A DNA stretch of 64,000 bases from Chroococcidiopsis sp. TS-821 (lineage in GTDB: Bacteria; Cyanobacteriota; Cyanobacteriia; Cyanobacteriales; Chroococcidiopsidaceae), in NCBI RefSeq assembly GCF_002939305.1, contig NZ_MVDI01000004.1:62001-126000 (forward strand), in the 5' to 3' direction. Positions 1 through 64,000 of the stretch are shown here, piece after piece (position 1 is the stretch's first letter; each line of letters starts with the position of its first letter). The position numbers and the translations under genes are program-made. Below the pieces are notes generated by a model. The model did no database searches. It saw only the letters and a program-made list of their open reading frames with translations, and was not told the origin of the DNA.

Positions 1-113
1 TGCTGCCATAAATTTTCCAACACTTGAGAGTTATGCAGTGCTGGACTAAAGAATGGCGGAAAAAAACCAAACTTATCCTCGATCTCTGCTTTAATTTGCT
101 CGCTCGTGCGCAT
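1..113 (-). CDS. 5' end of a sensory/AhpD-like domain protein, cut by the window edge
   Basis: An ATG at 113-111 on the minus strand opens a frame of 37 codons that runs off the left edge. The peptide begins MRTSEQIKAEIEDKFGFFPP and continues through FFSPAL and VLENLWQ. I recall this kind of N-terminus from cyanobacterial multidomain sensors and AhpD/carboxymuconolactone-decarboxylase-like proteins that begin with a 'FGFFPPFF.PAL...VLENLWQQTL' block. An AGG-containing Shine-Dalgarno-like stretch lies about 7 bases upstream. The gene follows the GH31 gene on the same strand after about 80 bases. Only the N-terminus is visible, so the full function cannot be given. Confidence 0.6.
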   Translation of the reverse strand, partial: MRTSEQIKAEIEDKFGFFPPFFSPALHNSQVLENLWQ

Positions 114-154
114 TCTCAACCTGTTGTACAATTCTTAATTTTAAATAAATTTGT

Positions 155-178
155 GGGTGACAAAAACCTGGGTGACAA
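155..178. repeat. Pair of GGGTGACAA direct repeats
   Basis: GGGTGACAA occurs at 155-163 and again at 170-178, a 15-bp period, in the short gap between the GH31 stop and the start of the minus-strand partial gene at 113. The position just upstream of a start codon fits an operator or promoter element for that gene. This is inference only. Confidence 0.35.
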
Positions 179-194
179 CTCTTGTATATTTCCA

Positions 195-2537
195 CTAAAG
201 TGCTAAGTCAAAAACTAGCTGTTGTGCTGTGCCATCATCACTAAATCGTTGTTCGCCAACTCCCACAAGCTCAACAATAACTTCGCGGTTAGGTAACGAC
301 CAATTTCCCTGACGCTGATTAATACTCACAACTACGCGGTTTTCTTCAGTATTTACGCTGATTTTTGTAGTCGCATAGGCATCATCTCGATAAGCAAACG
401 TATGCCCATCGTCTTCGTAAAGCGTAAATTCACCATTACCCTGCCAAACACGTATTGTTAACGGGTCGAGCGATCGCTCATCGACATACTGCATCACTGG
501 TTGCATCGGTATAATCGCACCCGCCTTCGCATAAAGTGGCATAGTTTCCAGAGAGGCGTGCGCGAGGATGTGCGTTGGTCCAGTATAAGAGGCACCACTC
601 CACCAGTCGTACCACGTGCCTGCGGGTAAGTAAACCGCACGATGCTCGACGCCAGGACGATAAATCGGTGCAGCCATCAGTGAGGAACCGAGTAACACTT
701 GGTCGTGCAGCGCGTACGTATGCGGATCGTTGGGAAAATCGTATAGTAAAGGACGTAAAATCGGCGCGCCTGTCGTTGTCGCTTCCCAAAACAGCGTATA
801 AATGTACGGCAATAGCTGGTAACGCAAATTAAGATATTCGCGGCAAATCTTTTCAGTGCGATCGCCAAACGACCATGGTTCGTGTTGTGCAGTTGTCAGC
901 GCCGAGTGTCCGCGCATAAACGGATACAGTATTCCCACTTGCATCCACCGCGCAAATAATTCTGCTGTAGCATTACTCGCAAATCCACCAACATCGCACC
1001 CGACAAATGCAACTCCCGATAGCCCCATATTGCACAGCATCGGTAGCGACATTTCTAGGTGATCCCACAATGAATGATTATCACCCATCCACACCGATGA
1101 CCACCGCTGAATTCCTGCATACCCCGATCGCGTCAACACAAACGATCGCTCAGTTGGTCGCAGTTTCTCCAAACCTTCCGCACAAGAACGCGCCATCATT
1201 AATCCATATAAGTTATGCGTCTCTGCGTGTGTCGCGCGGTCGTCTCCTTGCGGTGCATCCAACGGAAACCAAATCTTATCACCTTCATCCCCAAACGGGC
1301 GATCGCTAATGGCAGGTTCGTTCATATCGTTCCAAATTCCGGCAACGCCAATATCAGTTAAACTTTGGTGTAATTCTCCCCACCACTGGCGCACCTCAGC
1401 ACGCATAAAATCAGGAAATACAGCTTTATCGGGCCATACGTAGCCGTGAAATAGCTGTCCGTCAGCTTTGCGTACAAAATAATTGCCTGTAACTCCTTGG
1501 TCGAAAACGTGATAGTCTGCTTCTGGCTCGTACTTCACGCCAGGGTCAATAATCGTCACCGTTTTAAAGCCAGCTTCCGCGAGTTCTTGGATTAACTTCT
1601 CTGGATGCGGAAACCGCTGAGGACTCCAGGTAAACACGCGATATCCTCGCATATAGTCGATATCTAGATGAATCACATCACAGGGAATGCGGCGATCGCG
1701 AAACTCTTGGGCAAGTTTGCGGACGATTATTTCCGATTCGTAACTCCAGCGACATTGGTGATAACCCAAAGCCCATTTGGGCGGTAAAGCCATGCGCCCT
1801 GTTAACTGCGTGTAGGTATCAAGAATTTTGGCAGGTGTCGGACCATAAATAATGTAGTAATCTAACTCACCCGCGTGCGTTTCCATTCTCCAGATTCCTG
1901 GCTGTTCGACACCAATATCAAAGCGACTCCAAAACGTCGTATTAAAAAAGATGCCATAACCGACTTCCGGACGCAAAGCAATAAAAAATGGAATCGCTTG
2001 ATACATCTCGTCAGTCAGCGAACCGTAGTCTAACGCATCCGTTGTCCAGTTCGTTTTGACTTCACTGCGTTTATCTAATAAGCCTGTACGTTCGCCAAAC
2101 CCGTAAAAATGCTCGTCAGCCGCAATTTGCTTCCAAGCTGCTGTTGTTCCTAAGCGCCAGCCAATTCCTGGTGCAGCATCAACTGCAAAAGGACGATTTG
2201 CTATATCAAAGCAAGCAATTTGACAGTTTTCGCGTTGGACAACGATACGCAATTGTTCAGTTTGAATTTCAATGGTAGTAGCAGTTTCCTGCACCTCAAA
2301 TGATGGAATTTGCCACGCTGCATCATCCTTGGTCACTGCCCACGATCGCCTTGGTGTAAACTCTCCTGTAGGTGCAACCCGCACGCGAATCAAATGAGGG
2401 GTAAGGATACTAAGTGTCAAACACGACTTGCCACAATCAAATCTGACACAGTGTTGTTCTTGAGAAATATTTTGTACTGCGCTGAGTGTTTCCCACGGCT
2501 GTTCGTCAATTGGTAGTTGTCCAAAATATTGCGGCAT
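195..2537 (-). CDS. Glycoside hydrolase family 31 alpha-glucosidase
   Basis: The 780-residue protein is a GH31 retaining alpha-glucosidase, expected to release glucose or related sugars from the non-reducing ends of alpha-glucans. An N-terminal beta-sandwich (about 1-230) precedes a TIM barrel (about 240-590) and C-terminal beta domains ending in LYEDDG. The nucleophile block IWNDMNEP is present with Asp404, and the acid/base block VWMGDNHSLW has Asp486, so the enzyme should be active. No signal peptide is apparent, so it is probably cytoplasmic. Length is normal for the family. It is on the same strand as the next gene but separated by about 350 bases. Substrate preference (maltose, glycogen fragments, xylosides) cannot be read from these motifs alone. 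Confidence 0.92.
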   Translation of the reverse strand: MPQYFGQLPIDEQPWETLSAVQNISQEQHCVRFDCGKSCLTLSILTPHLIRVRVAPTGEFTPRRSWAVTKDDAAWQIPSFEVQETATTIEIQTEQLRIVVQRENCQIACFDIANRPFAVDAAPGIGWRLGTTAAWKQIAADEHFYGFGERTGLLDKRSEVKTNWTTDALDYGSLTDEMYQAIPFFIALRPEVGYGIFFNTTFWSRFDIGVEQPGIWRMETHAGELDYYIIYGPTPAKILDTYTQLTGRMALPPKWALGYHQCRWSYESEIIVRKLAQEFRDRRIPCDVIHLDIDYMRGYRVFTWSPQRFPHPEKLIQELAEAGFKTVTIIDPGVKYEPEADYHVFDQGVTGNYFVRKADGQLFHGYVWPDKAVFPDFMRAEVRQWWGELHQSLTDIGVAGIWNDMNEPAISDRPFGDEGDKIWFPLDAPQGDDRATHAETHNLYGLMMARSCAEGLEKLRPTERSFVLTRSGYAGIQRWSSVWMGDNHSLWDHLEMSLPMLCNMGLSGVAFVGCDVGGFASNATAELFARWMQVGILYPFMRGHSALTTAQHEPWSFGDRTEKICREYLNLRYQLLPYIYTLFWEATTTGAPILRPLLYDFPNDPHTYALHDQVLLGSSLMAAPIYRPGVEHRAVYLPAGTWYDWWSGASYTGPTHILAHASLETMPLYAKAGAIIPMQPVMQYVDERSLDPLTIRVWQGNGEFTLYEDDGHTFAYRDDAYATTKISVNTEENRVVVSINQRQGNWSLPNREVIVELVGVGEQRFSDDGTAQQLVFDLAL

Positions 2538-2887
2538 AAAGCATAAGGCGTTATTTTCATCGGCAGTCAGTGTATGTTGCCGAGGATAAAAATGACAAGC
2601 GCATTGAGGTAGAGTCTCTCGTAATTCTTTGGATTTATGAATTCTGTTGTGTTATCTGTTTGTAAAACACCGAAGAGAAATGCCCCCTAAATTTCTCACG
2701 AGTGGGAGACTTTAAGTTGGTTCCTTAATTTTGGGCAAAGATTAAGAACAACTTTTATTCGCAAAGCTAGGAGGTGGAATTGATTCAACTGCATAAGTTT
2801 TAATAGCAATTGAGGTGATAGTCAGCTTTTAACCTGACGCCTGCTATGCGTGCTTGTGTATAAAACTTACAAATTCCTCTATTATAC
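2538..2887. other. Intergenic region without a recognised gene
   Basis: These 350 bases separate two minus-strand genes. I see no ORF with a recognisable product, no tRNA and no clear terminator hairpin with a T-run. It probably holds the promoter of the GH31 gene. Confidence 0.5.
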
Positions 2888-5560
2888 CTATTCCCGATTG
2901 GCAACAGGTGCAGCATCGCGTTTGAGAACAACAGTTTCACCATAGCTAAGAAGCCTTTCAATTGTCGCCAAACGATTTTCCCAGACTTTCGTTTGATAAG
3001 GATTTTCTAGCGCGTAGGGACGCATCCAACTTCTAAATTGCAACTGAAAGTTTGTCAATGCGGCTCTAGCCACACTTAAGCGATGCAACGAAGGCTCTGC
3101 AGCGAGTTGCTTTAAAGCATTTTCTAAATCGGTAGCTTGGATGTTAAATAAAGAAAGCGATCGCCCGTGTAATCTTAGTTGGTTGTTGGCGACGAGAAAG
3201 TTCCATTCTTGCTGCAAGCTATTGTAACGGGCTGCGGCAGTGTGGAACGGCTGGCGATAGGGGACTGGGGCTTGAATGTTGCCTTGAGTCCGCTGAAACA
3301 GCAATTGTAACTCTTCACTCAAATTTTCCACGGCAAATAGCGAATATCCACTGACAGGAAGATCTCTTGCAAGTTGAATTTGATCGACTGCGGCTGGTAC
3401 TGGCAAATTAAGCAGACGAATTCCTGGTAAGACTAACGTCGAACCTAATTTGTTTGATGTAATCCATGGTTGTGCGAGACGCCCAAAGCGATACGTATCT
3501 AACGCATAAGTCATGGGGACTATCATATCAACATCGCCGCGACTTGCCCACACTTCCCAATGCTGTTGTAACTTTTGAATGCGCTCGTGTTCAGAAAGCG
3601 GAAATACGGCTGCTGATAAAATGAGCTGAGGATGCTTGCGCCGCAAGTGTTGCGAGACTTCAGCAACAAAACTATCAACTTGCTGGGTACGAAATTGCGT
3701 CCATTTTTGCCATAAAGCCGGTTGGCGGGGTGAAATTTTTACAGGATCGACTCCAGTTAATTGCTGAAACTTTTGCCGTGCGGCTTTACCATAGCCATAG
3801 GTGCGTTCTGCCCCAGGATCTTGGAAGGGATAGCGAATGTAATCGAGTTGCAACCCGTCGACTTGATAGCGGCTGACAATTTCTTCAAAAAGTCGTAATA
3901 AATACTCTCGTACTTCAGGGTTTGCGGGGTCTAAAAATGGTTTTCCTTGACCAGGAGGAAATATACTTCCCCGATTGTCATAACTTGCCCAGTCTGGATT
4001 AGCGGCAATTAAAGGTCCTGGATACTCTGCTGGCAGATTAACGATAGTATTGTGACGTTGGTTGCCTGCCGCAAATACCCACACCCAAGCATGTAACTCC
4101 ATGTCTCGTGCTTTGGCTAGCTTGACCGCACTTGCGAGCGGATCCCATCCTTGAATCAATGGATTCTGTTGGGGTGCAACCGTACTGGGATAAATCGGAT
4201 AGCCTGCATTTACGGTTTCAAAAAAGACAGTGTTAATGCCTGCAGCGGCTAATTGGTCAAAAATCCTAGCAAGTCCTTGTTCTGAACCTGCACGCACAAT
4301 ACTACCGCGATCCAACCACATTGCGCGAATTTCAGGTTGAGCGAGTGGGCGATCGCTTGGGAAATTTTGCCACAGGAGCTGCTGTGCTTTGAGCCATTGG
4401 TTTCGCGCAGCAACAAAGTTCCCTTGTTTGACAAGTTGTGGTAGCGTTTTGGCGATCGCTTTCGCGTCGGCTAGGGCTTTTGCTGCAGCTTCAGATTCAA
4501 CGATTGAGTTAGCTTTGGTACTGCTTCTTGCGTTTGCGGCTAACTGCGCGCTTTCGAACCGACCAATCAAGTTGTAGAGTTCTTGTTGTAGTGCGATCGC
4601 TTCTACACTTGAGATGGGGGTATTTGAGTCGGGTGCTGTTGGCAATCCTCTAGGAACAATGCGCTCGATAGCTTCTGCTTCAGGATGAGCAGGTGCTAGC
4701 GCGCGTGGTGGGGCGGGTGTCGTTGGTTGTGCTGGTGGTGGAGATGCAGCGACTGCACTACCATTACAATTTTTTGGCGTTGTCGTTGGCGCATCTGATA
4801 GCGGAACAAAGCGGCTGACTGCTGCGCGCAACCAAGCACTATCCATTGCAACTGGTGCAGCGTTATCACTTCCCCACTGCCAGCCTAACACTGTCGAGCG
4901 TTCGGTTGTGACAACGGCTGGGGGAGTGTCTTTTGATTGCCAAATCGCTGCTGGTTTGCTTGTTAAATTAGTGGGAATCACAACTCCACCGCGAATCGTT
5001 CCTGCAAGCCCTGGTTGGCGTACCCAGCTTTGCGTATTAATTCTTAATGGTTGCAATTGCGAAGGTTGACTCATCTCAAAACCCCAGTAAGCCCCTAACA
5101 GCGAGCGCAGTAGTTGCCGTACGCCTGGTTGACTTGTATTTCCTACAGGACCACTCGCAATCACTTTGCCGCCGCGGCTGAGCCATTCTTCTAGTGCAAT
5201 TGCTTGTGTTGGAGACAAATTTGTAACATTAGGTAAAAATACTACAGGAGGATTGCTGAAATCGGTTACATTCCTCACATTTTCTATGTCTATAACACAG
5301 TATGCGACTTTTGCTGCTTGCAATCGCTCGGTTATTCCCTGCCATTGCGTCGTATTTTCCTGGCTTCTCACCACTCCCAACACGCTTTTTTCTTGGGCTA
5401 TTGCGGGTTTTTGCCCTGTGAGGGGACATACAAACGACAAAAGGTAGGACGTCAGTGGTAGTAAGCAAAATAATTTGATGCGGATTTTTAGATAATGACT
5501 AGCCCGTGGTGATGGTTGTGAGGCTGTCAACGATAGCTTTATAGACATTACTGCGTACAC
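2888..5560 (-). CDS. GHL10/DUF187 family glycoside-hydrolase-like exported protein
   Basis: The 890-residue protein has an N-terminal hydrophobic segment (about residues 28-46) that looks like a signal peptide or anchor. A Ser/Pro/Ala-rich middle is followed by a catalytic-type barrel starting near residue 410 with MWLDRGSIVRAG and continuing through FFETVNAGYPIYPS, VDGLQLDYIRYPF and DMIVPMTYALD. These are hallmarks of the GHL10 (DUF187, YngK-like) barrel of putative cell-wall or polysaccharide hydrolases. An N-terminal domain (about 58-250) resembles a glutamine-amidotransferase-like fold of unknown role. The 5' end overlaps the upstream radical SAM gene by 13 bases; a second Met at residue 5 would remove the overlap. 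Substrate is not predictable. Confidence 0.8.
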   Translation of the reverse strand: MYAVMSIKLSLTASQPSPRASHYLKIRIKLFCLLPLTSYLLSFVCPLTGQKPAIAQEKSVLGVVRSQENTTQWQGITERLQAAKVAYCVIDIENVRNVTDFSNPPVVFLPNVTNLSPTQAIALEEWLSRGGKVIASGPVGNTSQPGVRQLLRSLLGAYWGFEMSQPSQLQPLRINTQSWVRQPGLAGTIRGGVVIPTNLTSKPAAIWQSKDTPPAVVTTERSTVLGWQWGSDNAAPVAMDSAWLRAAVSRFVPLSDAPTTTPKNCNGSAVAASPPPAQPTTPAPPRALAPAHPEAEAIERIVPRGLPTAPDSNTPISSVEAIALQQELYNLIGRFESAQLAANARSSTKANSIVESEAAAKALADAKAIAKTLPQLVKQGNFVAARNQWLKAQQLLWQNFPSDRPLAQPEIRAMWLDRGSIVRAGSEQGLARIFDQLAAAGINTVFFETVNAGYPIYPSTVAPQQNPLIQGWDPLASAVKLAKARDMELHAWVWVFAAGNQRHNTIVNLPAEYPGPLIAANPDWASYDNRGSIFPPGQGKPFLDPANPEVREYLLRLFEEIVSRYQVDGLQLDYIRYPFQDPGAERTYGYGKAARQKFQQLTGVDPVKISPRQPALWQKWTQFRTQQVDSFVAEVSQHLRRKHPQLILSAAVFPLSEHERIQKLQQHWEVWASRGDVDMIVPMTYALDTYRFGRLAQPWITSNKLGSTLVLPGIRLLNLPVPAAVDQIQLARDLPVSGYSLFAVENLSEELQLLFQRTQGNIQAPVPYRQPFHTAAARYNSLQQEWNFLVANNQLRLHGRSLSLFNIQATDLENALKQLAAEPSLHRLSVARAALTNFQLQFRSWMRPYALENPYQTKVWENRLATIERLLSYGETVVLKRDAAPVANRE

Positions 5561-6870
5561 ATCTCGATGAGTTCTTCTACCCCCCGAATCGGTACTACGG
5601 GTGTTTTCAGTTTACTCGCTAATTCCACAATCGTCATGTCATCTAAAAAACACGCATCCTCCTGTTTTAACATCAGTGCAGGTAATAAGATTTTTTCGCC
5701 TAAATCCTTTCCTTGCAATCCTTGTAGTAAATCTTGTCCAGTAAGTAAACCAGTGACTGTGATACTTTGCCCCCAATAATTGCTACATAAAGCAACCATA
5801 TTTACCTGTAAATTTACGACTTGATTAAGTTGCTGTAAGATTGGTTGAAAAGCGTGTTCGACAGCATTACCAACTACCCAAGTCACTTTTCGCGGAGCAG
5901 AAATTTTGGTGGGAAGCTTTTGGGCGGCGATCGCAAACTGTTTTAAGAAAGCGCGGATTGAACCAACACCATTATCAATTTGAGGATAGTCTTCGTAGTG
6001 CGATTCTGGCGGAAGTTCTTCTTGGGCGATTAAAAACCACTCATCGGCTAGCCATGCAAAGGTAGAACCAAGTGAAGCGCGAAACTTATCTTGCAGCGAT
6101 CGCACTTGCGCAATCACTTCTTGCGCCTTGGCGCGATCTACAGGAATCAGTTCATCTTCTGCAGGGCGAAACCGCGTTAATCCCACAGGAACAACCGCAA
6201 CAGAAGCAACTGCGGGTATTTCTCCTTGATGAAAATGAGCTAAATCGAGTAGCGTTCGTTCGAGATGAATGCCATCATTGATTCCTGGACATACAACAAC
6301 TTGAGCGTGAATTTGTAGCCGTCGTTGTTGAAACCACTCGATGTGTTGTAAGATTTGCCCTGCACGCGGATTTTTTAAGAGTCGAACTCGGACTTCGGGT
6401 TCAGTCGCATGAACGGAAACATAGAGTGGTGATAAGCGTAACTGTTCGATGCGTTCCCATTCTTTTGGTGGCAGATTCGTCAAGGTTAGATACGAGCCGT
6501 ATAAAAAGCTTAATCGGTAATCATCATCTTTGAGATATAGACTTTGCCGTTTTCCAGGTGGCTGCTGGTCGATAAAGCAAAACGGACAGCGATTATTACA
6601 TTGAATCAGATTATCAAATAATGCCGTTTCAAACTCTAGCCCCAAGTCTTCATCGTAATCTTTTTCGATTTCAATTTGATGACTTTTACCAGCAGCGTCG
6701 AGAACTTCGAGTTCTAGCACTTCATCCGCACACAAAAATTGATAGTCGATTAAGTCACGCGGACGATTACCATTAATGCTGACAATCGCATCGCCAGGTT
6801 CAAAGCCGATCTCTGCGGCGATCGATTCGGGAAGAACTTTGGTAATTTTGGCAGGACGGACGTGACTCAT
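5548..6870 (-). CDS. TIGR03279-type PDZ-radical SAM protein (DUF512)
   Basis: The 440-residue protein starts with a PDZ-like segment (about 1-60: PESIAAEIGFEPGDAIVSIN) followed by the cluster motif QCNNRCPFCFIDQ with Cys91, Cys95 and Cys98 in CxxxCxxC spacing, then the conserved DDYRLSFLYGSYLTLTNL block and a DUF512 C-terminus. This is the near-universal cyanobacterial family annotated as a putative FeS-containing oxidoreductase; its substrate is unknown to me. The stop codon overlaps the start of the GHL10 gene by 13 bases, so the two are probably co-transcribed. Full length for the family. Confidence 0.9.
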   Translation of the reverse strand: MSHVRPAKITKVLPESIAAEIGFEPGDAIVSINGNRPRDLIDYQFLCADEVLELEVLDAAGKSHQIEIEKDYDEDLGLEFETALFDNLIQCNNRCPFCFIDQQPPGKRQSLYLKDDDYRLSFLYGSYLTLTNLPPKEWERIEQLRLSPLYVSVHATEPEVRVRLLKNPRAGQILQHIEWFQQRRLQIHAQVVVCPGINDGIHLERTLLDLAHFHQGEIPAVASVAVVPVGLTRFRPAEDELIPVDRAKAQEVIAQVRSLQDKFRASLGSTFAWLADEWFLIAQEELPPESHYEDYPQIDNGVGSIRAFLKQFAIAAQKLPTKISAPRKVTWVVGNAVEHAFQPILQQLNQVVNLQVNMVALCSNYWGQSITVTGLLTGQDLLQGLQGKDLGEKILLPALMLKQEDACFLDDMTIVELASKLKTPVVPIRGVEELIEMCTQ

Positions 6871-6890
6871 AAAACGAAAGACATAGGCTA

Positions 6891-7850
6891 CTAGATGTTT
6901 TGTAGTAGTCCAGTGCCAATTGCAGTTAAGATGGCTATTCCAAATGCTAACCTATACACAACAAAAACCCAGGTGTTATGCGTTTGCAAAAACCGTAACA
7001 ACCAGGCGATCGCCGCATAGGAAAACACCGCAGCAGAAATAATCCCAGCAACTAGCGGCCAAACTCCCGTATTGCCTAATCCTATCTCAATGGCATCTTT
7101 CAGTTCTACTAATCCTGCTAGCGTAATGGCGGGAATACCCAACAAAAAAGAAAATCGAGCAGCAGGGGCGCGATCTAATCCTGTAAACAATGCGGCTGTT
7201 AACGTTGAACCGGAACGCGAAACTCCAGGGATGAGTGCCAAAGCTTGCGCTAAACCTACCCAAAGACTATCTTGCAGCTTGAGGCTATCTAAACCGCGTT
7301 TGCGTCTTCCTACTTGCTCAGCAAGCCCTAGTAATAACGCTAATCCAATCGACGTAAACGCAATAACTTGCAAACTCCGCATAGGCGAGTTATCGAAATC
7401 TGGGATTAAAAATTTGATGAGTAATCCAAAAAAAACGATCGGAATTGAGCCTAAAACAATTCCCAAGCCAAGGCGGAAGTCATAGGAATTGTAGTTTTTA
7501 GCTGCGATCGCTTTCAATATTCCTGTTGTAATTTGCTTTAAGTCGCTCCAGAAGTACCACAGCACTGCCCCAATACTACCCAATTGAATCACTGCGGTAT
7601 AAGCAACGCCTGGATCGCCCCACCCTAAAACGACTGGTACAACTTTCAGATGTGCGGTACTACTGATGGGTAAAAACTCGGTTATCCCTTGCACCATACC
7701 GAGAATAATACCTTGAAACACATTGATTTGAGAGCCTGCAACTATCTCTGAATTTGGTTGGCTGAAAACTTTGCTTGGTAAAGTAGCAACTGCGAAGGTA
7801 GCGACACTTGTGCTTGCGAGTTTAAACCAGCGCGGTAGGGATAATGCCAT
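6891..7850 (-). CDS. uppP: Undecaprenyl-diphosphatase
   Basis: This BacA/UppP-family integral membrane phosphatase recycles undecaprenyl pyrophosphate to the monophosphate lipid carrier used for peptidoglycan and O-antigen synthesis. The two signature blocks are present, GMVQGITEFLPISSTAH and IPGVSRSGSTLTAAL, and the rest is a string of hydrophobic helices. I take the start as the ATG at 7850 (MALSLPRWFK), preceded by AGGA; an in-frame ATG 42 bases upstream is possible. The N-terminus carries about 50 extra residues ahead of the catalytic core, including a hydrophobic stretch, which is longer than the compact E. coli protein. It lies 20 bases upstream of the radical SAM gene on the same strand, so read-through is likely. 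Confidence 0.9.
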   Translation of the reverse strand: MALSLPRWFKLASTSVATFAVATLPSKVFSQPNSEIVAGSQINVFQGIILGMVQGITEFLPISSTAHLKVVPVVLGWGDPGVAYTAVIQLGSIGAVLWYFWSDLKQITTGILKAIAAKNYNSYDFRLGLGIVLGSIPIVFFGLLIKFLIPDFDNSPMRSLQVIAFTSIGLALLLGLAEQVGRRKRGLDSLKLQDSLWVGLAQALALIPGVSRSGSTLTAALFTGLDRAPAARFSFLLGIPAITLAGLVELKDAIEIGLGNTGVWPLVAGIISAAVFSYAAIAWLLRFLQTHNTWVFVVYRLAFGIAILTAIGTGLLQNI

Positions 7851-7892
7851 GTTCCTGTTTCTATACCAATGTCTCGTACAGCATAGCGGCAA

Positions 7893-8306
7893 ATAGTTCG
7901 ATCAGCTACATCTTATTCTTCTTTTTAAGAAATTCTTACTTTCGCAGGATGCTTTTGCAGGAATTTGGCAACAAGGTTTAGCGTTATCTGTTCTTCAAGC
8001 AAGGTAGAAGGAAAACGGTTGCTTTACTCAAGCAAAAAATAAATTTTAAGTATGGTCAGCCTTTAATTAAGATCCTCACCAAACCTTTGTTTGGCTGTTT
8101 ACAATTACTGTTCTTGCCAGAACTTCCCTGTAATTGAATCTTCTACCTTCTATCTCCTGCCTTTTCACTTACTGACTTTTTAACTCATCGCTAAGTGGCA
8201 ATTGCTTTAATTCCAATTTAGATTATGATAAATATGCCCCCTGGGGGGATTAATGCTACGCTAAACTTTAATAAGATTAAGTTAAGTAAAGAATCATAAC
8301 AAATCA
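7893..8306. other. Divergent intergenic region between uppP and the DUF3120-like gene
   Basis: About 410 AT-rich bases between divergently transcribed genes. It holds promoters for both directions by position. A GC block, GCCCCCTGGGGGGA, stands at about 8237-8250 in an otherwise AT-rich stretch and forms a short inverted repeat. I see no gene in it. Confidence 0.45.
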
Positions 8307-9029
8307 TTGGTTAATCATACATTGTCCTCATATTCAGCTTCGCCGCCAGTTCCTACTGGAAAAAACGCGATTGTTACTTTACCCGCAATTGGTTCGCGCC
8401 AAGCTTGGTTATTCTTTGCTGCGGCAGTTTTTCTAGTAACTGTACCAGTATTTATTGAAGCCCCCCTTGTGCGATCGCTACCGAGTTTGAGTTTAGCCTT
8501 GACAGGTGGCTGGATGGCGCTCAGTTTATTTTTGATGTCACGTCCAGCAACGCATCGTTGGGGCGATCTTTTATTCGGATTTAGCTGGAGTTGGTTAGCT
8601 GGTTCGCTGTATTGGGGCTGGCTGCGTTGGGAACCATTTTTGCATTTACCCGTAGAAGCGATCGCACTACCGTTTGCAATTTTTTGCCTCCAGCGTAATT
8701 GGGGTCTTATAGGTAACTTTTTCTACCTTGGTTCTTTATTTGGAACTGTAGTAACAGATCTATACTTTTATTTAGTTGATTTAATTCCGCATTGGCGACA
8801 GTTAATGCAAGTAGAGCCAGCATTCGCCGCACCTATATTGCAAAGTGCGTTAACACAAATTCACACATCGTGGGGACAACTGTGGGCGATCGTCTTAGCA
8901 AGCGTGCTACTCGTCGTTGGCATTTTACCTTTACGTAAGTTACAACTCCATCTCTGGACGTTTAGTGGTGCGGTTTTAAGCACGATATTGGTAGATATTT
9001 TATTTTGGCTAGCTGCACTGGCTGCGTGA
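8307..9029 (+). CDS. DUF3120-like cyanobacterial membrane protein
   Basis: The 240-residue protein has about six hydrophobic segments (WLFFAAAVFLVTVPVFIEAP near 30-50, and others up to the C-terminal ILVDILFWLAALAA). The block VPVFIEAPLVRSLPSLSL and overall size resemble the cyanobacterial DUF3120 family as I remember it. No catalytic motif is visible. It stands alone, divergent from uppP and 260 bases upstream of psbU on the same strand. Function unknown. Confidence 0.65.
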   Translation: MVNHTLSSYSASPPVPTGKNAIVTLPAIGSRQAWLFFAAAVFLVTVPVFIEAPLVRSLPSLSLALTGGWMALSLFLMSRPATHRWGDLLFGFSWSWLAGSLYWGWLRWEPFLHLPVEAIALPFAIFCLQRNWGLIGNFFYLGSLFGTVVTDLYFYLVDLIPHWRQLMQVEPAFAAPILQSALTQIHTSWGQLWAIVLASVLLVVGILPLRKLQLHLWTFSGAVLSTILVDILFWLAALAA

Positions 9030-9030
9030 A

Positions 9031-9117
9031 GCGGAGGAAATCCAAAGGTAAAGAGGTACGAGGCGAAAGCAGTACTACCTCCTCTAAATCTATAGCGATT
9101 CTGTAAAAGTCCTCCGC
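9031..9117. other. Long-range inverted repeat downstream of the DUF3120-like gene
   Basis: GCGGAGGA at 9031-9038 is exactly complementary to TCCTCCGC at 9110-9117. Inside, AGAGG (9052-9056) can pair with CCTCT (9081-9085). The element could form a structured RNA in the 3' UTR, but it has no T-run, so a simple rho-independent terminator is not supported. Confidence 0.35.
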
Positions 9118-9292
9118 CTTCATATCTGTTTTTATAAATCAATCTCTCGGCTCGCGGTACTAAACTTGATTACCAAAATTTACTTATCAATGCTATAAGT
9201 GATAGCCTCGGGATCAATAAAGCTATATATTAGTTTCAGAAAGCCTGCTGTGTGTTGATTTCAGATTGATGGAAAGAGGTAGAGAAATCGTG

Positions 9293-9727
9293 ATGAAACG
9301 ATTGATGCGTGTATTTGCAATTTTGTTTTTCGTTGTAGGGTGCATGGGATGGCTTGGCGTACCGCAACAAGCACTTGCGGCAAATTTGAGTAACGTCAGC
9401 CTACGTTCAGCAGTTTTGGGAGCAGTAGAAGCCGTACCGCGAAACCCTGCTGATGATAAGCTAGCTACGGAATTTGGGAAAAAAATTGATTTGAACAATA
9501 CCAACGTAAGAGCGTTTCAGCGGTATCCAGGAATGTATCCCAACCTAGCTAAGAAAATTATCAAGAATGCTCCCTATGAAAATGTAGAAGATGTCTTGAA
9601 GATTGAAGGATTAAGCGATCGCCAAAAAGAACTTTTGCAAGCAAACCTAGACAAATTTACGGTAACTGAACCTGAAGCCGCTTTTGTCGAGGGCGACGAT
9701 CGCGTTAACAACGGTATCTATCGATAA
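9293..9727 (+). CDS. psbU: Photosystem II extrinsic protein PsbU
   Basis: PsbU is a 12-kDa lumenal protein that stabilises the Mn cluster region of photosystem II in cyanobacteria. The N-terminus is a signal peptide (hydrophobic [16 protein letters not shown], cleavage likely after QQALA), and the mature part contains the helix-hairpin-helix-like region with [17 protein letters not shown] and [14 protein letters not shown], characteristic of PsbU. I choose the ATG at 9293; in-frame TTG (9266), ATG (9269) and GTG (9290) codons also exist, and a GAGG at about 9276 does not settle the choice. A strong terminator follows. Monocistronic by context. Confidence 0.95.
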
Positions 9728-9753
9728 CCGCTAAAACACATTTATCCGAGCAA

Positions 9754-9783
9754 CCCACTCCCAGCGGAGTGGGCTATTTTTAT
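9754..9783 (+). terminator. Rho-independent terminator of psbU
   Basis: CCCACTCC (9754-9761) pairs perfectly with GGAGTGGG (9766-9773) around a 4-base loop and is followed by CTATTTTTAT. It starts 26 bases after the psbU stop. Confidence 0.85.
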
Positions 9784-9854
9784 ATAAACAGGGTCAAGTA
9801 AGGTTAGAACACGAGAGCTCAGCATTATGACTCTAATAACGGGCAATTAATGTA

Positions 9855-9896
9855 CCTTCTCTGACCCCTGACCTCTAATCTCTAACCTCTACTAGT
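9855..9896. repeat. Degenerate heptamer tract (CTGACCCCTGACCTCTAA type)
   Basis: The stretch just upstream of nadB is built of near-repeats of 7 to 8 bases (TCTGACCC, CTGACCTC, TAATCTC, TAACCTC). The same kind of tract recurs at about 14497, 15583, 33596, 41146 and 52906, which makes it a dispersed short tandem repeat of the type common in cyanobacterial intergenic DNA. Confidence 0.6.
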
Positions 9897-9903
9897 TATT
9901 GCC

Positions 9904-11583
9904 TTGTCTCAAACTAATCTTCAAACTCAATTTGATGTCATTGTTGTAGGTGCTGGTGCTGCGGGACTTTACACTGCACTCTGTCTGCCAGAAAATCTTC
10001 AAGTAGGTTTAATTACCAAAGATACAGTATCGCTATCGGCGAGTGATTGGGCACAGGGAGGAATTGCTGCAGCGATCGCGCCAGATGATTCGCCGTTGCT
10101 TCACATTGAGGATACTTTGCACGCAGGTGCAGGATTATGCGATCGCGTCGCTGTAGAATTTATGGCAAAAATGGCACCGAGTTGCATCCAATCTTTGGTC
10201 AAATTGGGAGTTGCCTTCGATCGCCGCGATCGCGAACTAGCATTAACTTTAGAAGCTGCGCATTCTCGACGTCGCGTACTTCATGCGGCGGATACGACGG
10301 GTAGAGAAGTGACAACAACGCTCACGGCTCAAGTTCTGCAACGCCAAAACATCCAAGTTATCCAGCAAGCTTATGCTTTAAATCTGTGGCTCGACGCACA
10401 GCAACGCTGTCAAGGAATTTGTTTACTTTATCAAGATTGTATTACCTGGATAAAAGCCAAAGCCGTAGTTCTTGCCACAGGCGGTGGGGGACAAGTTTTC
10501 GCGCAAACCACAAATCCGGCGATTAGTACTGGCGATGGAGTGGCGATCGCTTGGCGGGCGGGTGCTTTACTGCGAGACTTGGAATTTGTACAATTTCATC
10601 CTACGGCTTTAACAAAAGCTGGCGCGCCGCGCTTTTTGATTAGCGAAGCTGTACGCGGGGAAGGCGCGCACTTAATTGACGATCGAGGACATCGCTTTGC
10701 GTTTGACTACCATCCGGCAGGAGAATTAGCACCTAGAGATGTAGTAAGTCGTGCAATTTTTAATCATCTACAGCGTACCGCGCTCGATCCGGCAACGGCT
10801 CATGTTTGGTTAGATTTACGCCCAATACCAAAAGAAACTATCTTGCATCGGTTTCCCAATATTATTCAAGTGTGCCAGCGGTGGGGAATTGATGTTTTTG
10901 CTGAACCTGTTCCGGTTGCTCCTGCGGCGCATTATTGGATGGGTGGAATCGTCACAGATTTAAACAACCGCACTTCGATCCCTGGATTGTATGCAGTCGG
11001 AGAAACTGCCAGTACCGGAGTACATGGCGCGAATCGTTTGGCGAGTAATTCGCTGCTAGAATGCATCGTTTTTGGCGCGCAAATGGCGCATTTGAACGAG
11101 GAATTAGTTCCTTTGAGCCAAGACGATCGCTATCCCCAGGCGAAGATCGATATTCCTTTATCTAAAGATGACTGGTGGATTCAACAGCAAAAATTAACAA
11201 CGTGGCGTCAGAAGTTACCGCGTTTGGTATGGCAAAGTGCCGGGATTTGTCGCGAAGCAAGCAAATTACAAGATGCGATCGCACAGGTTTTGATTTGGCA
11301 AAAAGAACTTGCGGCTCTACCTTTGAGTCAATTCCTACTTCATTTACCTGCAGCACAAACAGTTAACGTCAATTCATCTGACGCTGAGCAACAGTTGCGC
11401 TTGTGGGGAGAAACGCGGAACTTGCTTGATGTTGCTTATCTTATTCTCAAAAGTGCGTCTTTTCGTAGCGAAAGTCGTGGCGGGCACTATCGTATCGATT
11501 ACCCTCAAACTGATCCTAATTGGCAAGTTCACACTCTAGTACAACAGCACCAATGGTGGCAATCTGAAAGATTGGAAAATTGA
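9904..11583 (+). CDS. nadB: L-aspartate oxidase
   Basis: NadB oxidises L-aspartate to iminoaspartate, the first step of de novo NAD synthesis. The 559-residue protein has the FAD-binding start VIVVGAGAAGLYTAL, the succinate-dehydrogenase-like flavoprotein core (WAQGGIAAAI, LEFVQFHPTAL, SEAVRGEGAHLID, APRDVVSRAI) and a C-terminal helical domain ending in RGGHYRIDYP. The reading frame opens with a TTG codon at 9904 (MSQTNLQTQFD); no ATG precedes the FAD motif, so TTG is the likely start. It follows the psbU terminator and a heptamer repeat and is probably transcribed separately. Confidence 0.93.
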   Translation: MSQTNLQTQFDVIVVGAGAAGLYTALCLPENLQVGLITKDTVSLSASDWAQGGIAAAIAPDDSPLLHIEDTLHAGAGLCDRVAVEFMAKMAPSCIQSLVKLGVAFDRRDRELALTLEAAHSRRRVLHAADTTGREVTTTLTAQVLQRQNIQVIQQAYALNLWLDAQQRCQGICLLYQDCITWIKAKAVVLATGGGGQVFAQTTNPAISTGDGVAIAWRAGALLRDLEFVQFHPTALTKAGAPRFLISEAVRGEGAHLIDDRGHRFAFDYHPAGELAPRDVVSRAIFNHLQRTALDPATAHVWLDLRPIPKETILHRFPNIIQVCQRWGIDVFAEPVPVAPAAHYWMGGIVTDLNNRTSIPGLYAVGETASTGVHGANRLASNSLLECIVFGAQMAHLNEELVPLSQDDRYPQAKIDIPLSKDDWWIQQQKLTTWRQKLPRLVWQSAGICREASKLQDAIAQVLIWQKELAALPLSQFLLHLPAAQTVNVNSSDAEQQLRLWGETRNLLDVAYLILKSASFRSESRGGHYRIDYPQTDPNWQVHTLVQQHQWWQSERLEN

Positions 11584-11585
11584 AA

Positions 11586-11843
11586 TTACCGAGTGCCAGA
11601 ACCTTGAGTACTTTTAGGCGCACTTTTGCGCGGTGGAATATAGCGAGAAGTTGAGTTTGTGTTGAAGTTAGGGACTGGCGATTCTAAGTCAGCAGCTAAA
11701 ACGATTGTCGCGTCAGTACTACCATATTCAGTAGTTGTTGTGTTAGAAAGAATACTGACTAAGCTTTGTGTTTCCATGAGGTTAAACAGCTGTACCCCGA
11801 CAACAAAAGTGACAATAGTTGTAAATCTGAAATAAATTGCCAT
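11586..11843 (-). CDS. Small hypothetical membrane-anchored protein
   Basis: This 85-residue ORF has a hydrophobic N-terminus (FRFTTIVTFVVGVQLFNLM) and an extracytoplasmic-looking Ser/Thr-rich tail ending SRYIPPRKSAPKSTQGSGTR. A 'PP..GAP...GSGTR' ending occurs in several small cyanobacterial exported proteins and near the N-terminus of DUF928 proteins, as I recall, which supports it as a real gene. It is convergent with nadB, with only 2 bases between the stop codons. Function unknown. Confidence 0.55.
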   Translation of the reverse strand: MAIYFRFTTIVTFVVGVQLFNLMETQSLVSILSNTTTTEYGSTDATIVLAADLESPVPNFNTNSTSRYIPPRKSAPKSTQGSGTR

Positions 11844-12120
11844 AAATGCTGCTGGATCGCTATATATTTCAGTATTTCATACTCCTTTGTTTTTTACGTA
11901 GATTTACGTAACTCTCATAGTTAATTTACACAAGCTTAGCAAAGTCTGGCTTGTTATCAGTAAATTCACCAGAAGACACTGAAATGAGATGCAGAAGGCG
12001 AGTATGAATATACTGGCAGCTAAACAAGGCACATTCATCTCCGTAGACTTTACGCTCTAGGGCGTGCAGCAGATTTTATTGACATAGCCGCAACTTCAGT
12101 TGCAGGATAATTCATGCTTT

Positions 12121-14316
12121 CTATTGAAAGGACATAGCATCAGCAAACTTGTAGCAATTTTTACCAAAACGTTTAGCTTGATACATTGCCAAGTCAGCTT
12201 GTTTGACGATCATTTCTTGGGCGGTGCCGTTGTTTGGATAAATGCTAATGCCGATGCTTGCAGTAATTGAGATAGTCTGTCCGTTAAGATGGAATTCTTG
12301 TGACAGCATTGTTAAAATCTTGTCTGCAACGATAGCAGCATCTTCTGGTTTGGCAATTCCAGGAAGAATGACAGTAAATTCATCACCGCCAAGTCGACAT
12401 ACAATGTCGCTTCCGCGCAAACAAAGCGTTAATCGTTGTGCGACTATGACGAGGAGGCGATCGCCGCTATCGTGTCCAAGAGTATCATTGACTTGCTTGA
12501 ACCCATCCAAGTCGATAAACAACAACGCGAGCAATAGTTTATTATTTGCTGCCCATGCGAGTAACTGACTGAGGTGGTCGTAAAATAACTTACGGTTAGG
12601 TAAACCAGTCAGCGAGTCGTGATAGGCAAGGTAACGCAAACGGTCTTGCGAATGTTGTAATTCAGTGTTCGATCGCAAAAGTTCGGCAGCAGTGCGCTTG
12701 AGATCCTCTTCAATGCGCTTGCGTTCTGTAATATCGCGCATCACTCCCACTAAAAATAAATTACCCGCTGCATCTTTGTGGAGAGATTTTTTGGTGGCAA
12801 CGAGATGAGTCATACCTCTAGAATCTGTAATTTCTTCTTCGTTTTCAATCGCACTTCCACGGGCAAAAACAATTTCATCCTGTTGCCAAGAAACTTCGGC
12901 TTGATGTTGTGGCAGAAATTGCGCATCTGACTTTTCGAGCAATTCCTCTAGTGGATAGCCAATAAATTGACAAAATGCATCATTTAAGACAATCCACTGA
13001 TGTTGTTGGTTTTTGACAAAAACTGGATCGGGAATTGTATTAATTATTTCCTGTAAAAATTCTTTTGAGCGTTGTAGCCCTTCTTGCTGATAAGCAATGT
13101 GACTGGCGATCGCTACCGCACAACCAGCAATCCCTAGTAGTGGCGGAACCACAGGTAACCACCACCCACCGATAAAAGCGATGTAAGTAATACCAACGAG
13201 TAGCACGCCCGCGATCGCCAGACTCAAAACAAACTGAATTGGTTTGCGCCAACGCCAACTCAACGATGCACCGACTAAAGTCCAGGTAAAAATCCACCAG
13301 CTTTCAGTCCATTTTGACCAAACTTGAATAACCGGTCGTCCATCAAGCGCCGCATCAAGAATTTGGCTGACAAAATTAGCGTGGAGTTCTACACCTGCGA
13401 TGGGCTGTGCTGCTGGTGTGAAGAAACCGCTACTGTAGGGAGTAAAAAAAAAGTCTTTGAGACTGGGTGCAGTAGAACCAATCAAAACGATGCGATCGCG
13501 AAACCATTCGGCTGGTACTTTGTGCGTTAAGACATCTGTAAGCGATACTGTGCGAAAGCTGGTTTGAGTGTGGCGAAAATTAGCGATGATTTGATAACCA
13601 CCATCATCGGCGCGTGCGTAACCACCATCATTGCGCTTGAAGCAAGGAAATACACTTTTTCCTAGTTGCAGATATTTGAGATTTTCTGCTGGTTGAGGAG
13701 TAATTCCTTGCGCTGCTAAGTAGCTTAAAGCGAGTTTGAGCGCAAAACTTTCATAAGTTGTCTCATCTGCTGTCCAATACAACAAACTGCGGCGCACTTT
13801 CCCATCAGCATCCAAAATCACGTTATTAAACCCGACGCGATCTTGTTGGCTCAAAATCGGTGGGGGTAACACCGCCGCACTATACTGATCTGCAAGTTTT
13901 TCAATGCCAATCAGGTTGGGAATCGATTGATAAACTTTTTGTAGTTGTTCGTTTCCAGGTTCTACGGGTAAATCTCGGTAAAGATCTAAACCAATAACGC
14001 GAGGTTGGTAATGGTGTAATTGCTGCAATAGCTGCGCAATAATGCTATCCGGTATGGGCCACTTTCCTATGGATTGCAGATCGGTTTCTTCAATAGCGAC
14101 GATCGCAATTCGTTCGTCCGTGGGTTCGGGTGGGCGTAAACGAAAAAATTGGTCAAGGGCTGCCCACTCTAAAGATTGGATAACCCCCAAGTAACGTAAT
14201 AACAGGATGCAACAAGTAACGCTGAGCGCAGTTAGCCATACTCGCCGACGATTGCGCAATTGTTTTTGAAATAATCTTTTTCTCAGTTTTTTACTAGCGT
14301 CCCCAATTATACCCAT
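12121..14316 (-). CDS. CHASE2-PAS-GGDEF diguanylate cyclase
   Basis: The 731-residue membrane sensor should make cyclic di-GMP. An N-terminal transmembrane helix (WLTALSVTCCILLLRYLGV) is followed by an extracellular CHASE2 domain (about 50-330, ERIAIVAIEETDLQSIGKWP), three closely spaced membrane helices (about 335-410), one PAS domain with PAC (about 425-550, GVMRDITERKR) and a GGDEF domain (about 570-725). The active-site motif GGDEF is intact near residue 645, and RGSD sits five residues before it as a product-inhibition I-site (RxxD). The CHASE2 ligand is unknown. No EAL domain is present. It stands alone on the minus strand. Confidence 0.92.
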   Translation of the reverse strand: MGIIGDASKKLRKRLFQKQLRNRRRVWLTALSVTCCILLLRYLGVIQSLEWAALDQFFRLRPPEPTDERIAIVAIEETDLQSIGKWPIPDSIIAQLLQQLHHYQPRVIGLDLYRDLPVEPGNEQLQKVYQSIPNLIGIEKLADQYSAAVLPPPILSQQDRVGFNNVILDADGKVRRSLLYWTADETTYESFALKLALSYLAAQGITPQPAENLKYLQLGKSVFPCFKRNDGGYARADDGGYQIIANFRHTQTSFRTVSLTDVLTHKVPAEWFRDRIVLIGSTAPSLKDFFFTPYSSGFFTPAAQPIAGVELHANFVSQILDAALDGRPVIQVWSKWTESWWIFTWTLVGASLSWRWRKPIQFVLSLAIAGVLLVGITYIAFIGGWWLPVVPPLLGIAGCAVAIASHIAYQQEGLQRSKEFLQEIINTIPDPVFVKNQQHQWIVLNDAFCQFIGYPLEELLEKSDAQFLPQHQAEVSWQQDEIVFARGSAIENEEEITDSRGMTHLVATKKSLHKDAAGNLFLVGVMRDITERKRIEEDLKRTAAELLRSNTELQHSQDRLRYLAYHDSLTGLPNRKLFYDHLSQLLAWAANNKLLLALLFIDLDGFKQVNDTLGHDSGDRLLVIVAQRLTLCLRGSDIVCRLGGDEFTVILPGIAKPEDAAIVADKILTMLSQEFHLNGQTISITASIGISIYPNNGTAQEMIVKQADLAMYQAKRFGKNCYKFADAMSFQ

Positions 14317-14496
14317 GCTTGACGATGCCCAACCTTCCCTACTGCTAGATTGCCCGCGAAAAGTTAGGAATTATTCATTAGTTTTAAAGTTGTTGCATGA
14401 GGGTAGCAAAGGGGGCAGCAGAGGTGCAAAGGAGAGCGGACAATTGTTGTAATTTGTCGCAACGTTTTTCAGATTGGAACCTTTGCTCTAAAAAAT

Positions 14497-14518
14497 CTGA
14501 CCCCTGACTGCTTTTAGG
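14497..14518. repeat. Degenerate heptamer tract fragment
   Basis: CTGACCCCTGACTGC lies directly at the 3' edge of the VKOR gene and belongs to the same short tandem repeat family as the tracts at 9855 and 33596. Confidence 0.45.
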
Positions 14519-15473
14519 AGGGAGAGTGCCGAAAGTTACGCGGACCTGTATAGCCAGACAGATCTGCTAACTCTTCTAAAGACCTTAAACCAGGATACAG
14601 TTGACCGTTGATTTCCCAAGTGGGAAAACTTTGAATACCTGCGGCTTGACAAAGATCGGGACGTGCGTTTTGACCATCTGCAGCGCATTCGATGTGGTTA
14701 ATTTCAGCATAGGCTTGCTTACCAAACAGCTGTTTTTGTTCGTAACAATGGGGACACCACCAAGCAACAAATTCTCTCGCGCCGATTTGGGTTAAGTGAC
14801 GGGCTAAAGCAATTTCGGCTTCTCCAGATTCAGTTGTAATAGGCCAACCAACCCCTGGTGTAGGTGGTTTTATAGGACCTAAAGCCACATTTGTCTGTTC
14901 TGAATTTGTGACTGTTGGTTGGTTAACTCCTGCATAAACACCAAGCGTGCCAATGAGGGTAATCATGCCAACAACGATCGCCGTAAAGAAAATTTGTCCA
15001 ACGTCCTCCCACGCCCGACCAATAATTGTGAGGACTAAAAGGCTAACGGAGAAGATCGCTGAGGCAATGCAGTAAATACAAGTCGCTTGGATTTGCGAAA
15101 AGAGCAAATACATCAAGTAACCACTGAAGACGGTCATGGCGATCGCACCAGCTAAGAGTAGCAACCACGTCCAATTTTCTACTTGCAAACGCAGTTCTTT
15201 TTTGCGTCCTGGGTGGATTGTTAAAGGTGCCAAAGCAAACGCTGCCATGCTGGCATAAGCCAGGAAACCAAACAAGGCTAGCGGTAAGCCGAATACTGTG
15301 GCATAAGGGCTAGAAAGTACGAGATCGCAGTTTCCTGCCGGACAAGCTGTTGAACTTTGGGTAAACTTTACAATTGTCAAGTATGCGGTCGTCAGCGCGC
15401 CAAGCAGCGCGATCGCTGCAATTAAGGGACGTGACCATCGATGTATCCAAGGAGTAGATCGTCGGCGACTCAT
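14514..15473 (-). CDS. VKOR-thioredoxin fusion, disulfide bond-forming membrane protein
   Basis: Cyanobacterial VKOR homologues oxidise cysteine pairs in exported proteins and pass electrons to quinone. The 319-residue protein has a first membrane helix (RPLIAAIALLGALTTAYLT), the loop cysteines Cys44 and Cys49, further helices, the redox-active CIYC at 132-135, and a C-terminal thioredoxin-like domain with WWCPHC (Cys240, Cys243) and a second cysteine pair (Cys263, Cys275). The VKOR-plus-Trx layout is the standard cyanobacterial form, in which the soluble domain faces the periplasm or lumen. It is monocistronic, 105 bases upstream of btpA on the same strand. Confidence 0.92.
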   Translation of the reverse strand: MSRRRSTPWIHRWSRPLIAAIALLGALTTAYLTIVKFTQSSTACPAGNCDLVLSSPYATVFGLPLALFGFLAYASMAAFALAPLTIHPGRKKELRLQVENWTWLLLLAGAIAMTVFSGYLMYLLFSQIQATCIYCIASAIFSVSLLVLTIIGRAWEDVGQIFFTAIVVGMITLIGTLGVYAGVNQPTVTNSEQTNVALGPIKPPTPGVGWPITTESGEAEIALARHLTQIGAREFVAWWCPHCYEQKQLFGKQAYAEINHIECAADGQNARPDLCQAAGIQSFPTWEINGQLYPGLRSLEELADLSGYTGPRNFRHSPS

Positions 15474-15578
15474 GGCTAGTGACTAGTAACTAATGGCAAT
15501 GTGTCAATACTTAAGACTTTTTTATTGCCTAAGTTTTTTTTTGACAAGTTCAAGGTAGCATTCTCTGATAAATGATGA

Positions 15579-15606
15579 CTAACTCCTCACCCCCGACCCC
15601 TGGTCT
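15579..15606. repeat. Degenerate heptamer tract inside the btpA 3' end
   Basis: CTCCTCACCCCCGACCCCTGG is a member of the dispersed heptamer repeat family. It encodes the last eight residues and stop codon of BtpA. Confidence 0.5.
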
Positions 15607-16439
15607 TTGATTCCCAGCGGATCGCCCACCTTTAACTGCGGCTTGCTACTGCGTGCAGCTTCGACAAATTGGCTGACGCGAATCGGATCGATTGTTTGCT
15701 CGCGGCGACCGTGCCGTTTCAGCGATGAAGAGACAATCACGCCATCTGCGGCTTGCATGAGTGTGGAAATATTTTCCCAGTTTGCACCGCTACCAATCAG
15801 TACTGGCGTGTCATAAGCTGCTGCTTTGGCAAGTTCTAGATCTTGTAAATCGGGCGGACTTCCTGTTGCCCAACCTGACAAAATGACGGCATCGGCTAAA
15901 CCCCGCTCGATCGTATCTTGAACAGCCACAGTAAGATTTGGCGAACTCAACGGTCGCGCGTGTTTGACAAGCACGTCCGCAAAAATTCGCACATCGCTGC
16001 CAATTTCGCGACGGTAGCGCAACAATTGGTGGGCTTGCCCTTCGATTAATCCTTGATCTGTTGCCATCACGCCCGTGAGAACGTTGACGCGAATAAATTG
16101 GGCTTTGACAACGGTGGCGATCGCTAAGGCACTATGCGCGTCGTTCCGCAGGACATTCACCCCAATCGGAATTGTGACTAACTGCATTAGCCGCTGAATG
16201 ACTACCGTCATCGCACTGACAACGGCTGGATCGACTTGATTTTTTGTAAATGGCGCGTCAAAAAAATTTTCGACAATAATACCGTCAACGCCCCCACTCG
16301 CTAGCGCTGTTGCCTCTTGTTCGGCACGGTCAATCACTGCTTTGAGGTTATTACCCCAACCTGGTGCGGTGGGCAATGGTAGTAAATGAACTACGCCGAT
16401 AATCGGGTTGGGAGTTTTAAATAGCTGCTTTAAGTCCAC
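15579..16439 (-). CDS. btpA: BtpA/SgcQ family protein, photosystem I biogenesis
   Basis: BtpA is an extrinsic thylakoid protein needed to stabilise photosystem I reaction-centre proteins, especially at low temperature in Synechocystis. The 286-residue TIM-barrel protein shows the family blocks IGVVHLLPLPTAPGW, GGVDGIIVENFFDAPF, GVNVLRNDAHSALAIA and ADAVILSGWATG. The last residues, DQGSGVRS, are encoded by a GGGGTCGGGGGTGAG heptamer-type repeat, so the native C-terminus may have been extended by repeat insertion. It is divergent from rimO across a 430-base gap. Confidence 0.88.
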   Translation of the reverse strand: MDLKQLFKTPNPIIGVVHLLPLPTAPGWGNNLKAVIDRAEQEATALASGGVDGIIVENFFDAPFTKNQVDPAVVSAMTVVIQRLMQLVTIPIGVNVLRNDAHSALAIATVVKAQFIRVNVLTGVMATDQGLIEGQAHQLLRYRREIGSDVRIFADVLVKHARPLSSPNLTVAVQDTIERGLADAVILSGWATGSPPDLQDLELAKAAAYDTPVLIGSGANWENISTLMQAADGVIVSSSLKRHGRREQTIDPIRVSQFVEAARSSKPQLKVGDPLGIKDQGSGVRS

Positions 16440-16869
16440 TTTTTCTCCACTACAGATGCTTCAGCTTCAGCGCGGTTAAAATAAGCAACTTAAATCGTAC
16501 ACGCAGCGATGACATAATTTATCCTTTGCTGGAGTTAGCAGCACAGTATTCATAAGATATGTTAAGATATAAACTAGGTGCAACGGAGTTTGCCACTCCA
16601 ACCTCAAGCTAGGTAACAACTATTGTTCCTACGACAAAAACACTGCATAGGGCAAGTAGGGTAGCTTAATACCAGTTTAACAATTGGTATTTATCAAAGT
16701 TTAAAATTAAGAAATTTAAACGAATTCCAGTTTTATCCTCTCAGCCCAGCAACGAAACGGCATTTATATCCATTGTTAGCGCTGGTGGAGTAAGCTGACG
16801 ACCTGTGTTTGTAAAGCAGTAAAATCCGCTGGCGATACTTTTGACTGCAAAACACAAGCGACTTACTGT
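16440..16869. other. Divergent promoter region between btpA and rimO
   Basis: These 430 bases must contain promoters for btpA (leftward) and the rimO-crhR pair (rightward). A small hairpin GGAGT/ACTCC is visible at 16585-16599 and an AT-rich TTAAGATATAAAC box at about 16562-16574. No coding region is convincing. A long untranslated leader on rimO is possible. Confidence 0.45.
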
Positions 16870-18189
16870 ATGGGTGATAAGCCAACAATTGCGATTTCTC
16901 ATTTGGGCTGCGAGAAAAACCGAATCGATACGGAACATATGCTAGGGCTTCTAGTTCAAGCTGGCTATGGTGTAGATACAAATGAAGAACTAGCAGATTA
17001 TGTCATTGTTAATACCTGTAGCTTTATTCAAGCGGCGCGGGAAGAATCTGTACGAACTTTGGTAGAACTGGCAGACGCGGGCAAAAAGATCGTCATCGCA
17101 GGGTGTATGGCGCAACACTTTCAACAGGAACTCTTAGAGGAGTTGCCTGAAGCAGTAGCAGTGGTAGGAACAGGAGACTATCACAAAATCGTCAATGTGA
17201 TTCATCGCGTCGAAGCAGGAGAACGCGTACAAGAAGTTACTGCTGAACCAACGTACATCGCGGATGAGACAACACCACGCTATCGAACAACGACAGAAGG
17301 CGTTGCCTATCTTCGCGTTGCGGAGGGATGTGATTATCGCTGTGCGTTTTGCATTATTCCACATCTGCGAGGAAATCAGCGATCGCGATCGATTGAATCG
17401 ATTGTGGCAGAAGCCGAACAACTCTCAGCGCAAGGCGTCCAGGAAATTATCTTAATTTCGCAGATTACGACAAATTACGGTGTCGATCTTTATGGCGAAC
17501 CGCGATTAGCTGAACTGTTGCAGGCATTGGGGAAAGTCGACGTTCCTTGGATTCGGATGCACTACGCCTATCCTACAGGACTGACACCAAAAGTCATTGA
17601 GGCAATTCAAGCAACGCCGAATGTTTTGCCTTATTTAGACTTACCGTTACAACACTCACACCCAGAAATTCTGCGGGCGATGAATCGTCCTTGGCAAGGG
17701 CGCGTTAACGACGGAATTATCGAACGCATCAAGCAAGCAATTCCGCAGGCGGTGCTACGAACAACTTTTATTGTTGGATTTCCTGGAGAGACAGAAGAAC
17801 ACTTTGAGCATCTACTGCAATTTGTTCAGCGTCATGAATTTGACCACGTCGGAGTATTTACATTCTCTCCTGAAGAAGGAACTCCAGCGTACAGTCTGCC
17901 AAATCAGTTACCGCAAGAAGTGATGGAGGCGCGACGCGATGCGGTGATGGAGATTCAGCAACCGATTTCATTGCGTAAGAATCAACAAGAAGTCGGCAAA
18001 GTTGTTGAGGTGCTCATCGAGCAAGAAAATCCAGAAACGGGAGAATTTGTAGGGCGTTCTGCCCGATTTTCTCCAGAAGTTGATGGTTTAGTTTACGTTC
18101 AGGGTGCAACGCGGCTAGGTTCTCTGGTACCAGTCAAGATTACCGACGCCGATATTTACGATCTTTACGGTCATGTCGTTAACAACTAG
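16870..18189 (+). CDS. rimO: Ribosomal protein S12 methylthiotransferase RimO
   Basis: RimO is a radical SAM enzyme that adds a methylthio group to an aspartate of ribosomal protein S12. The 439-residue protein has the N-terminal UPF0004 cluster cysteines (Cys14 in [10 protein letters not shown], Cys50 in NTCSFI, Cys79 in AGCMAQ), the radical SAM motif CDYRCAFC (Cys154, Cys158, Cys161) and a C-terminal TRAM domain (about 370-435). CEKNRID rather than the MiaB form points to RimO. The crhR helicase gene follows after 50 bases with no terminator, the same order as slr0082-slr0083 in Synechocystis PCC 6803. Confidence 0.94.
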
Positions 18190-18239
18190 TTAATGGCGCG
18201 TTAATTGCAAGTGAAACAAACTACATATTAGGAGATTAG

Positions 18240-19634
18240 ATGAATTTTTCCTTTGAAAGCTTGGGACTTTCAGAAGCACGTATCAAACATTTAGAAAAAA
18301 TTGGATTTACAGCAGCGACAAACATTCAAGCGCAAGCAATTCCTCACTTACTTGCAGGGCGCGATGTTGTCGGACAATCGCAAACTGGTACCGGAAAGAC
18401 AGCCGCATTTTCTTTGCCAATTTTAGAGCGCATCGACCCGAACCAAAGAGCAGTGCAAGCTCTCATTTTGACACCAACACGCGAGTTAGCAGTACAAGTT
18501 AAAGAAGCCATTTCCAGCTTTATCGGCGATCAAAATATCCGCGTTTTAGCAATCTATGGCGGACAATCGATTGACCGACAAATACTACAACTCAAGCGTG
18601 GCGTGCAAATTGTAGTCGGTACGCCAGGGCGGGTGATTGATTTGATCGACCGCGGTAGCTTGCAGCTCAATCAAATCAATTGGATGGTGTTAGACGAAGC
18701 CGATGAAATGCTGAGCATGGGCTTTATTGACGATGTAGAGAAAATTTTACAAGCGGCACCGAGCGAACGGCAAACGGCGTTGTTCTCTGCGACAATGCCA
18801 CTGTCGATTCGCCAATTGGTGACAAAGTTTTTGCGATCGCCCGTAACGGTGACAGTCGAACAGCCAAAAGCAGCACCAACACGCATTAATCAAGTTGCGT
18901 ACTTAGTTCCCCGCCATTGGACAAAAGCACGCGCTTTACAACCAATTTTGGCGCTGGAAGACCCTGAATCTGCTTTAATCTTTGTACGCACGCGCAAGAC
19001 TGCGGCTGAACTAACAAATCAACTACAAGCAGCAGGTTACAGCGTAGACGAGTATCACGGCGATTTAACGCAGCAAGCGCGTGAAAGGCTGTTAATGCGC
19101 TTCCGTAACAAGCAAGTACGCTGGGTGATTGCGACTGATATCGCGGCGCGGGGTTTGGATGTCGAAGATCTGACGCACGTTATCAACTACGACTTACCTG
19201 ATAGTGTCGAAACGTATGTTCACCGCATTGGGCGGACTGGGCGTGCAGGTAAAGAAGGAACCGCGATTTCGTTGGTACAACCGTTTGAACGACGCAAACA
19301 GCAACTGATTGAGCGTCACGTTCGTCAAAGCTGGAAAGTGCTGTCGATTCCCACACGGGCGCAAATTGAAGCGCGTCATTTAGAAAAGCTGCAAGGTCAA
19401 GTACAAGAAGTACTCGCAGGAGAACGCCTAGCTTCGTTCTTACCAATTGTACGCGATTTAGGCAACGAATACGACGTCCACGCGATCGCTGCCGCAGCAC
19501 TACAAATGGCGTATGATTCGACTCGTCCCGCTTGGATGCAGTCAGAAGCTGCAATGATTGAACCTGAAAAACCAGCAACACCAAAACCGATTTTGCGTTC
19601 CGCGCGATCGCAATCAGTATCAAAAAATAGCTAA
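18240..19634 (+). CDS. crhR: DEAD-box RNA helicase, CrhR-like
   Basis: A cold- and redox-responsive RNA helicase in the cyanobacterial CrhR/DeaD group. The 464-residue protein carries the Q motif (FTAATNIQAQAIP), motif I SQTGTGKT (47-54), PTRELA, TPGR, DEAD in MVLDEADEML, SAT in LFSATMP, and motif VI HRIGRTGRAG, followed by a short basic C-terminal tail ending in RSARSQSVSKNS. All catalytic motifs are intact. A clear Shine-Dalgarno (AGGAGA) sits 7 bases before the ATG. The gene lies 50 bases downstream of rimO as in Synechocystis, where the two are a cold-regulated dicistron, and is followed by a terminator. The specific crhR name rests on this synteny plus sequence. Confidence 0.85.
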   Translation: MNFSFESLGLSEARIKHLEKIGFTAATNIQAQAIPHLLAGRDVVGQSQTGTGKTAAFSLPILERIDPNQRAVQALILTPTRELAVQVKEAISSFIGDQNIRVLAIYGGQSIDRQILQLKRGVQIVVGTPGRVIDLIDRGSLQLNQINWMVLDEADEMLSMGFIDDVEKILQAAPSERQTALFSATMPLSIRQLVTKFLRSPVTVTVEQPKAAPTRINQVAYLVPRHWTKARALQPILALEDPESALIFVRTRKTAAELTNQLQAAGYSVDEYHGDLTQQARERLLMRFRNKQVRWVIATDIAARGLDVEDLTHVINYDLPDSVETYVHRIGRTGRAGKEGTAISLVQPFERRKQQLIERHVRQSWKVLSIPTRAQIEARHLEKLQGQVQEVLAGERLASFLPIVRDLGNEYDVHAIAAAALQMAYDSTRPAWMQSEAAMIEPEKPATPKPILRSARSQSVSKNS

Positions 19635-19685
19635 ACTCTGGTAAGTATTAGAATATTAGCCTTCCAATTGACTGAGTTACACAAG

Positions 19686-19730
19686 AGTCTGGACAGCCTA
19701 CGTTTTGGGTTAGCCAGACTTTTTCTTTTC
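19686..19730 (+). terminator. Rho-independent terminator after crhR
   Basis: AGTCTGG (19686-19692) pairs with CCAGACT (19714-19720) and is followed by TTTTCTTTTC. The stem starts about 50 bases after the crhR stop codon. Confidence 0.75.
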
Positions 19731-19804
19731 TATTTCAGGTGTCAACCAATACAATAGCAATTAGGCTTAAAGTTACTTGAGACAATTCTTCTGAGCTTTG
19801 ATGC

Positions 19805-19829
19805 TGTCCTAACTTTCCCTGCGATTGCT
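19805..19829. repeat. Left copy of a 25-bp direct repeat flanking the lipoprotein gene
   Basis: The 25 bases beginning TGTCCTAACTTTCCCTGCG are identical to 21986-22010. Similarity extends upstream through a shared GAGCTTT and a GACAA box, giving a repeat of about 50 bp. The copies bracket the gene at 20162-21940. Confidence 0.85.
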
Positions 19830-20161
19830 GTATCTTAGTAGGGCTTTATAGCAAATAAAATCTTAAAGATGATGCTTGAATAATTTGAGCTAATTGCTTC
19901 TTACATTAGCTAGGTCTTTGACTCAAATTAAGTAAAAATGCGTAAAATTAATGTATTTACGAACACTACGTAGAAAAAACCTTCTGTTGTTATGCAACAT
20001 TTCATACCTGCAACGTCGTCTAGTCAGAATGCTACGCGTAACAAAGTTGAAGAAGGGTTAATCAGAAAAGCTAATTAAAAATGTGCTAGCGATCGCCAAA
20101 ATCAGCGTAGAGATAGCGTCAGTAGCAATAGTATGACGTCAGGGAGGCTAAACGTTAACTC

Positions 20162-21940
20162 ATGAAGTTTTCCGTTCGCTCGATGTTTTTGTGCCTACTC
20201 TTGGGTTTGATATTGACAATATCTGGCTGCAATGTCCCTAAAGCAGTGGTAGAGTCAATTTTACCAGACCGCCCTCCGAAATATCCTCATTATGAAGATA
20301 GGCAAACTATTATCAAGGAAGCACAAGCAATATCAGATCGCTTAGAAAATCATATTCGAGCGTGGCACCAAGGTAAAGCGCCTGCTGAGATTCCAGCTGA
20401 ACTACTTCCTAAGGGAATTGACCGCCGCTTGACCAATTTTCGGCTGTTGCGTCCAGAGCAAGTACGTGCTGAAGATCAGTGGATTATTCGGAAAGCCGAA
20501 AAAATCAATCATAAAGCGCTTCATCACCTTTACCCAGATCCTCATGCTACTTATCTAGTGCTAGGAACCTTCTTAGCACCGTTTGGCACGAAAGTGATGA
20601 TGGATGGTGAATTTCCACACAGTCGCTTCTTTGACGTACAAGTATCTCCTCCGTTCGATCCTGCTTTTTACTACTACGAAGGGGCGTTTGGCGTACCAGA
20701 AGTACCAATCGTGGATGTCGATATCGAGCCTATTGCTGAACATAGCAATCCGTTTCGTCCAGGCGTTAGACGCGATGTTCAAAAAAGGCATTACCAACTT
20801 ACGTGGACTTTGACTATGGGTGATGGACCGCAGTTAGAGCCAGCATATCGACCGCCTTACTTTCGCGCTCCTGGAAATCATCGTTATGCTAGTGCATTAG
20901 TTTATCAAGGACCTCTTGCCGATCCAAAAAGTAAATGGGGCTTCGGACACAAACGGGGAGTTTGGAATATGGGAAGCTTTTGGGTTCGTTACTATGCCCC
21001 TGATTTGAAAGCTGGACCTTTAGGAGGCGTACCACTGCCAAAAGTACTTTACGAACTGCCTACAGGGGAGCGCTTTTTTCTAGCTGCTAATTTCCAAGAG
21101 GTAGAAAAAACAGTGAATAAAACAAGACCAGTCCAGTCTACACCAGGAGCCGAGCCAAGCAAATTTGAAGGACCAAAGGTTGGCTGGAATCACGATTTTG
21201 ATATCCTCCATGGAGCCTTAGCGGCGATATTTGAAACTGTTGGTAAGACATCAGACGCAGATAAAGCTTATGGTCGTGAAGTTGTTCTTGGCTTGACAAG
21301 TCGGGGTACGCAGCAACCTCCACCTGGAAACTATGAGTCTTCGACTAGCCGTTGTATTTATATCAGTTATCTGTCTAGAGGAATGACAATTAACAAGGGG
21401 AAAGTTGCTGTGCTCACTGGGCGGTTACCAAAAATACCTCGGACTCGTCAAGGTGAGGTAATGATGCAAAAAGGACAGGCACGTTATTTTTCTATTACTT
21501 CTTATGCCAATCCTGACTGGCTAGATCTTTCTTTTGTCGGTCCAGCAATAAGTTCAGTCATGGATGAAGATATCGTGACAGACGCAGAGGGACGATATGT
21601 CATTGTGTACTCGCGCCAGGAAGATCGCCCCAAAAATGCTTATCCTCAAAACGGAGTAACTTGGGTAGACTGGTCGTCTACAACCTCTCAAGCTTGGGTA
21701 GTACGTTACTTAAGCGTCCATCCAGATTGGAGAGATCCTCAAATTGTCCCTGACGTAACAAATTTACCTTACGAAAAGACTTCTTGGTTTTCTCCTCAAT
21801 TCGATCCGACGCTTACTAGAAATAATTCGCATCACGGAAAAATTGGCGAATACCAACCTCAAGTGCATTACCTCAGTAAGAAAGAGTTCGAGAAACTAGG
21901 AACTAAGGTGCAATCTAGTGCAATACCAAAATGGAAATGA
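20162..21940 (+). CDS. Unrecognised large exported lipoprotein
   Basis: The 592-residue protein begins with a lipoprotein signal (MKFSVRSMFLCLLLGLIL and lipobox TISGC, lipidated Cys23). I do not recognise a named domain. The mature part has aromatic/proline-rich blocks (FPHSRFFDVQVSPPFDPAFY, YEGAFGVPEVPIVDVDIEP, HRYASALVYQGPL, FWVRYYAPDLKAGPLGGVPL) and a C-terminal region with RYVIVYSRQEDRP and VTWVDW, reminiscent of a multi-sheet beta structure. There are few cysteines apart from the lipobox. It stands alone between two copies of a direct repeat, so it could have been acquired as a unit. Likely anchored at the outer or plasma membrane; activity unknown. Confidence 0.75.
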   Translation: MKFSVRSMFLCLLLGLILTISGCNVPKAVVESILPDRPPKYPHYEDRQTIIKEAQAISDRLENHIRAWHQGKAPAEIPAELLPKGIDRRLTNFRLLRPEQVRAEDQWIIRKAEKINHKALHHLYPDPHATYLVLGTFLAPFGTKVMMDGEFPHSRFFDVQVSPPFDPAFYYYEGAFGVPEVPIVDVDIEPIAEHSNPFRPGVRRDVQKRHYQLTWTLTMGDGPQLEPAYRPPYFRAPGNHRYASALVYQGPLADPKSKWGFGHKRGVWNMGSFWVRYYAPDLKAGPLGGVPLPKVLYELPTGERFFLAANFQEVEKTVNKTRPVQSTPGAEPSKFEGPKVGWNHDFDILHGALAAIFETVGKTSDADKAYGREVVLGLTSRGTQQPPPGNYESSTSRCIYISYLSRGMTINKGKVAVLTGRLPKIPRTRQGEVMMQKGQARYFSITSYANPDWLDLSFVGPAISSVMDEDIVTDAEGRYVIVYSRQEDRPKNAYPQNGVTWVDWSSTTSQAWVVRYLSVHPDWRDPQIVPDVTNLPYEKTSWFSPQFDPTLTRNNSHHGKIGEYQPQVHYLSKKEFEKLGTKVQSSAIPKWK

Positions 21941-21985
21941 TGCCAAATTCTGCTATGCTGGGACAAAGTTTGCGAGCTTTTTAAT

Positions 21986-22010
21986 TGTCCTAACTTTCCC
22001 TGCGATTGCT
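21986..22010. repeat. Right copy of the 25-bp direct repeat
   Basis: Identical over 25 bases to 19805-19829, located 45 bases after the lipoprotein stop codon. Confidence 0.85.
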
Positions 22011-22089
22011 ATATTCTGTTAAACAAAACTTAGAAGTAATAACAAAGGTTATTTTGTGGGGAAAGCAGTAAGCTTTCCCTTTTAGCGAC

Positions 22090-23037
22090 TTATCGCCAGG
22101 AACGACTCGCTAAGTCTAATTGCTTAAACTCATCCTCACTCAGTTTCCAACCCAAAGCACCAGCATTTTGTTTGACTTGTGCAGCTGTTTTTGCCCCAGC
22201 GATGGGGATAACATTACCTTGAGCGATTAACCAGTTGAGTGCAACTTGCGCAGGCGTGCGATCGCGTTTTGCCCCGATTTCTCGCAGTAAAGATAACACT
22301 GGCTCTATTTTGCGCAGACCATCTTTACTAAAACGCGGATCAATTCGTCGCGCCCCAGTGGGAGTTGCAGAATTATCAACCGAGTATTTACCTGTGAGTA
22401 AGCCCTGTGCTAAGGGGCTATACGCCAGTATTGTCACGCCCAATTCGCGTGCTGTATCGAGAATACCGTTCGTTTCAATTTGTCGCGTAATTAGCGAGTA
22501 ACGGACTTGATTCACCGCCAAACGGACGCCGCGTTTAGCAAGTAGATCGTGGGCTTCGCGCATTTGTGCGGCGGAATAGTTGCTGACACCGATCGCTTCA
22601 ATTCTGCCACGTTGCACTTCCTCTGCTAAGGTGTTCATTAAGGTTTCTTGGCTGAGTAAGAAGGTGAAAGGCCAATGTACTTGATAAAGTGTGACTTTTT
22701 CTAATTGCAAGCGTTTTAAACTATCGGTTAATGCAGCGGATACAGATTGACCTGTAAATCGCCAAGGAAAAGGACCAAATTTAGTTGCGATTTGGACTGG
22801 CTGCGTTGTCTGTTGCATGAATTGTGCTAAAAATTCTTCAGACTGCCCCAATCCATAAACTTCAGCAGTATCAAAAAAAGTCGTTCCTACTTCTACAGCG
22901 GCGTTAAACGCTTCGCGCAGTTGATTCGCATCGTAGTCGCCACCGTAGTTCCAGAAAAGTTTGTCACCCCAAGCCCACGTGCCAATACACAAGGGCGTGA
23001 CTGCGGGACCATCTTGTCCTAATCTTATTGTTTCCAC
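22090..23037 (-). CDS. Aldo/keto reductase
   Basis: This 315-residue NADPH-dependent aldo/keto reductase probably reduces small aldehydes or ketones. The catalytic tetrad can be read: Asp in TFFDTAEVYG, Tyr in EVYGLGQSEE, Lys in IATKFGPF and His in YQVHWPF. The nucleotide-binding C-terminal part has ILAYSPLAQGLLTGKY and IPIAGAKTAAQVKQNAGALG. Length is typical. It is divergent from the pucC-like gene, with 184 bases between. The substrate cannot be told from sequence. Confidence 0.9.
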   Translation of the reverse strand: METIRLGQDGPAVTPLCIGTWAWGDKLFWNYGGDYDANQLREAFNAAVEVGTTFFDTAEVYGLGQSEEFLAQFMQQTTQPVQIATKFGPFPWRFTGQSVSAALTDSLKRLQLEKVTLYQVHWPFTFLLSQETLMNTLAEEVQRGRIEAIGVSNYSAAQMREAHDLLAKRGVRLAVNQVRYSLITRQIETNGILDTARELGVTILAYSPLAQGLLTGKYSVDNSATPTGARRIDPRFSKDGLRKIEPVLSLLREIGAKRDRTPAQVALNWLIAQGNVIPIAGAKTAAQVKQNAGALGWKLSEDEFKQLDLASRSWR

Positions 23038-23221
23038 TGATGACTACCACTTCTTTACACTTCTTCATATAACTTCTAGTGTATCGTTATGAATTGTGCA
23101 GGTACGACCAGTCAAGATGATTGTTTGTCGCGGTTTGCGTAAATTTTTATTTGAAAATGAAGAGTGAAGCGATCGCGCTTTCGCGATATTAGTCAAAGTA
23201 GAATCTCAGGTCTCAGTCATT

Positions 23222-24670
23222 ATGGCAAGTAAGGTTTCATTTGAGCAGATTCCTTCTAAGATTAATCTTCTGACAATGTTTCGGTTGGGATTATTTCAGA
23301 TGGGATTAGGCATTATGTCGATCCTGACGCTGGGAGTGCTCAATCGGATCATGATTAAAGAGTTAGCGATTCCTGCAACTTTGGTCGCAGGGACAATTGC
23401 TATGCATCAATTTGTGGCGCCGGCGCGATTGTGGTTTGGTCAGTTGTCGGATGCGAAAACAATTGGTGGAACGCATCGTACTGCTTATGTGTGGATTGGT
23501 GCAGCCTTATTTGCGATCGCGTCTTTTTTAGCTGTACAAGTAACTTGGCTGTTAGGAAGCAGCGTTCACTCGCAAGGTTGGACATTGCAAACTTACAGCT
23601 TGGTGGCGCTGCTAGGAGGAATTTTTGCGCTATACGGGCTAGCACTGAGTTCGAGTTCGACTCCTTTCGCCGCACTGCTTGTAGACGTTTCCGATGAAGA
23701 CAATCGCTCTAAACTTGTCGGGATTGTGTGGTCAATGTTGATGGTAGGGATCGTCATTGGCGCAATTATTAGTTCGAGATTACTTCCTGCGCCTACAACT
23801 TGCCAGGAAACCGCAGTTGCGAACTCGATCTATAACGATCCGCAAGGTCTAGCGTTGCTCCAAAATTCGATTAACCGCCTGTTCATTCTATTACCTGCGG
23901 TTGTGTTTGGTTTGGCAGTATTCTCAACTTTTGGTATAGAAAAGAAATACTCGCGTTACACATCGCGTTCGACAATCGCCAACCGCGAAGACAAAATTAC
24001 GCTTGCTCAAGCATTAAAAGTATTAACAGCTAGCCGTCAAACAGGTTTATTTTTCACGTTCTTGCTCATGATGACGATTAGCTTATTTATGCAAGAAGCA
24101 GTGATGGAACCGTACGGCGGTGAAGTCTTTGGAATGTGTGTTTCAGAAACGACACAGCTAAACGCATTCTGGGGAACGGGAACACTTTTAGGGATTAGCA
24201 GTACAGGGTTTTTGATTGTACCGCGTATTGGCAAGCAAAAAACTGCGCTCTTGGGCTGTTTAACAGTTGCGATTTCGCTATCATTAGTTGTACTATCTGG
24301 ATTTAGCGCAAATCCGCAGATGTTGCAAGGAGCTTTATTATTATTTGGTTTAGCTTCTGGTGTCACGACTACAGGCGCAATTAGTTTAATGCTCGACTTA
24401 ACCGCAGCAGAAACCGCAGGAACTTTTATCGGTGCGTGGGGATTAGCACAAGCGATCGCACGGGCGATAGCAACGGTTGCGGGTGGTGCAGTCCTGGATA
24501 TTGGCAGACAAATATTTAGCGATCGCGTTCTGGCTTACGGCTTAGTATTTACAGTGCAAGCTTGTGGAATGCTCTTGGCAATTTGGTTTCTCAACCGCGT
24601 TGATGTGGCAGAATTTCGCTCAAATGCTAAAGGTGCGATCGCCTCGATACTGGAGAATGAATTAGATTGA
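23222..24670 (+). CDS. PucC/BCH-family MFS transporter
   Basis: This 482-residue protein has 12 predicted membrane helices and the PucC (BCH, LhaA) family signature near the N-terminus (NLLTMFRLGLFQMGLGIMS, then FVAPARLWFGQLSDA). Family members act in assembly of (bacterio)chlorophyll antenna complexes, probably by delivering or handling chlorophyll. The conserved GGTHRTAYVWIGAAL and SSTPFAALLVDVSDEDNRSK segments are present. The last 4 bases overlap the TTG start of the following inositol monophosphatase-family gene, so the two form an operon. Exact cargo unknown. Confidence 0.88.
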   Translation: MASKVSFEQIPSKINLLTMFRLGLFQMGLGIMSILTLGVLNRIMIKELAIPATLVAGTIAMHQFVAPARLWFGQLSDAKTIGGTHRTAYVWIGAALFAIASFLAVQVTWLLGSSVHSQGWTLQTYSLVALLGGIFALYGLALSSSSTPFAALLVDVSDEDNRSKLVGIVWSMLMVGIVIGAIISSRLLPAPTTCQETAVANSIYNDPQGLALLQNSINRLFILLPAVVFGLAVFSTFGIEKKYSRYTSRSTIANREDKITLAQALKVLTASRQTGLFFTFLLMMTISLFMQEAVMEPYGGEVFGMCVSETTQLNAFWGTGTLLGISSTGFLIVPRIGKQKTALLGCLTVAISLSLVVLSGFSANPQMLQGALLLFGLASGVTTTGAISLMLDLTAAETAGTFIGAWGLAQAIARAIATVAGGAVLDIGRQIFSDRVLAYGLVFTVQACGMLLAIWFLNRVDVAEFRSNAKGAIASILENELD

Positions 24671-25491
24671 ACGCAGATTTTTGGACAACAATTCTTGACT
24701 TTGCGCAAGCAACAACGCAGCAGGTTGGAACGCAACTTCTTAAAGATTTTGGACGCGTACAAGCGTCTCAAAAAGCCGATGGCAGTTTGGTGACGCAATC
24801 GGATAAATGGGCAGATCGGGCATTGCGCTCTGCGATCTCCACTCATTTTCCAGGACACGGAATTTTAAGTGAGGAGGACGACCAAACTTTTCCTGGTAGC
24901 GAGTGGTGTTGGGTTATCGATCCTCTCGATGGCACGACGAATTTTACTAGAGGAATTCCGCTGTGGGCAATTTCATTAGGTCTACTCTACCAAGGAACTC
25001 CGGTTTTTGGCTGCATTTATCTGCCACCCATTAATCAAGTTTTTCATGGCTTTTTTCCAGGAGAATCTCAACTCAATATGCCTTCTGGCGCTTTTCTAAA
25101 TCATAGTCCAATCCACAGCAGTCATGATGCTCCGAGTTCTAATCACTTTTTTAGCTTGTGCGCGCGGAGTACTTCGGTGATTCAACCAGGTTTCCCCTGT
25201 AAAATTCGAATGCTCGGCGTCGCTAGCTACAATTTCCTCACGGTTGCTGCTGGAACAACGCTAGGCGCAGTTGAAGCAACGCCTAAAATATGGGATCTTG
25301 CCGGGGCTTGGGTTATCGTTAAAGCTGCTGGTGCTGCTTGGGTGTCGCTGCATGCGCATCCTTTATTTCCGCTACTACCTGGCAAAGATTACGGCGATCG
25401 CTCTTTTCCGACTTTAGTTGTTAGCCGTGCCGAATTAGTCCCAATTTTTCGACCTTACGTGCAGAAGATTGCACAATCAACTTCTGAATGA
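24667..25491 (+). CDS. Inositol monophosphatase family protein
   Basis: A 274-residue Mg2+-dependent phosphatase of the IMPase/CysQ/HisN superfamily. Metal-binding motifs are present: GILSEEDD (first acidic pair), WVIDPLDGTTNF and, near the C-terminus, KIWDLAGAWVI. The start is a TTG at 24667 that overlaps the stop of the pucC-like gene (TTGA), indicating translational coupling. Substrate could be inositol phosphate, histidinol phosphate or PAP; the family cannot be split on motif alone. Confidence 0.9.
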   Translation: MNADFWTTILDFAQATTQQVGTQLLKDFGRVQASQKADGSLVTQSDKWADRALRSAISTHFPGHGILSEEDDQTFPGSEWCWVIDPLDGTTNFTRGIPLWAISLGLLYQGTPVFGCIYLPPINQVFHGFFPGESQLNMPSGAFLNHSPIHSSHDAPSSNHFFSLCARSTSVIQPGFPCKIRMLGVASYNFLTVAAGTTLGAVEATPKIWDLAGAWVIVKAAGAAWVSLHAHPLFPLLPGKDYGDRSFPTLVVSRAELVPIFRPYVQKIAQSTSE

Positions 25492-25682
25492 ATCGCATTC
25501 ATTATTTATAACTCGGCGCAACAGTAAGTATCTGCTTTTGAACCATTGAAAATTGTTGTTTTCTCTAGTAATATTATTTTATGTATAATTTGTAAAGATA
25601 TTGATAATTTTAAAAAGCACAGATTTCCATTATAAAGAACATATTAATATAAAACTTTTCTTCTTTCAAGACGAATCCTTCT

Positions 25683-26609
25683 TTATTTATCGCGATCGAT
25701 CATAAAATCTGCGATGCGATGATTTGAATTTATTGGTTCTTCTGGGAGACTTAGCAGTACTGAGCGTTGAGTGAGTTGGCGTATGCGACGCGCCACGCGA
25801 CTAGGAATACCATGACCGTAAATAATGTGACCCTGTCCTGCTAAGACAACGATTTGATAATTGGGTTGAGATTGATGAAATCGAGCAATTTTTTCTGCCA
25901 TTGTTTCATCCCACAAAACCTGAGCCAAGAAGAAGTTTTCAAAATCTGAACTTGAACCATGTCCAGCTTGTTGATGTTGCTCGAAGGCATCGAGAATTAT
26001 TTGACGATACTCAGCGTTATCTGTGCAAATTTCTGTAAGAGGCGGAATGAATTGTCTTTGTTGGGGCGTCAGGCTAGCTAATCCTGCACGGGCGACTTGG
26101 CGCGTGACCTCAGATGGAGTATTTAAGGCTAAGACTGGTAGTTTATTCGCTCTCGCATAGCGGAGAACTGGGGCATAATTTTCCCAAGGAAATCCCCAAC
26201 GCTGATTATATTCAGTTTTTTCTACGAGTTCTTGTTCGGTGATTTTTCCTGCTATATATTGATCGAGAAATCTTTGATAAGGGCGCTGGAACATTTCGAG
26301 GGCGATCGCAATTTTGGGCTGCTGCTTGTGCAGCAATTGAATGATTTCTAACTGCGTTTGATGGTGCTGGGGATTATCGTGGGTTTCGCCCAAATAAATG
26401 ACATTTGCCTTGGCTAGATGTGTAAGAAGATTCTGCAGGTTAGAGATAATTTGAGGCGAGGAAGCAGAATTTTCGTTGGATAGGGTTGAAGAAAATTCAA
26501 CTGGATAAAATGTGCTTGCTGCATAAGTGGGAATGCTATACAGCCACAGAAATCCGAAAGATAAAATGAACAGCTTGCGCAGCAGATGCTTTTTAATAAA
26601 CAGTTTCAT
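25683..26609 (-). CDS. ChaN family exported protein
   Basis: ChaN-like (DUF399) proteins are membrane-attached, and one has been shown to bind haem. From the ATG at 26609 the protein is 308 residues: MKLFIKKHLLRKLFILSFGF is a signal peptide, then the core with NVIYLGETHDNPQHHQTQ, PKIAIALEMFQRPYQ and YNQRWGFPWENYAPVLRYA. A much longer frame upstream lies inside the cupin gene and is unlikely to be used. The start overlaps the cupin stop by 17 bases, so these genes are co-transcribed with the 96-residue protein upstream. Iron or haem acquisition is a family-level inference. Confidence 0.85.
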   Translation of the reverse strand: MKLFIKKHLLRKLFILSFGFLWLYSIPTYAASTFYPVEFSSTLSNENSASSPQIISNLQNLLTHLAKANVIYLGETHDNPQHHQTQLEIIQLLHKQQPKIAIALEMFQRPYQRFLDQYIAGKITEQELVEKTEYNQRWGFPWENYAPVLRYARANKLPVLALNTPSEVTRQVARAGLASLTPQQRQFIPPLTEICTDNAEYRQIILDAFEQHQQAGHGSSSDFENFFLAQVLWDETMAEKIARFHQSQPNYQIVVLAGQGHIIYGHGIPSRVARRIRQLTQRSVLLSLPEEPINSNHRIADFMIDRDK

Positions 26610-26952
26610 CTTCTTTGCGCCAGGCTGGATCGACAATACAAAGAAAAACCAATGCTTCGTCACCACAATTGGAAATAAACTGCTTGGCATTCGGTGGAAT
26701 GTAAACTGCATCGCCAGCTTCGACGAACTGCGTTTCATCGTCGACGTGCATTTCTCCTTTACCGCTGAGAATGTAGTAAACTTCGGATGTTTTTAAAGAA
26801 TGCGGTTGTGAAGTTTTTCCTACGGGTAAAGTAGCATGAGCTAAACTGTAGCGTAACGCGATTGCTTGCTTATCTGGATGCAATAACTCGCGTAAGTGCG
26901 TACTATCTCCAGCTAAGAATTCAGGACAGTTTTTGAGTTTTTGTACGAGCAT
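26593..26952 (-). CDS. Small cupin-domain protein
   Basis: A 119-residue single-domain cupin. The two cupin motifs are readable: PHSLKTSEVYYILSGKGEMHV and GDAVYIPPNAKQFISN. The first motif has one His near PHS and an acidic residue, giving a partial metal-binding set. Cupins of this size bind small ligands or act as isomerases or dioxygenases; the specific role is unknown. It is the middle gene of a three-gene operon (96-residue protein, cupin, ChaN). Confidence 0.85.
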   Translation of the reverse strand: MLVQKLKNCPEFLAGDSTHLRELLHPDKQAIALRYSLAHATLPVGKTSQPHSLKTSEVYYILSGKGEMHVDDETQFVEAGDAVYIPPNAKQFISNCGDEALVFLCIVDPAWRKEDETVY

Positions 26953-26991
26953 TGAGGAAACTTTAAAAAGGTGGATGCAGTCTGATGATGC

Positions 26992-27282
26992 CTAGTATAG
27001 TAGAGGATTCGTCTTTGGTTGATAGTCGAGACAATCAATTGCTGCTTCCGTATTGGCAATGCTCGGTCGAACAGTGCATTTTAAGCGATAGTCACCTGTA
27101 AAATACTGACAATGACTGCACGGTATTTGATGAAGACGCTTGCTAGTATTAACACTGTCACGGACTGCCGTCCACAAACTCCAAGCGAGCGCACTCATAA
27201 ATGCCCAAGCACAAATAAAGCAAATCGGAACCAAAAACGGTTGAATTGTATGAACGAGAAAACGCAGCAGTTGTAGTATCAT
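26992..27282 (-). CDS. Small membrane protein with a Cys-rich soluble tail
   Basis: The 96-residue protein has a hydrophobic N-terminal segment (FLVPICFICAWAFMSALAW) and a tail with four cysteines, IPCSHCQYFTGDYRLKC followed by IDCLDYQP. The spacing (C-x2-C ... C ... C) could bind zinc or an iron-sulfur cluster. I recognise it only as a conserved-looking cyanobacterial hypothetical. It starts the operon that continues with the cupin (39-base gap) and ChaN. Confidence 0.65.
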   Translation of the reverse strand: MILQLLRFLVHTIQPFLVPICFICAWAFMSALAWSLWTAVRDSVNTSKRLHQIPCSHCQYFTGDYRLKCTVRPSIANTEAAIDCLDYQPKTNPLLY

Positions 27283-27327
27283 AAGTTGACAAACAAAATA
27301 AAAACTTAAGTGGTAATACGATTTTTT

Positions 27328-27336
27328 TGGTATAAT
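27328..27336 (+). promoter_or_regulatory. Extended -10 promoter element upstream of the HlyD-type gene
   Basis: TGGTATAAT matches an extended -10 (TGnTATAAT). No good -35 is present at the usual spacing, which is consistent with the extended -10 class. It lies about 115 bases before the HlyD-type start. Confidence 0.4.
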
Positions 27337-27449
27337 TAGTAACTAAGTAGCTAAATCTGAAGAAGTTAAATCAGTTAAGCCTTACTTTATTTAGATATAG
27401 CAAAATTGTGAGAAGTCTTCGCTAAATTTAAGTCAAACATCATTAGGGA

Positions 27450-28988
27450 GTGCACCATCAGTCGCCGATGGATACAACGCAGCAAAAAGTAAAACGTCCG
27501 ACATTAGCTTCCTCACCTGCACAATTGCGGCAGGTGAAACAACAGTTCGCAAATCCTGATGAATTTCTTTCATACGAGTTAGGTAAAGCTGTTCAAGAAT
27601 TACCACCTTTGTATACGAGACTGTTAGCAGGAAGCATAAGTTTATTAGTATTCGGTACAATTGGTTGGGCGCATTTTAGTAAAATTGACGAAGTAGCGAT
27701 CGCACCTGGAGAATTAATTGCTTCTACTCAAGTACGTCCTGTGCGCGCGCTAGGTGAAGGCTCGATCGTGGCAGTGCGAGTCAAAGAAGGCGATCGCGTT
27801 AACAAAGGCGATGTGCTGGTAGAACGTAACTCCGACTTACCCCAAGCTGAAGTCGATCGCTTGACGCGATCGGCACAATTGATTAGTGAAGATCTCAAGC
27901 GCTTAGAAGCAGAACGTACTGGTGCAACAGTATCAGGAAGCACACTTCAAGATCAGTTACTCAGTTCTCGATTGCAAAACTTTGAGGCACGTCAAGCAGC
28001 CGCAATCGCCGAGGCAAATCGTCAAGCGGCAGTGATTAATGAAGCGCGAGTGCGCTTGAGTCGTTTGCAAGATAACCTTGTCAACGCGAGAGCAACTCTA
28101 GCCAACGCTCAACAAAACTATCAAAATGCGCAAAGTATTGCAGAAAAAGCCAGAAGTTTACTAGCAAACGCTGAAAAGCGCGAAGCCAGCCTGCGTATTC
28201 TTCTAGAAGACGGCGCAGCACCCCGCCTTGATTACATTGAGGCACAAAATGCAGTTTTGCAAGCGCAAGCGGGCGTGACTAACGCTGAGGACGGAATCAC
28301 TAACGCGCGATCGCGCATTACGGAAGCACAAGATCGCGTTACGTCAATAGAAAAAGAAATTACAGCTCAAGCACAACAAGTCCGTCAAGCGGAACAAGCG
28401 TATCAAGCCGCACGCGATCAAGCGGCGAGTTTGGCATCAGAACGCCGCAGCGAAATTTTAACGCAACTTAACAGACGACGCGAAGAACAAGCAACCATTC
28501 AAGGTCAATTAGCCCAAGCCAAGAAACAGCGCGAGCAAGAAGTTATTACGGCTCCAGTTTCTGGCACAATTTATAGCGTCAAAGCAACGAGTGGACCAGT
28601 GCAACCTGGAGAAGAGTTACTATCGATTCTACCGGATGGCGAAGAATTATTATTAGAAGTTCGCGTTCTCAACCGCGATATCGGCTTTATCCGCGAAGGA
28701 ATGCGGGCAAAAGTCAAATTAGCAACTTTTCCTTTCCAGGAATTTGGCACAATTAACGCGGAAGTAATTAGCGTCAGTCCAAACGCAGTGAATGACGAGA
28801 AGCTGGGTTTAGTTTTTCCCACACGACTCAAACTAGAGAAAAATTCATTGCAAGTTCGCGGTCAAGAAGTGCCGTTGACTCCTGGAATGGCTGCAACGGG
28901 CGAAATTGTCACGCGTCGTAAATCAGTTTTAACGTTCTTACTTGAGCCAGTCACGCGGCGCTTTAGCGAAGCATTTTCTGTCAGGTAA
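27450..28988 (+). CDS. HlyD-family membrane fusion protein
   Basis: A periplasmic adaptor of the HlyD type, which bridges an inner-membrane exporter and an outer-membrane channel. The 512-residue protein has one membrane helix (about 55-75), a barrel-sandwich region with IVAVRVKEGDRVNKGDVLVE, a long Ala/Gln-rich coiled-coil hairpin (about 135-360) and the second half-barrel with VITAPVSGTIYSVKATSGPV. The frame opens with GTG at 27450; the ATG at 27468 (MDTTQQKVKR) is an equally good start. No ABC ATPase-permease gene lies beside it, so the partner exporter must be elsewhere. Confidence 0.88.
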   Translation: MHHQSPMDTTQQKVKRPTLASSPAQLRQVKQQFANPDEFLSYELGKAVQELPPLYTRLLAGSISLLVFGTIGWAHFSKIDEVAIAPGELIASTQVRPVRALGEGSIVAVRVKEGDRVNKGDVLVERNSDLPQAEVDRLTRSAQLISEDLKRLEAERTGATVSGSTLQDQLLSSRLQNFEARQAAAIAEANRQAAVINEARVRLSRLQDNLVNARATLANAQQNYQNAQSIAEKARSLLANAEKREASLRILLEDGAAPRLDYIEAQNAVLQAQAGVTNAEDGITNARSRITEAQDRVTSIEKEITAQAQQVRQAEQAYQAARDQAASLASERRSEILTQLNRRREEQATIQGQLAQAKKQREQEVITAPVSGTIYSVKATSGPVQPGEELLSILPDGEELLLEVRVLNRDIGFIREGMRAKVKLATFPFQEFGTINAEVISVSPNAVNDEKLGLVFPTRLKLEKNSLQVRGQEVPLTPGMAATGEIVTRRKSVLTFLLEPVTRRFSEAFSVR

Positions 28989-29063
28989 GTAAAGATGAAA
29001 AAGAAATCTATCTACTAAGCTCTATAAGCAGGAAGCGATCTGAAGCTGTTGCTAATTGCTGGA

Positions 29064-29409
29064 CTCGTGACTTTTACATTTTTCCTTTGTCCAGCATCAT
29101 AAAGCCAAACCCTTAACCGCGCCCTAAAAACTCTTGAATATAGCCAGGGTAGTATCGACTCGGAATATAATCGGTTAAACCGCGCCAAGTTTTAAAGTTA
29201 CGGTACGTGGGCGATCGATCGCCCAAGAGTAATGTTCGCACTCGCGATCGCAAACCGTCTGCACCAATTAAAGCATCTCCAGTAACGCTCAAACTCAACG
29301 TAAAATCAGCACGAACTTGATTTCCACTACGTTCAAATTGCTCAAAGGTTTCTCCTAAAATGAACTTTTCACGCGGAACATTCCGCTGGATAAACTTACA
29401 GGAAACATA
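29064..29409 (-). pseudogene. Decayed FAD-dependent monooxygenase fragment
   Basis: On the minus strand a frame without start reads KFIQRNVPREKFILGETFEQ, then VTGDALIGADGLRSRVR, TWRGLTDYIPSRYYPGYIQE and FLGRG followed by TAA; after that stop the same frame continues GFGFMMLDKGKM and hits a second TAA. The order and motifs match the middle of FAD-dependent aromatic monooxygenases related to zeaxanthin epoxidase (GADG and 'WRGLTDYIPS...GYIQEFLGRG..GFGFMML'). The N-terminal FAD motif and the C-terminal third are absent, so this is a gene remnant with in-frame stops. Confidence 0.8.
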
Positions 29410-29632
29410 TTTTGCTGCGCAGGAAAAAATATCATAGAAATATATGCAAATAGCAGATAGAGATATATCGCATAAGTAAACTTAACTTTCAAGCAATTGT
29501 AGAAATTCATGCTGAAGAAAATTAAGTTGAAATGCCACCGTTAAAGTCAGTGCAAGATATAGAAAATTATTCTGAATTTACTAAGCAGTTTCGCAATTCC
29601 TCAAAGCCGTAAGATCGATAAAAAATCTATCA

Positions 29633-31594
29633 CTACAGTCGCAAAATCTTGATAGAATTATCTCTGCTACTGCTAATAAGCTGCTTGCTATCCGCGCTGA
29701 AATAAACAGCAGTAATATCACTTGCTTCTTCAAACGGCGTGCGTATCCTTTCTGCGGTACTTATATCCCAAACTTCTAATTTTTTCCCAATACCACTTGC
29801 AAGTAAAGTTCCATCAGGACTAAACGCGACAGCGTTAACCCAGTGAGAATTCCCGGATAAAGTGTGGAGTAATTTGCCAGTACTGATTTGCCAAATTTTG
29901 ATTGTTTTGTCTACACTACCGCTCGCAAGTAATCGACCGTCTGGACTAATTGCTAATGTGACAATGCGATCGCTATGTCCTTGCAATGTTCTTAAAACTC
30001 TACCAGTACGGAAGTCCCAAATTTTAATTGTCTTGTCGCTACTGCCACTAATTAAGTATTGTGCATCAGGGCTAAAGGCGATCGCTCTTACTGCATCCGA
30101 ATGTCCTGATAACTGACGAATCTCTTTTCCCGTACTCATGCTCCATAGACGAATTGTTCGATCGTCACTTCCAGTAGCAAGCATTGTACTATCTGCACTA
30201 AAAGCTGTAGACCAGACTGTACCCGAATGTCCAGCAAGCGTCCGCAAAAATTTTCCTGTTGTTAAATCCCAAACATCTGCGGTGTTGTCACCACTTCCAC
30301 TGGCAAACCTTTGTCCATCAGGACTTACCGCGACTGACCAAACTGTACCCGAATGCCGAGAAAAAGTTTGCAGTAATTGACCATTTGAAACATCCCAAAG
30401 TTTGATAGTGCGATCGCTGCTACCACTAAGAATATTTGAACTGTTGGGTTTGACTGCAACTGACCAAACTGTATCAGCATGTCCTGAAAGTGTTTGATCT
30501 AAGACAATCTGGTTAAGCGTAGGACGTGGCGACACTGAAACTGCAGGTTGTAAAGTGTGTTGTGGCGATCGCGGTAAGTAATAATTACTACCAATAATTA
30601 AAATTGCAGCAAAACCGCCAATCAAACTGCCAACGATTAGCGTCGTTTGACTCAGAAGAGTTTGCTGTTTTAAATCTTTAGCGTAGTCTGTCGTGTCTAA
30701 GTTTAGTTTGAGAGTTTTCTTAGTAACAACTTGTGGAGATAGATACTTATTAACTAAGGGTTGTAATGCTTGCAGTGTTTCTGTTGCACTTTGGTAGCGA
30801 TCTCTATAGTGATAGCAGATCATTCTATTGAGCACCTGCGCAAGCTGAGGGCTAACTTGACATCGCTCTTGCCAAATGATTTCCCCTGTTTCGGAATTTT
30901 GAGTAAGTTGTGTGGGATTTAAACCTGTCAAAGCTTGAATTCCAATGATTCCCAGGGCGTAGAGGTCGCTATTGGGACGCGGTCTTCCTTGGGCTTGTTC
31001 GGTCGGCGTGTAGCCTGCTGTGCCAATGGCAATGGTAGCAGGTCCACTGAGAAAATAGTTAGAACTCGTTTTTCCTTGATTTGTGACGACTTGCATCCAA
31101 GCTTGTTTTACTGAACCAAAATTAACTAATACTAAGCGATCGTCTTGTTGTCTTCTAATAATGTTATTTGGTTGGATGTCGCGATGAATTAGCCCGTGAC
31201 TGTGAACAAACTCTAAGATCGGCAAGACTTCTTGCAGTAGCTCGACGACTTGGCTTTCGCTCCATTTCCTTCCTAGTTCAAGTTCCTTACTTAGCGGATT
31301 CCCAGTGATAAATTCTTGTACTAAGTAAAACTCTTGATTTGCTTCAAAGCGATCGAGAAGTTGAGGAACTCGGTCGTAGTCACCGAGCCTTTTTAAGGCT
31401 TCTACTTCTCTTAAGAATAGTCCTCTGAGAGTGGCTAGAGACTCAGGATGGCGATCGACTGATTGAAAATGTTTAACAATACACGTTGTTGGCTGCGGCT
31501 GATGCGTATCTTTGGCAAGGTACGTATGACATAAGCCTGCTGTGCTGAGAGTTTGAATAATCTGATAGCGATCGCGTACTAACTTGCCTAACAT
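29633..31594 (-). CDS. Ser/Thr kinase-like protein with seven WD40 repeats
   Basis: The 653-residue protein has an N-terminal Hanks-type kinase domain (about 8-290), one membrane helix (about 318-338) and seven WD40 repeats (about 368-653), enough for one beta-propeller. The kinase fold is clear (Lys41, VQEFITGNPL, HRDIQPNNI with Asp139 and Asn144), but the glycine loop is degenerate (LSTAGLCHTYLA), the catalytic-loop Lys is Gln141 and the DFG aspartate is Asn158 (LVLVNFG). It may therefore be inactive or have altered metal binding. WD repeats such as GSSDKTIKIWDF indicate a protein-interaction scaffold facing the other side of the membrane. Preceded by tRNA-Leu on the same strand. Confidence 0.9.
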   Translation of the reverse strand: MLGKLVRDRYQIIQTLSTAGLCHTYLAKDTHQPQPTTCIVKHFQSVDRHPESLATLRGLFLREVEALKRLGDYDRVPQLLDRFEANQEFYLVQEFITGNPLSKELELGRKWSESQVVELLQEVLPILEFVHSHGLIHRDIQPNNIIRRQQDDRLVLVNFGSVKQAWMQVVTNQGKTSSNYFLSGPATIAIGTAGYTPTEQAQGRPRPNSDLYALGIIGIQALTGLNPTQLTQNSETGEIIWQERCQVSPQLAQVLNRMICYHYRDRYQSATETLQALQPLVNKYLSPQVVTKKTLKLNLDTTDYAKDLKQQTLLSQTTLIVGSLIGGFAAILIIGSNYYLPRSPQHTLQPAVSVSPRPTLNQIVLDQTLSGHADTVWSVAVKPNSSNILSGSSDRTIKLWDVSNGQLLQTFSRHSGTVWSVAVSPDGQRFASGSGDNTADVWDLTTGKFLRTLAGHSGTVWSTAFSADSTMLATGSDDRTIRLWSMSTGKEIRQLSGHSDAVRAIAFSPDAQYLISGSSDKTIKIWDFRTGRVLRTLQGHSDRIVTLAISPDGRLLASGSVDKTIKIWQISTGKLLHTLSGNSHWVNAVAFSPDGTLLASGIGKKLEVWDISTAERIRTPFEEASDITAVYFSADSKQLISSSRDNSIKILRL

Positions 31595-31756
31595 CTTATC
31601 CGCGTTGGGGTTTGGGATGCTTTTATGTTTTTGATCTTTTCATATTAGGGGATCTACCGCAAAAACATTGCTTCCACCCTGCTTTTGCAGTAAAAAGTAA
31701 CAGTTTACCCTCAAAAGCGCTACCAAGTTTGAAAACAAGAATCGAAGGCTAGAGAT

Positions 31757-31837
31757 GCGGATGAGAGGACTTGAACCTCCACTCCTTTCGGAACTAGAAC
31801 CTAAATCTAGCGCGTCTGCCAATTCCGCCACATCCGC
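31757..31837 (-). tRNA. tRNA-Leu (anticodon UAG)
   Basis: The minus strand folds as a leucine tRNA: acceptor stem GCGGATG/CATCCGC, D-arm with TGGCAGACGC, anticodon stem CTAGA/TCTAG with loop TTTAGGT giving anticodon UAG, a short variable arm, and T-loop GTTCAAGTC. The CCA end is not encoded. Confidence 0.93.
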
Positions 31838-32433
31838 TTATGGCTTTAATATCATAGCAAATTATTTTACTAACGCAATAACCTCTACTCTGGCGATTGC
31901 TGTCGGACTTTATTCCTACTATACGCAATACTGCTAAGTTGCGTACTGAATTGGAGATACAGACAATCAATGAAAGTGGCGATCGCGCTCATTAATTGCG
32001 TTTCTTGGGTACTTTCATTAAGTTAATCTCGCAACCGTTTAGAAGTTGCGATCGACAAGTGTCGATGATGTAGTTCATTTCACGCGCGCAATATCTAGGA
32101 TATTTTTGGAGATTGCTGTGTTGAATGGCTACAAATTTAGCACGGCACTCGTTATATCAATTATATAAATGATGCTAAGTTTTTATTCATTGTTACTTCT
32201 TTGTCACCGCATAATCATCAAGTATTCGAGTGATAACAATAAGTTTATTTTTATTATTTTCTTTAAAGAAAAAACAGATTATTATATAGATTAATCTCTA
32301 TACAAACCCTAAAAAAATATTAATTGTAAAGTTATAAATTGGTTTATTAAATTGTGAGAATTTTTGCTGACTTATTAAGAAATAAGAGATAAAAAAAAGT
32401 TAATAAAGTGCTCAACTTTGTGGAGGACAGCAA
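31838..32433. other. Leader region of the allophycocyanin pair
   Basis: About 600 AT-rich bases between tRNA-Leu and the first allophycocyanin gene. It contains no convincing ORF. The last 150 bases are strongly AT-rich and end in a strong Shine-Dalgarno (GGAGGA, about 32421-32426). A long 5' UTR with light or redox regulation would fit, but no specific operator is recognised. Confidence 0.5.
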
Positions 32434-32910
32434 ATGAGCATAGTAGCACAAGTAATCGCTCAATCTGATGAAGCCAATCGTTTTTTGACTAATACGGAGC
32501 TCGATAAGCTACAAGATTTTTTCAGAACAGGAGAACAGCGATTAAAAGTTGCTCAGATCTTGACACAAAATGAACAAAAAATCGTGCAAGAAGGCAGCCG
32601 CCGCTTTTGGCAGGTCGTTCCGAATACTCCAAGTAATAGCGGCGATCCCAAAAAAACAGCATTATGTCAACGAGATCAAAGTTGGTATTTACGATTAATT
32701 ACCTACGCTGTTTTGGCAGGTAACATGAAACCCCTTGAAGATATTGGTATAGATGGAATGCGAGAAATGTATACTTCTCTAGGTGTTCCTGTCAGTAATA
32801 TCGGTAATTGTATGCGTTGTCTAAAAGAAGTTGCAACAAACATGATGAGTAGCGAAGAAGCAGCGATCGCCAAGCCTTACTTCGACTATTTGATTCGAGC
32901 AATGTACTAA
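32434..32910 (+). CDS. apcD4: Divergent alpha-type allophycocyanin subunit (ApcD4-like)
   Basis: A 158-residue phycobiliprotein of the allophycocyanin alpha class with bilin Cys78 in LCQRD (Asp81 follows) and the family tail KPYFDYLIRAMY. It departs from ordinary ApcA/ApcD: the usual CLRD(M/L)DYYLR reads CQRDQSWYLR, the pre-Cys loop is about two residues shorter, and extra cysteines occur at 126 and 129 (GNCMRCLKEV). It is followed after 91 bases by a beta-type subunit and then by a convergent CP43-like gene. This three-gene set matches the low-light apcD4-apcB3-isiX cluster described in thermophilic Synechococcus, where these subunits form far-red absorbing assemblies. The ApcD4 name rests on this context plus divergence, not on a tree. 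Confidence 0.7.
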   Translation: MSIVAQVIAQSDEANRFLTNTELDKLQDFFRTGEQRLKVAQILTQNEQKIVQEGSRRFWQVVPNTPSNSGDPKKTALCQRDQSWYLRLITYAVLAGNMKPLEDIGIDGMREMYTSLGVPVSNIGNCMRCLKEVATNMMSSEEAAIAKPYFDYLIRAMY

Positions 32911-33001
32911 TTTTTTAAAGCGCAATTTTTTTGACACAATTCATTTTTGAGAAGTTAATTTTTCAGTAATCTTTTGAGCAGTTTAGTTTGAGAAGAAAGC
33001 A

Positions 33002-33487
33002 ATGCAAGATACGATTACTTCGCTCATTAACCCTGCGGATCAACGCGGTAAGTATTTAGAGACTGAGGAATTAGAAAAACTCAGACGATATTTTCAATCA
33101 GGTGAGTTACGTGTCAAAGCTGCATCGGCAATTAGTAATAATGCGGCTAATATTATTCGCGAAGCTGTAGCAAATTCGTTGCTGTATGGTGATATTACTT
33201 GCCCTGGTGGAAATATGTATCCTACCCGAAGATATGCAGCGTGTATCCGCGATTTAACGTTGTTTTTACGTTATGCTACTTATGCGATGCTAGCAGCCGA
33301 TCCTTCGATTTTAGATGAGCGAGTGCTTGACGGACTTAAGGAAACTTACAATTCATTAGGTGTTCCTATCCAACCTACGATACAAGCAATCCAGGCGATG
33401 AAAGAAGTAACAACTCGCTTGGTAGGTACTGAAGCAGGTGAAGAAATTGGAATGTATTTTGACCATATCTGTAATGGTTTGAGTTAG
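33002..33487 (+). CDS. apcB3: Divergent beta-type allophycocyanin subunit (ApcB3-like)
   Basis: The 161-residue protein is an allophycocyanin beta subunit: [14 protein letters not shown] with bilin Cys81, Asn71 at the position normally methylated, and [19 protein letters not shown]. The usual CIRDLDYYLRYATY is [14 protein letters not shown], changing three residues next to the chromophore. It is the second gene of a pair with the alpha-type gene at 32434 and ends with a terminator hairpin. The ordinary core genes apcA/apcB are expected elsewhere in the genome, so this is a specialised paralogue, most likely ApcB3. Confidence 0.72.
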
Positions 33488-33513
33488 AACGTTTTCTCCG
33501 AAGCCCCCTCTAG

Positions 33514-33538
33514 ATCCCCCATATACTGGGGGATTTTG
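33514..33538 (+). terminator. Terminator after the allophycocyanin pair
   Basis: ATCCCCCA (33514-33521) pairs with TGGGGGAT (33527-33534) around TATAC and is followed by TTTTG. It lies 27 bases past the apcB3 stop and in front of the convergent chlorophyll-protein gene. Confidence 0.75.
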
Positions 33539-33593
33539 TGCTTGGAAGCTTCTAGAATTGGTGTAGCTGAGGAAAAACCTCAGCACGCGTACC

Positions 33594-33640
33594 TCTGCTC
33601 TGACCCCTGACCTCTAGCTTCTTACCCCTGCACCTCTACC
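33594..33640. repeat. Degenerate heptamer tract overlapping the isiX 3' end
   Basis: The tract CTGACCCCTGACCTCTAGC and the following CTTACCCCTGCACCTCTACC belong to the dispersed heptamer family. It lies between the convergent apcB3 and isiX genes and encodes the last eight residues of the latter (GRGAGVRS). Confidence 0.6.
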
Positions 33641-35023
33641 ATATACGCCATATCTAAAGGTTTTCCCCTGCGAACTCTGGCGCGGATAGTAAGTTGTTTC
33701 GTAGAGTTTACGCGGCATGGACTGTGGATATTTTAGATGAGATTGCTCCTCAGTTGGGCTTTCGTAGAACGGGTTTGAAGTATGTTTGGGATAGCTAAAT
33801 TCGTAAAGAACTTTTTGCTTTGGCTGTGAGTTGATAAAACTTGGCTTTCCATGCGCGTGCGATGGATTATAAAGCTTATTATTGGCTGGTTGTTGATAAG
33901 CAAAAGCAGGTTTCTGCTCGAGCGCGGGGGTTTCGTAGAAGGTGTTTAAATTTGGCTGTGGCTGGTAACTAAAATGTTTTTGATACGCCAAGTTAGGATT
34001 GGGGAAAATCTCCGAGAAGGCGTTTTTCCAAGATTCTAAAACTGGCTCAAAGTAACTCGATGCTAACCCGAAATGCCATAATGAACCTTGAAGAACAACA
34101 AAGGCTAGATAAAAATAGGCGTTAGCCAACCAAATTCGCGTTGTTGGTTCGGGATCGCCTGGGATATAAAAGTGCGGTAAGAGAAATAAATTAAACTGCG
34201 ATCGCACTCCGTAGAAGTCTTCAGGATAGACAAGCGTATTCAAGCCGCAATAAAACGCTCCAGCGAATCCTGCAAGCGACAGCGCAAATAGCGAATACCC
34301 TAAAATTGCATTCCCAGAAAAGATGAATCGCCGCTTCACCCAATCAAAAGGTTCGCGGGAAAGATGCCAAATTCCACCTAAAATCAGCAGGATACCCGCG
34401 TAGATATGACCGCCAACGACATCTTCTAAATTGTTTACAGTGAATAGATGCAAAATGCGATCGCCAATTGTCAGTGGATTCAGCGTCGGGTTCGTAACAA
34501 CTCGCACCGCACCCAAATGAGCATCGTATAAACCACCAAAAAACATTGCTTTAGCGGCGATCAGTAGCGCGCCTAAGCCCAAGAAAATGAGGTGATTGCC
34601 TAGAATCAATCCTAACTTGTTTGGGTCATCCCAGTTAAAATGATAGCGACGTGCTGCTGGTTTCTCATCTTCTAAACTTTCAGCGACTTTAGTGCGGTGA
34701 AACCAAGTACCGAAAGCAAATACGAGCGATGAGACGATCAATACAATAGCGATCCGAAAATAAGGTTGGGTATGAATCACTTGATTATTTAATACGCCCC
34801 ATCCTTGAGTTGCTAAGCGTGGTAGCCAAAATAGCCGTTGCTCGTACATTGGTTGCGTTGGCGAGTAGCGCGCAATTTCCCACAAAATCCACGCACCAAT
34901 ACCAAAACAGACTATTGCGGCGTGTGCAATATGTGCAACCAAAAATGTTCCTGACAAATTAATAAATCGGGCATTTCCAGCCCACCAAGGATACTTAACC
35001 TTGTTTTTGCTGGATGTTTGCAT
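33614..35023 (-). CDS. isiX: CP43-like chlorophyll antenna protein (IsiX/IsiA type) with a long C-terminal tail
   Basis: Residues 1-340 form the six-helix chlorophyll-binding core of the IsiA/Pcb/CP43' family (WWAGNARFINLSG at the start, histidines in helices such as HIAHAAIVCFGIGAW and GGHIYAGILLILGGIWH, and FGVYSLFAL-like FLLPHFYIPGDPEPTTRIWLA). Its partner genes are the divergent allophycocyanin pair, which points to IsiX of the low-light set rather than iron-stress IsiA; no flavodoxin gene follows. Residues about 341-469 are an unusual tail rich in Tyr, Pro, Gln and Lys with repeated aromatic motifs (NTFYETP, NKLYNPS, KVLYEFS, NPFYESP, RKLYETT). The final GRGAGVRS comes from an inserted DNA repeat. 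Convergent with apcB3. Confidence 0.8.
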   Translation of the reverse strand: MQTSSKNKVKYPWWAGNARFINLSGTFLVAHIAHAAIVCFGIGAWILWEIARYSPTQPMYEQRLFWLPRLATQGWGVLNNQVIHTQPYFRIAIVLIVSSLVFAFGTWFHRTKVAESLEDEKPAARRYHFNWDDPNKLGLILGNHLIFLGLGALLIAAKAMFFGGLYDAHLGAVRVVTNPTLNPLTIGDRILHLFTVNNLEDVVGGHIYAGILLILGGIWHLSREPFDWVKRRFIFSGNAILGYSLFALSLAGFAGAFYCGLNTLVYPEDFYGVRSQFNLFLLPHFYIPGDPEPTTRIWLANAYFYLAFVVLQGSLWHFGLASSYFEPVLESWKNAFSEIFPNPNLAYQKHFSYQPQPNLNTFYETPALEQKPAFAYQQPANNKLYNPSHAHGKPSFINSQPKQKVLYEFSYPKHTSNPFYESPTEEQSHLKYPQSMPRKLYETTYYPRQSSQGKTFRYGVYGRGAGVRS

Positions 35024-35371
35024 TTTATTAAAGCCTCAGTTTCAAAGGTTTCCTAGTCAATGACAAGAGCGTTCCGAGGAAATCCCATCTCACAAAACTG
35101 TTACAAATCTGAATTAAATAGGTGAGAATGAACGTAACTTAAAGGTTGGTGACTGGTCAATGGTAATTATTGGTAAGAATGTTGATTTTTTCTTACCAAT
35201 TACCAAACCTAAAAAGTCTGACTTCTAATCATGCCCACCTACTTAGTGATATTATTATTGGCTAATAGAAATATCGCAATTAATTGCAGCATTTGTTAAC
35301 GTTATGCAATTTTCTGTAATCTAAACTATGCGCAATTAGCTACGAACTAAACGCTAACAGCTAGTAGCTTT
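35024..35371. other. Upstream region of isiX with a large hairpin
   Basis: A 348-base spacer between two minus-strand genes that holds the isiX promoter by position. An extended inverted repeat lies at 35161-35206. No gene seen. Confidence 0.5.
35161..35206. repeat. Inverted repeat upstream of isiX
   Basis: TTGGTAAGAA (35170-35179) is complementary to TTCTTACCAA (35190-35199); an outer TGGTAA/TTACCA pair extends the stem past a 3-base bulge. The left arm belongs to a TTGGTAAT-type heptamer repeat also seen near 49110 and 50085, so this may be a folded repeat rather than a dedicated operator. Confidence 0.55.
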
Positions 35372-36805
35372 TCAACACCGATGCAAACGAGTCAAAAGTA
35401 CTACTATCTCATCAATTGCTTGCCGAATCGTTGTTGCTGGTAAATCCGATTGATTAACAAGAATACTGAAAACTAACGGCTCATAGTTAGTCGCATTGAG
35501 ATATCCTGATAAAGCAACAATACCGCTCATCGTGCCAGTTTTTGCTTGCACAATACCTTGCGCGGGTGTATTCTGGAAGCGGCTTTTCAAAGTACCGCTG
35601 ATACCAGCAACAGGTAAGGAATTCCGATAAACCTTGGAACTCGCCATCGCCCTTAGCGTTTGCACGATCGCTTCTGGACTGACTAAATTGTGACGCGATA
35701 AACCAGCACTATCGACTAACACATATCCGTTGGGATCGACGCCTAAGGTTGTTAGGGTAGTACGAACAATTTCTAAACCATTATTTTCTGTATCACTACT
35801 TGCTTGAGCAGCGATCGCTCTCAATAATGCCTCAGCATAGAGATTATTGCTATTTTGATTTGTTTCGAGCAAAAGTTGTGCCAATGGTGGTGATATAACT
35901 GCGGCTAGTTCCTGAATATTTTCTTGGTTTGTACGCGTGACAACGGTTTGTTGAGTCGTAATTCCTGCTTTTGCTAGCGCGCGCCGGAAATGTCGCAAAA
36001 AATGTTCTGTCGGTTCAACGACTGCTAGATTGACTGATTGCGGTTCAGCATCGACACTCAAGTTACCTGTAATTTGCAGAACTGCACCTTTTAAGTCACG
36101 ACTAACACTGATTGTCGTTGTTTCTCCCGCAGGAACCGTTAAAGACTCATTTTCAACCCGCCACCATATCGCTTCGGTAGGATCGATCCATTGTACCCGT
36201 AACGGTTGACCGATCTGTTGCGGCAATAACTTTAGCTCTACTGCGTTTTGATTCAAAATAAAGTTGCCAACTGGCGCGCCGTAATCTACCTGTACATCTT
36301 CCCATTCCCAGGTACGATTGACGATTGCATTGCGCAAGTAACCGTCATCAGCAATGAGTTGGTTAACTTGGCGAATACCGCGACGACTTAACTGTTGGGC
36401 TAATGCTTGTAGCTGGGTATCAGTGAAACTCGGATCTCCGCGCCCGACGATTCGCAAACTGTCGCCACTAGCATAAACTGAAGTACGAATTTGAAATTGC
36501 GCGCCTAGTCGCTGCAAAGCGGCTGCAGTTGTAAGTAACTTGGTGTTTGAAGCCGGAATAAAATACTTTTGCGCATCTTGGCTATAAAGATTGCGTGCAG
36601 TAGTGAGTGTTTGAATCAAAATTCCCCAGCGCAATCGACTAAATTGCGGACGATTGGTAATCTGTTCAATCGCTGTTCCCATTTGTGTAGGGCAAAGCTG
36701 TTGTTGAGATTCTTGTTCAATTGCGGGCTGTGTTTGGGCAATTGCAGATTGAATGCTTTGGGCAAAGAGGAGTAGAAGTAGTAAGCTAATGTACTTAAGC
36801 TTCAC
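35372..36805 (-). CDS. dacB: D-alanyl-D-alanine carboxypeptidase/endopeptidase (PBP4 type)
   Basis: An S13-family penicillin-binding protein that trims or cleaves peptidoglycan cross-links in the periplasm. The 477-residue protein has a signal peptide (MKLKYISLLLLLLFAQSIQS, cleavage after AIAQ), the active-site SxxK Ser86-Lys89 in IPASNTKLL, SxN in NQNSNNLYAEALL and the KTG triad in VQAKTGTMSG. All catalytic motifs are intact. It is alone on the minus strand, divergent from the small membrane protein at 36947. Confidence 0.92.
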   Translation of the reverse strand: MKLKYISLLLLLLFAQSIQSAIAQTQPAIEQESQQQLCPTQMGTAIEQITNRPQFSRLRWGILIQTLTTARNLYSQDAQKYFIPASNTKLLTTAAALQRLGAQFQIRTSVYASGDSLRIVGRGDPSFTDTQLQALAQQLSRRGIRQVNQLIADDGYLRNAIVNRTWEWEDVQVDYGAPVGNFILNQNAVELKLLPQQIGQPLRVQWIDPTEAIWWRVENESLTVPAGETTTISVSRDLKGAVLQITGNLSVDAEPQSVNLAVVEPTEHFLRHFRRALAKAGITTQQTVVTRTNQENIQELAAVISPPLAQLLLETNQNSNNLYAEALLRAIAAQASSDTENNGLEIVRTTLTTLGVDPNGYVLVDSAGLSRHNLVSPEAIVQTLRAMASSKVYRNSLPVAGISGTLKSRFQNTPAQGIVQAKTGTMSGIVALSGYLNATNYEPLVFSILVNQSDLPATTIRQAIDEIVVLLTRLHRC

Positions 36806-36946
36806 GCGATCGCCGTTACTAATAGTGAGATAAATTCATTTAGCGAGTATGCCACGAAACTTGAACGCAATAACAGCGAGGTCTGAAAATAGTGAAACGA
36901 ATGAGTAAAATTTTGTGTATTTTAGAAGCTGTAATGTGTAGCCATT

Positions 36947-37633
36947 ATGGGAATACTACGACGCAACTACAATAGACCCAACGTCGAAACCGAGTTATAT
37001 TCCAGGCGTTCTAGTAGATTGTTATCAAGATTCGCGATCGCACTTTCTACTGTGGCAATTATTTTTAGTTCTCTGACACTTGCACGAGTATTTATACTAC
37101 AGCGTGAGGTAGAAGAGCTAGAAAATTCTATAGAGCAATTAACCACTGCACCGTCGCCAACCGCTACTACCAGCCCATCCAATCCAATAGACAGCAACAT
37201 TCCTACACCACCGCCTGCAGTTGCACTCGATTCCACTGCAGCACCATCTCCAACTGCAACCCTAGAACCAGGTAGATTTGTGCAACCTGCCTTAAGTAAC
37301 AAAGCGCAAGTTCAATTAATCCAAGTCAACCGAATTCCAGGTCAATTTGATGTCGTTAACATCCAAATGCGCATTCGCGCGCTTGAACCGAACATTCCTT
37401 TGTCGGACATTATCAACTTGAACGACACGACAGCCAGCAATCCAGGAACGAATGAAACTTACAAAGTCATTAGCGGCGAATCGACAGGGATTGTGTCTTT
37501 GGGCGCGCTGCAAAGTGCCAACCAAACTACAGTTGATGCTTATGTCTGGTTACAAGTACCAATGCAAGTTAACGCGATCGATATTTATATTCCTAATACC
37601 GAACCTTTTAAGAATGTACCAATTGCAAGTTAA
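36947..37633 (+). CDS. Membrane-anchored protein of unknown function
   Basis: The 228-residue protein has one N-terminal membrane helix (RFAIALSTVAIIFSSLTLA, about 29-47), a short helix (REVEELENSIEQL), a Pro/Ser/Thr linker with a twice-occurring PSPTAT motif, and a C-terminal domain (about 120-228) with a beta-sandwich look (QFDVVNIQMRIRALE, TVDAYVWLQVPMQVNAIDIY). I do not recognise the domain. The topology suggests an extracytoplasmic domain on a flexible stalk. Confidence 0.65.
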   Translation: MGILRRNYNRPNVETELYSRRSSRLLSRFAIALSTVAIIFSSLTLARVFILQREVEELENSIEQLTTAPSPTATTSPSNPIDSNIPTPPPAVALDSTAAPSPTATLEPGRFVQPALSNKAQVQLIQVNRIPGQFDVVNIQMRIRALEPNIPLSDIINLNDTTASNPGTNETYKVISGESTGIVSLGALQSANQTTVDAYVWLQVPMQVNAIDIYIPNTEPFKNVPIAS

Positions 37634-37710
37634 ACAGATTTCCTGCACTGGTAATATTTAAGCCCACAGACTGCAGTCTGGGGCTATGGAAGCTAAGCTG
37701 TACAGCAGGC

Positions 37711-39645
37711 TTACAACTTAGTACCGCACTCTGGACAGAATTTATTTGTGCTGACGTTTTTTGCACCGCAGTTACTGCAGTAGATCAGTTCAGCTACTGT
37801 TTCCTCTTTGGGGCGTTCGGGTAAGCCAATCATTTGAGCATTGCTCTTACCTGGGGCAACCATAGGATAGCAGTTTTCATCGCGGGTAACGTGAGCGTCG
37901 ACTAAAACTGGACCGTCATGCGCTAGCATTTCGGCGATCGCATCTGGCAATTCATCGCGAGTGCGAATCACCATCCCTTTGATACCATATGCTTTTGCCA
38001 ATAGCTCAAAATCTGGCATCGCCGGTTCCATATTTGAGGAAGAGTAACGTTCGCCATAGAACGCCTGTTGCCATTGACGCACCATGCCTTGCCAACCATT
38101 GTTGATAATAATTGTCTTGACATTAATGCCATAATGTGCTAAAGTCCCCAACTCTTGGAGATTCATTTGGAAACTTGCATCGCCACTAATACAAATCACT
38201 TGCTCATCGGGTAATGCGACTTTTGCACCCATGGCAGCAGGTAAGCCGAAGCCCATTGTTCCTAATCCGGCGCTGGAAATCCAACGACGCGGACCATTTT
38301 TCAAAAATTGTGCTGCCCACATTTGGTGCTGACCGACATCGGTTGTGTAATAGGCGTCTGGGGCTTGGCGACCAACCTCAAAAATCACTTCTTGCGGCGC
38401 GATACTGTGGTCGTAGTGTGGGACGACCAAAGGATATTCTTCGCGCCAGCGGTTAATGCGATTGAGCCATTCTTGCGTTTGATTGGGCGTACCAGAGATT
38501 CCCGCAGCGTGAATGCGGTGCAATAAATCCTTGAGAACGTTGCGTACGTCACCGACAATAGGTACATCGGGCGTGCGGTTTTTACCGACTTCTGCTGGGT
38601 CGATATCAATGTGAATGACTTTAGCGCGCGAAGCGAATTCATCCAACTTACCTGTAACGCGGTCGTCAAATCTTGCGCCAACACAAATCAGCAGGTCGCA
38701 TTCGCTGACTGCAAAATTCGCATATGCTGTACCGTGCATTCCCAACATTCCAACCGATAGCGGATGGTTTTCGTCAAATGCACCGATCCCCATCAGCGTT
38801 GTTGTTACAGGAATATGAAATAACTCAGCGAGTTGTTTCACTTCAGCGTGGGCATTTGCAGCGATCGCACCACCGCCTACATACAATAGCGGCTGCCGTG
38901 CCTGACGAATCAATTCGATCGCTTGCATAATTTGCCGCGGATTTCCCTTGACCGTTGGACGATACCCTGGTAGCTTAACGCTTCCTGGTTCGACAGGAAC
39001 GTAGTCAAACTCTTCTAAACCAACATCTTTCGGGACATCGATCAAAACAGGTCCTGGGCGTCCAGAACTGGCAATGTAAAAGGCTTCGGCAACGATGCGC
39101 GCCATATCTTTGGGATCGCGCACGACATACGAGTGCTTAACTATGGGTAACGTGATGCCGTAAATATCAGTTTCTTGAAACGCATCCGTACCAATAGCTC
39201 CGCGCGGTACTTGTCCCGTAACAACGACCATCGGGATCGAGTCCATGTGTGCGGTGGCAATTCCTGTCACCAAGTTTGTCGCCCCAGGACCTGAAGTCCC
39301 AAAGCAGACTCCCACTTTTCCTGTAGCACGAGCATAGCCGTCGGCTGCATGAGCTGCCCCTTGTTCGTGTCTTACCAAAATGTGCTGAATTCCGCCAGCG
39401 GCTTCGGCGCGATACAGTTCATCGTAAATTGGTAGAATTGCGCCGCCAGGATAACCAAAAATATGCGTAACTCCGTGACGCTTGAGACTGTCAATTAGAG
39501 CATAGGCACCGGTTGCTCTTTTTGGTGCTTTAATCGGCGATGCTGAAATTTCGGGCTTCAGCCGAGGTTCAGCTTCTAAGGAGATATTGTTCGACCGCGA
39601 CTCTTCGTAGGGAACGCTTCGTGAATGCACTGGTAAGATCCTCAC
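37711..39645 (-). CDS. ilvB: Acetolactate synthase large subunit with C-terminal zinc ribbon
   Basis: Acetohydroxyacid synthase condenses pyruvate with pyruvate or 2-oxobutyrate in Val/Leu/Ile synthesis, using thiamine diphosphate and FAD. The catalytic Glu lies in [18 protein letters not shown], the ThDP motif is GDASFQMN...[12 protein letters not shown], and the core spans about 45-600. Two extras stand out: an N-terminal extension of about 44 residues and a C-terminal zinc ribbon, YCSNCGAKN...[10 protein letters not shown], with Cys623, Cys626, Cys637 and Cys640. The ribbon is not part of the standard enzyme. No ilvN gene adjoins it, so the regulatory subunit must be elsewhere. Confidence 0.93.
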
Positions 39646-39832
39646 GCAATGGCTAACTGGATTAGGGTTGGCTTTTGTATTTTAAGATGCATTTTAACTC
39701 GAAATTCTATTCTAATCTTCAGTGGATTTCTTGTGTCTAATAGTAGAAAAAATACTATGGTAAGGGTCAGAGATTTGCAGCTAAAGTTCGTTCGCCTAAT
39801 CAAACCGTTTTACTTTTTTAAGGCGAAGTGAT

Positions 39833-41092
39833 TCACAGCACATCGCGGAGCGTACCGCGCGTGTTCTTCCATGCCCAAAACCCAATAATAACAACAAAAA
39901 TACTCATTCCCAACAATACAGTGCGTAAGCCAAGGGTATCTGCTAAGGGACCAGTAATTGCCAGTGGTAAGCTTAAGGCAATATTGACTGCATTGTTTTG
40001 AAATCCGAACACTTTACCGTGCATTTCTGCAGGAGTTTGCTGTTGAATTAAGGTTTGCATTGGTACGCCAATCAGTGATGCACCTAAACCAAGTAAGGCA
40101 CTCAAACCTAAACCCAGCGCTAAACTACTGATAAAAGTAAACACCGCCAGCACGAACGCCATACTTAAAAAACCATACAAAGGTAAAGGTTTCTGGTGAA
40201 AGCGATCGCCCCAATGCCCCAAAACTCCTGCCCCCAAAACCATCCCTACTCCGGAAGCTGCCAATAAAAAACCAAATTGAGTTTCTCTTAAACCAATCTC
40301 TGCTGCCAGCTCAATTGTCAAAACTGTTAATGCCGCAAATACTGAGTATAAAAGTGTTAATTGCAGCATGGCATTCCAGACTAAGCGATTGCGTTGAAGG
40401 TAGCGCAAGCCGGCTTTAAAGTCACTCCAAGGATGAACCGTTCTGAGCTTAATATCTGCAGGAGCCTTTTCTCTAAAGGTGACAAGTTGCATAATGACGC
40501 CAGAAAGCAAATACAAGCCACCAACCAACACTTCTCCACCATATTCGGCATTCCAGTCACGAGCTAAACTCAACAAAGGTTCTCCGATCGCAAAGCCGAC
40601 GATTAACGCTCCCATTGTTGTTGTCGCAAATAAAGCATTTGCTGCCATTAAATTTTCTCGCCTTACCAGTAGCGGAATCGCGGCTTGTTCTGCAGGTGCA
40701 AAAAACTGCGTCACTGTAGAGATAATGAACGTCAGAATCAACAAAATTAAAAATTCCCTTGGTAACCATGGAATCGCGATTGTGAGAATACCACGCGCGA
40801 TATCCGCAGCGACAAGAATAGGTTTTTTTTGATAGCGATCGACAAAAATTCCGCCAGCCGAGCCAAAGAAGATTGCGGGTAGCGTAAATGCCAGCATGAG
40901 TGTAGATCGCATCGAGTTTTCCATGCCTGGCGTTGTTTGATATTTTCCCAACAGCGCAATCAGCAACACAAAGAAAACTTTGTCGGCGATTTGAGAAAAT
41001 AACTGCCCAATCCACATCAACATGAAAGGTTGATTTTTAAGTAAGGCGCGAAATCCTCTACCAAAATCGGGTGGTTCTTCAATCGGAAACAT
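39833..41092 (-). CDS. Major facilitator superfamily transporter
   Basis: A 419-residue MFS protein with about 12 membrane helices, beginning FGRGFRALLKNQPFMLMWIG, followed by FVDRYQKKPILVAADIARG in the loop 2-3 region, as in drug or siderophore efflux-like (EntS/MdtG-type) members. It could export a drug-like compound or siderophore; substrate unknown. It stands between ilvB and the 181-residue protein on the same strand, separated by 187 and 83 bases, so an operon with either is possible but not shown. Confidence 0.85.
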   Translation of the reverse strand: MFPIEEPPDFGRGFRALLKNQPFMLMWIGQLFSQIADKVFFVLLIALLGKYQTTPGMENSMRSTLMLAFTLPAIFFGSAGGIFVDRYQKKPILVAADIARGILTIAIPWLPREFLILLILTFIISTVTQFFAPAEQAAIPLLVRRENLMAANALFATTTMGALIVGFAIGEPLLSLARDWNAEYGGEVLVGGLYLLSGVIMQLVTFREKAPADIKLRTVHPWSDFKAGLRYLQRNRLVWNAMLQLTLLYSVFAALTVLTIELAAEIGLRETQFGFLLAASGVGMVLGAGVLGHWGDRFHQKPLPLYGFLSMAFVLAVFTFISSLALGLGLSALLGLGASLIGVPMQTLIQQQTPAEMHGKVFGFQNNAVNIALSLPLAITGPLADTLGLRTVLLGMSIFVVIIGFWAWKNTRGTLRDVL

Positions 41093-41145
41093 AAGAATAG
41101 TGATTAGTGGTTAGTAATTTTACAGAAAAGCTCATTTATATTATT

Positions 41146-41186
41146 CTCCCCTGCACCGCAAGCACCCCTGCTCCTCTACTCCTCAT
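41146..41186. repeat. Degenerate heptamer tract at the 3' end of the 181-residue gene
   Basis: CTCCCCTGCACCGCAAGC and CACCCCTGCTCCTCTACTC follow the heptamer repeat pattern. The stop codon of the minus-strand gene at 41176 lies inside it. Confidence 0.5.
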
Positions 41187-41721
41187 ATTGCTCTAACAGC
41201 GCGATCGCAAAATCAGCCGCAGTCATACGTGCGATGAGTTGCGAGTTTTTTACATAGCAGCCAGAAACCGTTTGAGGCGATCGCCATAAAGTTAAATGAT
41301 CGACCGCAGGTTCAGCATAGAAATCAGCACTACCACTTCCTAGCATCCCAGAACTCCAGTGCGTAAAATAATCGTGACTGAGGCGATGTAGAGGAAAGTT
41401 GCCAAAAAGCGGAACTCCCCAGCCATCAATGGCAATCAAAGCGAGAACTTGTCCGCCTAGGCTTTGCCACAGGTTTGCGGCTGTAATTGCGCCGACAACG
41501 CCTGCACTAAAGGCGATAAAAACGATGGGGGGCGATCGCCGCTGCGGATTGCCAAGCTGCGATCGCAAAAACTGCAAAACGTGGAGTGGCGACAACACTG
41601 CATAGTCGTGGGAGGGAAAAATCAGGAAGTTGTCGCGCTGAATCGACTTAGTTTTTAATCCTTGAATGAATTGCTGCGTTAATTCGGGGGCGTGAATGCC
41701 TGGACAAATTACGACGTGCAT
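41176..41721 (-). CDS. Alpha/beta-hydrolase-like protein of unknown function
   Basis: The 181-residue protein has an alpha/beta-hydrolase look: a starting strand MHVVICPGIHAPELTQ, an elbow-like FIAFSAGVVGAI (Ser in place of the nucleophile) and VLALIAIDGWGVPLFG. It is shorter than typical hydrolases, and I cannot place a complete Ser-His-Asp triad, so activity is uncertain. It resembles conserved cyanobacterial hypotheticals. The C-terminus runs into a heptamer repeat tract. Confidence 0.65.
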   Translation of the reverse strand: MHVVICPGIHAPELTQQFIQGLKTKSIQRDNFLIFPSHDYAVLSPLHVLQFLRSQLGNPQRRSPPIVFIAFSAGVVGAITAANLWQSLGGQVLALIAIDGWGVPLFGNFPLHRLSHDYFTHWSSGMLGSGSADFYAEPAVDHLTLWRSPQTVSGCYVKNSQLIARMTAADFAIALLEQYEE

Positions 41722-41834
41722 CGGTCTTTAGAAGTAGTAGAAATATTCCGTGAATTTACTCTAGTCACCTTAAGCAGCTATACAGGAAACTTTAGAGACC
41801 CAGTTGCCGCAAGTTGTGCAGAAATACAGCTGAG

Positions 41835-44800
41835 ATGAACTCACCAATGAGCCAAGAGGTGAAAGTTAACACTCAAAGTTCATCACCAGACGAAATTGCT
41901 AGGCTACAAGCCCTTTACCAGTGCCATATTCTGGATACGGCTCCTGAAAAAGCTTTTGATGAAATTACGACCTTAGCTGCATATATTTGTCAGACACCTG
42001 TTGCCCACATTAGTTTGGTCGACGCACGACGCCAGTGGTTTAAATCGAAGGTGGGTATAACAGCGACAGAAACTCCACGTCGTTTTTCTTTTTGTACGCA
42101 TACTATCAGTCAATCGGATATTTTCATCATTCCAGATACGTTAGCAGATGAACGCTTTGCCACAAATCCATTTGTGACTTCAGATCCTTACATTCGCTTT
42201 TATGCAGGTGTACCTTTAACTACGGTTGAAGGTTACAACATTGGTACGCTATGTGTCATAGATTATGTTCCGCGAGAGCTCACTAATGCCCAAGTAGAAG
42301 CGTTACAGAAACTTGCGTATCAAGCTATGCAACTCATCGAGTTACGCCGAAATTTAGGAGAATTAGAAAGTTCTAAAACTCGACATCAAAAAAACAAAAA
42401 CAGTAATTCTTTTCTCAAAAATGTTGCTGGCTTTTTTGGCATAGCTTCGCTGATTTTAATTGTTATTAGCTTCGTTTCTTATCGAAATCTCAATGGATTA
42501 ATTCGTACTTATAATCAAGCAACAAACTCGCATGAAATTCTAGAAAAACTAGAAGCTGTAGTTTCCCAAATGAAAGATGTGGAAACGGGACAGCGGGGCT
42601 ATGTTATTACTGGTCAGGACAATTATTTAGAACCATATAACAAAGCTACTGCCTCAATTGCTCAACACCTCGAAGAATTAAGATATTTATTGGGAGGCGA
42701 GCCAAAGTATCAGCCGCAACTGAAAAAACTTGAGTCACTTATTCAGCAAAGAATTGCTTTCAGTCAATCTGTAATTGACGCGCGAAGAAAATTTGACTTT
42801 GAAACAGCAAGACAGTTAACACTCTCAGGTCGCGGTAAACATCTCATGGATGAAATTCGCCAAATTATCCATGAAATTGAACAGCAAGAAAACGCAATTT
42901 TACAGCAGCGATCGCGTAAGGCACGAACAAACTCTTACTTGACAGTTTCGGCTTTTACGACTGGAATTTTACTTAATTTTTGCCTGCTTAGTGGAGTATA
43001 TTATCTTACATATCGCGAGATTCATAAGCGCCAGCGAACTGAACTGATTCTCGAACAAGAACGTGACTTTACCTCAGCAGTACTTAATACAAGCGGTGCA
43101 TTAGTTCTCGTGACAGATACTCAAGGTAAGATTGTTCGTTTTAATCAAGCTTGTGAAAAGTTAACAGGTTATCTTTTTAGTGAAGTTAGAGATAAAATTT
43201 TTTGGGATTTGGTTATTCCTCCAGAAGATGTGGCGCAAGCGATCGCGTTATTTCGCCAAGTACAAACTGAGTTTCCGCAGCAATGTGAAAGTTATTGGAA
43301 AACCAAGAATGGCGATCGCCGCTTAATTGCTTGGTCGAATACAACACTTCTTGATGCGGATGGAGTCGTCGAATATATTATCAGTACTGGTATCGACATT
43401 ACCGAGCAAAAGCAAATTGAAGCAACTTTACGCCAAACCAATACGCTACAAACTGCGATTCTCGATAGTACAAGTTACACTGTTATTTCTACTAGTATAG
43501 ATGGAACAATTTGTACGTTTAATCGCGCTGCTGAACAATTATTAGGCTACTCTGCTGAGGAAATTATCGGCAAAACAACACCAGTGATTTTTCATGATAT
43601 TCAAGAAATCGTACAGCGATCGCAAGCGCTATCGGCACAGGGAATACACGTCCCTCTTGGCTTTGATGTGTTTGTCGCCTTAGCACGACGGGGAGAAATC
43701 GACGAACAAGAATGGACTTATATTCGTAAAGATGGTAGTCGCTTTCCAGTTTTATTGTCGGTCACAGCTTTACGCGACATTGATGGAAACATCACAGGAT
43801 TTCTCGGAATTGGCAGCGATATCACCGAACGCAAGCAAGCCGTTGAAGCCTTACGCACGAGCGAAGCTCGGCTGAATTTTACTTTGGAAGCTGCTCAAAT
43901 GGGAATATGGGACTGGGACATGCTAACGCACCAAGTCACTTTTTCTGAGCGGTTAGCATTAATCTTTGGTTTTCCGCCAGCTACTCGTTGTGCAACTTAT
44001 CAAGATTTTATTAATACTATCCATCTTGACGATCGCGCAATTGTTGAGCAAAGTATCGCCCGTGCAGTCGAAGGAGATGGCAACTATCAGGTTGAGTTTC
44101 GGATTTTTTGGTCAGACGGTACTATACATTGGATTGGCAGCCAAGGTCGGGTTTATTACGATGACACTCATCAAGCAACGCGGTTGGTGGGTGTATCGAT
44201 GGATATCACCGAACGCAAACGGACAGAACAAGCACTACAGCAAGCAAATGCAAAGTTAACTGGTTGGGTGCGCGAATTAGAAGAACGTAACCGCGAAATT
44301 ACGTTACTCGGCGAGATGAGCGAGATTTTACAAGCCTGTGAAACTGTAGAAGAAGCCTACAAAACTTTACCCAGTTTAGTGCAACCTTTGTTTCCAAATT
44401 TATCGGGCGGCATTTTTCTGATTAGTGCCTCTCGGAATATAGTAGAAGCAGTGGCAACGTGGGGTAGTATTTCTAGCAGCCACGTGCTATTTAAATCAGA
44501 TGATTGCTGGGCGCTGCGACGCGGGAGATTGCATTACGTCGAGAACACGCACGCAGGTTTAGTGTGTCAACATCTCGATGGCACTAGCGCAACTGTTGAA
44601 TATCTCTGCGTACCAATGATGGCGCAGGGTGAAGCTTTGGGGTTATTGCATTTGAGTTGTTCAGAATTAGGGTTAACTCAAGGAAAAAAACAGCTAGCGA
44701 TTACAGTTGCAGAACATATCGGGTGGGCGATCGCTAATTTAAAATTGCGCGAGAAATTGCAAAACCACAGTATTCGCGATGCATTGACAAATTTATTCAA

Positions 44801-45260
44801 TCGCCGCTACATGGAAGAATCGCTGGAACGCGAACTCTTTCGCTGCGATCGCAAGCAGCAACCTTTGGGTATCGTTATGATCGACGTCGATCATTTTAAG
44901 CGCTTTAATGATACGTTCGGTCACGAGGCAGGTGATATTGTCTTGCGCGAAATTGGCTTGTTTCTACAAAAGAATATTCGGAAATCAGATATCGCTTGTC
45001 GCTATGGTGGCGAAGAATTAGTATTAATTCTCCCTGAATCTTCTTTAGACGTTGCTCAACAGCGGGCGGAACAAATTCGTGAAGGTGTTAAACATTTACG
45101 CATTCAACATCGCCAGCAGTTGTTGGGTACTGTAACGCTTTCGCTGGGAATTGCTTGTTTTCCGCAACACGGCTCAACTCCCGAAGCTTTAATTCAAGCA
45201 GCAGACGCAGCGTTGTACCGTGCTAAAGCTACAGGGCGCGATCGCGCTGTTATTGCTTAA
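41835..45260 (+). CDS. GAF-CHASE3-PAS3-GAF-GGDEF diguanylate cyclase
   Basis: A large sensor that should synthesise cyclic di-GMP. From the ATG at 41835 (MNSPMSQEV; an in-frame TTG lies 21 bases upstream) the domains are: GAF (about 15-175, KVGITATETPRRFSFCTHTI), membrane helix (about 200-220), CHASE3 (about 225-360, VETGQRGYVITGQDNYLEPY), second helix, three PAS/PAC units (about 400-800, each ending DITE.K), a second GAF (about 820-960) and GGDEF (about 975-1135). The active site is GGEEL, an accepted variant, with RKSD as I-site five residues before it. Two GAF and three PAS units suggest multiple inputs. No phytochrome-type Cys was identified. Confidence 0.92.
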   Translation: MNSPMSQEVKVNTQSSSPDEIARLQALYQCHILDTAPEKAFDEITTLAAYICQTPVAHISLVDARRQWFKSKVGITATETPRRFSFCTHTISQSDIFIIPDTLADERFATNPFVTSDPYIRFYAGVPLTTVEGYNIGTLCVIDYVPRELTNAQVEALQKLAYQAMQLIELRRNLGELESSKTRHQKNKNSNSFLKNVAGFFGIASLILIVISFVSYRNLNGLIRTYNQATNSHEILEKLEAVVSQMKDVETGQRGYVITGQDNYLEPYNKATASIAQHLEELRYLLGGEPKYQPQLKKLESLIQQRIAFSQSVIDARRKFDFETARQLTLSGRGKHLMDEIRQIIHEIEQQENAILQQRSRKARTNSYLTVSAFTTGILLNFCLLSGVYYLTYREIHKRQRTELILEQERDFTSAVLNTSGALVLVTDTQGKIVRFNQACEKLTGYLFSEVRDKIFWDLVIPPEDVAQAIALFRQVQTEFPQQCESYWKTKNGDRRLIAWSNTTLLDADGVVEYIISTGIDITEQKQIEATLRQTNTLQTAILDSTSYTVISTSIDGTICTFNRAAEQLLGYSAEEIIGKTTPVIFHDIQEIVQRSQALSAQGIHVPLGFDVFVALARRGEIDEQEWTYIRKDGSRFPVLLSVTALRDIDGNITGFLGIGSDITERKQAVEALRTSEARLNFTLEAAQMGIWDWDMLTHQVTFSERLALIFGFPPATRCATYQDFINTIHLDDRAIVEQSIARAVEGDGNYQVEFRIFWSDGTIHWIGSQGRVYYDDTHQATRLVGVSMDITERKRTEQALQQANAKLTGWVRELEERNREITLLGEMSEILQACETVEEAYKTLPSLVQPLFPNLSGGIFLISASRNIVEAVATWGSISSSHVLFKSDDCWALRRGRLHYVENTHAGLVCQHLDGTSATVEYLCVPMMAQGEALGLLHLSCSELGLTQGKKQLAITVAEHIGWAIANLKLREKLQNHSIRDALTNLFNRRYMEESLERELFRCDRKQQPLGIVMIDVDHFKRFNDTFGHEAGDIVLREIGLFLQKNIRKSDIACRYGGEELVLILPESSLDVAQQRAEQIREGVKHLRIQHRQQLLGTVTLSLGIACFPQHGSTPEALIQAADAALYRAKATGRDRAVIA

Positions 45261-45284
45261 TACTTTCTTCCTCACACTAGCTAG

Positions 45285-45923
45285 CTACCGATATCCTGGC
45301 TCGCTTTCTTCAGGGCTAGCACCTCCTAGGGGAGTATTTGGCATCGTTGGATTAATCTGTGGAATAGGATTTATTGGTGATGGGGGCGGTTGCTGGATTG
45401 AACCATCAATAGATGTAGGATTTGGAATTTGTTGTTGAATTGACGTGGGAATGCTGGGAGGTAAAGTAGATTGTTGAATTGAGCTATCGCCAGATGTAGG
45501 ATTGGAAACTGACTCGCTTGTTTGGCTAGGGAAAGCCGAAATTGGACTTGGGTTTGGTTCTTCCGGTTTGTAAAAGCCTAGTAATACCGCAGATGTCCGA
45601 AAGTACCGCGTCCATTGCTGAATTCCTGGTTGCTTTTGCCAATCAGCACGCGTGACTTTAGAAGACAGCAGCGGTACTTGCTGTCCGTGACGTTCGCCTA
45701 AGATATTCACCGCAACTTCAGTGACATTATCTTCTGCAAATCCTTGCTCAACAAGAGTCGCTGCCATAGCCTCCGCCTCTTGCATTAATGTTGTAAAAGT
45801 TTGATTTGGTTGAGATCTAAGCGTATATTCAATTCTTTTCATTTCTGCTACTGCTGGAGCAGCAAGTAGACTCCAGCAACAAATAGCAGATGCACCGAGA
45901 ATTGTCCATTGATGTAAGTCCAT
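45285..45923 (-). CDS. Exported protein with Pro/Ser-rich repeat tail, third gene of the oxidase operon
   Basis: The 212-residue protein has a signal peptide (cleavage after AAPAVA), a folded region about 27-120 (FTTLMQEAEAMAATLVEQGF, VNILGERHGQQVPLLSSKV, TRYFRTSAVLLGFYKP) and a Pro/Ser/Gln-rich tail with a repeated NPTS-(G/I)D-(S/G)SIQQ motif. I do not recognise a named domain. It begins 9 bases after the exported RidA gene and is on the same strand as the amine oxidase, so all three exported proteins are probably made together. Confidence 0.7.
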   Translation of the reverse strand: MDLHQWTILGASAICCWSLLAAPAVAEMKRIEYTLRSQPNQTFTTLMQEAEAMAATLVEQGFAEDNVTEVAVNILGERHGQQVPLLSSKVTRADWQKQPGIQQWTRYFRTSAVLLGFYKPEEPNPSPISAFPSQTSESVSNPTSGDSSIQQSTLPPSIPTSIQQQIPNPTSIDGSIQQPPPSPINPIPQINPTMPNTPLGGASPEESEPGYR

Positions 45924-45932
45924 CGCTCTTAT

Positions 45933-46520
45933 TTAATGGAATAGTAAATACCAGGGAAATGATTTACCAAATTTTGGATAAACTGCCACCGCTTCAATTT
46001 CAATCAACCAATCTGGATTAACAAGTCCTGCAACTGCAAGCGTTGAGCGCGCGACTTTTACAGGATTTGTTGGATTGTTAAAGAATTGCGCGTAAGCATC
46101 GAACCAACCTTGGTAATCGACGATGTTATTTTTGAATGGATCGGCGACAAGATAAACGCGAAGATAGATCACGTCCGACAAACTTAAACCAGATTCTTGT
46201 AGCAGTGACTGAATGCGTTCTAAAGTACCAATTGCTTGCGTTTTGGTATCTCCATAACGCTCGCGACTGCCCGCTGGTGCGTTGGGATCTATCACAGGTG
46301 GTACTGTACCACTTGTCCAGTAATAAGCCTTAATTGGGGGTACGGCAACAGCCGAAGAAATGGGCGACTCAGGGGGACCAAAAAATGTTACCATCCAGGG
46401 TGCCGTTTTTGCGGCTGCTTGGACATCAACACCAAGAAGACTTATTAAAAGTATGCTTACACAAACACTCAGAATTAACCAGCGTCCTAGTTTAAAAACT
46501 CGGCTAAAAAATCTCGTCAT
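45933..46520 (-). CDS. Exported RidA-family imine/enamine deaminase
   Basis: RidA proteins hydrolyse reactive 2-imino or 2-enamino acids to 2-oxo acids and ammonia. This one is 195 residues because it carries a signal peptide (WLILSVCVSILLISLLGVDV, cleavage near QAAA) in front of the RidA core. Core features: AIGTLERIQSLLQESGLSLS, VIYLRVYLVAD and the active-site Arg158 in VARSTLAVAGL followed by IEIEAVAVYP. Ordinary RidA is cytoplasmic; export is unusual. It follows an exported amine/amino-acid oxidase gene (77-base gap), whose imine product would be its natural substrate. Confidence 0.85.
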   Translation of the reverse strand: MTRFFSRVFKLGRWLILSVCVSILLISLLGVDVQAAAKTAPWMVTFFGPPESPISSAVAVPPIKAYYWTSGTVPPVIDPNAPAGSRERYGDTKTQAIGTLERIQSLLQESGLSLSDVIYLRVYLVADPFKNNIVDYQGWFDAYAQFFNNPTNPVKVARSTLAVAGLVNPDWLIEIEAVAVYPKFGKSFPWYLLFH

Positions 46521-46597
46521 TGCTCTTATTTCCTTGTAATTACTAATGCTTGCGCATAAAGTTAAGAAGTGTTTTTATCAACTTTTCTTGACATAAC

Positions 46598-48148
46598 TTA
46601 TGCCAAGGCGTTGATTTTGGCGGTGACTAAACGCGCTGATTCTAAAGCTCCCGCCATCCATCCAGTAAGATAGCTGAGGTGTTCTCCGGCTAAGTAAATA
46701 TTGCCGTCTGGTTCATTGAGTCGGGGATAGTATTGTGCCCTAACGTCAGTGGTATAGCTTGCCCATCCACCTAAGCTATAGGGAATGTTCGACCAGAAAA
46801 GGGCAAGACCGTTTTCAAAGTGATTTTTATACTGGGGATGAATTTTACTGCCTTGTTCGAGGGCGAGTGCAACTCGTGCTGTGGGTGATAAGGCACCTAC
46901 AGTAGCAGCAACAGAACCAAAGTTGTAATACCCCAACATCACGCCTTTACGAGAAAGATAATCATTCGAGGGATACCAAATTTGATTAATATCTTGGTTA
47001 GTCCAACTGATTCCACCAAAGATATTTTCGTCTTCTTCCCAGAAACGGCGATTGAATTGCAAACCACACTTACCAGTCACGGCATAACTGACGCTGGCGA
47101 TCGCAGCTTTCATGTCTGGAGAAAAGTCGGAAGGAATATCCTTCAACACCGATAAAGGAATCGTACAGATACAATAATCTCCGCGTATGCGGCGCTGGCT
47201 TCCTGATTTATCGGTATAGACAATTCCCACGCCATCAGATAATTTGCGAATTTCTTTGACAACCGCCTCGTAATTGATTGAGTTACCGACACGGCGTTCA
47301 AAAGCTTTGGCAATTTGATCCATTCCACCCACAGGTTGGAACATCGTCATTTGTTGGTCGAAGCCCCATTCAAATACTTCGTTACCAGCAAAACCAAGTT
47401 GCAGTAGTGCACTTAAATCATAAGGATCGTCAACTTCGCCTGGTTGCAAGCCTGCACCTTGTGGTACTGCATACCCGCGACGGCTTGACCCTTTATAAAA
47501 TAAATCAGGATCGAGACCGCCATACGTCCGTAAAAACTCAATTAACCTTTCTTTATCCTCAGTTGTCAGAGATGCATTCAGCGCGTTCTGATTGAGACTT
47601 TTGGCAAGAAGTTCGGAGATATAGCCGCGCATATCGGTGACGGCTTCGCGCACGTGAACTTTTTTTTCTGACAAAGGACCTGCGTTTTCTTGGTAGATGT
47701 ATTGCTGGCGACTTAGGTTAACAATAACTTCTAACTCAACACCAAGTTCTTTGCAGTAGTCGATCGTCACGTGATGGTAGGGAATCCGCGCAGGACCTGG
47801 ATTGAAATACAAACCGCGATCGAACTGTATTGTTTGGGTTGTACCAGTGATTTCGGTGAGTTTGTCACCGCCACGCAACGTCCAACATCTACCACCCGCA
47901 CGCGATCGCGCTTCTAAAATGACACATTCATAACCTACTTTGCCCAACTCATAAGCCGCAGCCATTCCTGCTAAACCCGCACCGAGAATGATTACGCGCT
48001 TGCGATTTCCTCGGCGCTGTAGCTGAAATGGTTCTTTTAGCGTTGGTTGTGCTGTGGCTGGCTGTTCTAGCAAATCTAAAGCTTTCATCGCAGCATATGC
48101 TGAACCCGCAGACGCAGCAACGGCTGTTATGAAGTCTCTTCGCTTCAT
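46598..48148 (-). CDS. Exported flavin amine/L-amino-acid oxidase
   Basis: A 516-residue flavoprotein that should oxidise an amine or L-amino acid to the imine with release of H2O2. The start MKRRDFITAVAASAGSAYAA is a Tat-type signal (RRDF) suited to export of a folded FAD protein. FAD motifs: VIILGAGLAGMAAAYELG (Gly56-Gly61), EARSRAGGR and, at the C-terminus, YLAGEHLSYLTGWMAGALES. Cyanobacterial L-amino-acid oxidases of this family prefer basic amino acids, but substrate cannot be assigned here. It heads a three-gene run with exported RidA and the 212-residue protein. Confidence 0.88.
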   Translation of the reverse strand: MKRRDFITAVAASAGSAYAAMKALDLLEQPATAQPTLKEPFQLQRRGNRKRVIILGAGLAGMAAAYELGKVGYECVILEARSRAGGRCWTLRGGDKLTEITGTTQTIQFDRGLYFNPGPARIPYHHVTIDYCKELGVELEVIVNLSRQQYIYQENAGPLSEKKVHVREAVTDMRGYISELLAKSLNQNALNASLTTEDKERLIEFLRTYGGLDPDLFYKGSSRRGYAVPQGAGLQPGEVDDPYDLSALLQLGFAGNEVFEWGFDQQMTMFQPVGGMDQIAKAFERRVGNSINYEAVVKEIRKLSDGVGIVYTDKSGSQRRIRGDYCICTIPLSVLKDIPSDFSPDMKAAIASVSYAVTGKCGLQFNRRFWEEDENIFGGISWTNQDINQIWYPSNDYLSRKGVMLGYYNFGSVAATVGALSPTARVALALEQGSKIHPQYKNHFENGLALFWSNIPYSLGGWASYTTDVRAQYYPRLNEPDGNIYLAGEHLSYLTGWMAGALESARLVTAKINALA

Positions 48149-49153
48149 AGCTGCTCCTCACTATTTTCTTGCAGCGGATGCCTAGAGGCGTTCTCCGCTA
48201 GGAATCTTTGTTATGCAGCAAATATGCTGCGCTTGACTTGATATGACAAGACAATATATGTAGCACTTATAAAAAAGTGTCTTTTATTTAACAGTTTCTC
48301 GACAAAGATTGCTAATTCATAACAAAAAAATGTAACAGTTTCTTACTAAAAATATAGTTTTTCTACTTCACTTTCGAAACTTTAAAAATGTTATCTTTGT
48401 AACAGTTTATAAGGATAGAAAACTGATTTTATGAAATGTTTACTTTTTGTTTATTTAAAAAGAGTAGCTGCTCGAACGCATAGTTTTTACTAAAAATCTA
48501 CTATTATAAATATATTTTTATGTACTAGTAGAAATTAATTATTTTAAGTAAATAAAAATAAACTTTAGAAGATTTATGAGAACGAACCACAGAAGAGATA
48601 GTCGCATGTGGAGGTGTTTTCCATTGAGACAACTGGCGTGAAAGTGGCTTAACGCAGGGGAAAAGAAATGAAGAGAGATTGTTAGTTTAGAAGGTGTCTC
48701 CTGCATGAAAAGAATTGCGAATAAATTCGCCACTAAATAAACATAGACGCGCGGCGGCTTCGCGCAGGATAGTCCACCTTTGTAGACTTATACCGTTTCG
48801 CTTTAAAGTTTAGACAAGCAGAGGAGCAAAGGAAAAATTAATTGTATTTCTTATTCAGAGAAATGATATTACTGATAAAAATCTTGTTTGAGTGTCCGAA
48901 GGCACACTTTGCCTCAATAGCTCCGAAGAAAGTTGGAGGCATCTGTAATTCATGCTGTTGTATTCTAGTCTGCCGTAATCTAAATATAATGACTCAATTA
49001 ATAAGTGCTATCGGACGGGCGATACAACCACCACTAATCAAGCCTGTTAATACAGCAACAGCTACACTTACCCAAGAAGCCCACAGTAGTAATCAAATTA
49101 GGTTCATCGGTTATTGGTAACGGGTAATTGGTAACAATAATGTCAACCTTCGT
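48149..49153. other. Long AT-rich intergenic region upstream of the oxidase operon
   Basis: A 1005-base stretch with no convincing gene. Short frames in it have odd composition and no recognisable motif. It holds three copies of TAACAGTTT upstream of the oxidase, a GC-rich hairpin-like GCGCGGCGGCTTCGCGC near 48750, and a TTGGTAAC-type heptamer tract at about 49108-49140. Confidence 0.55.
48289..48410. promoter_or_regulatory. Three TAACAGTTT direct repeats upstream of the oxidase operon
   Basis: TAACAGTTTCT at 48289-48299, TAACAGTTTCT at 48333-48343 and TAACAGTTTAT at 48400-48410 lie 140-260 bases upstream of the oxidase start on the minus strand. Spaced identical boxes in a promoter region suggest regulator binding, but no regulator is known to me for this box. 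Confidence 0.4.
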
Positions 49154-49537
49154 TCATTCGTAGCTATCAGGAATTTGAATACTGCTGCGCGGGCGAAAAG
49201 AATCTTCGTCATTTGCGTTGTTTTCACGCTCTAGATTTGTATTCTCTGAGTAGAGGACAAAACCATTACCTGCATCGACAATAACTCTTGTATCGCCAAC
49301 AAGGACTTCATAGACTAAGCCACCGTTTCTATTTGCAAGTGTCACGCTGCTAGCTGTACCACCTATTGCTGATTCTGCAGTTCTTCTAGCTTGTGCTTCT
49401 GAGATTTTGGCAAGCGATCGCCATCTTCCAGCTTGAGCTAGTTGGATGTGACTTTGAGATAGTGCAACAGAAGTACCGACACCTAATCCACCTACACTCA
49501 AGGCGGTGAGTAAAGTTATCGCGAGTAAATTTCTCAT
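49154..49537 (-). CDS. Exported PepSY-domain-like protein
   Basis: The 127-residue protein has a signal peptide (MRNLLAITLLTALSVGGLGV, cleavage after VALSQS or AQA) and a small PepSY-like domain (about 40-95: ISEAQARRTAESAIGG, GGLVYEVLVGDTRVIVDAGNG) followed by an acidic tail. PepSY domains are thought to inhibit peptidases or bind envelope components. It stands alone. Confidence 0.75.
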   Translation of the reverse strand: MRNLLAITLLTALSVGGLGVGTSVALSQSHIQLAQAGRWRSLAKISEAQARRTAESAIGGTASSVTLANRNGGLVYEVLVGDTRVIVDAGNGFVLYSENTNLERENNANDEDSFRPRSSIQIPDSYE

Positions 49538-49803
49538 GGTCTAGGATGGTTGTTTAAATGAACTAGTCCCTAAACAATGAATCTGCTTCGATCGACTTCC
49601 AAATGACTTTTAGCTAACATAGCAGGCTTTGACGTATATCAGCAATTATGAGCAGTATCCTTTAAGACCTGGAAAATGTTTTGAGAACTGTTGCAGGAAC
49701 ACGCGTACGTAAAGGTGACGGTTATGCGACACTTGACACATTAATCGAGTCCACCTGTGTGGACTTAGTTTGTCAAGCTGCGAATTCATACGCAAAGCTT
49801 TCA

Positions 49804-50064
49804 TCAAGCGTGTAAATTTGCTTGTTCTTGCAACCAAGGATCGACAGGTTGTCCGTCTTTACGCCGCAATTCGATTTCAATCGCGATGACTTCTTGCGAA
49901 CCTGGGGGTGCAGGTTTTTGGTGGAAAATAATGTCGTAGTCAGAGGGATTTTGATTGCGTTCTTTCAACCAGTCTTGTACTTTTGTGGTAGCAAAAAATG
50001 ATTGCCCTTGCTCGAACATTCGGGTAATCTGCATTTGTAGCGAATATGGATTTAAGCGTCCCAT
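49804..50064 (-). CDS. Small conserved hypothetical protein
   Basis: The 86-residue soluble protein begins MGRLNPYSLQMQITRMFEQG and contains FHQKPAPPGSQEVIAIEIEL. Charge pattern and clean composition support a real gene. It lies 71 bases downstream of alaS on the same strand. No domain recognised; I recall similar small cyanobacterial hypotheticals. Confidence 0.65.
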   Translation of the reverse strand: MGRLNPYSLQMQITRMFEQGQSFFATTKVQDWLKERNQNPSDYDIIFHQKPAPPGSQEVIAIEIELRRKDGQPVDPWLQEQANLHA

Positions 50065-50135
50065 TTTTTCCTCTGTCTTTATAGTAAATGGTCATGGGTA
50101 ATGGGTAATACGAGCTATACCCACCCTCAAAACAT

Positions 50136-52775
50136 TTATTTACTCAAAACTAAACGCAGTTGTTCGCGGGCGCTTTCTAAAGCTTCGGGGAGTTTACTCG
50201 GATCGCGTCCTCCAGCTTGGGCGAGGTTTGGACGTCCACCACCGCCACCACCGCAGATTTTGGCGATTCCTCCAATGAATTTCCCTGCTTGCAAGCCTTT
50301 ATTGTTTACCTGCTTACTGAATGCAGCAACTAAACTGACTTTTCCGGCTTCGGGAATTGAACCTAAAACCACTGCACCGTTACTGAGTTTCTGTGACAGC
50401 CGTTCAGCAGCCGTTTTCAGCGCTTCAGGATCGACTCCTTCAAGTTGCGCAACTAAAATTTGATAGTCGCCTACCGTTTCAGCTGACGATAGCAATGTGT
50501 CGGATTTGGCGATCGCCAGTTCCGCTTTGAGGCTTTCGAGTTGTTTTTGCGCGTTCTTGAGTTCGTTTTGTAATGCAGTGATGCGATCGCTGAGTTCTTC
50601 GGGTTTGGCTTTAAAGCGATCGCTCAGTTCGCGGACGACTTTATCGCGGACATTCAAGTAATCCAATACAGCTGAACCTGCTACTGCTTCGATGCGGCGT
50701 ACTCCAGACGCAACGCCTGATTCTGAAATAATTTTAAATACGCCAATTTCGGCAGTGTTACTAACGTGCGTTCCACCACATAATTCCATCGACACGCCAG
50801 GAAAATCTAAAACGCGGACTTGTTCGCCGTATTTCTCCCCAAACATGGCGATCGCACCCTTGGCTTTGGCTTCAGCTAATGGCATAATTGCCACCTCAGC
50901 TGGTACTGCCCAAGCAATCCAATCATTTACTTGTTCTTCGACTTTTTGTACTTCTTCTGGTGTAAGCGCTCGCGGACAGTTAAAATCGAACCGCAGGCGA
51001 TCGAACGCTACCAACGAACCAGCTTGCGAAATCGAGTCATCAACGATTTTCTTTAATGCGGCTTGCAACAAATGCGTTGCGGTATGATGTGCTTGCACGC
51101 GACGGCGACACGCACTATCGATTTGCGCGTTTATTTTATCGCCGACACGCAGTTTCCCTCGCACAACGCGCCCGATGTGAAGATAAAAGTCAGACTCGCG
51201 CTGTACATCTGCAACTTCTACTAAGGTATCGTCGCTACTAATATAACCGCGATCGCCGATTTGTCCTCCTGATTCTGCATAAAATGGCGTTGTATCTAGA
51301 ACCACTTGAACATCACTGCCAGCTTCTGCGGATTCTACCGGTTCCCCGTTAATTAAAATCGCTTCGACAACTGCTGAACTAGAAAATTGTGTATAACCGA
51401 CAAACTCAGTCACTTTAATTTCTTCTGCAAGTTTGTCGAGCGAACCTTGAACGGTTAAATCAATCGTTTCGTGCGCTTCTTGCGATCGCGTTTGTTGTTC
51501 GCTCATTGCGGCTGTGTAACCAGCTTCATCGACGGTGAGATTGTGTTCTGCGGCAATTTCTTGCGTGAGTTCGAGCGGAAAGCCATAAGTATCGTATAAA
51601 GTAAATGCATCGCGCCCGTCAATTTGCGTTTTTCCTTGCTGCTTGACTTTTTCGATGATTTCTGATAGCAAATCTTCACCGCGTGCCAGTGTCTTCAAAA
51701 ACCGCGATTCTTCACGTTGCAATTCGGCTTTGATTGCATCTTCTTGCTGACGAACTTCCGGATAAGCGGATTCGGCAAGCGCGATCGCTGTTTCTGCAAC
51801 TTGCGTTATAAATTCGCCTTCGATACCAATTAATCTTCCGTGACGCACAATCCGGCGAATCAAGCGCCGCAGAACGTAACCGCGTCCGACATTAGAAGCA
51901 TGAATCTCATCGGCAATCATATGCACAACTGCCCGCACGTGATCGCCAATCACCTTAAGCGATACTTGAGTTGCTTCATCGCTTTGAGCATAATTAATTC
52001 CGGCAATTTCTGCGGCGGTTTTGATGATGGGAAAAATTAAATCGGTTTCGTAGTTGTTTGGAACGGCTTGCAAAATCTGCGCCATGCGCTCCAAACCCAT
52101 TCCGGTGTCAATATTTTTGCTTTGTAGCGGTGTCAAATGACCTTCGGCATCGCGGTTATATTGCATGAACACCAAGTTATAAAACTCGATAAACCGCGTG
52201 TCATCTTCTAAATCAATATCATCTCCGCGTTCTGGGTGAAAATCGTAGTATATTTCCGAACACGGACCGCACGGTCCTGTAGGACCTGATGCCCAGAAGT
52301 TATCCTCTTCACCCATGCGTTTGATACGAGTCTCCGGAACGCCAATTTTGTCGCGCCAAATTGCATAAGCTTCGTCGTCTTCTTCAAACACGCTAACGAC
52401 GAGACGTTCAGCAGGTAAGCCAAATACTTCGGTAGAAATTTCCCAACCCCAGGCGATCGCTTGTTCTTTAAAGTAGTCGCCAAAGCTAAAATTCCCTAGC
52501 ATCTCAAAGAAAGTATGATGCCGTTTGGTGCGTCCGACATTTTCGATATCATTAGTGCGGATGCACTTTTGCGACGTTGTAGCGCGTTTAAATTCGGGCA
52601 ATCGCTGTCCGAGGAAAATCGGTTTAAATGGTAGCATTCCCGCGATCGTCAGCAGCACGGTGGGGTCTTCAGGTACTAAGGAAGCACTAGGCAAAACAGT
52701 GTGTCCTCGTTGTGCGTAAAAATCAAGGAATTTTTGCCGAATTTCGTTACCGCTGAGATACTGGGGAGAAAACAT
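50136..52775 (-). CDS. alaS: Alanyl-tRNA synthetase
   Basis: AlaS charges tRNA-Ala and edits mischarged Ser and Gly. The 879-residue protein has the aminoacylation core ([49 protein letters not shown]), the editing domain with zinc-type HTATHLLQ and CGGTH, a coiled coil (about 710-760) and the C-terminal C-Ala domain with a Gly-rich patch ([20 protein letters not shown]). Length and order are standard. Alone on the minus strand apart from the small downstream gene. Confidence 0.97.
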
Positions 52776-52905
52776 GGTTTAACTAGGGGCTAAAGACTAA
52801 AAGCTGAGGTTGATTTAACTTAATTTTTATATATTTTTGCATTTTGGTTGTTGTTGTAGCCACTCATGCCGATGAATAGCGATTAACAATTCAGTTGACG
52901 ATCTA

Positions 52906-52934
52906 ACTCTGACCCTCGATCTCCGAGCTCTGCT
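52906..52934. repeat. Degenerate heptamer tract
   Basis: TCTGACCCTCGATCTCCGAGC in the gap between alaS and the HMA gene follows the same short tandem repeat pattern as at 9855 and 33594. Confidence 0.4.
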
Positions 52935-53032
52935 ATATTGCAAATAATCTAGCTAAGGGTTCATGAACTAAGCGTGTTAAAAACAATAGAATTAAATTCA
53001 GAAACTCTAAATTTGGGTAAATTCGTTCACTT

Positions 53033-53242
53033 ATGGCTTTGAAACTCAACGTTCCAAGTATTGTCTGTGATGGTTGTGCGCAAACGATTACCGAATCAAT
53101 CAAGACAATGGAACCCGATGCACAAATCAATGTCGACGTGCAAGCAAAAACTGTGACAGTAGAATCTAAAGCTTCCGAAGAAACGATCAAACAAGCGATC
53201 GTTGCTGTGGGTCACACTGTTGAAGGTTATCAAGCAGGTTAA
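53033..53242 (+). CDS. Heavy-metal-associated domain protein, metallochaperone-like
   Basis: A 69-residue single HMA domain with ferredoxin-like fold and metal site CDGC (Cys12, Cys15) in VPSIVCDGCAQTITESI. Proteins of this size shuttle Cu(I) or similar ions to P-type ATPases. The usual Met before the site (MxCxxC) is replaced by Ile-Val, which may alter metal preference. Convergent with infC and not next to a transporter gene. Confidence 0.88.
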   Translation: MALKLNVPSIVCDGCAQTITESIKTMEPDAQINVDVQAKTVTVESKASEETIKQAIVAVGHTVEGYQAG

Positions 53243-53302
53243 GATGATTGATGGGTAACTGCAGCTGGCGCACAACTGATTCCCATCTTTACATACAAAG
53301 AA

Positions 53303-53340
53303 GCAAAAAGTGATGAGTGGCTTGATCTTCACTCATCACC
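53303..53340 (-). terminator. Rho-independent terminator of infC
   Basis: GTGATGAGTG (53310-53319) pairs with CACTCATCAC (53330-53339). Read on the minus strand it is followed by TTTTTGCTTC, so it terminates infC; the plus side lacks a T-run. Confidence 0.8.
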
Positions 53341-53375
53341 TCTTAAGTATCTATCAAAATTAAGCTTAATCTTTA

Positions 53376-53903
53376 CTACTTCTTCGGTGCTATCAGCATC
53401 ATCATATTTTTGCCTTCTTTTTTCGGCGCTTGCTGAACCTCTCCCACTTGCTCTAAGTCTGTAGCCATTCGTTTGAGGAGTGTTTCAGCTAGGTCACTGT
53501 GTTGAATTTCGCGACCTCGAAACATCACGGTTGCTTTTACCTTATCCCCCTCTTTGAGGAACCGTTGCGCTTGGTTAACACGAACTTGGTAGTCGTGCTC
53601 TTCAATTTTGTAGCGCATTTTCACTTCTTTGACGTCAGCCGTGTGCTGCTTCTTACGAGCTTCTCGCGCTTTTTTCTCTTGTTCGAATTTGTACTTGCCG
53701 TAGTCCATGATCCGGCAAACAGGAGGATCGGCTTTGTCACTGAGAAGAACGAGATCGAGTTCTTTTTCTTCGGCTATCTGCAAAGCTTCGCGTGGCGAAA
53801 GCAGCCCAAGTTGTGCGCCATCGGTGTCAATGACCCGAATTTTAGGAAAGCGAATTTGTTCGTTAGTTAAGGTAAGATCGCGATTTTTTCTTTTGTCAAT
53901 CAC
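53376..53903 (-). CDS. infC: Translation initiation factor IF-3
   Basis: IF-3 binds the 30S subunit and proofreads start codons. The 175-residue product has both halves of the factor ([40 protein letters not shown], then the C-terminal domain with [19 protein letters not shown] and [18 protein letters not shown]). The frame begins at a GTG (53903); directly upstream are CCT, ACG, TTA and then an in-frame stop. Cyanobacterial IF-3 as I remember it starts MPVIEKKR, which aligns to ACG-CCT-GTG-ATT, so the true start could be the ACG at 53909. A terminator follows. Confidence 0.95.
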
Positions 53904-54244
53904 AGGCGTTAATTATCAAGAGCAACTGTTTGGGAAAATCAGCCTTTACTTCTCGCTTAAATGATTTAGAGAATCATGCAGTGAGCATACTTTTGTTAAA
54001 GTCTACCTAAACCTTGCAAAAAAGTAGTACTGAGTGTCATTAATCTTTAGCAAACAGAAGACTATGCTTGTACACAAACATCACTTTAGCAAATTTTTGC
54101 GTAGAATAGGGGTAGGGTAAATCCTACTTTTTTGGACGGGCAGTGACATTATTTAAAATAAACGCAATATTTGCTAGCGTTTTACAATATTTTAAATAAA
54201 ATATTAAGAGAGATATTGTAAACTTATTTTAATTAAGGCTAAGT
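53904..54244. other. Divergent region between infC and the hydrolase gene
   Basis: About 340 bases between divergent genes, strongly AT-rich just ahead of the GTG start at 54245. By position it has both promoters; no gene or clear structured element is seen. Confidence 0.45.
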
Positions 54245-55192
54245 GTGATCGAATCTGAGCGCTGGCAGCAGAGAATTGGTAGTCAAAGAGATTGGGTATG
54301 GCGGGGGTGGCAAACGCGATATACTTATATCCGTGCAAAAAAAACACTGCCTGAAACAAAACCACTCGTTTTACTGCATGGCTTTGGTACTTCGATTGGG
54401 CATTGGAGACAAAATTTAGATGTATTGAGTGAGTCGCATGCAGTTTATGCGCTCGATATGCTTGGCTTTGGTGCTTCTGAGAAAGCTGCAGTGAATTATG
54501 GCGTGGCGCTTTGGGTTGAGCAGGTTTACGAATTTTGGCAGACGTTTATTCGTCATCCGGTCATTCTAGTAGGAAATTCGATTGGTTCCCTAGTATCGCT
54601 TGCAGCAGCGGCAAAGTATCCAGAGATGGTGCAAGGAGTCGTGATGTTGAGTTTACCAGATCCCTCATTAGAAGAAGAAATGATTCCTGCTGCTGTCCGC
54701 CCTGTGGTTCAAACAATCAAATCATTAGTCGCTTCTCCACCAGTGCTGAAAACAGTATTTCGCTTAGTGAACCGCCCGTCGGTTGTGCGCAAGTGGGCGT
54801 CGATTGCTTATGCTAACCCCGCAGCAGTGACGGATGAGTTGGTAGACATTTTATTAGGTCCAGCCCAAGACCGAGGTTCTGCTCAAGCATTTTATGCAAC
54901 TATCAAAGCGATATCTAGCGCTAATGGCATTAGCGTGAAAAACTTACTACCCGCTGTAAACGTTCCCATGTTATTAATTTGGGGACAGCAAGACCGTATG
55001 GTTCCCCCAAAATTAGCACAAAAATTTTTAACGTATAATCCTAACATGCAGCTACTACAGTTAGAAAATGCAGGACACTGCCCTCACGATGAATGTCCTG
55101 ACGAAGTCAACCAAGCCATCTTGAATTGGATAAATAGTTTTTTGGGAAAACCAAAAGACTCAGTGAGTCCCTTGGCGGCGATCGCACCTTAG
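54245..55192 (+). CDS. Alpha/beta-fold hydrolase
   Basis: A 315-residue alpha/beta hydrolase with the oxyanion-region motif VLLHGFGTSIGHWRQN, nucleophile elbow VGNSIGSLVSL, acid in IWGQQDRMVP and histidine in LENAGHCPHDECP. The triad is complete. It starts with GTG at 54245. The type is common in cyanobacteria and plants (pheophytinase-like and epoxide hydrolase-like relatives); the substrate is unknown. A terminator follows directly. Confidence 0.88.
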   Translation: MIESERWQQRIGSQRDWVWRGWQTRYTYIRAKKTLPETKPLVLLHGFGTSIGHWRQNLDVLSESHAVYALDMLGFGASEKAAVNYGVALWVEQVYEFWQTFIRHPVILVGNSIGSLVSLAAAAKYPEMVQGVVMLSLPDPSLEEEMIPAAVRPVVQTIKSLVASPPVLKTVFRLVNRPSVVRKWASIAYANPAAVTDELVDILLGPAQDRGSAQAFYATIKAISSANGISVKNLLPAVNVPMLLIWGQQDRMVPPKLAQKFLTYNPNMQLLQLENAGHCPHDECPDEVNQAILNWINSFLGKPKDSVSPLAAIAP

Positions 55193-55220
55193 TGAGAGAA
55201 ATACAAACAGTACAAATTAA

Positions 55221-55252
55221 CTCTCTACCATGATGTGTAGAGAGCTATTTTG
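55221..55252 (+). terminator. Rho-independent terminator after the hydrolase
   Basis: CTCTCTAC (55221-55228) pairs with GTAGAGAG (55237-55244) around an 8-base loop, followed by CTATTTTG. It starts 28 bases after the stop codon. Confidence 0.8.
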
Positions 55253-55272
55253 TATTTACCTATGAAAAAACT

Positions 55273-55620
55273 TTAACCAATTGTAACTTGATTGGTTTCT
55301 ACAGATGTTGCGCCATGAACCCCGCGAGCAATAGACACCATTTTATTAAGAATTTGTTGATTTGGAACTCTACCTTTTAGAACAACTGTGCTACCTGTTT
55401 GTGCAACGTATAAAGTATCAATATCATCAAGCGTTGGATCTTGATCGAATGCTAAAGCAACTCGCTTTGCTAATCCACTTTGATCGTACTCGCCATTTAA
55501 TCCCAAGCGTTCAGGCGGAATTTGCTGTGTCGAACCTCTCGTTTGAGCTTGTGGTTGTGTACTGAAGGACGGTGCATTTTTGGGTCTATCAAGTCCAAAA
55601 AGTCTTTTTAACCAACTCAT
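55273..55620 (-). CDS. BON-domain protein
   Basis: From the ATG at 55620 (MSWLKRLFGLDRP) the product is 115 residues: a basic, amphipathic N-terminus, a Gln/Pro linker and one BON domain (about 48-115) with the hallmark VVLKGRVPNQQILNKMVSIA and GATSVETNQVTIG. BON domains bind membranes or envelope structures. A longer frame starting at 55683 is less likely because of its composition. Convergent with the hydrolase at 54245. Confidence 0.8.
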   Translation of the reverse strand: MSWLKRLFGLDRPKNAPSFSTQPQAQTRGSTQQIPPERLGLNGEYDQSGLAKRVALAFDQDPTLDDIDTLYVAQTGSTVVLKGRVPNQQILNKMVSIARGVHGATSVETNQVTIG

Positions 55621-55854
55621 AAGTTTTGTCTGACTAACTATTCTACAGAATTCGATTAAACCAATTTTATGACTAGGCGTCATCTACCTGCGAAAAGATC
55701 TTATAGTAAGTATTGAGTTGTCCAGCGGATATATGTTTGTAAACAAACAAAGTCAAAATATTGCTGAAAAAATTATAAATTTTAGGTGTCAGAACAGTCA
55801 TGCAATTTGGTAAGATGACCAAAGTTTTAATTTAATTGCAGTTACACTTAGGTT

Positions 55855-56589
55855 GTGAAATTATTCATTTACCACACTCCAGAACTAACCCCAGAAGATA
55901 AAGTACCCGACTGCGCGATCGCGGTCGATGTGCTACGCGCTACAACGACAATTGCTACGGTGTTAGCGGCTGGAGCCGAAGCAGTGCAAGTGTTCAGCGA
56001 TTTAGATCAGTTGATTCAGGTAAGTGAAGCTTGGTCAACAGAAAAACGACTGCGGGCGGGAGAACGTGGTGGAGCTAAAGTTGTGGGTTTTGATATGGGA
56101 AACTCACCGCTTGATTGTACGCCAGAGCGCGTTCAAGGACGAAGACTATTTATCAGTACAACGAATGGCACGCGCGCGCTACAGCGCGTCCAAAACGCAG
56201 CAATTGTTACAGCAGGGGCGTTCGTCAACCGCGCGTCAGTTGTTAAGTATGTGATCGCGCAGCAACCAGAAACAGTATGGATTGTAGGATCGGGTTGGGA
56301 AGGAAGCTTTTCGCTCGAAGATACCGCGTGTGCGGGCGCGATCGCGCATAGTATTTGGCAACAAACAAATTTACCTTTAGAAGAATTAGCCGGTAACGAT
56401 GAAGTGATGGGAGCGATCGCACTTTACGCCGAGTGGCAAAATAATCTCTTAGAGTTATTCCACCACGCCAGTCACGGCAAGCGATTATTACGTCTTGACT
56501 GTCACGAAGATCTCAAATACTGCGCTCAAATGGATATCGTTGATGTATTGCCTTTACAAACCGAACCTGGAGTCTTAAAAAAAGTGTAA
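55855..56589 (+). CDS. comB: 2-phosphosulfolactate phosphatase family protein
   Basis: ComB removes the phosphate from 2-phosphosulfolactate in coenzyme M synthesis in archaea, but homologues are widespread in cyanobacteria, where no CoM pathway is known to me. The 244-residue protein has the family blocks [49 protein letters not shown] and [12 protein letters not shown]. The start is GTG at 55855. It stands alone. The function in this organism is probably on another phospho-acid. Confidence 0.85.
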
Positions 56590-56768
56590 TGCGCGATCGC
56601 GTTACAATACTAGTCTTTCCCAAAATTTATTTTTACTAATTTGTGTCGCAAGACTGAGGTGCACAAAATATTGGGTGAATAATGTTGTGGCTAAATTAGA
56701 GACACACGCAAGCTGAGGTATCTCACTCATCATCAAAAACTTGCTCGTACTCGCGCGCCCTGCCAATA

Positions 56769-58172
56769 ATGCCAAAACTTAAACCGTATTTCGAGCGACG
56801 CTATCCTTGGCGAGAACGTGGCATTGCAATTCTCGCTTTGATTAATTTAATATTAGTGCTGTTTGACGCAACGTACTTGTATAGTCGCGACTTCTACTTG
56901 CAAACAATGCCAAGCATTACGCGGCTATACGATCCAGTTAAAGGCATTCAACCGCATCCTGAAACCGAAAGTTATCTTGCACAAGTTGCAGCCCTAGAAG
57001 CACAAGTTGCGCTGACTGGATTGCAATCGCCCCAAACCGCGCGCGAACTTGCACGAATGCGCGCGCTGAGTCAAATGCTCATTGAAGATAATCCTTTTGC
57101 TGCAGCTGATAAAAGCAGTCAATTTGAAACAATCAAGCAACGCCTGCGAGTACGCACAGGGGAAACTTTTGCTAGAGACGCGTTTGCAAGATTTTGGAGT
57201 CAATCGTATCTAACGCAAGCAGGTTGGCAACAAGAAATGGAGTTTTGGCAGGCGCGCATTCGCCCGCTGATGCGTACTAATTACTACCGCAGTGTCAACC
57301 GTCTAGATACACCCACAAACCACTTTTGGCTGCTTGATTTACCATTTGTCGTTATTTTTGCTCTCGATTTATGGGCACGAGTGACGCGAATTCGCCGCCG
57401 TTATCCTTACTTAAGTTGGCTAGAAGCTATTTTACGGCGTTGGTATGACGTGTTTCTACTTTTACCGTTTTGGCGACTGTTGCGGATACTGCCTGTCTCT
57501 GTACGTCTTTATCATACTGGTTTATTAAATCTCGATCCTTTACGCGCCGAAGCCCAACGGGATTTTGTCATCAGCTTCGCAGCAGAACTTACCGAAATGG
57601 CAGGTATTCAAATTGTCGAGCAGATGCAAAATTCGATTCGTAACGGTGATGTGTTTCGCTGGTTGCTACACCCAGAGTTACGTAAACCTTACGTACAAGT
57701 GAATAATGTGAATGAAGTCAGTGCGATCGCCTCACGCTTGTTTCGCATCGGCGTTTACGATGTACTTCCCAAAGTGCAGCCTGACATCGAAGATTTGATT
57801 CATCACAGCCTTATGGGTACGTTGCATCAACTCCCAGGAAATCGCCTATTACGACACATCCCAGGTTTACGTCACGCAGGTAAAAACCAAACGCGAAAGC
57901 TTGCCAAAGCAATATTTAACGTAACATACAATAATCTCACGAACTCGATGCAAGACCCCGTAGGAGCTGAACTTACAGCCCGCTTGGGAAGAAACCTACG
58001 CGACGCGTTAGAAAACGAATTGCAAAAAAAACACAATGTTCAAGAAATTCAATCTTTATTAATTGATATGTTAGAAGAAATCAAAATAAATTATGTCAAA
58101 GGTATTACTGAAGCGGGTAGCGAACAATTATTAGAAAAAGCTGAACAGCTACATAAACGGATACGGCATTAG
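56769..58172 (+). CDS. Conserved membrane protein of unknown function
   Basis: The 467-residue protein has an N-terminal membrane helix (GIAILALINLILVLFDATYL), a soluble helical segment (about 60-180), a second hydrophobic region (FWLLDLPFVVIFALDLWARV, about 184-203), an arginine-rich amphipathic stretch (VFLLLPFWRLLRILPVSVRL) and a long helical C-terminus (about 270-467). The second half has the look of a voltage-sensor/ion-channel S4-like region (WRLLRILPVSVRL), but no pore motif is visible. I recognise it only as a cyanobacterial conserved hypothetical. Confidence 0.65.
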   Translation: MPKLKPYFERRYPWRERGIAILALINLILVLFDATYLYSRDFYLQTMPSITRLYDPVKGIQPHPETESYLAQVAALEAQVALTGLQSPQTARELARMRALSQMLIEDNPFAAADKSSQFETIKQRLRVRTGETFARDAFARFWSQSYLTQAGWQQEMEFWQARIRPLMRTNYYRSVNRLDTPTNHFWLLDLPFVVIFALDLWARVTRIRRRYPYLSWLEAILRRWYDVFLLLPFWRLLRILPVSVRLYHTGLLNLDPLRAEAQRDFVISFAAELTEMAGIQIVEQMQNSIRNGDVFRWLLHPELRKPYVQVNNVNEVSAIASRLFRIGVYDVLPKVQPDIEDLIHHSLMGTLHQLPGNRLLRHIPGLRHAGKNQTRKLAKAIFNVTYNNLTNSMQDPVGAELTARLGRNLRDALENELQKKHNVQEIQSLLIDMLEEIKINYVKGITEAGSEQLLEKAEQLHKRIRH

Positions 58173-58588
58173 TTAGTTAAGGGAGCTAACACACTTAACT
58201 TTAAGGTTATTTATCAACAAATATTGATTGGTAGGTAAAAGAACTATTTGTTTACCAATCAATATATTAGCTATTCAACATATAGCCAAACGCGTACAGA
58301 ATATACTGTAGCCTTCGCAACAAAAATTAATAGCATATAGTTAAATAATTCTAAAGTTATCGTATTTATAGCGAAAACCGGATATTTTATAACGTGTACC
58401 CAAAATTAAACTTGTTCACTTGTGGTTTTCTTGAAGTTTGCAAAAAACAGCAACTGAACTAAGTTAATCGAGCCAATCTCAAACGTAGCGATTACGTGCT
58501 TGGGAGTGCCTTGTTCTTGCTAAGGTATCGCTGAACTTCTTACATGATTCAAGCGCTTAGCTGGTATGTGTAGAGGAACCCAACGACA
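58173..58588. other. Intergenic region with an AT-rich palindrome
   Basis: 416 bases with no ORF of note. ATATTGATTGGTA (58221-58233) is exactly complementary to TACCAATCAATAT (58253-58265), a 13-bp stem with a 19-base loop that could terminate the preceding gene. The rest is AT-rich leader for the receiver-domain gene. Confidence 0.55.
58221..58265. repeat. 13-bp inverted repeat downstream of the membrane protein gene
   Basis: Perfect 13-bp arms at 58221-58233 and 58253-58265. The stem is AT-rich and lacks a following T-run, so it might be a bidirectional 3' stabiliser rather than a strong terminator. Confidence 0.6.
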
Positions 58589-59029
58589 ATGCTTACTGTG
58601 GACTTAGAACGCTTTTCACCGGAAAACTATTTCTTTCCCATAGCAGGAAATTCACTTGCTTTAGTCGTTGATAGCGATTTAGATAGTTTAACGCTAACAA
58701 CAGAGATTGTTAAGTTTTGTGGGTGTTGCGTGCTGACTGCTACCACAAGTCAAAATGCTCTACAGCTGGCGATTGCTCACCAACCAGCACTTATATTGTT
58801 AGAGCTAATGCTACCAGAAGTAGATGGCATTACTTTAACAATGCAACTCCGACAGAGTATGTCATGTCCGATTATTGCGGTTACAAGTTTACCGAGATTT
58901 TTATTTCAAGCAAAAGCTTTAGCTGCTGGATGTAATGATTTTATTGAAAAGCCTGTAGTTGTTGAAACGTTAGAAACTACAATTTTTCGCTTTTTAAACA
59001 TTTCTTCTTCCGCTTCGCTTTGGGAATAG
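58589..59029 (+). CDS. Stand-alone receiver protein with Glu at the phosphorylation site
   Basis: A 146-residue CheY-like receiver. The acidic pocket (Asp28 and Asp30 in VVDSDLDS), the Thr99 (IIAVTSLP) and the Lys121 (FIEKPV) are all present, but the phosphoacceptor in ALILLELMLPEVDG is Glu72 instead of Asp. Glu can mimic the phosphorylated state, so the protein may be constitutively on and not controlled by a kinase. No output domain follows. The 3' end overlaps the convergent DUF2294 gene by 53 bases. Confidence 0.85.
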   Translation: MLTVDLERFSPENYFFPIAGNSLALVVDSDLDSLTLTTEIVKFCGCCVLTATTSQNALQLAIAHQPALILLELMLPEVDGITLTMQLRQSMSCPIIAVTSLPRFLFQAKALAAGCNDFIEKPVVVETLETTIFRFLNISSSASLWE

Positions 59030-59402
59030 ATTCCAAATCTCGTACCGAGGGTAAGCCAGATAAAATGACAATTATTCCTGAAATACTGCTATTTAAATCA
59101 GTAGCTGTAAGGATTGTATTAACTGCAACGCCTGTCACTTCTTCTATCATTTGAATTAACTTTGGCTTGATTGCTGCATCGATATGCGATCGCACTTCTT
59201 GTGCTAACTCTTGGCGTTGTGTTGCTAATAAGAATTTTTCTGAAAGCGTGACAGATTTTTCCAGAACAATTGCTAATTTGTCATCGAAAAACTGACAAAT
59301 AACTTGTTCAGGACGTTGTCCTATTTCAGCTAGATATAATGCTTGAATTCGCTGTTTTAAAGTCCGTTCTATTTGCCCGCGCGTAGGTTTTTGCGTACTC
59401 AT
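58977..59402 (-). CDS. DUF2294 family protein
   Basis: A 141-residue protein from the ATG at 59402 (MSTQKPTRGQIERTL); a frame six codons longer exists. It matches my memory of DUF2294 (VICQFFDDKLAIVLEKSVT, HIDAAIKPKLIQMIEEVTGV). The family's function is not known to me. It overlaps the receiver gene tail-to-tail by 53 bases, so their transcripts can pair. Confidence 0.75.
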   Translation of the reverse strand: MSTQKPTRGQIERTLKQRIQALYLAEIGQRPEQVICQFFDDKLAIVLEKSVTLSEKFLLATQRQELAQEVRSHIDAAIKPKLIQMIEEVTGVAVNTILTATDLNSSISGIIVILSGLPSVRDLESIPKAKRKKKCLKSEKL

Positions 59403-59688
59403 GTATCGTAGTGATGCCAAGCCAAAAGTGATAGCACTAGAGTGGATTGAAAATTAGTTTGTATAAGGTATATCTTCCTCGATTGACGCAAGGTCAATTA
59501 TACAACTATTTAGCCAACTTTTTATAACGATAAAGTGCCAAAAAGTATGCTTTCCTCTACCTAAAGCGTAGAATTAATTTTGAACTAGAAAAATATCTTT
59601 GTACATAAAGGAATATATCTCTAGTTGTATGTAGTCAGGTGTTAATAAAAACAGAATTTGACTGTACAAAATAAGTATAAATTCAAGA

Positions 59689-60465
59689 TTAAAGTGAACG
59701 CTCAACCTCGTGAAGGAAATTGAACGCGAAATCGACGCACTTTTGTTCGTGGTAAAAAATCCACTCATGATATTCATCTTCTAGAATAATTAACTGAGCG
59801 CGAGGGATTCCTTGATAAAATTCATAGGCAAACTTAACAGGAACAAATAAATCGCGATCGCCCCAAATTACTAAAGTCGGACATTTGACTTTTGGTAGCA
59901 ATGGTCGTAAGTCTTTTTCTAAAGCTATCCAGCTAGCTTGGATCATATTTTGAGGTTTAAATATCCAGTTAGCAATCAAGGCTTTTATAAACAGCATCAT
60001 TGGTTCAATCTTAAATCTGCCGAGCTGTGCGGGAAAATCTATCAATCGCCGTAGCGCGACTTCAGGTAAAGAACCTAAAGGAATTCCAGTACTATCAATG
60101 AGCACAAGACTTTTAACAAGCGAGGAATCTGTCGCTGCTAAAGCAATTCCAACAGCACCTCCACCAGAGTGTCCTACTACATGAACTTGTCGTAAGTTTA
60201 AAGCTGCTAAAAAAGCTATTAGGCACTCTACATATCCGTTATAGTCAGCAACAGAATTTGGTAAAGAAGTTTTCCCAAAGCCTGGTAAATCTGGCGCAAT
60301 AACGCGATATTTTTGTGATAAAAGTTGTAAAGTTGTTTGATAAGGCTCGGCTGCAATTGTCCAACCATGTAAAAATAAGATCGTTTCAGAATTAGAATCT
60401 CCTCCTTCTAAATAAACCGTTTGATAGTTGTTTAATTTAATTGGTTTTTCTTGGAGTTGAGACAT
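59689..60465 (-). CDS. Alpha/beta-fold hydrolase
   Basis: A 258-residue hydrolase with LFLHGWTIAAEPYQ, nucleophile elbow HVVGHSGGGAVGIALA, acid in VIWGDRDLFVP and terminal His in EDEYHEWIFYHEQK. The triad is complete. It lies 21 bases downstream of the potassium-channel-like gene on the same strand, so the two are probably co-transcribed. Substrate unknown. Confidence 0.87.
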   Translation of the reverse strand: MSQLQEKPIKLNNYQTVYLEGGDSNSETILFLHGWTIAAEPYQTTLQLLSQKYRVIAPDLPGFGKTSLPNSVADYNGYVECLIAFLAALNLRQVHVVGHSGGGAVGIALAATDSSLVKSLVLIDSTGIPLGSLPEVALRRLIDFPAQLGRFKIEPMMLFIKALIANWIFKPQNMIQASWIALEKDLRPLLPKVKCPTLVIWGDRDLFVPVKFAYEFYQGIPRAQLIILEDEYHEWIFYHEQKCVDFAFNFLHEVERSL

Positions 60466-60486
60466 TCAGTTTGCTCCTCTAAGCAA

Positions 60487-61569
60487 TCATCCAAAATCAG
60501 GAGGTGCGATCGCACTCCACTCGTATTCCAAATAGCTTGCTAGCGCAACTATACCAGGGTTCCACTGACGACGTAGCGCCACATATAGATCTGCACCAGC
60601 CTCTACATCAGACGTTGTGGCAATTCCCTGTGCAGCCAAGTGGGCAATTGCCTTGTAATAGCGCGATCGCCACATTTGTTCGGATTGCATCCTTAAGCGC
60701 GTAGCATTAACTGGAAGAAACAACTCAAACAACTCAGCTAAAAATTGCATTCCACTTTCTTCTAGATTTTTGACTGCTGCTGAAGCAATCAACGAGTGAT
60801 GGCTATGTTCGTCAAGCGCGCTTTTAATCAGCGTTACTGTATCCATTGCAACAAAAATAACTCGTGCTAACGCATAGTAATTTTCCTGCAAGCGGAAATA
60901 ACCTAACGCTGGATGGGAATGATTAGACTCCAGTAAGTTCAACAAGTTTTGAGCTATGTCCGTAAGATCTTGGCGAGTACTACTATCAAAGCTTCCACTC
61001 GAACCCATGCGTGCAAGCATCACTGCAGCGTCTGCGGTTCTTCCCGTACGATGATGAAGACTCAAGGCAAAAATATTGCGTTGCATCAGCTGGCTATACA
61101 CTGACTGTAAGAAAGTCAAATTAATTGTCAACACAGAAAAGCCAAGCATCGATTCAAGGATCATTAGCAAACGATAAGTACTTGTTCGAGGTGTAATATC
61201 GCCAGTTCCCAATGTGACGAGTGAGTAGCCGCTATAGTAAATTGCTGTCGCAAAATCTGTCGGAGTCGCTTTGCCTTCCATTTGAATTTCATTACCTAGT
61301 GCAGGCCAATAAATTGAAGCAAACCCTAAAATAAGTAAAAAGATCCACACAGCAATTGTGACAACCAGCAGCGTGGGTCCCATGTACGAGAGAATGCGAT
61401 CGCGCTGGCGTATAAATCTAGCGCCGAAGCAAAAAACTTGCCACAATCCGCGCGCTAGCAGCACGCTAAGAATACCCCTTTCACCTCTGGGGTACAAAAC
61501 AGTCATGTAAATATCTGCAAGTGCTAAAACGACTAATCCTGTTCCTAAAATTTGTGATAGCCAGCCCAT
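60487..61569 (-). CDS. Two-helix potassium-channel-like protein
   Basis: The 360-residue protein has N-terminal membrane segments (about 3-22, 34-52 and 66-88), a pore loop and an S6-like helix (about 132-155), then a long cytoplasmic helical domain. The selectivity filter is TLGTGD (119-124) in GYSLVTLGTGDITPRTSTY instead of TVGYGD, keeping the Gly positions but with Thr for Tyr. This suggests altered selectivity or simply a family variant. No RCK or cyclic-nucleotide domain is recognised in the C-terminal part. Confidence 0.82.
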   Translation of the reverse strand: MGWLSQILGTGLVVLALADIYMTVLYPRGERGILSVLLARGLWQVFCFGARFIRQRDRILSYMGPTLLVVTIAVWIFLLILGFASIYWPALGNEIQMEGKATPTDFATAIYYSGYSLVTLGTGDITPRTSTYRLLMILESMLGFSVLTINLTFLQSVYSQLMQRNIFALSLHHRTGRTADAAVMLARMGSSGSFDSSTRQDLTDIAQNLLNLLESNHSHPALGYFRLQENYYALARVIFVAMDTVTLIKSALDEHSHHSLIASAAVKNLEESGMQFLAELFELFLPVNATRLRMQSEQMWRSRYYKAIAHLAAQGIATTSDVEAGADLYVALRRQWNPGIVALASYLEYEWSAIAPPDFG

Positions 61570-62063
61570 GCGCGTTCAATCCTCACCTCATCTTAAGTGA
61601 GGTTACATTGCTTTTCTCATAACATGATCGCAGTCAGGAATTTCATCAGAAATCGCGGTTACTACACTCGCACAACTCATTTTAGATTATTAATGATACC
61701 AAATTAATGTATTTAATAACTTAATTAGATACCGTAGCGTAGATCCAAAAAGCAACAAAATGTTGTAATAGTATCAGAATTGCTATTAAATCTAGTTAAC
61801 AATTGTTACTCGATTGTAGACGATTTGAGGAGTGAGGAGCAGAATATAAAAGCTACAGTGAGTTTTATAAAACCTTTTGCGTATTCTTTCTGGTAGAGAC
61901 CTAAATTCTCTGCGAAACGCAAGTATAACTTTTGGCAGAAATCTTTTTGATACCAAGCTTTTGTCACATTTACGTCACATTTGTCAGGAAGACTGAAGAT
62001 AGTCAATCCAGTCTATCACCCTGAATCACTGAGGTCAATGTAAGGAATACTAAGGAATAACGT
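61570..62063. other. Upstream region of the exported repeat protein
   Basis: 494 bases, AT-rich, with no convincing ORF. GTCACATT occurs at 61963-61970 and 61974-61981 (11-bp period), followed by GTCAGG, which may be an operator for the gene at 62064. Confidence 0.45.
61962..61987. promoter_or_regulatory. GTCACATT direct repeats upstream of the exported repeat protein
   Basis: Two GTCACATT copies 11 bp apart, plus a GTCAGG half-copy, sit about 80-100 bases before the start at 62064. The one-helical-turn spacing fits a tandem regulator site. Regulator unknown. Confidence 0.35.
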
Positions 62064-63056
62064 ATGAAAACCATTTTGTTCAGGCGTGCTTCACTTGTAG
62101 CAAGTCTTACAGCGGTAGGGATTGTTACTAGTGCAGTATCAGCTCAGGCTCAAGCCGTTAATTATGATGTGCAAACAACTGCAGATGCAAACAGCAATGT
62201 TTCAACTTCAGCGTCTGCACTGGTAGGTGGAAATGCGCCTGGTACAGATGGCAATGGTTCCATCATGTTGAGTCAGGCTAACCTAGATAACCTAGGACCG
62301 ACGCAAGGCGACATTGATGACCAAATTGAGTCAGCCCCACCAAATCCTTTAAATCAAACAACACCAAGCCCGGATGGCACGACCACGACGCCAGGCACTA
62401 GTCCAAACCTCGTGCAACCTCAGCCAGCGCCAGGAGTGACACCAGACCCCACCTTCCCAGGACCAACACAAACACAGCCAGCGCCAGGAGTGACACCAGA
62501 CCCCACCTTCCCAGGACCAACACAAACACAGCCAGCGCCAGGAGTGACACCAGACCCCACCTTCCCACAACCAACAACACCGCAACAAGTGCCCGATACC
62601 GCACCTCCAGATACAACTGTAGAACCTGCAATTGTACCTGGTACAGCAACGCGTGGCGGTGCTAGCTACATTGGTGTTGGTGGCAATATTGGCTTCGGTG
62701 GAGCTACCACTTTGAGTGAAGGTGCTTTTGCTGTCTATAGTAAGATTGGTTTGACTGAAACTTTCTCAATTAGACCAGCAGCATTCTTTGGAGATAACAC
62801 TGTAATCGCTGTCCCGATTACTGCCGATTTTCCACCTGCCGAAACAGGAATAGCCGCAGCGCAACTTAACGTGGCTCCCTATATAGGTGCAGGAATTGCA
62901 ATATCTACAGGTCAAGATAGCACGGCGGGTGCTTTGATTAGTGGTGGTGTTGACGTACCATTGACAGAACAGTTCACAGCAACTGCGGGTATCAACATTG
63001 GTTTTATTGACGATACCGAAGTTGGATTACTCATTGGAGTCGGCTACAACTTCTAA
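62064..63056 (+). CDS. Exported protein with an 18-residue Pro-rich tandem repeat and a Gly-rich beta domain
   Basis: The 330-residue protein has a signal peptide (cleavage after VSAQAQA), a Pro/Thr-rich linker with three 18-residue repeats of the type PAPGVTPDPTFPGPTQTQ (about 120-173), and a C-terminal half (about 195-330) made of short Gly/Ala-rich strands ending LLIGVGYNF, with a terminal Phe like outer-membrane beta-barrel proteins. It may be a small outer-membrane or surface protein. I do not recognise a named family. Confidence 0.75.
   Translation: MKTILFRRASLVASLTAVGIVTSAVSAQAQAVNYDVQTTADANSNVSTSASALVGGNAPGTDGNGSIMLSQANLDNLGPTQGDIDDQIESAPPNPLNQTTPSPDGTTTTPGTSPNLVQPQPAPGVTPDPTFPGPTQTQPAPGVTPDPTFPGPTQTQPAPGVTPDPTFPQPTTPQQVPDTAPPDTTVEPAIVPGTATRGGASYIGVGGNIGFGGATTLSEGAFAVYSKIGLTETFSIRPAAFFGDNTVIAVPITADFPPAETGIAAAQLNVAPYIGAGIAISTGQDSTAGALISGGVDVPLTEQFTATAGINIGFIDDTEVGLLIGVGYNF
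62421..62582 (+). repeat. Three tandem 54-bp coding repeats
   Basis: Copies begin at 62421, 62475 and 62529 and are nearly identical in DNA except for the end of the third. Near-identity at synonymous positions indicates recent duplication and possible copy-number variation. Confidence 0.9.
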
Positions 63057-63070
63057 ACCCTCTTAGGTAG

Positions 63071-63112
63071 ATCCCTAAGTTGCCTTTAGCCGTGTTATAC
63101 GCGCTTAGGGAT
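63071..63112 (+). terminator. Possible hairpin after the exported repeat protein
   Basis: ATCCCTAAG (63071-63079) is complementary to CTTAGGGAT (63104-63112). The stem starts 15 bases after the stop codon. It lacks a T-run, so the terminator label is tentative. Confidence 0.4.
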
Positions 63113-63194
63113 TGCCTACTCAATTAATTGCGTCACTCAATGTTCATGTTGCTGTCACTCTACTGTCATATTTAGCTTTGACAATATTGACAAG

Positions 63195-63629
63195 ATGAGG
63201 AAATCAGCTATGAACAGGCATTTTCTAATTGGCTTGGCTATAGTAGCGTCAGTTTCCACATTAGGACTACCTACTATAGCGCGATCGCAAACCCGAATCG
63301 GCGATCTACAGCAACGTCCTCCTGGAATAACAATATCTGGTCGAGTGACAAGCGTTGTTGGCAACGACTTCATCCTAGAGGATGACTCAGGGCAGATCGT
63401 AGTCGATGCTGGACCGCGGTGGTGGCAGGAGATCGACGTTTCTCCAGGAGAACAAGTTACCGTCAACGGCGAACTAGGAAGAGGTGGTGAATTTGATGCT
63501 TTCTCGATTACGAGAGCCGACGGTACAGTTATTCAAATTCGCCCCGCACAAGGTCCGCCGCCTTGGGCTGGTGGTCCAAACCGCGCTCCTGGAGCAAGAA
63601 GTAGAGGCAATACTCCAGTGCAAAATTAG
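63195..63629 (+). CDS. Exported OB-fold protein
   Basis: The 144-residue protein (an internal Met at residue 6, MNRHFLIGLA, is an alternative start) has a signal peptide (cleavage near TIARSQ) and an OB-fold core of the YgiW/BOF type (ITISGRVTSVVGNDFILEDD, VSPGEQVTVNGELG) followed by a Gly/Pro-rich tail. Such proteins bind cations or small ligands in the periplasm and are often stress-linked. Specific role unknown. Confidence 0.72.
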   Translation: MRKSAMNRHFLIGLAIVASVSTLGLPTIARSQTRIGDLQQRPPGITISGRVTSVVGNDFILEDDSGQIVVDAGPRWWQEIDVSPGEQVTVNGELGRGGEFDAFSITRADGTVIQIRPAQGPPPWAGGPNRAPGARSRGNTPVQN

Positions 63630-63707
63630 CCAGTGATAAATCTTTGGTGGTACTTATAGCAATCGGAACATACCAGGTAAGAGAAACCGCTTGGGACAAA
63701 ATTTATA

Positions 63708-64000
63708 GTGGAGCAACGGGAACACAGCTTACATCAAGAAAGACTAGCAAGTACTGCAACGGCACCTAAACCAGCACTAGCCTTTGGAGATGCGATCGCA
63801 ATTATCGTTGGTATCGTCATCGGTGCTGGAATTTTTGAAACACCTGCGCTGGTTGCTGCAAATAGCGGTAATGGGGTCGTTGCGCTCGGAGCTTGGGTTT
63901 TGGGAGGACTAATATCTTTACTTGGCGCACTATGCTATGGCGAGCTAGCAACAACCTATCCGCACACGGGTGGTAATTACTATTACTTGTTACGGGCATT
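63708..64000 (+). CDS. APC-family amino-acid permease, cut by the window edge
   Basis: From the GTG at 63708 an open frame of 97 codons runs to the window end. It has a short cytoplasmic N-terminus, then AFGDAIAIIVGIVIGAGIFE and GGLISLLGALCYGELATTYP with TGGNYYYLLRA. This is the TM1-TM3 signature of APC-superfamily amino-acid/polyamine permeases (GxGIF and YGELAxxxPxxGGxYxYL). The rest lies outside the window, and the substrate is unknown. Confidence 0.85.
   Translation, partial: MEQREHSLHQERLASTATAPKPALAFGDAIAIIVGIVIGAGIFETPALVAANSGNGVVALGAWVLGGLISLLGALCYGELATTYPHTGGNYYYLLRA

Follow-up and report, generated by a model that had tools for sequence, protein, structure and literature searches.

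A probable LoLiP-type far-red antenna cassette, in a divergent family form, in Chroococcidiopsis sp. TS-821

The stretch of DNA analyzed here (64,000 nucleotides, hereafter the window) carries two tandem allophycocyanin genes, apcD4 and apcB3, with an isiX gene lying tail-to-tail against them. On balance, the best explanation is that these genes form a far-red antenna cassette of the LoLiP type, in a form that has diverged within the window's family. In such a cassette, an ApcD4-ApcB3 nanotube would be joined to an IsiX whose body docks at a photosystem and whose tail serves as the tether.

ApcD4 and ApcB3 would form a pair and, to judge from the hallmark residues that they carry, assemble as a helical, far-red nanotube and not as a disc. 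IsiX would be a thylakoid protein resembling IsiA, and its body would dock at one of the photosystems, probably PSI. Its tail is long and probably flexible, and repeated tyrosine motifs in it may bind successive subunits of the nanotube. The tail would then tether the nanotube, and might perhaps set its length. In the window's family, the body of IsiX has drifted, with three conserved histidines lost, and the tyrosines of the tail have been kept.

The locus and its known relatives

A first-pass annotation had placed an apcD4-apcB3 pair and an opposed isiX here. All three reading frames are indeed open, and their coordinates, order and orientation agree with it (Table 1). It also noted no further phycobilisome genes nearby; searches of the genome with the profiles PF00502 and PF00421 give no additional match on the contig. 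No flavodoxin appears among those window ORFs that were scanned (part of the 40 ORFs of at least 150 amino acids). Among ORFs of at least 200 amino acids between 22090 and 45260, no LcyA-type photoreceptor histidine kinase adjoins the cassette; the GAF protein at 41814-45260 has GGDEF at its C-terminal end. A consensus scan finds 6 terminator-like sites in the region, against 2.9 (sd 1.9) in shuffles, and a promoter scan gives no signal (11 sites versus 8.6, sd 3.3). When five regions upstream of apcD4 are aligned, the columns are mostly identical in all five from about 32329 to the start codon.

Table 1. Features of the cassette, in window coordinates
Feature	Position	Strand	Basis
apcD4, far-red alpha-type allophycocyanin, 158 aa	32434..32910	+	ORF, tree, residues
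apcB3, beta-type allophycocyanin, 161 aa	33002..33487	+	ORF, tree, residues
isiX, whole ORF, 469 aa	33614-35023	-	ORF, tree
isiX chlorophyll-binding body, residues 1-318	34070..35023	-	PF00421 over residues 11-273, tree
isiX C-terminal tail, residues 319-469	33617..34069	-	string of hydrophobic-Tyr motifs
terminator-like hairpin 3' of apcB3, in the gap between two convergent units	33515..33532	+	consensus scan only
apcD4 upstream region, conserved	32286..32433	+	alignment, five genomes, two genera of the family

The LoLiP of Thermostichus/Synechococcus, as described in two accounts (PMC4477158, PMC10038336), has the same three genes, clades and helix hallmarks, and a long-tailed IsiX. In the low-light thermophilic strains, however, isiX is described as co-directional and accompanied by a photoreceptor, whereas in the window isiX is convergent and no photoreceptor kinase is adjacent. 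Published LoLiP-like clusters are also described as missing an adjacent kinase (PMC12279586, PMC12214013), and an adjacent kinase is therefore not treated here as a strict requirement. One such cluster, psbA-apcD-apcB-isiA2 of Halomicronema hongdechloris (PMC12279586, PMC6416890), is described with the same gene set and without a neighboring GAF photoreceptor; it differs in forming an operon with psbA, one that rises in far-red light. In Chlorogloeopsis fritschii PCC 9212, isiX is described as opposed to apcB3-apcD4, a likeness to the window that rests on a passage that does not say whether the genes are head-to-head or tail-to-tail (PMC6424891). The C. fritschii transcripts are reported not to rise in far-red light (PMC4658448).

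The closest comparison is Gloeocapsa sp. PCC 7428, which is genome G387 of our sample (a 6000-base piece taken from the second contig of G387 is 100% identical to NC_019746.1) and belongs, by genome grouping, to the genus of the window genome. Its locus (L113) has the same arrangement, with identities of 97% for ApcD4, 99% for ApcB3 and 89% for IsiX, and the comparison showed no difference in kind. The first-pass annotation had read the cassette as LoLiP and had expected it to widen the distribution of that system. Three trees and the residue tests given below support the assignment, and the organism would have the same acclimation system, presumably for use in low light. A wider distribution is not supported, however: Olsen et al. 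(2015, PMC4477158) already list PCC 7428, together with Chroococcidiopsis thermalis PCC 7203, and the opposed isiX of Chlorogloeopsis was described in 2019. In the parts of the literature covered, we did not find described the divergent family form, the motif string of the tail with its co-occurrence, or the tail-only protein.

The two allophycocyanin subunits

The best solved relative of the alpha protein is 8ddy_A, the ApcD4 chain of the nanotube (E 6.8e-69). The beta protein scores higher against 1kn1_B, an ordinary ApcB, than against 8ddy_B (258.8 versus 243.9 bits), and its placement therefore needed a tree and residues. Maximum-likelihood trees were built after removal of identical rows (47 to 44 for alpha, 47 to 46 for beta). 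They place the alpha protein in a single clade of 44 ApcD4 rows (SH-aLRT 100; outgroups 8 ApcD1, 16 ApcA and 8 FaRLiP rows), and the beta protein in a single clade of 46 ApcB3 rows (SH-aLRT 100; outgroups 16 ApcB1, 4 ApcB2 and 3 ApcF rows). The trees rule out both an ordinary ApcA/ApcB copy and a FaRLiP remnant. An anchor is provided by genome G085, whose proteins have 8ddy_B and 8ddy_A as their top matches; its IsiX is 46% identical to that of the window.

The window ApcD4 has Ser11, Phe58, Lys74 and Cys78, and a BE loop three residues shorter. Ser11 is found in all 44 ApcD4 rows, with Ala there in all 32 other alpha rows; Phe58 and Lys74 are each found in 43/44. The shorter loop is general in ApcD4 (44/44), and FaRLiP rows have it likewise. 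The window ApcB3 has Thr4 (45/46 ApcB3 rows), Asn71, Pro74 (46/46, versus Thr in 23/23 others) and Cys81. All the features associated with assembly into a helix and with far-red tuning are thus present: Ser11, Phe58 and the short BE loop in the alpha subunit, Thr4 and Pro74 in the beta subunit.

Two alpha cysteines are not. The window ApcD4 has Val62 and Ala92 where Cys is usual, and differs in this from the Thermostichus/Synechococcus protein. Both cysteines are lost in all six distinct ApcD4 rows of the window's family and kept in all 38 others. Since Cys62 and Cys92 are described as mattering for the spectra in H. hongdechloris (PMC12279586), the spectrum of the window ApcD4 may be changed.

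In the window genome, PF00502 has 16 matches. The trees give the window pair and one each of ApcD1, ApcA, ApcB1 and ApcF, and none of the matches placed in them is a FaRLiP ApcD2, ApcD3, ApcD5 or ApcB2. Among the other matches, four are phycocyanin-like by low identity, and eight, outside the trees, are weak or lie inside an ApcE-sized ORF. A search of a plasmid collection found no ApcD4 orthologue; the best match, at 54.8%, is at the level of FaRLiP-like proteins.

The body and the tail of IsiX

IsiA is the best solved relative of the window IsiX (E 5.8e-103, residues 1-322), and the bodies are homologous. In the tree, however, IsiX rows form a single clade of 43 (SH-aLRT 99) that adjoins IsiA, among 22 paralogue rows; the IsiX counts exclude a split isiX (L138) and one at a contig end (L141). 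The window protein is neither in the clade of iron-stress IsiA nor short at its C terminus, having a tail of 151 residues and apcB3 as its neighbor. Thus the chlorophyll protein does not group with iron-stress IsiA, nor the alpha protein with ApcA or ApcD1, outcomes that would have spoken against the first-pass annotation. Apart from IsiX itself and CP43, the IsiX search of the window genome turned up just two genes, one IsiA-like and the other a fusion of IsiA and PsaL. In the tree, both group with CP43 rather than with canonical IsiA. An AlphaFold model of IsiX (window, L024 and L025 sequences) was discarded (mean pLDDT 39.3).

The window body has Arg69, Leu95 and Tyr303 at sites where all 35 IsiX rows outside the family, those of Thermostichus/Synechococcus included, have His. 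The three histidines are missing from all eight IsiX rows of the family; among paralogues, His is missing at two of these sites in 2/22 and 3/22. Six other His columns (window residues 31, 109, 144, 206, 220 and 317) are kept in 43/43 IsiX and 22/22 paralogue rows. The three lost sites are putative chlorophyll ligands, equivalent to CP43 His91, His118 and His430. Their loss suggests that the body binds fewer chlorophylls in this family.

Seven hydrophobic-Tyr motifs lie in the tail, whereas its shuffled versions average 0.9 (sd 0.9); over 45 tails there are 286, where shuffles predict 46.5. Five tyrosines are invariant in 43/43 aligned tails (L154 and L156 were left out for their length). The L154 tail contains a 59-residue tandem duplication, identical at 38/40. 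In all nine pairs that gave a value, dN is higher in the tail than in the body. The tail has no Pfam match and, taken alone, no NCBIfam match. A hydropathy scan finds no membrane helix in it (maximum 0.97); an extra membrane helix in IsiX was thought probable by Olsen et al. (2015, PMC4477158). A profile of the tail matches five of 386 sampled genomes of the phylum, and these are exactly the five that have ApcD4.

In three species of another genus (G070, G542 and G547), a tail-only protein stands beside apcD4-apcB3, the chlorophyll-binding body being missing; in a fourth genome from the same genus, IsiX is complete. The tail-only protein of locus L122 is 173 residues long. The tail-only gene sits in a group of phycobiliprotein, linker, bilin-reductase and sensor-kinase genes. 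An assembly artifact is ruled out by three assemblies with different sequences. The proteins evolve fast, and selection on them appears borderline (neutrality P 0.16 over the tail part, 0.048 over the whole protein). As neutrality is unrejected over the tail part, they could be remnants. Solved structures gave no significant match (best E 0.17).

Taken together, the family divergence, the motif string with its co-occurrence, and the tail-only form favor a role for the tail as a linker module of the nanotube. A 2023 cryo-EM paper called the IsiX tail a "ruler," as a suggestion only (Gisriel, 2023, PMC10038336).

Distribution and competing readings

In all 47 loci, the window included, apcB3 follows apcD4. 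The isiX gene is full in 42, split in one, tail-only in three, and at a contig end in one. Within the window's family, 8 of 19 genomes have ApcD4, and the cassette is thus dispensable there.

A stronger version of the linker idea, somewhat less likely than not and held with less confidence than the tether reading, makes the tail an autonomous linker, built of motifs, that templates the nanotube, with the body a mere membrane adaptor. About one hydrophobic-Tyr motif would then serve each bound ApcD4-ApcB3 subunit. Losing its putative chlorophyll ligands would have weakened the body in the window's family, and the three tail-only species would have dispensed with the body entirely, their tail becoming a free linker; in the species with the duplicated motif block, tail length would have been altered. 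Assembly proteins with repeated motifs include EPYC1 and CsoS2. By description, the likeness would be that of a string of short motifs on a probably disordered chain that binds many copies of a partner.

It is rather unlikely that the genes act exactly as in Synechococcus/Thermostichus, with a 709-nm nanotube, a fully chlorophyll-binding IsiX, induction in low light, neutral residue losses and a tail that is a mere spacer. The shared clades, the helix hallmarks and the six universal His columns fit this, but the lost histidines and cysteines are missing throughout the family and kept in every IsiX and ApcD4 row outside it, and a spacer has no need of five invariant tyrosines. Less probable still is that ApcD4-ApcB3 is a far-red terminal emitter of an ordinary phycobilisome, the role proposed for H. 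hongdechloris by Chen et al. (2025, PMC12279586), with IsiX a separate antenna parked alongside. Because the other IsiA-like genes of the window genome group with CP43, IsiX could cover iron stress. Against this stand the confinement of tail and ApcD4 to the same genomes, the persistence of the tail beside apcD4-apcB3 even without a body, and the account that in the thermophile the two subunits are bound to the membrane and come out of purification together with IsiX rather than with phycobilisomes (PMC10038336, citing Soulier, 2022). That the cassette is decaying in the family, and no longer a working antenna, seems very improbable. The relative G397 has isiX fragments only, 11/19 family genomes are without ApcD4, and the body has lost its histidines; however, the frames are intact in all eight family loci that hold the cassette. 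Further, between the window and L112, apcD4 (dN 0.013, dS 0.519) and apcB3 (dN 0.011, dS 0.471) are under strong purifying selection, and dN/dS of the IsiX body is 0.08.

The tether reading, which we prefer, concerns how a far-red nanotube is attached to a photosystem and how its length is controlled. The invariant repeated tyrosines, the tail-only protein and the tail with a duplicated motif block provide natural variants with which the role of the tail could be tested. The family that has lost histidines and cysteines is a further natural variant, both for such tests and for tuning far-red phycobiliproteins.

A LoLiP-type cassette and its assignment

The first-pass annotation had claimed an apcD4-apcB3-isiX cluster at 32434-35023, and all three genes are found in those places. 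The gap between the convergent ends of apcB3 and isiX holds a terminator-like hairpin (consensus-type scan). Among solved structures, the alpha chain is closest to the ApcD4 nanotube 8ddy (chain A, E 6.8e-69); alpha chains of far-red type from 9i1r, 8or7 and 8uhe (ApcD5) rank below it. For the beta chain, ordinary ApcB scores somewhat above 8ddy_B; thus, similarity alone would mislead. IsiX matches IsiA structures across roughly its first 320-334 residues, with no coverage beyond about residue 334 among the matches listed.

Coordinates of the cassette genes and of the tail-only isiX genes
Feature	Position	Strand	Remark
apcD4 (alpha-type allophycocyanin)	window 32434-32910	+	position as in first-pass annotation
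apcB3 (beta-type allophycocyanin)	window 33002-33487	+	position as in first-pass annotation
isiX	window 33614-35023	-	position as in first-pass annotation
tail-only IsiX beside apcD4-apcB3, body missing	L122:7621-8142	+	one of three species, one genus
tail-only IsiX beside apcD4-apcB3, body missing	L124:5653-6186	-	one of three species, one genus
tail-only IsiX beside apcD4-apcB3, body missing	L125:6842-7363	-	one of three species, one genus

Genes for apcD4 were sought in overlapping samples of genomes, and the neighborhoods of 46 further apcD4 genes were fetched for comparison. At E <= 1e-59, orthologues occur in 5/386 genomes of the phylum sample, 17/388 of the order sample, 33/388 of the class sample and 10/40 relatives, with a clean gap below them (the next phylum-sample matches have at most 54% identity). 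Within the window's family, 8 of the 19 genomes in the related-genome search carry apcD4.

Paralogue trees, proposed earlier as the check on this assignment, bear it out for all three proteins. These were quick maximum likelihood searches, with SH-aLRT support and without bootstrap. Here, the window's ApcD4 lies in a single clade of 44 ApcD4 rows (SH-aLRT 100), apart from ApcD1, ApcA and the FaRLiP alphas; ApcB3 in one of 46 ApcB3 rows (100), apart from ApcB1, ApcB2 and ApcF; and IsiX in one of 43 IsiX rows (99), apart from IsiA and CP43. When clade members from one genome, G085, are used as queries, 8ddy_B and 8ddy_A come first, which ties the ApcD4 and ApcB3 clades to the solved nanotube.

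Helix formation is attributed, in the available text of PMC10038336, to alpha Ser11 and beta Thr4; that of PMC11614940 also names as hallmarks beta Pro74 and, on the alpha side, Phe58, Lys74 and a shortened BE loop. The window proteins have every one of these. Alpha position 11 is Ser in 44/44 ApcD4 rows versus Ala in 32/32 other alpha rows, beta position 74 is Pro in 46/46 ApcB3 rows versus Thr in 23/23 other beta rows, and beta Thr4 is present in 45/46 ApcB3 rows. Phe58 and the short BE loop are also common to FaRLiP alphas, in agreement with the same texts. The window's cassette is genuinely of the LoLiP type and has a divergent form particular to its family.

What sets the family apart

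The family is represented by eight cassette loci (the window and L112-L118). All eight IsiX rows have Arg69, Leu95 and Tyr303, where the 35 other IsiX rows all have His; among 22 paralogues, His stands at these sites (window numbering) in 20, 22 and 19. We take the three sites to correspond to CP43 chlorophyll ligands. Identity between IsiX of the family and IsiX outside it is only 43-48%. In ApcD4, position 62 is Val or Ile and position 92 is Ala in each of the family's 6 distinct rows, versus Cys at both positions in 38/38 non-family rows. The change C62S altered the chromophore spectrum in H. hongdechloris, and with C92S the 728-nm component did not form (available text of PMC12279586). The gene isiX is convergent in 8/8 family loci and co-directional in 35/35 other loci with an isiX match.

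Despite this divergence, the cassette genes in the family are under purifying selection. Between the window and L112, dN/dS is 0.013/0.519 for apcD4, 0.011/0.471 for apcB3, 0.039/0.486 for the IsiX body and 0.117/0.719 for its tail.

The matching locus of a relative, G397 (L194), holds only two opposed isiX fragments, at 8175-8525 (+) and 8642-8983 (-); apcD4 and apcB3 were not found. This is a natural loss of the cassette. Elsewhere in the window's genome (L160), an IsiA-like gene at 7032-8090 (-) is followed by an IsiA-PsaL fusion at 5447-6952 (-); with IsiX as the query, no canonical IsiA turned up in that genome. About 8 kb from the cassette, window 41814-45260 (+) encodes a 1148-residue sensor with GAF, CHASE3, PAS and GGDEF domains, in which no histidine kinase domain was found. 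At window 37711-39645 (-) lies a TPP enzyme that resembles acetolactate synthase and bears a zinc ribbon at its C terminus.

The IsiX tail

The extension is given as 127 residues, and as a possible ruler threading the nanotube, in the available text of PMC10038336; that of PMC4477158 gives nearly 100 residues, and for the protein probably one more membrane helix. No membrane helix was found in the tails (19-residue hydropathy maximum 0.97 versus 2.1 in the window's body), and no match in Pfam or NCBIfam.

The motif hydrophobic-Tyr-[Glu/Gln/Arg/Gly] was counted in 45 tails (42 full IsiX, 3 tail-only), with 286 observed versus 46.5 (sd 6.4) in composition-preserving shuffles. The rows are related; hence, per-sequence tests weigh more than this pooled count, and these give P from 5e-5 to 0.007 in 12 representative tails. 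In tails from outside the family, the motifs usually lie 16, 22, 22, 12, 22-23 and 21 residues apart. Identity to the window's tail there is 21-31%, yet five Tyr (window-tail 29, 45, 67, 89, 102), Trp14 and Leu88 are unchanged, being invariant in 43 aligned tails. The "repeat" of PMC10038336 is the helical unit of the nanotube at all three mentions in its available text. Since the nanotube repeats after seven protomers and 72.6 Angstrom (PMC10038336), one tail motif per protomer is thinkable, for orientation only. Length varies naturally: the tail at L154:10183-10812 (+) has a 59-residue tandem duplication (38/40 identical). The L156 tail is also unusually long (246 residues), with only a weak internal repeat.

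A profile built from 34 tails finds 5/386 phylum genomes at E <= 0.001, identical to the five with ApcD4, and no match in the remaining 381; at most nine candidates were scored per genome, and four of the five positives supplied profile rows. The fifth, G070, did not.

In G070, G542 and G547, the gene 3' of apcB3 encodes 173-177 residues, with about the first 28 of IsiX joined straight to a tail 77-82% identical to that of G497's full IsiX. Of 13 genomes searched in their genus, three have the tail-only form, one (G564) full IsiX and nine no match. The full-length congener suggests that, within the genus, the tail-only form arose when the body was deleted in frame.

In order, the antenna gene group of G070 (L122:1569-13008) runs from two phycobiliprotein genes, probably cpcB and cpcA judging by their size and starts, through a pair of rod-linker-type genes, one gene with a CpcD domain and a bilin reductase, to apcD4, apcB3, the tail-only gene, a GAF/PAS histidine kinase and two response regulators; the kinase is a candidate light sensor for the group. 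Between G070 and G542, apcD4 and apcB3 are still under purifying selection (5 changed codons each; neutral expectation 14.2 and 13.3). Selection on the tail-only protein is borderline: 20 changed codons versus 24.5 expected for the whole protein (P 0.048), and 14 versus 16.5 for its tail part (P 0.16). This protein may have a function, or may be a remnant.

The cassette itself is already known. Genome G387, of the window's genus, was identified as Gloeocapsa sp. PCC 7428 by a plasmid match of 100% over 6000 bases, and that strain was listed in 2015 as having the genes (PMC4477158, in part). For C. fritschii, isiX is described as opposed to apcB3-apcD4 (PMC6424891, in part). In the available portions of the literature on IsiX, no account was found of tail motifs, a tail-only form or lost histidines. 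The most useful result is the evidence that the IsiX tail is a module of its own; this opens the ruler or linker hypothesis to direct test.
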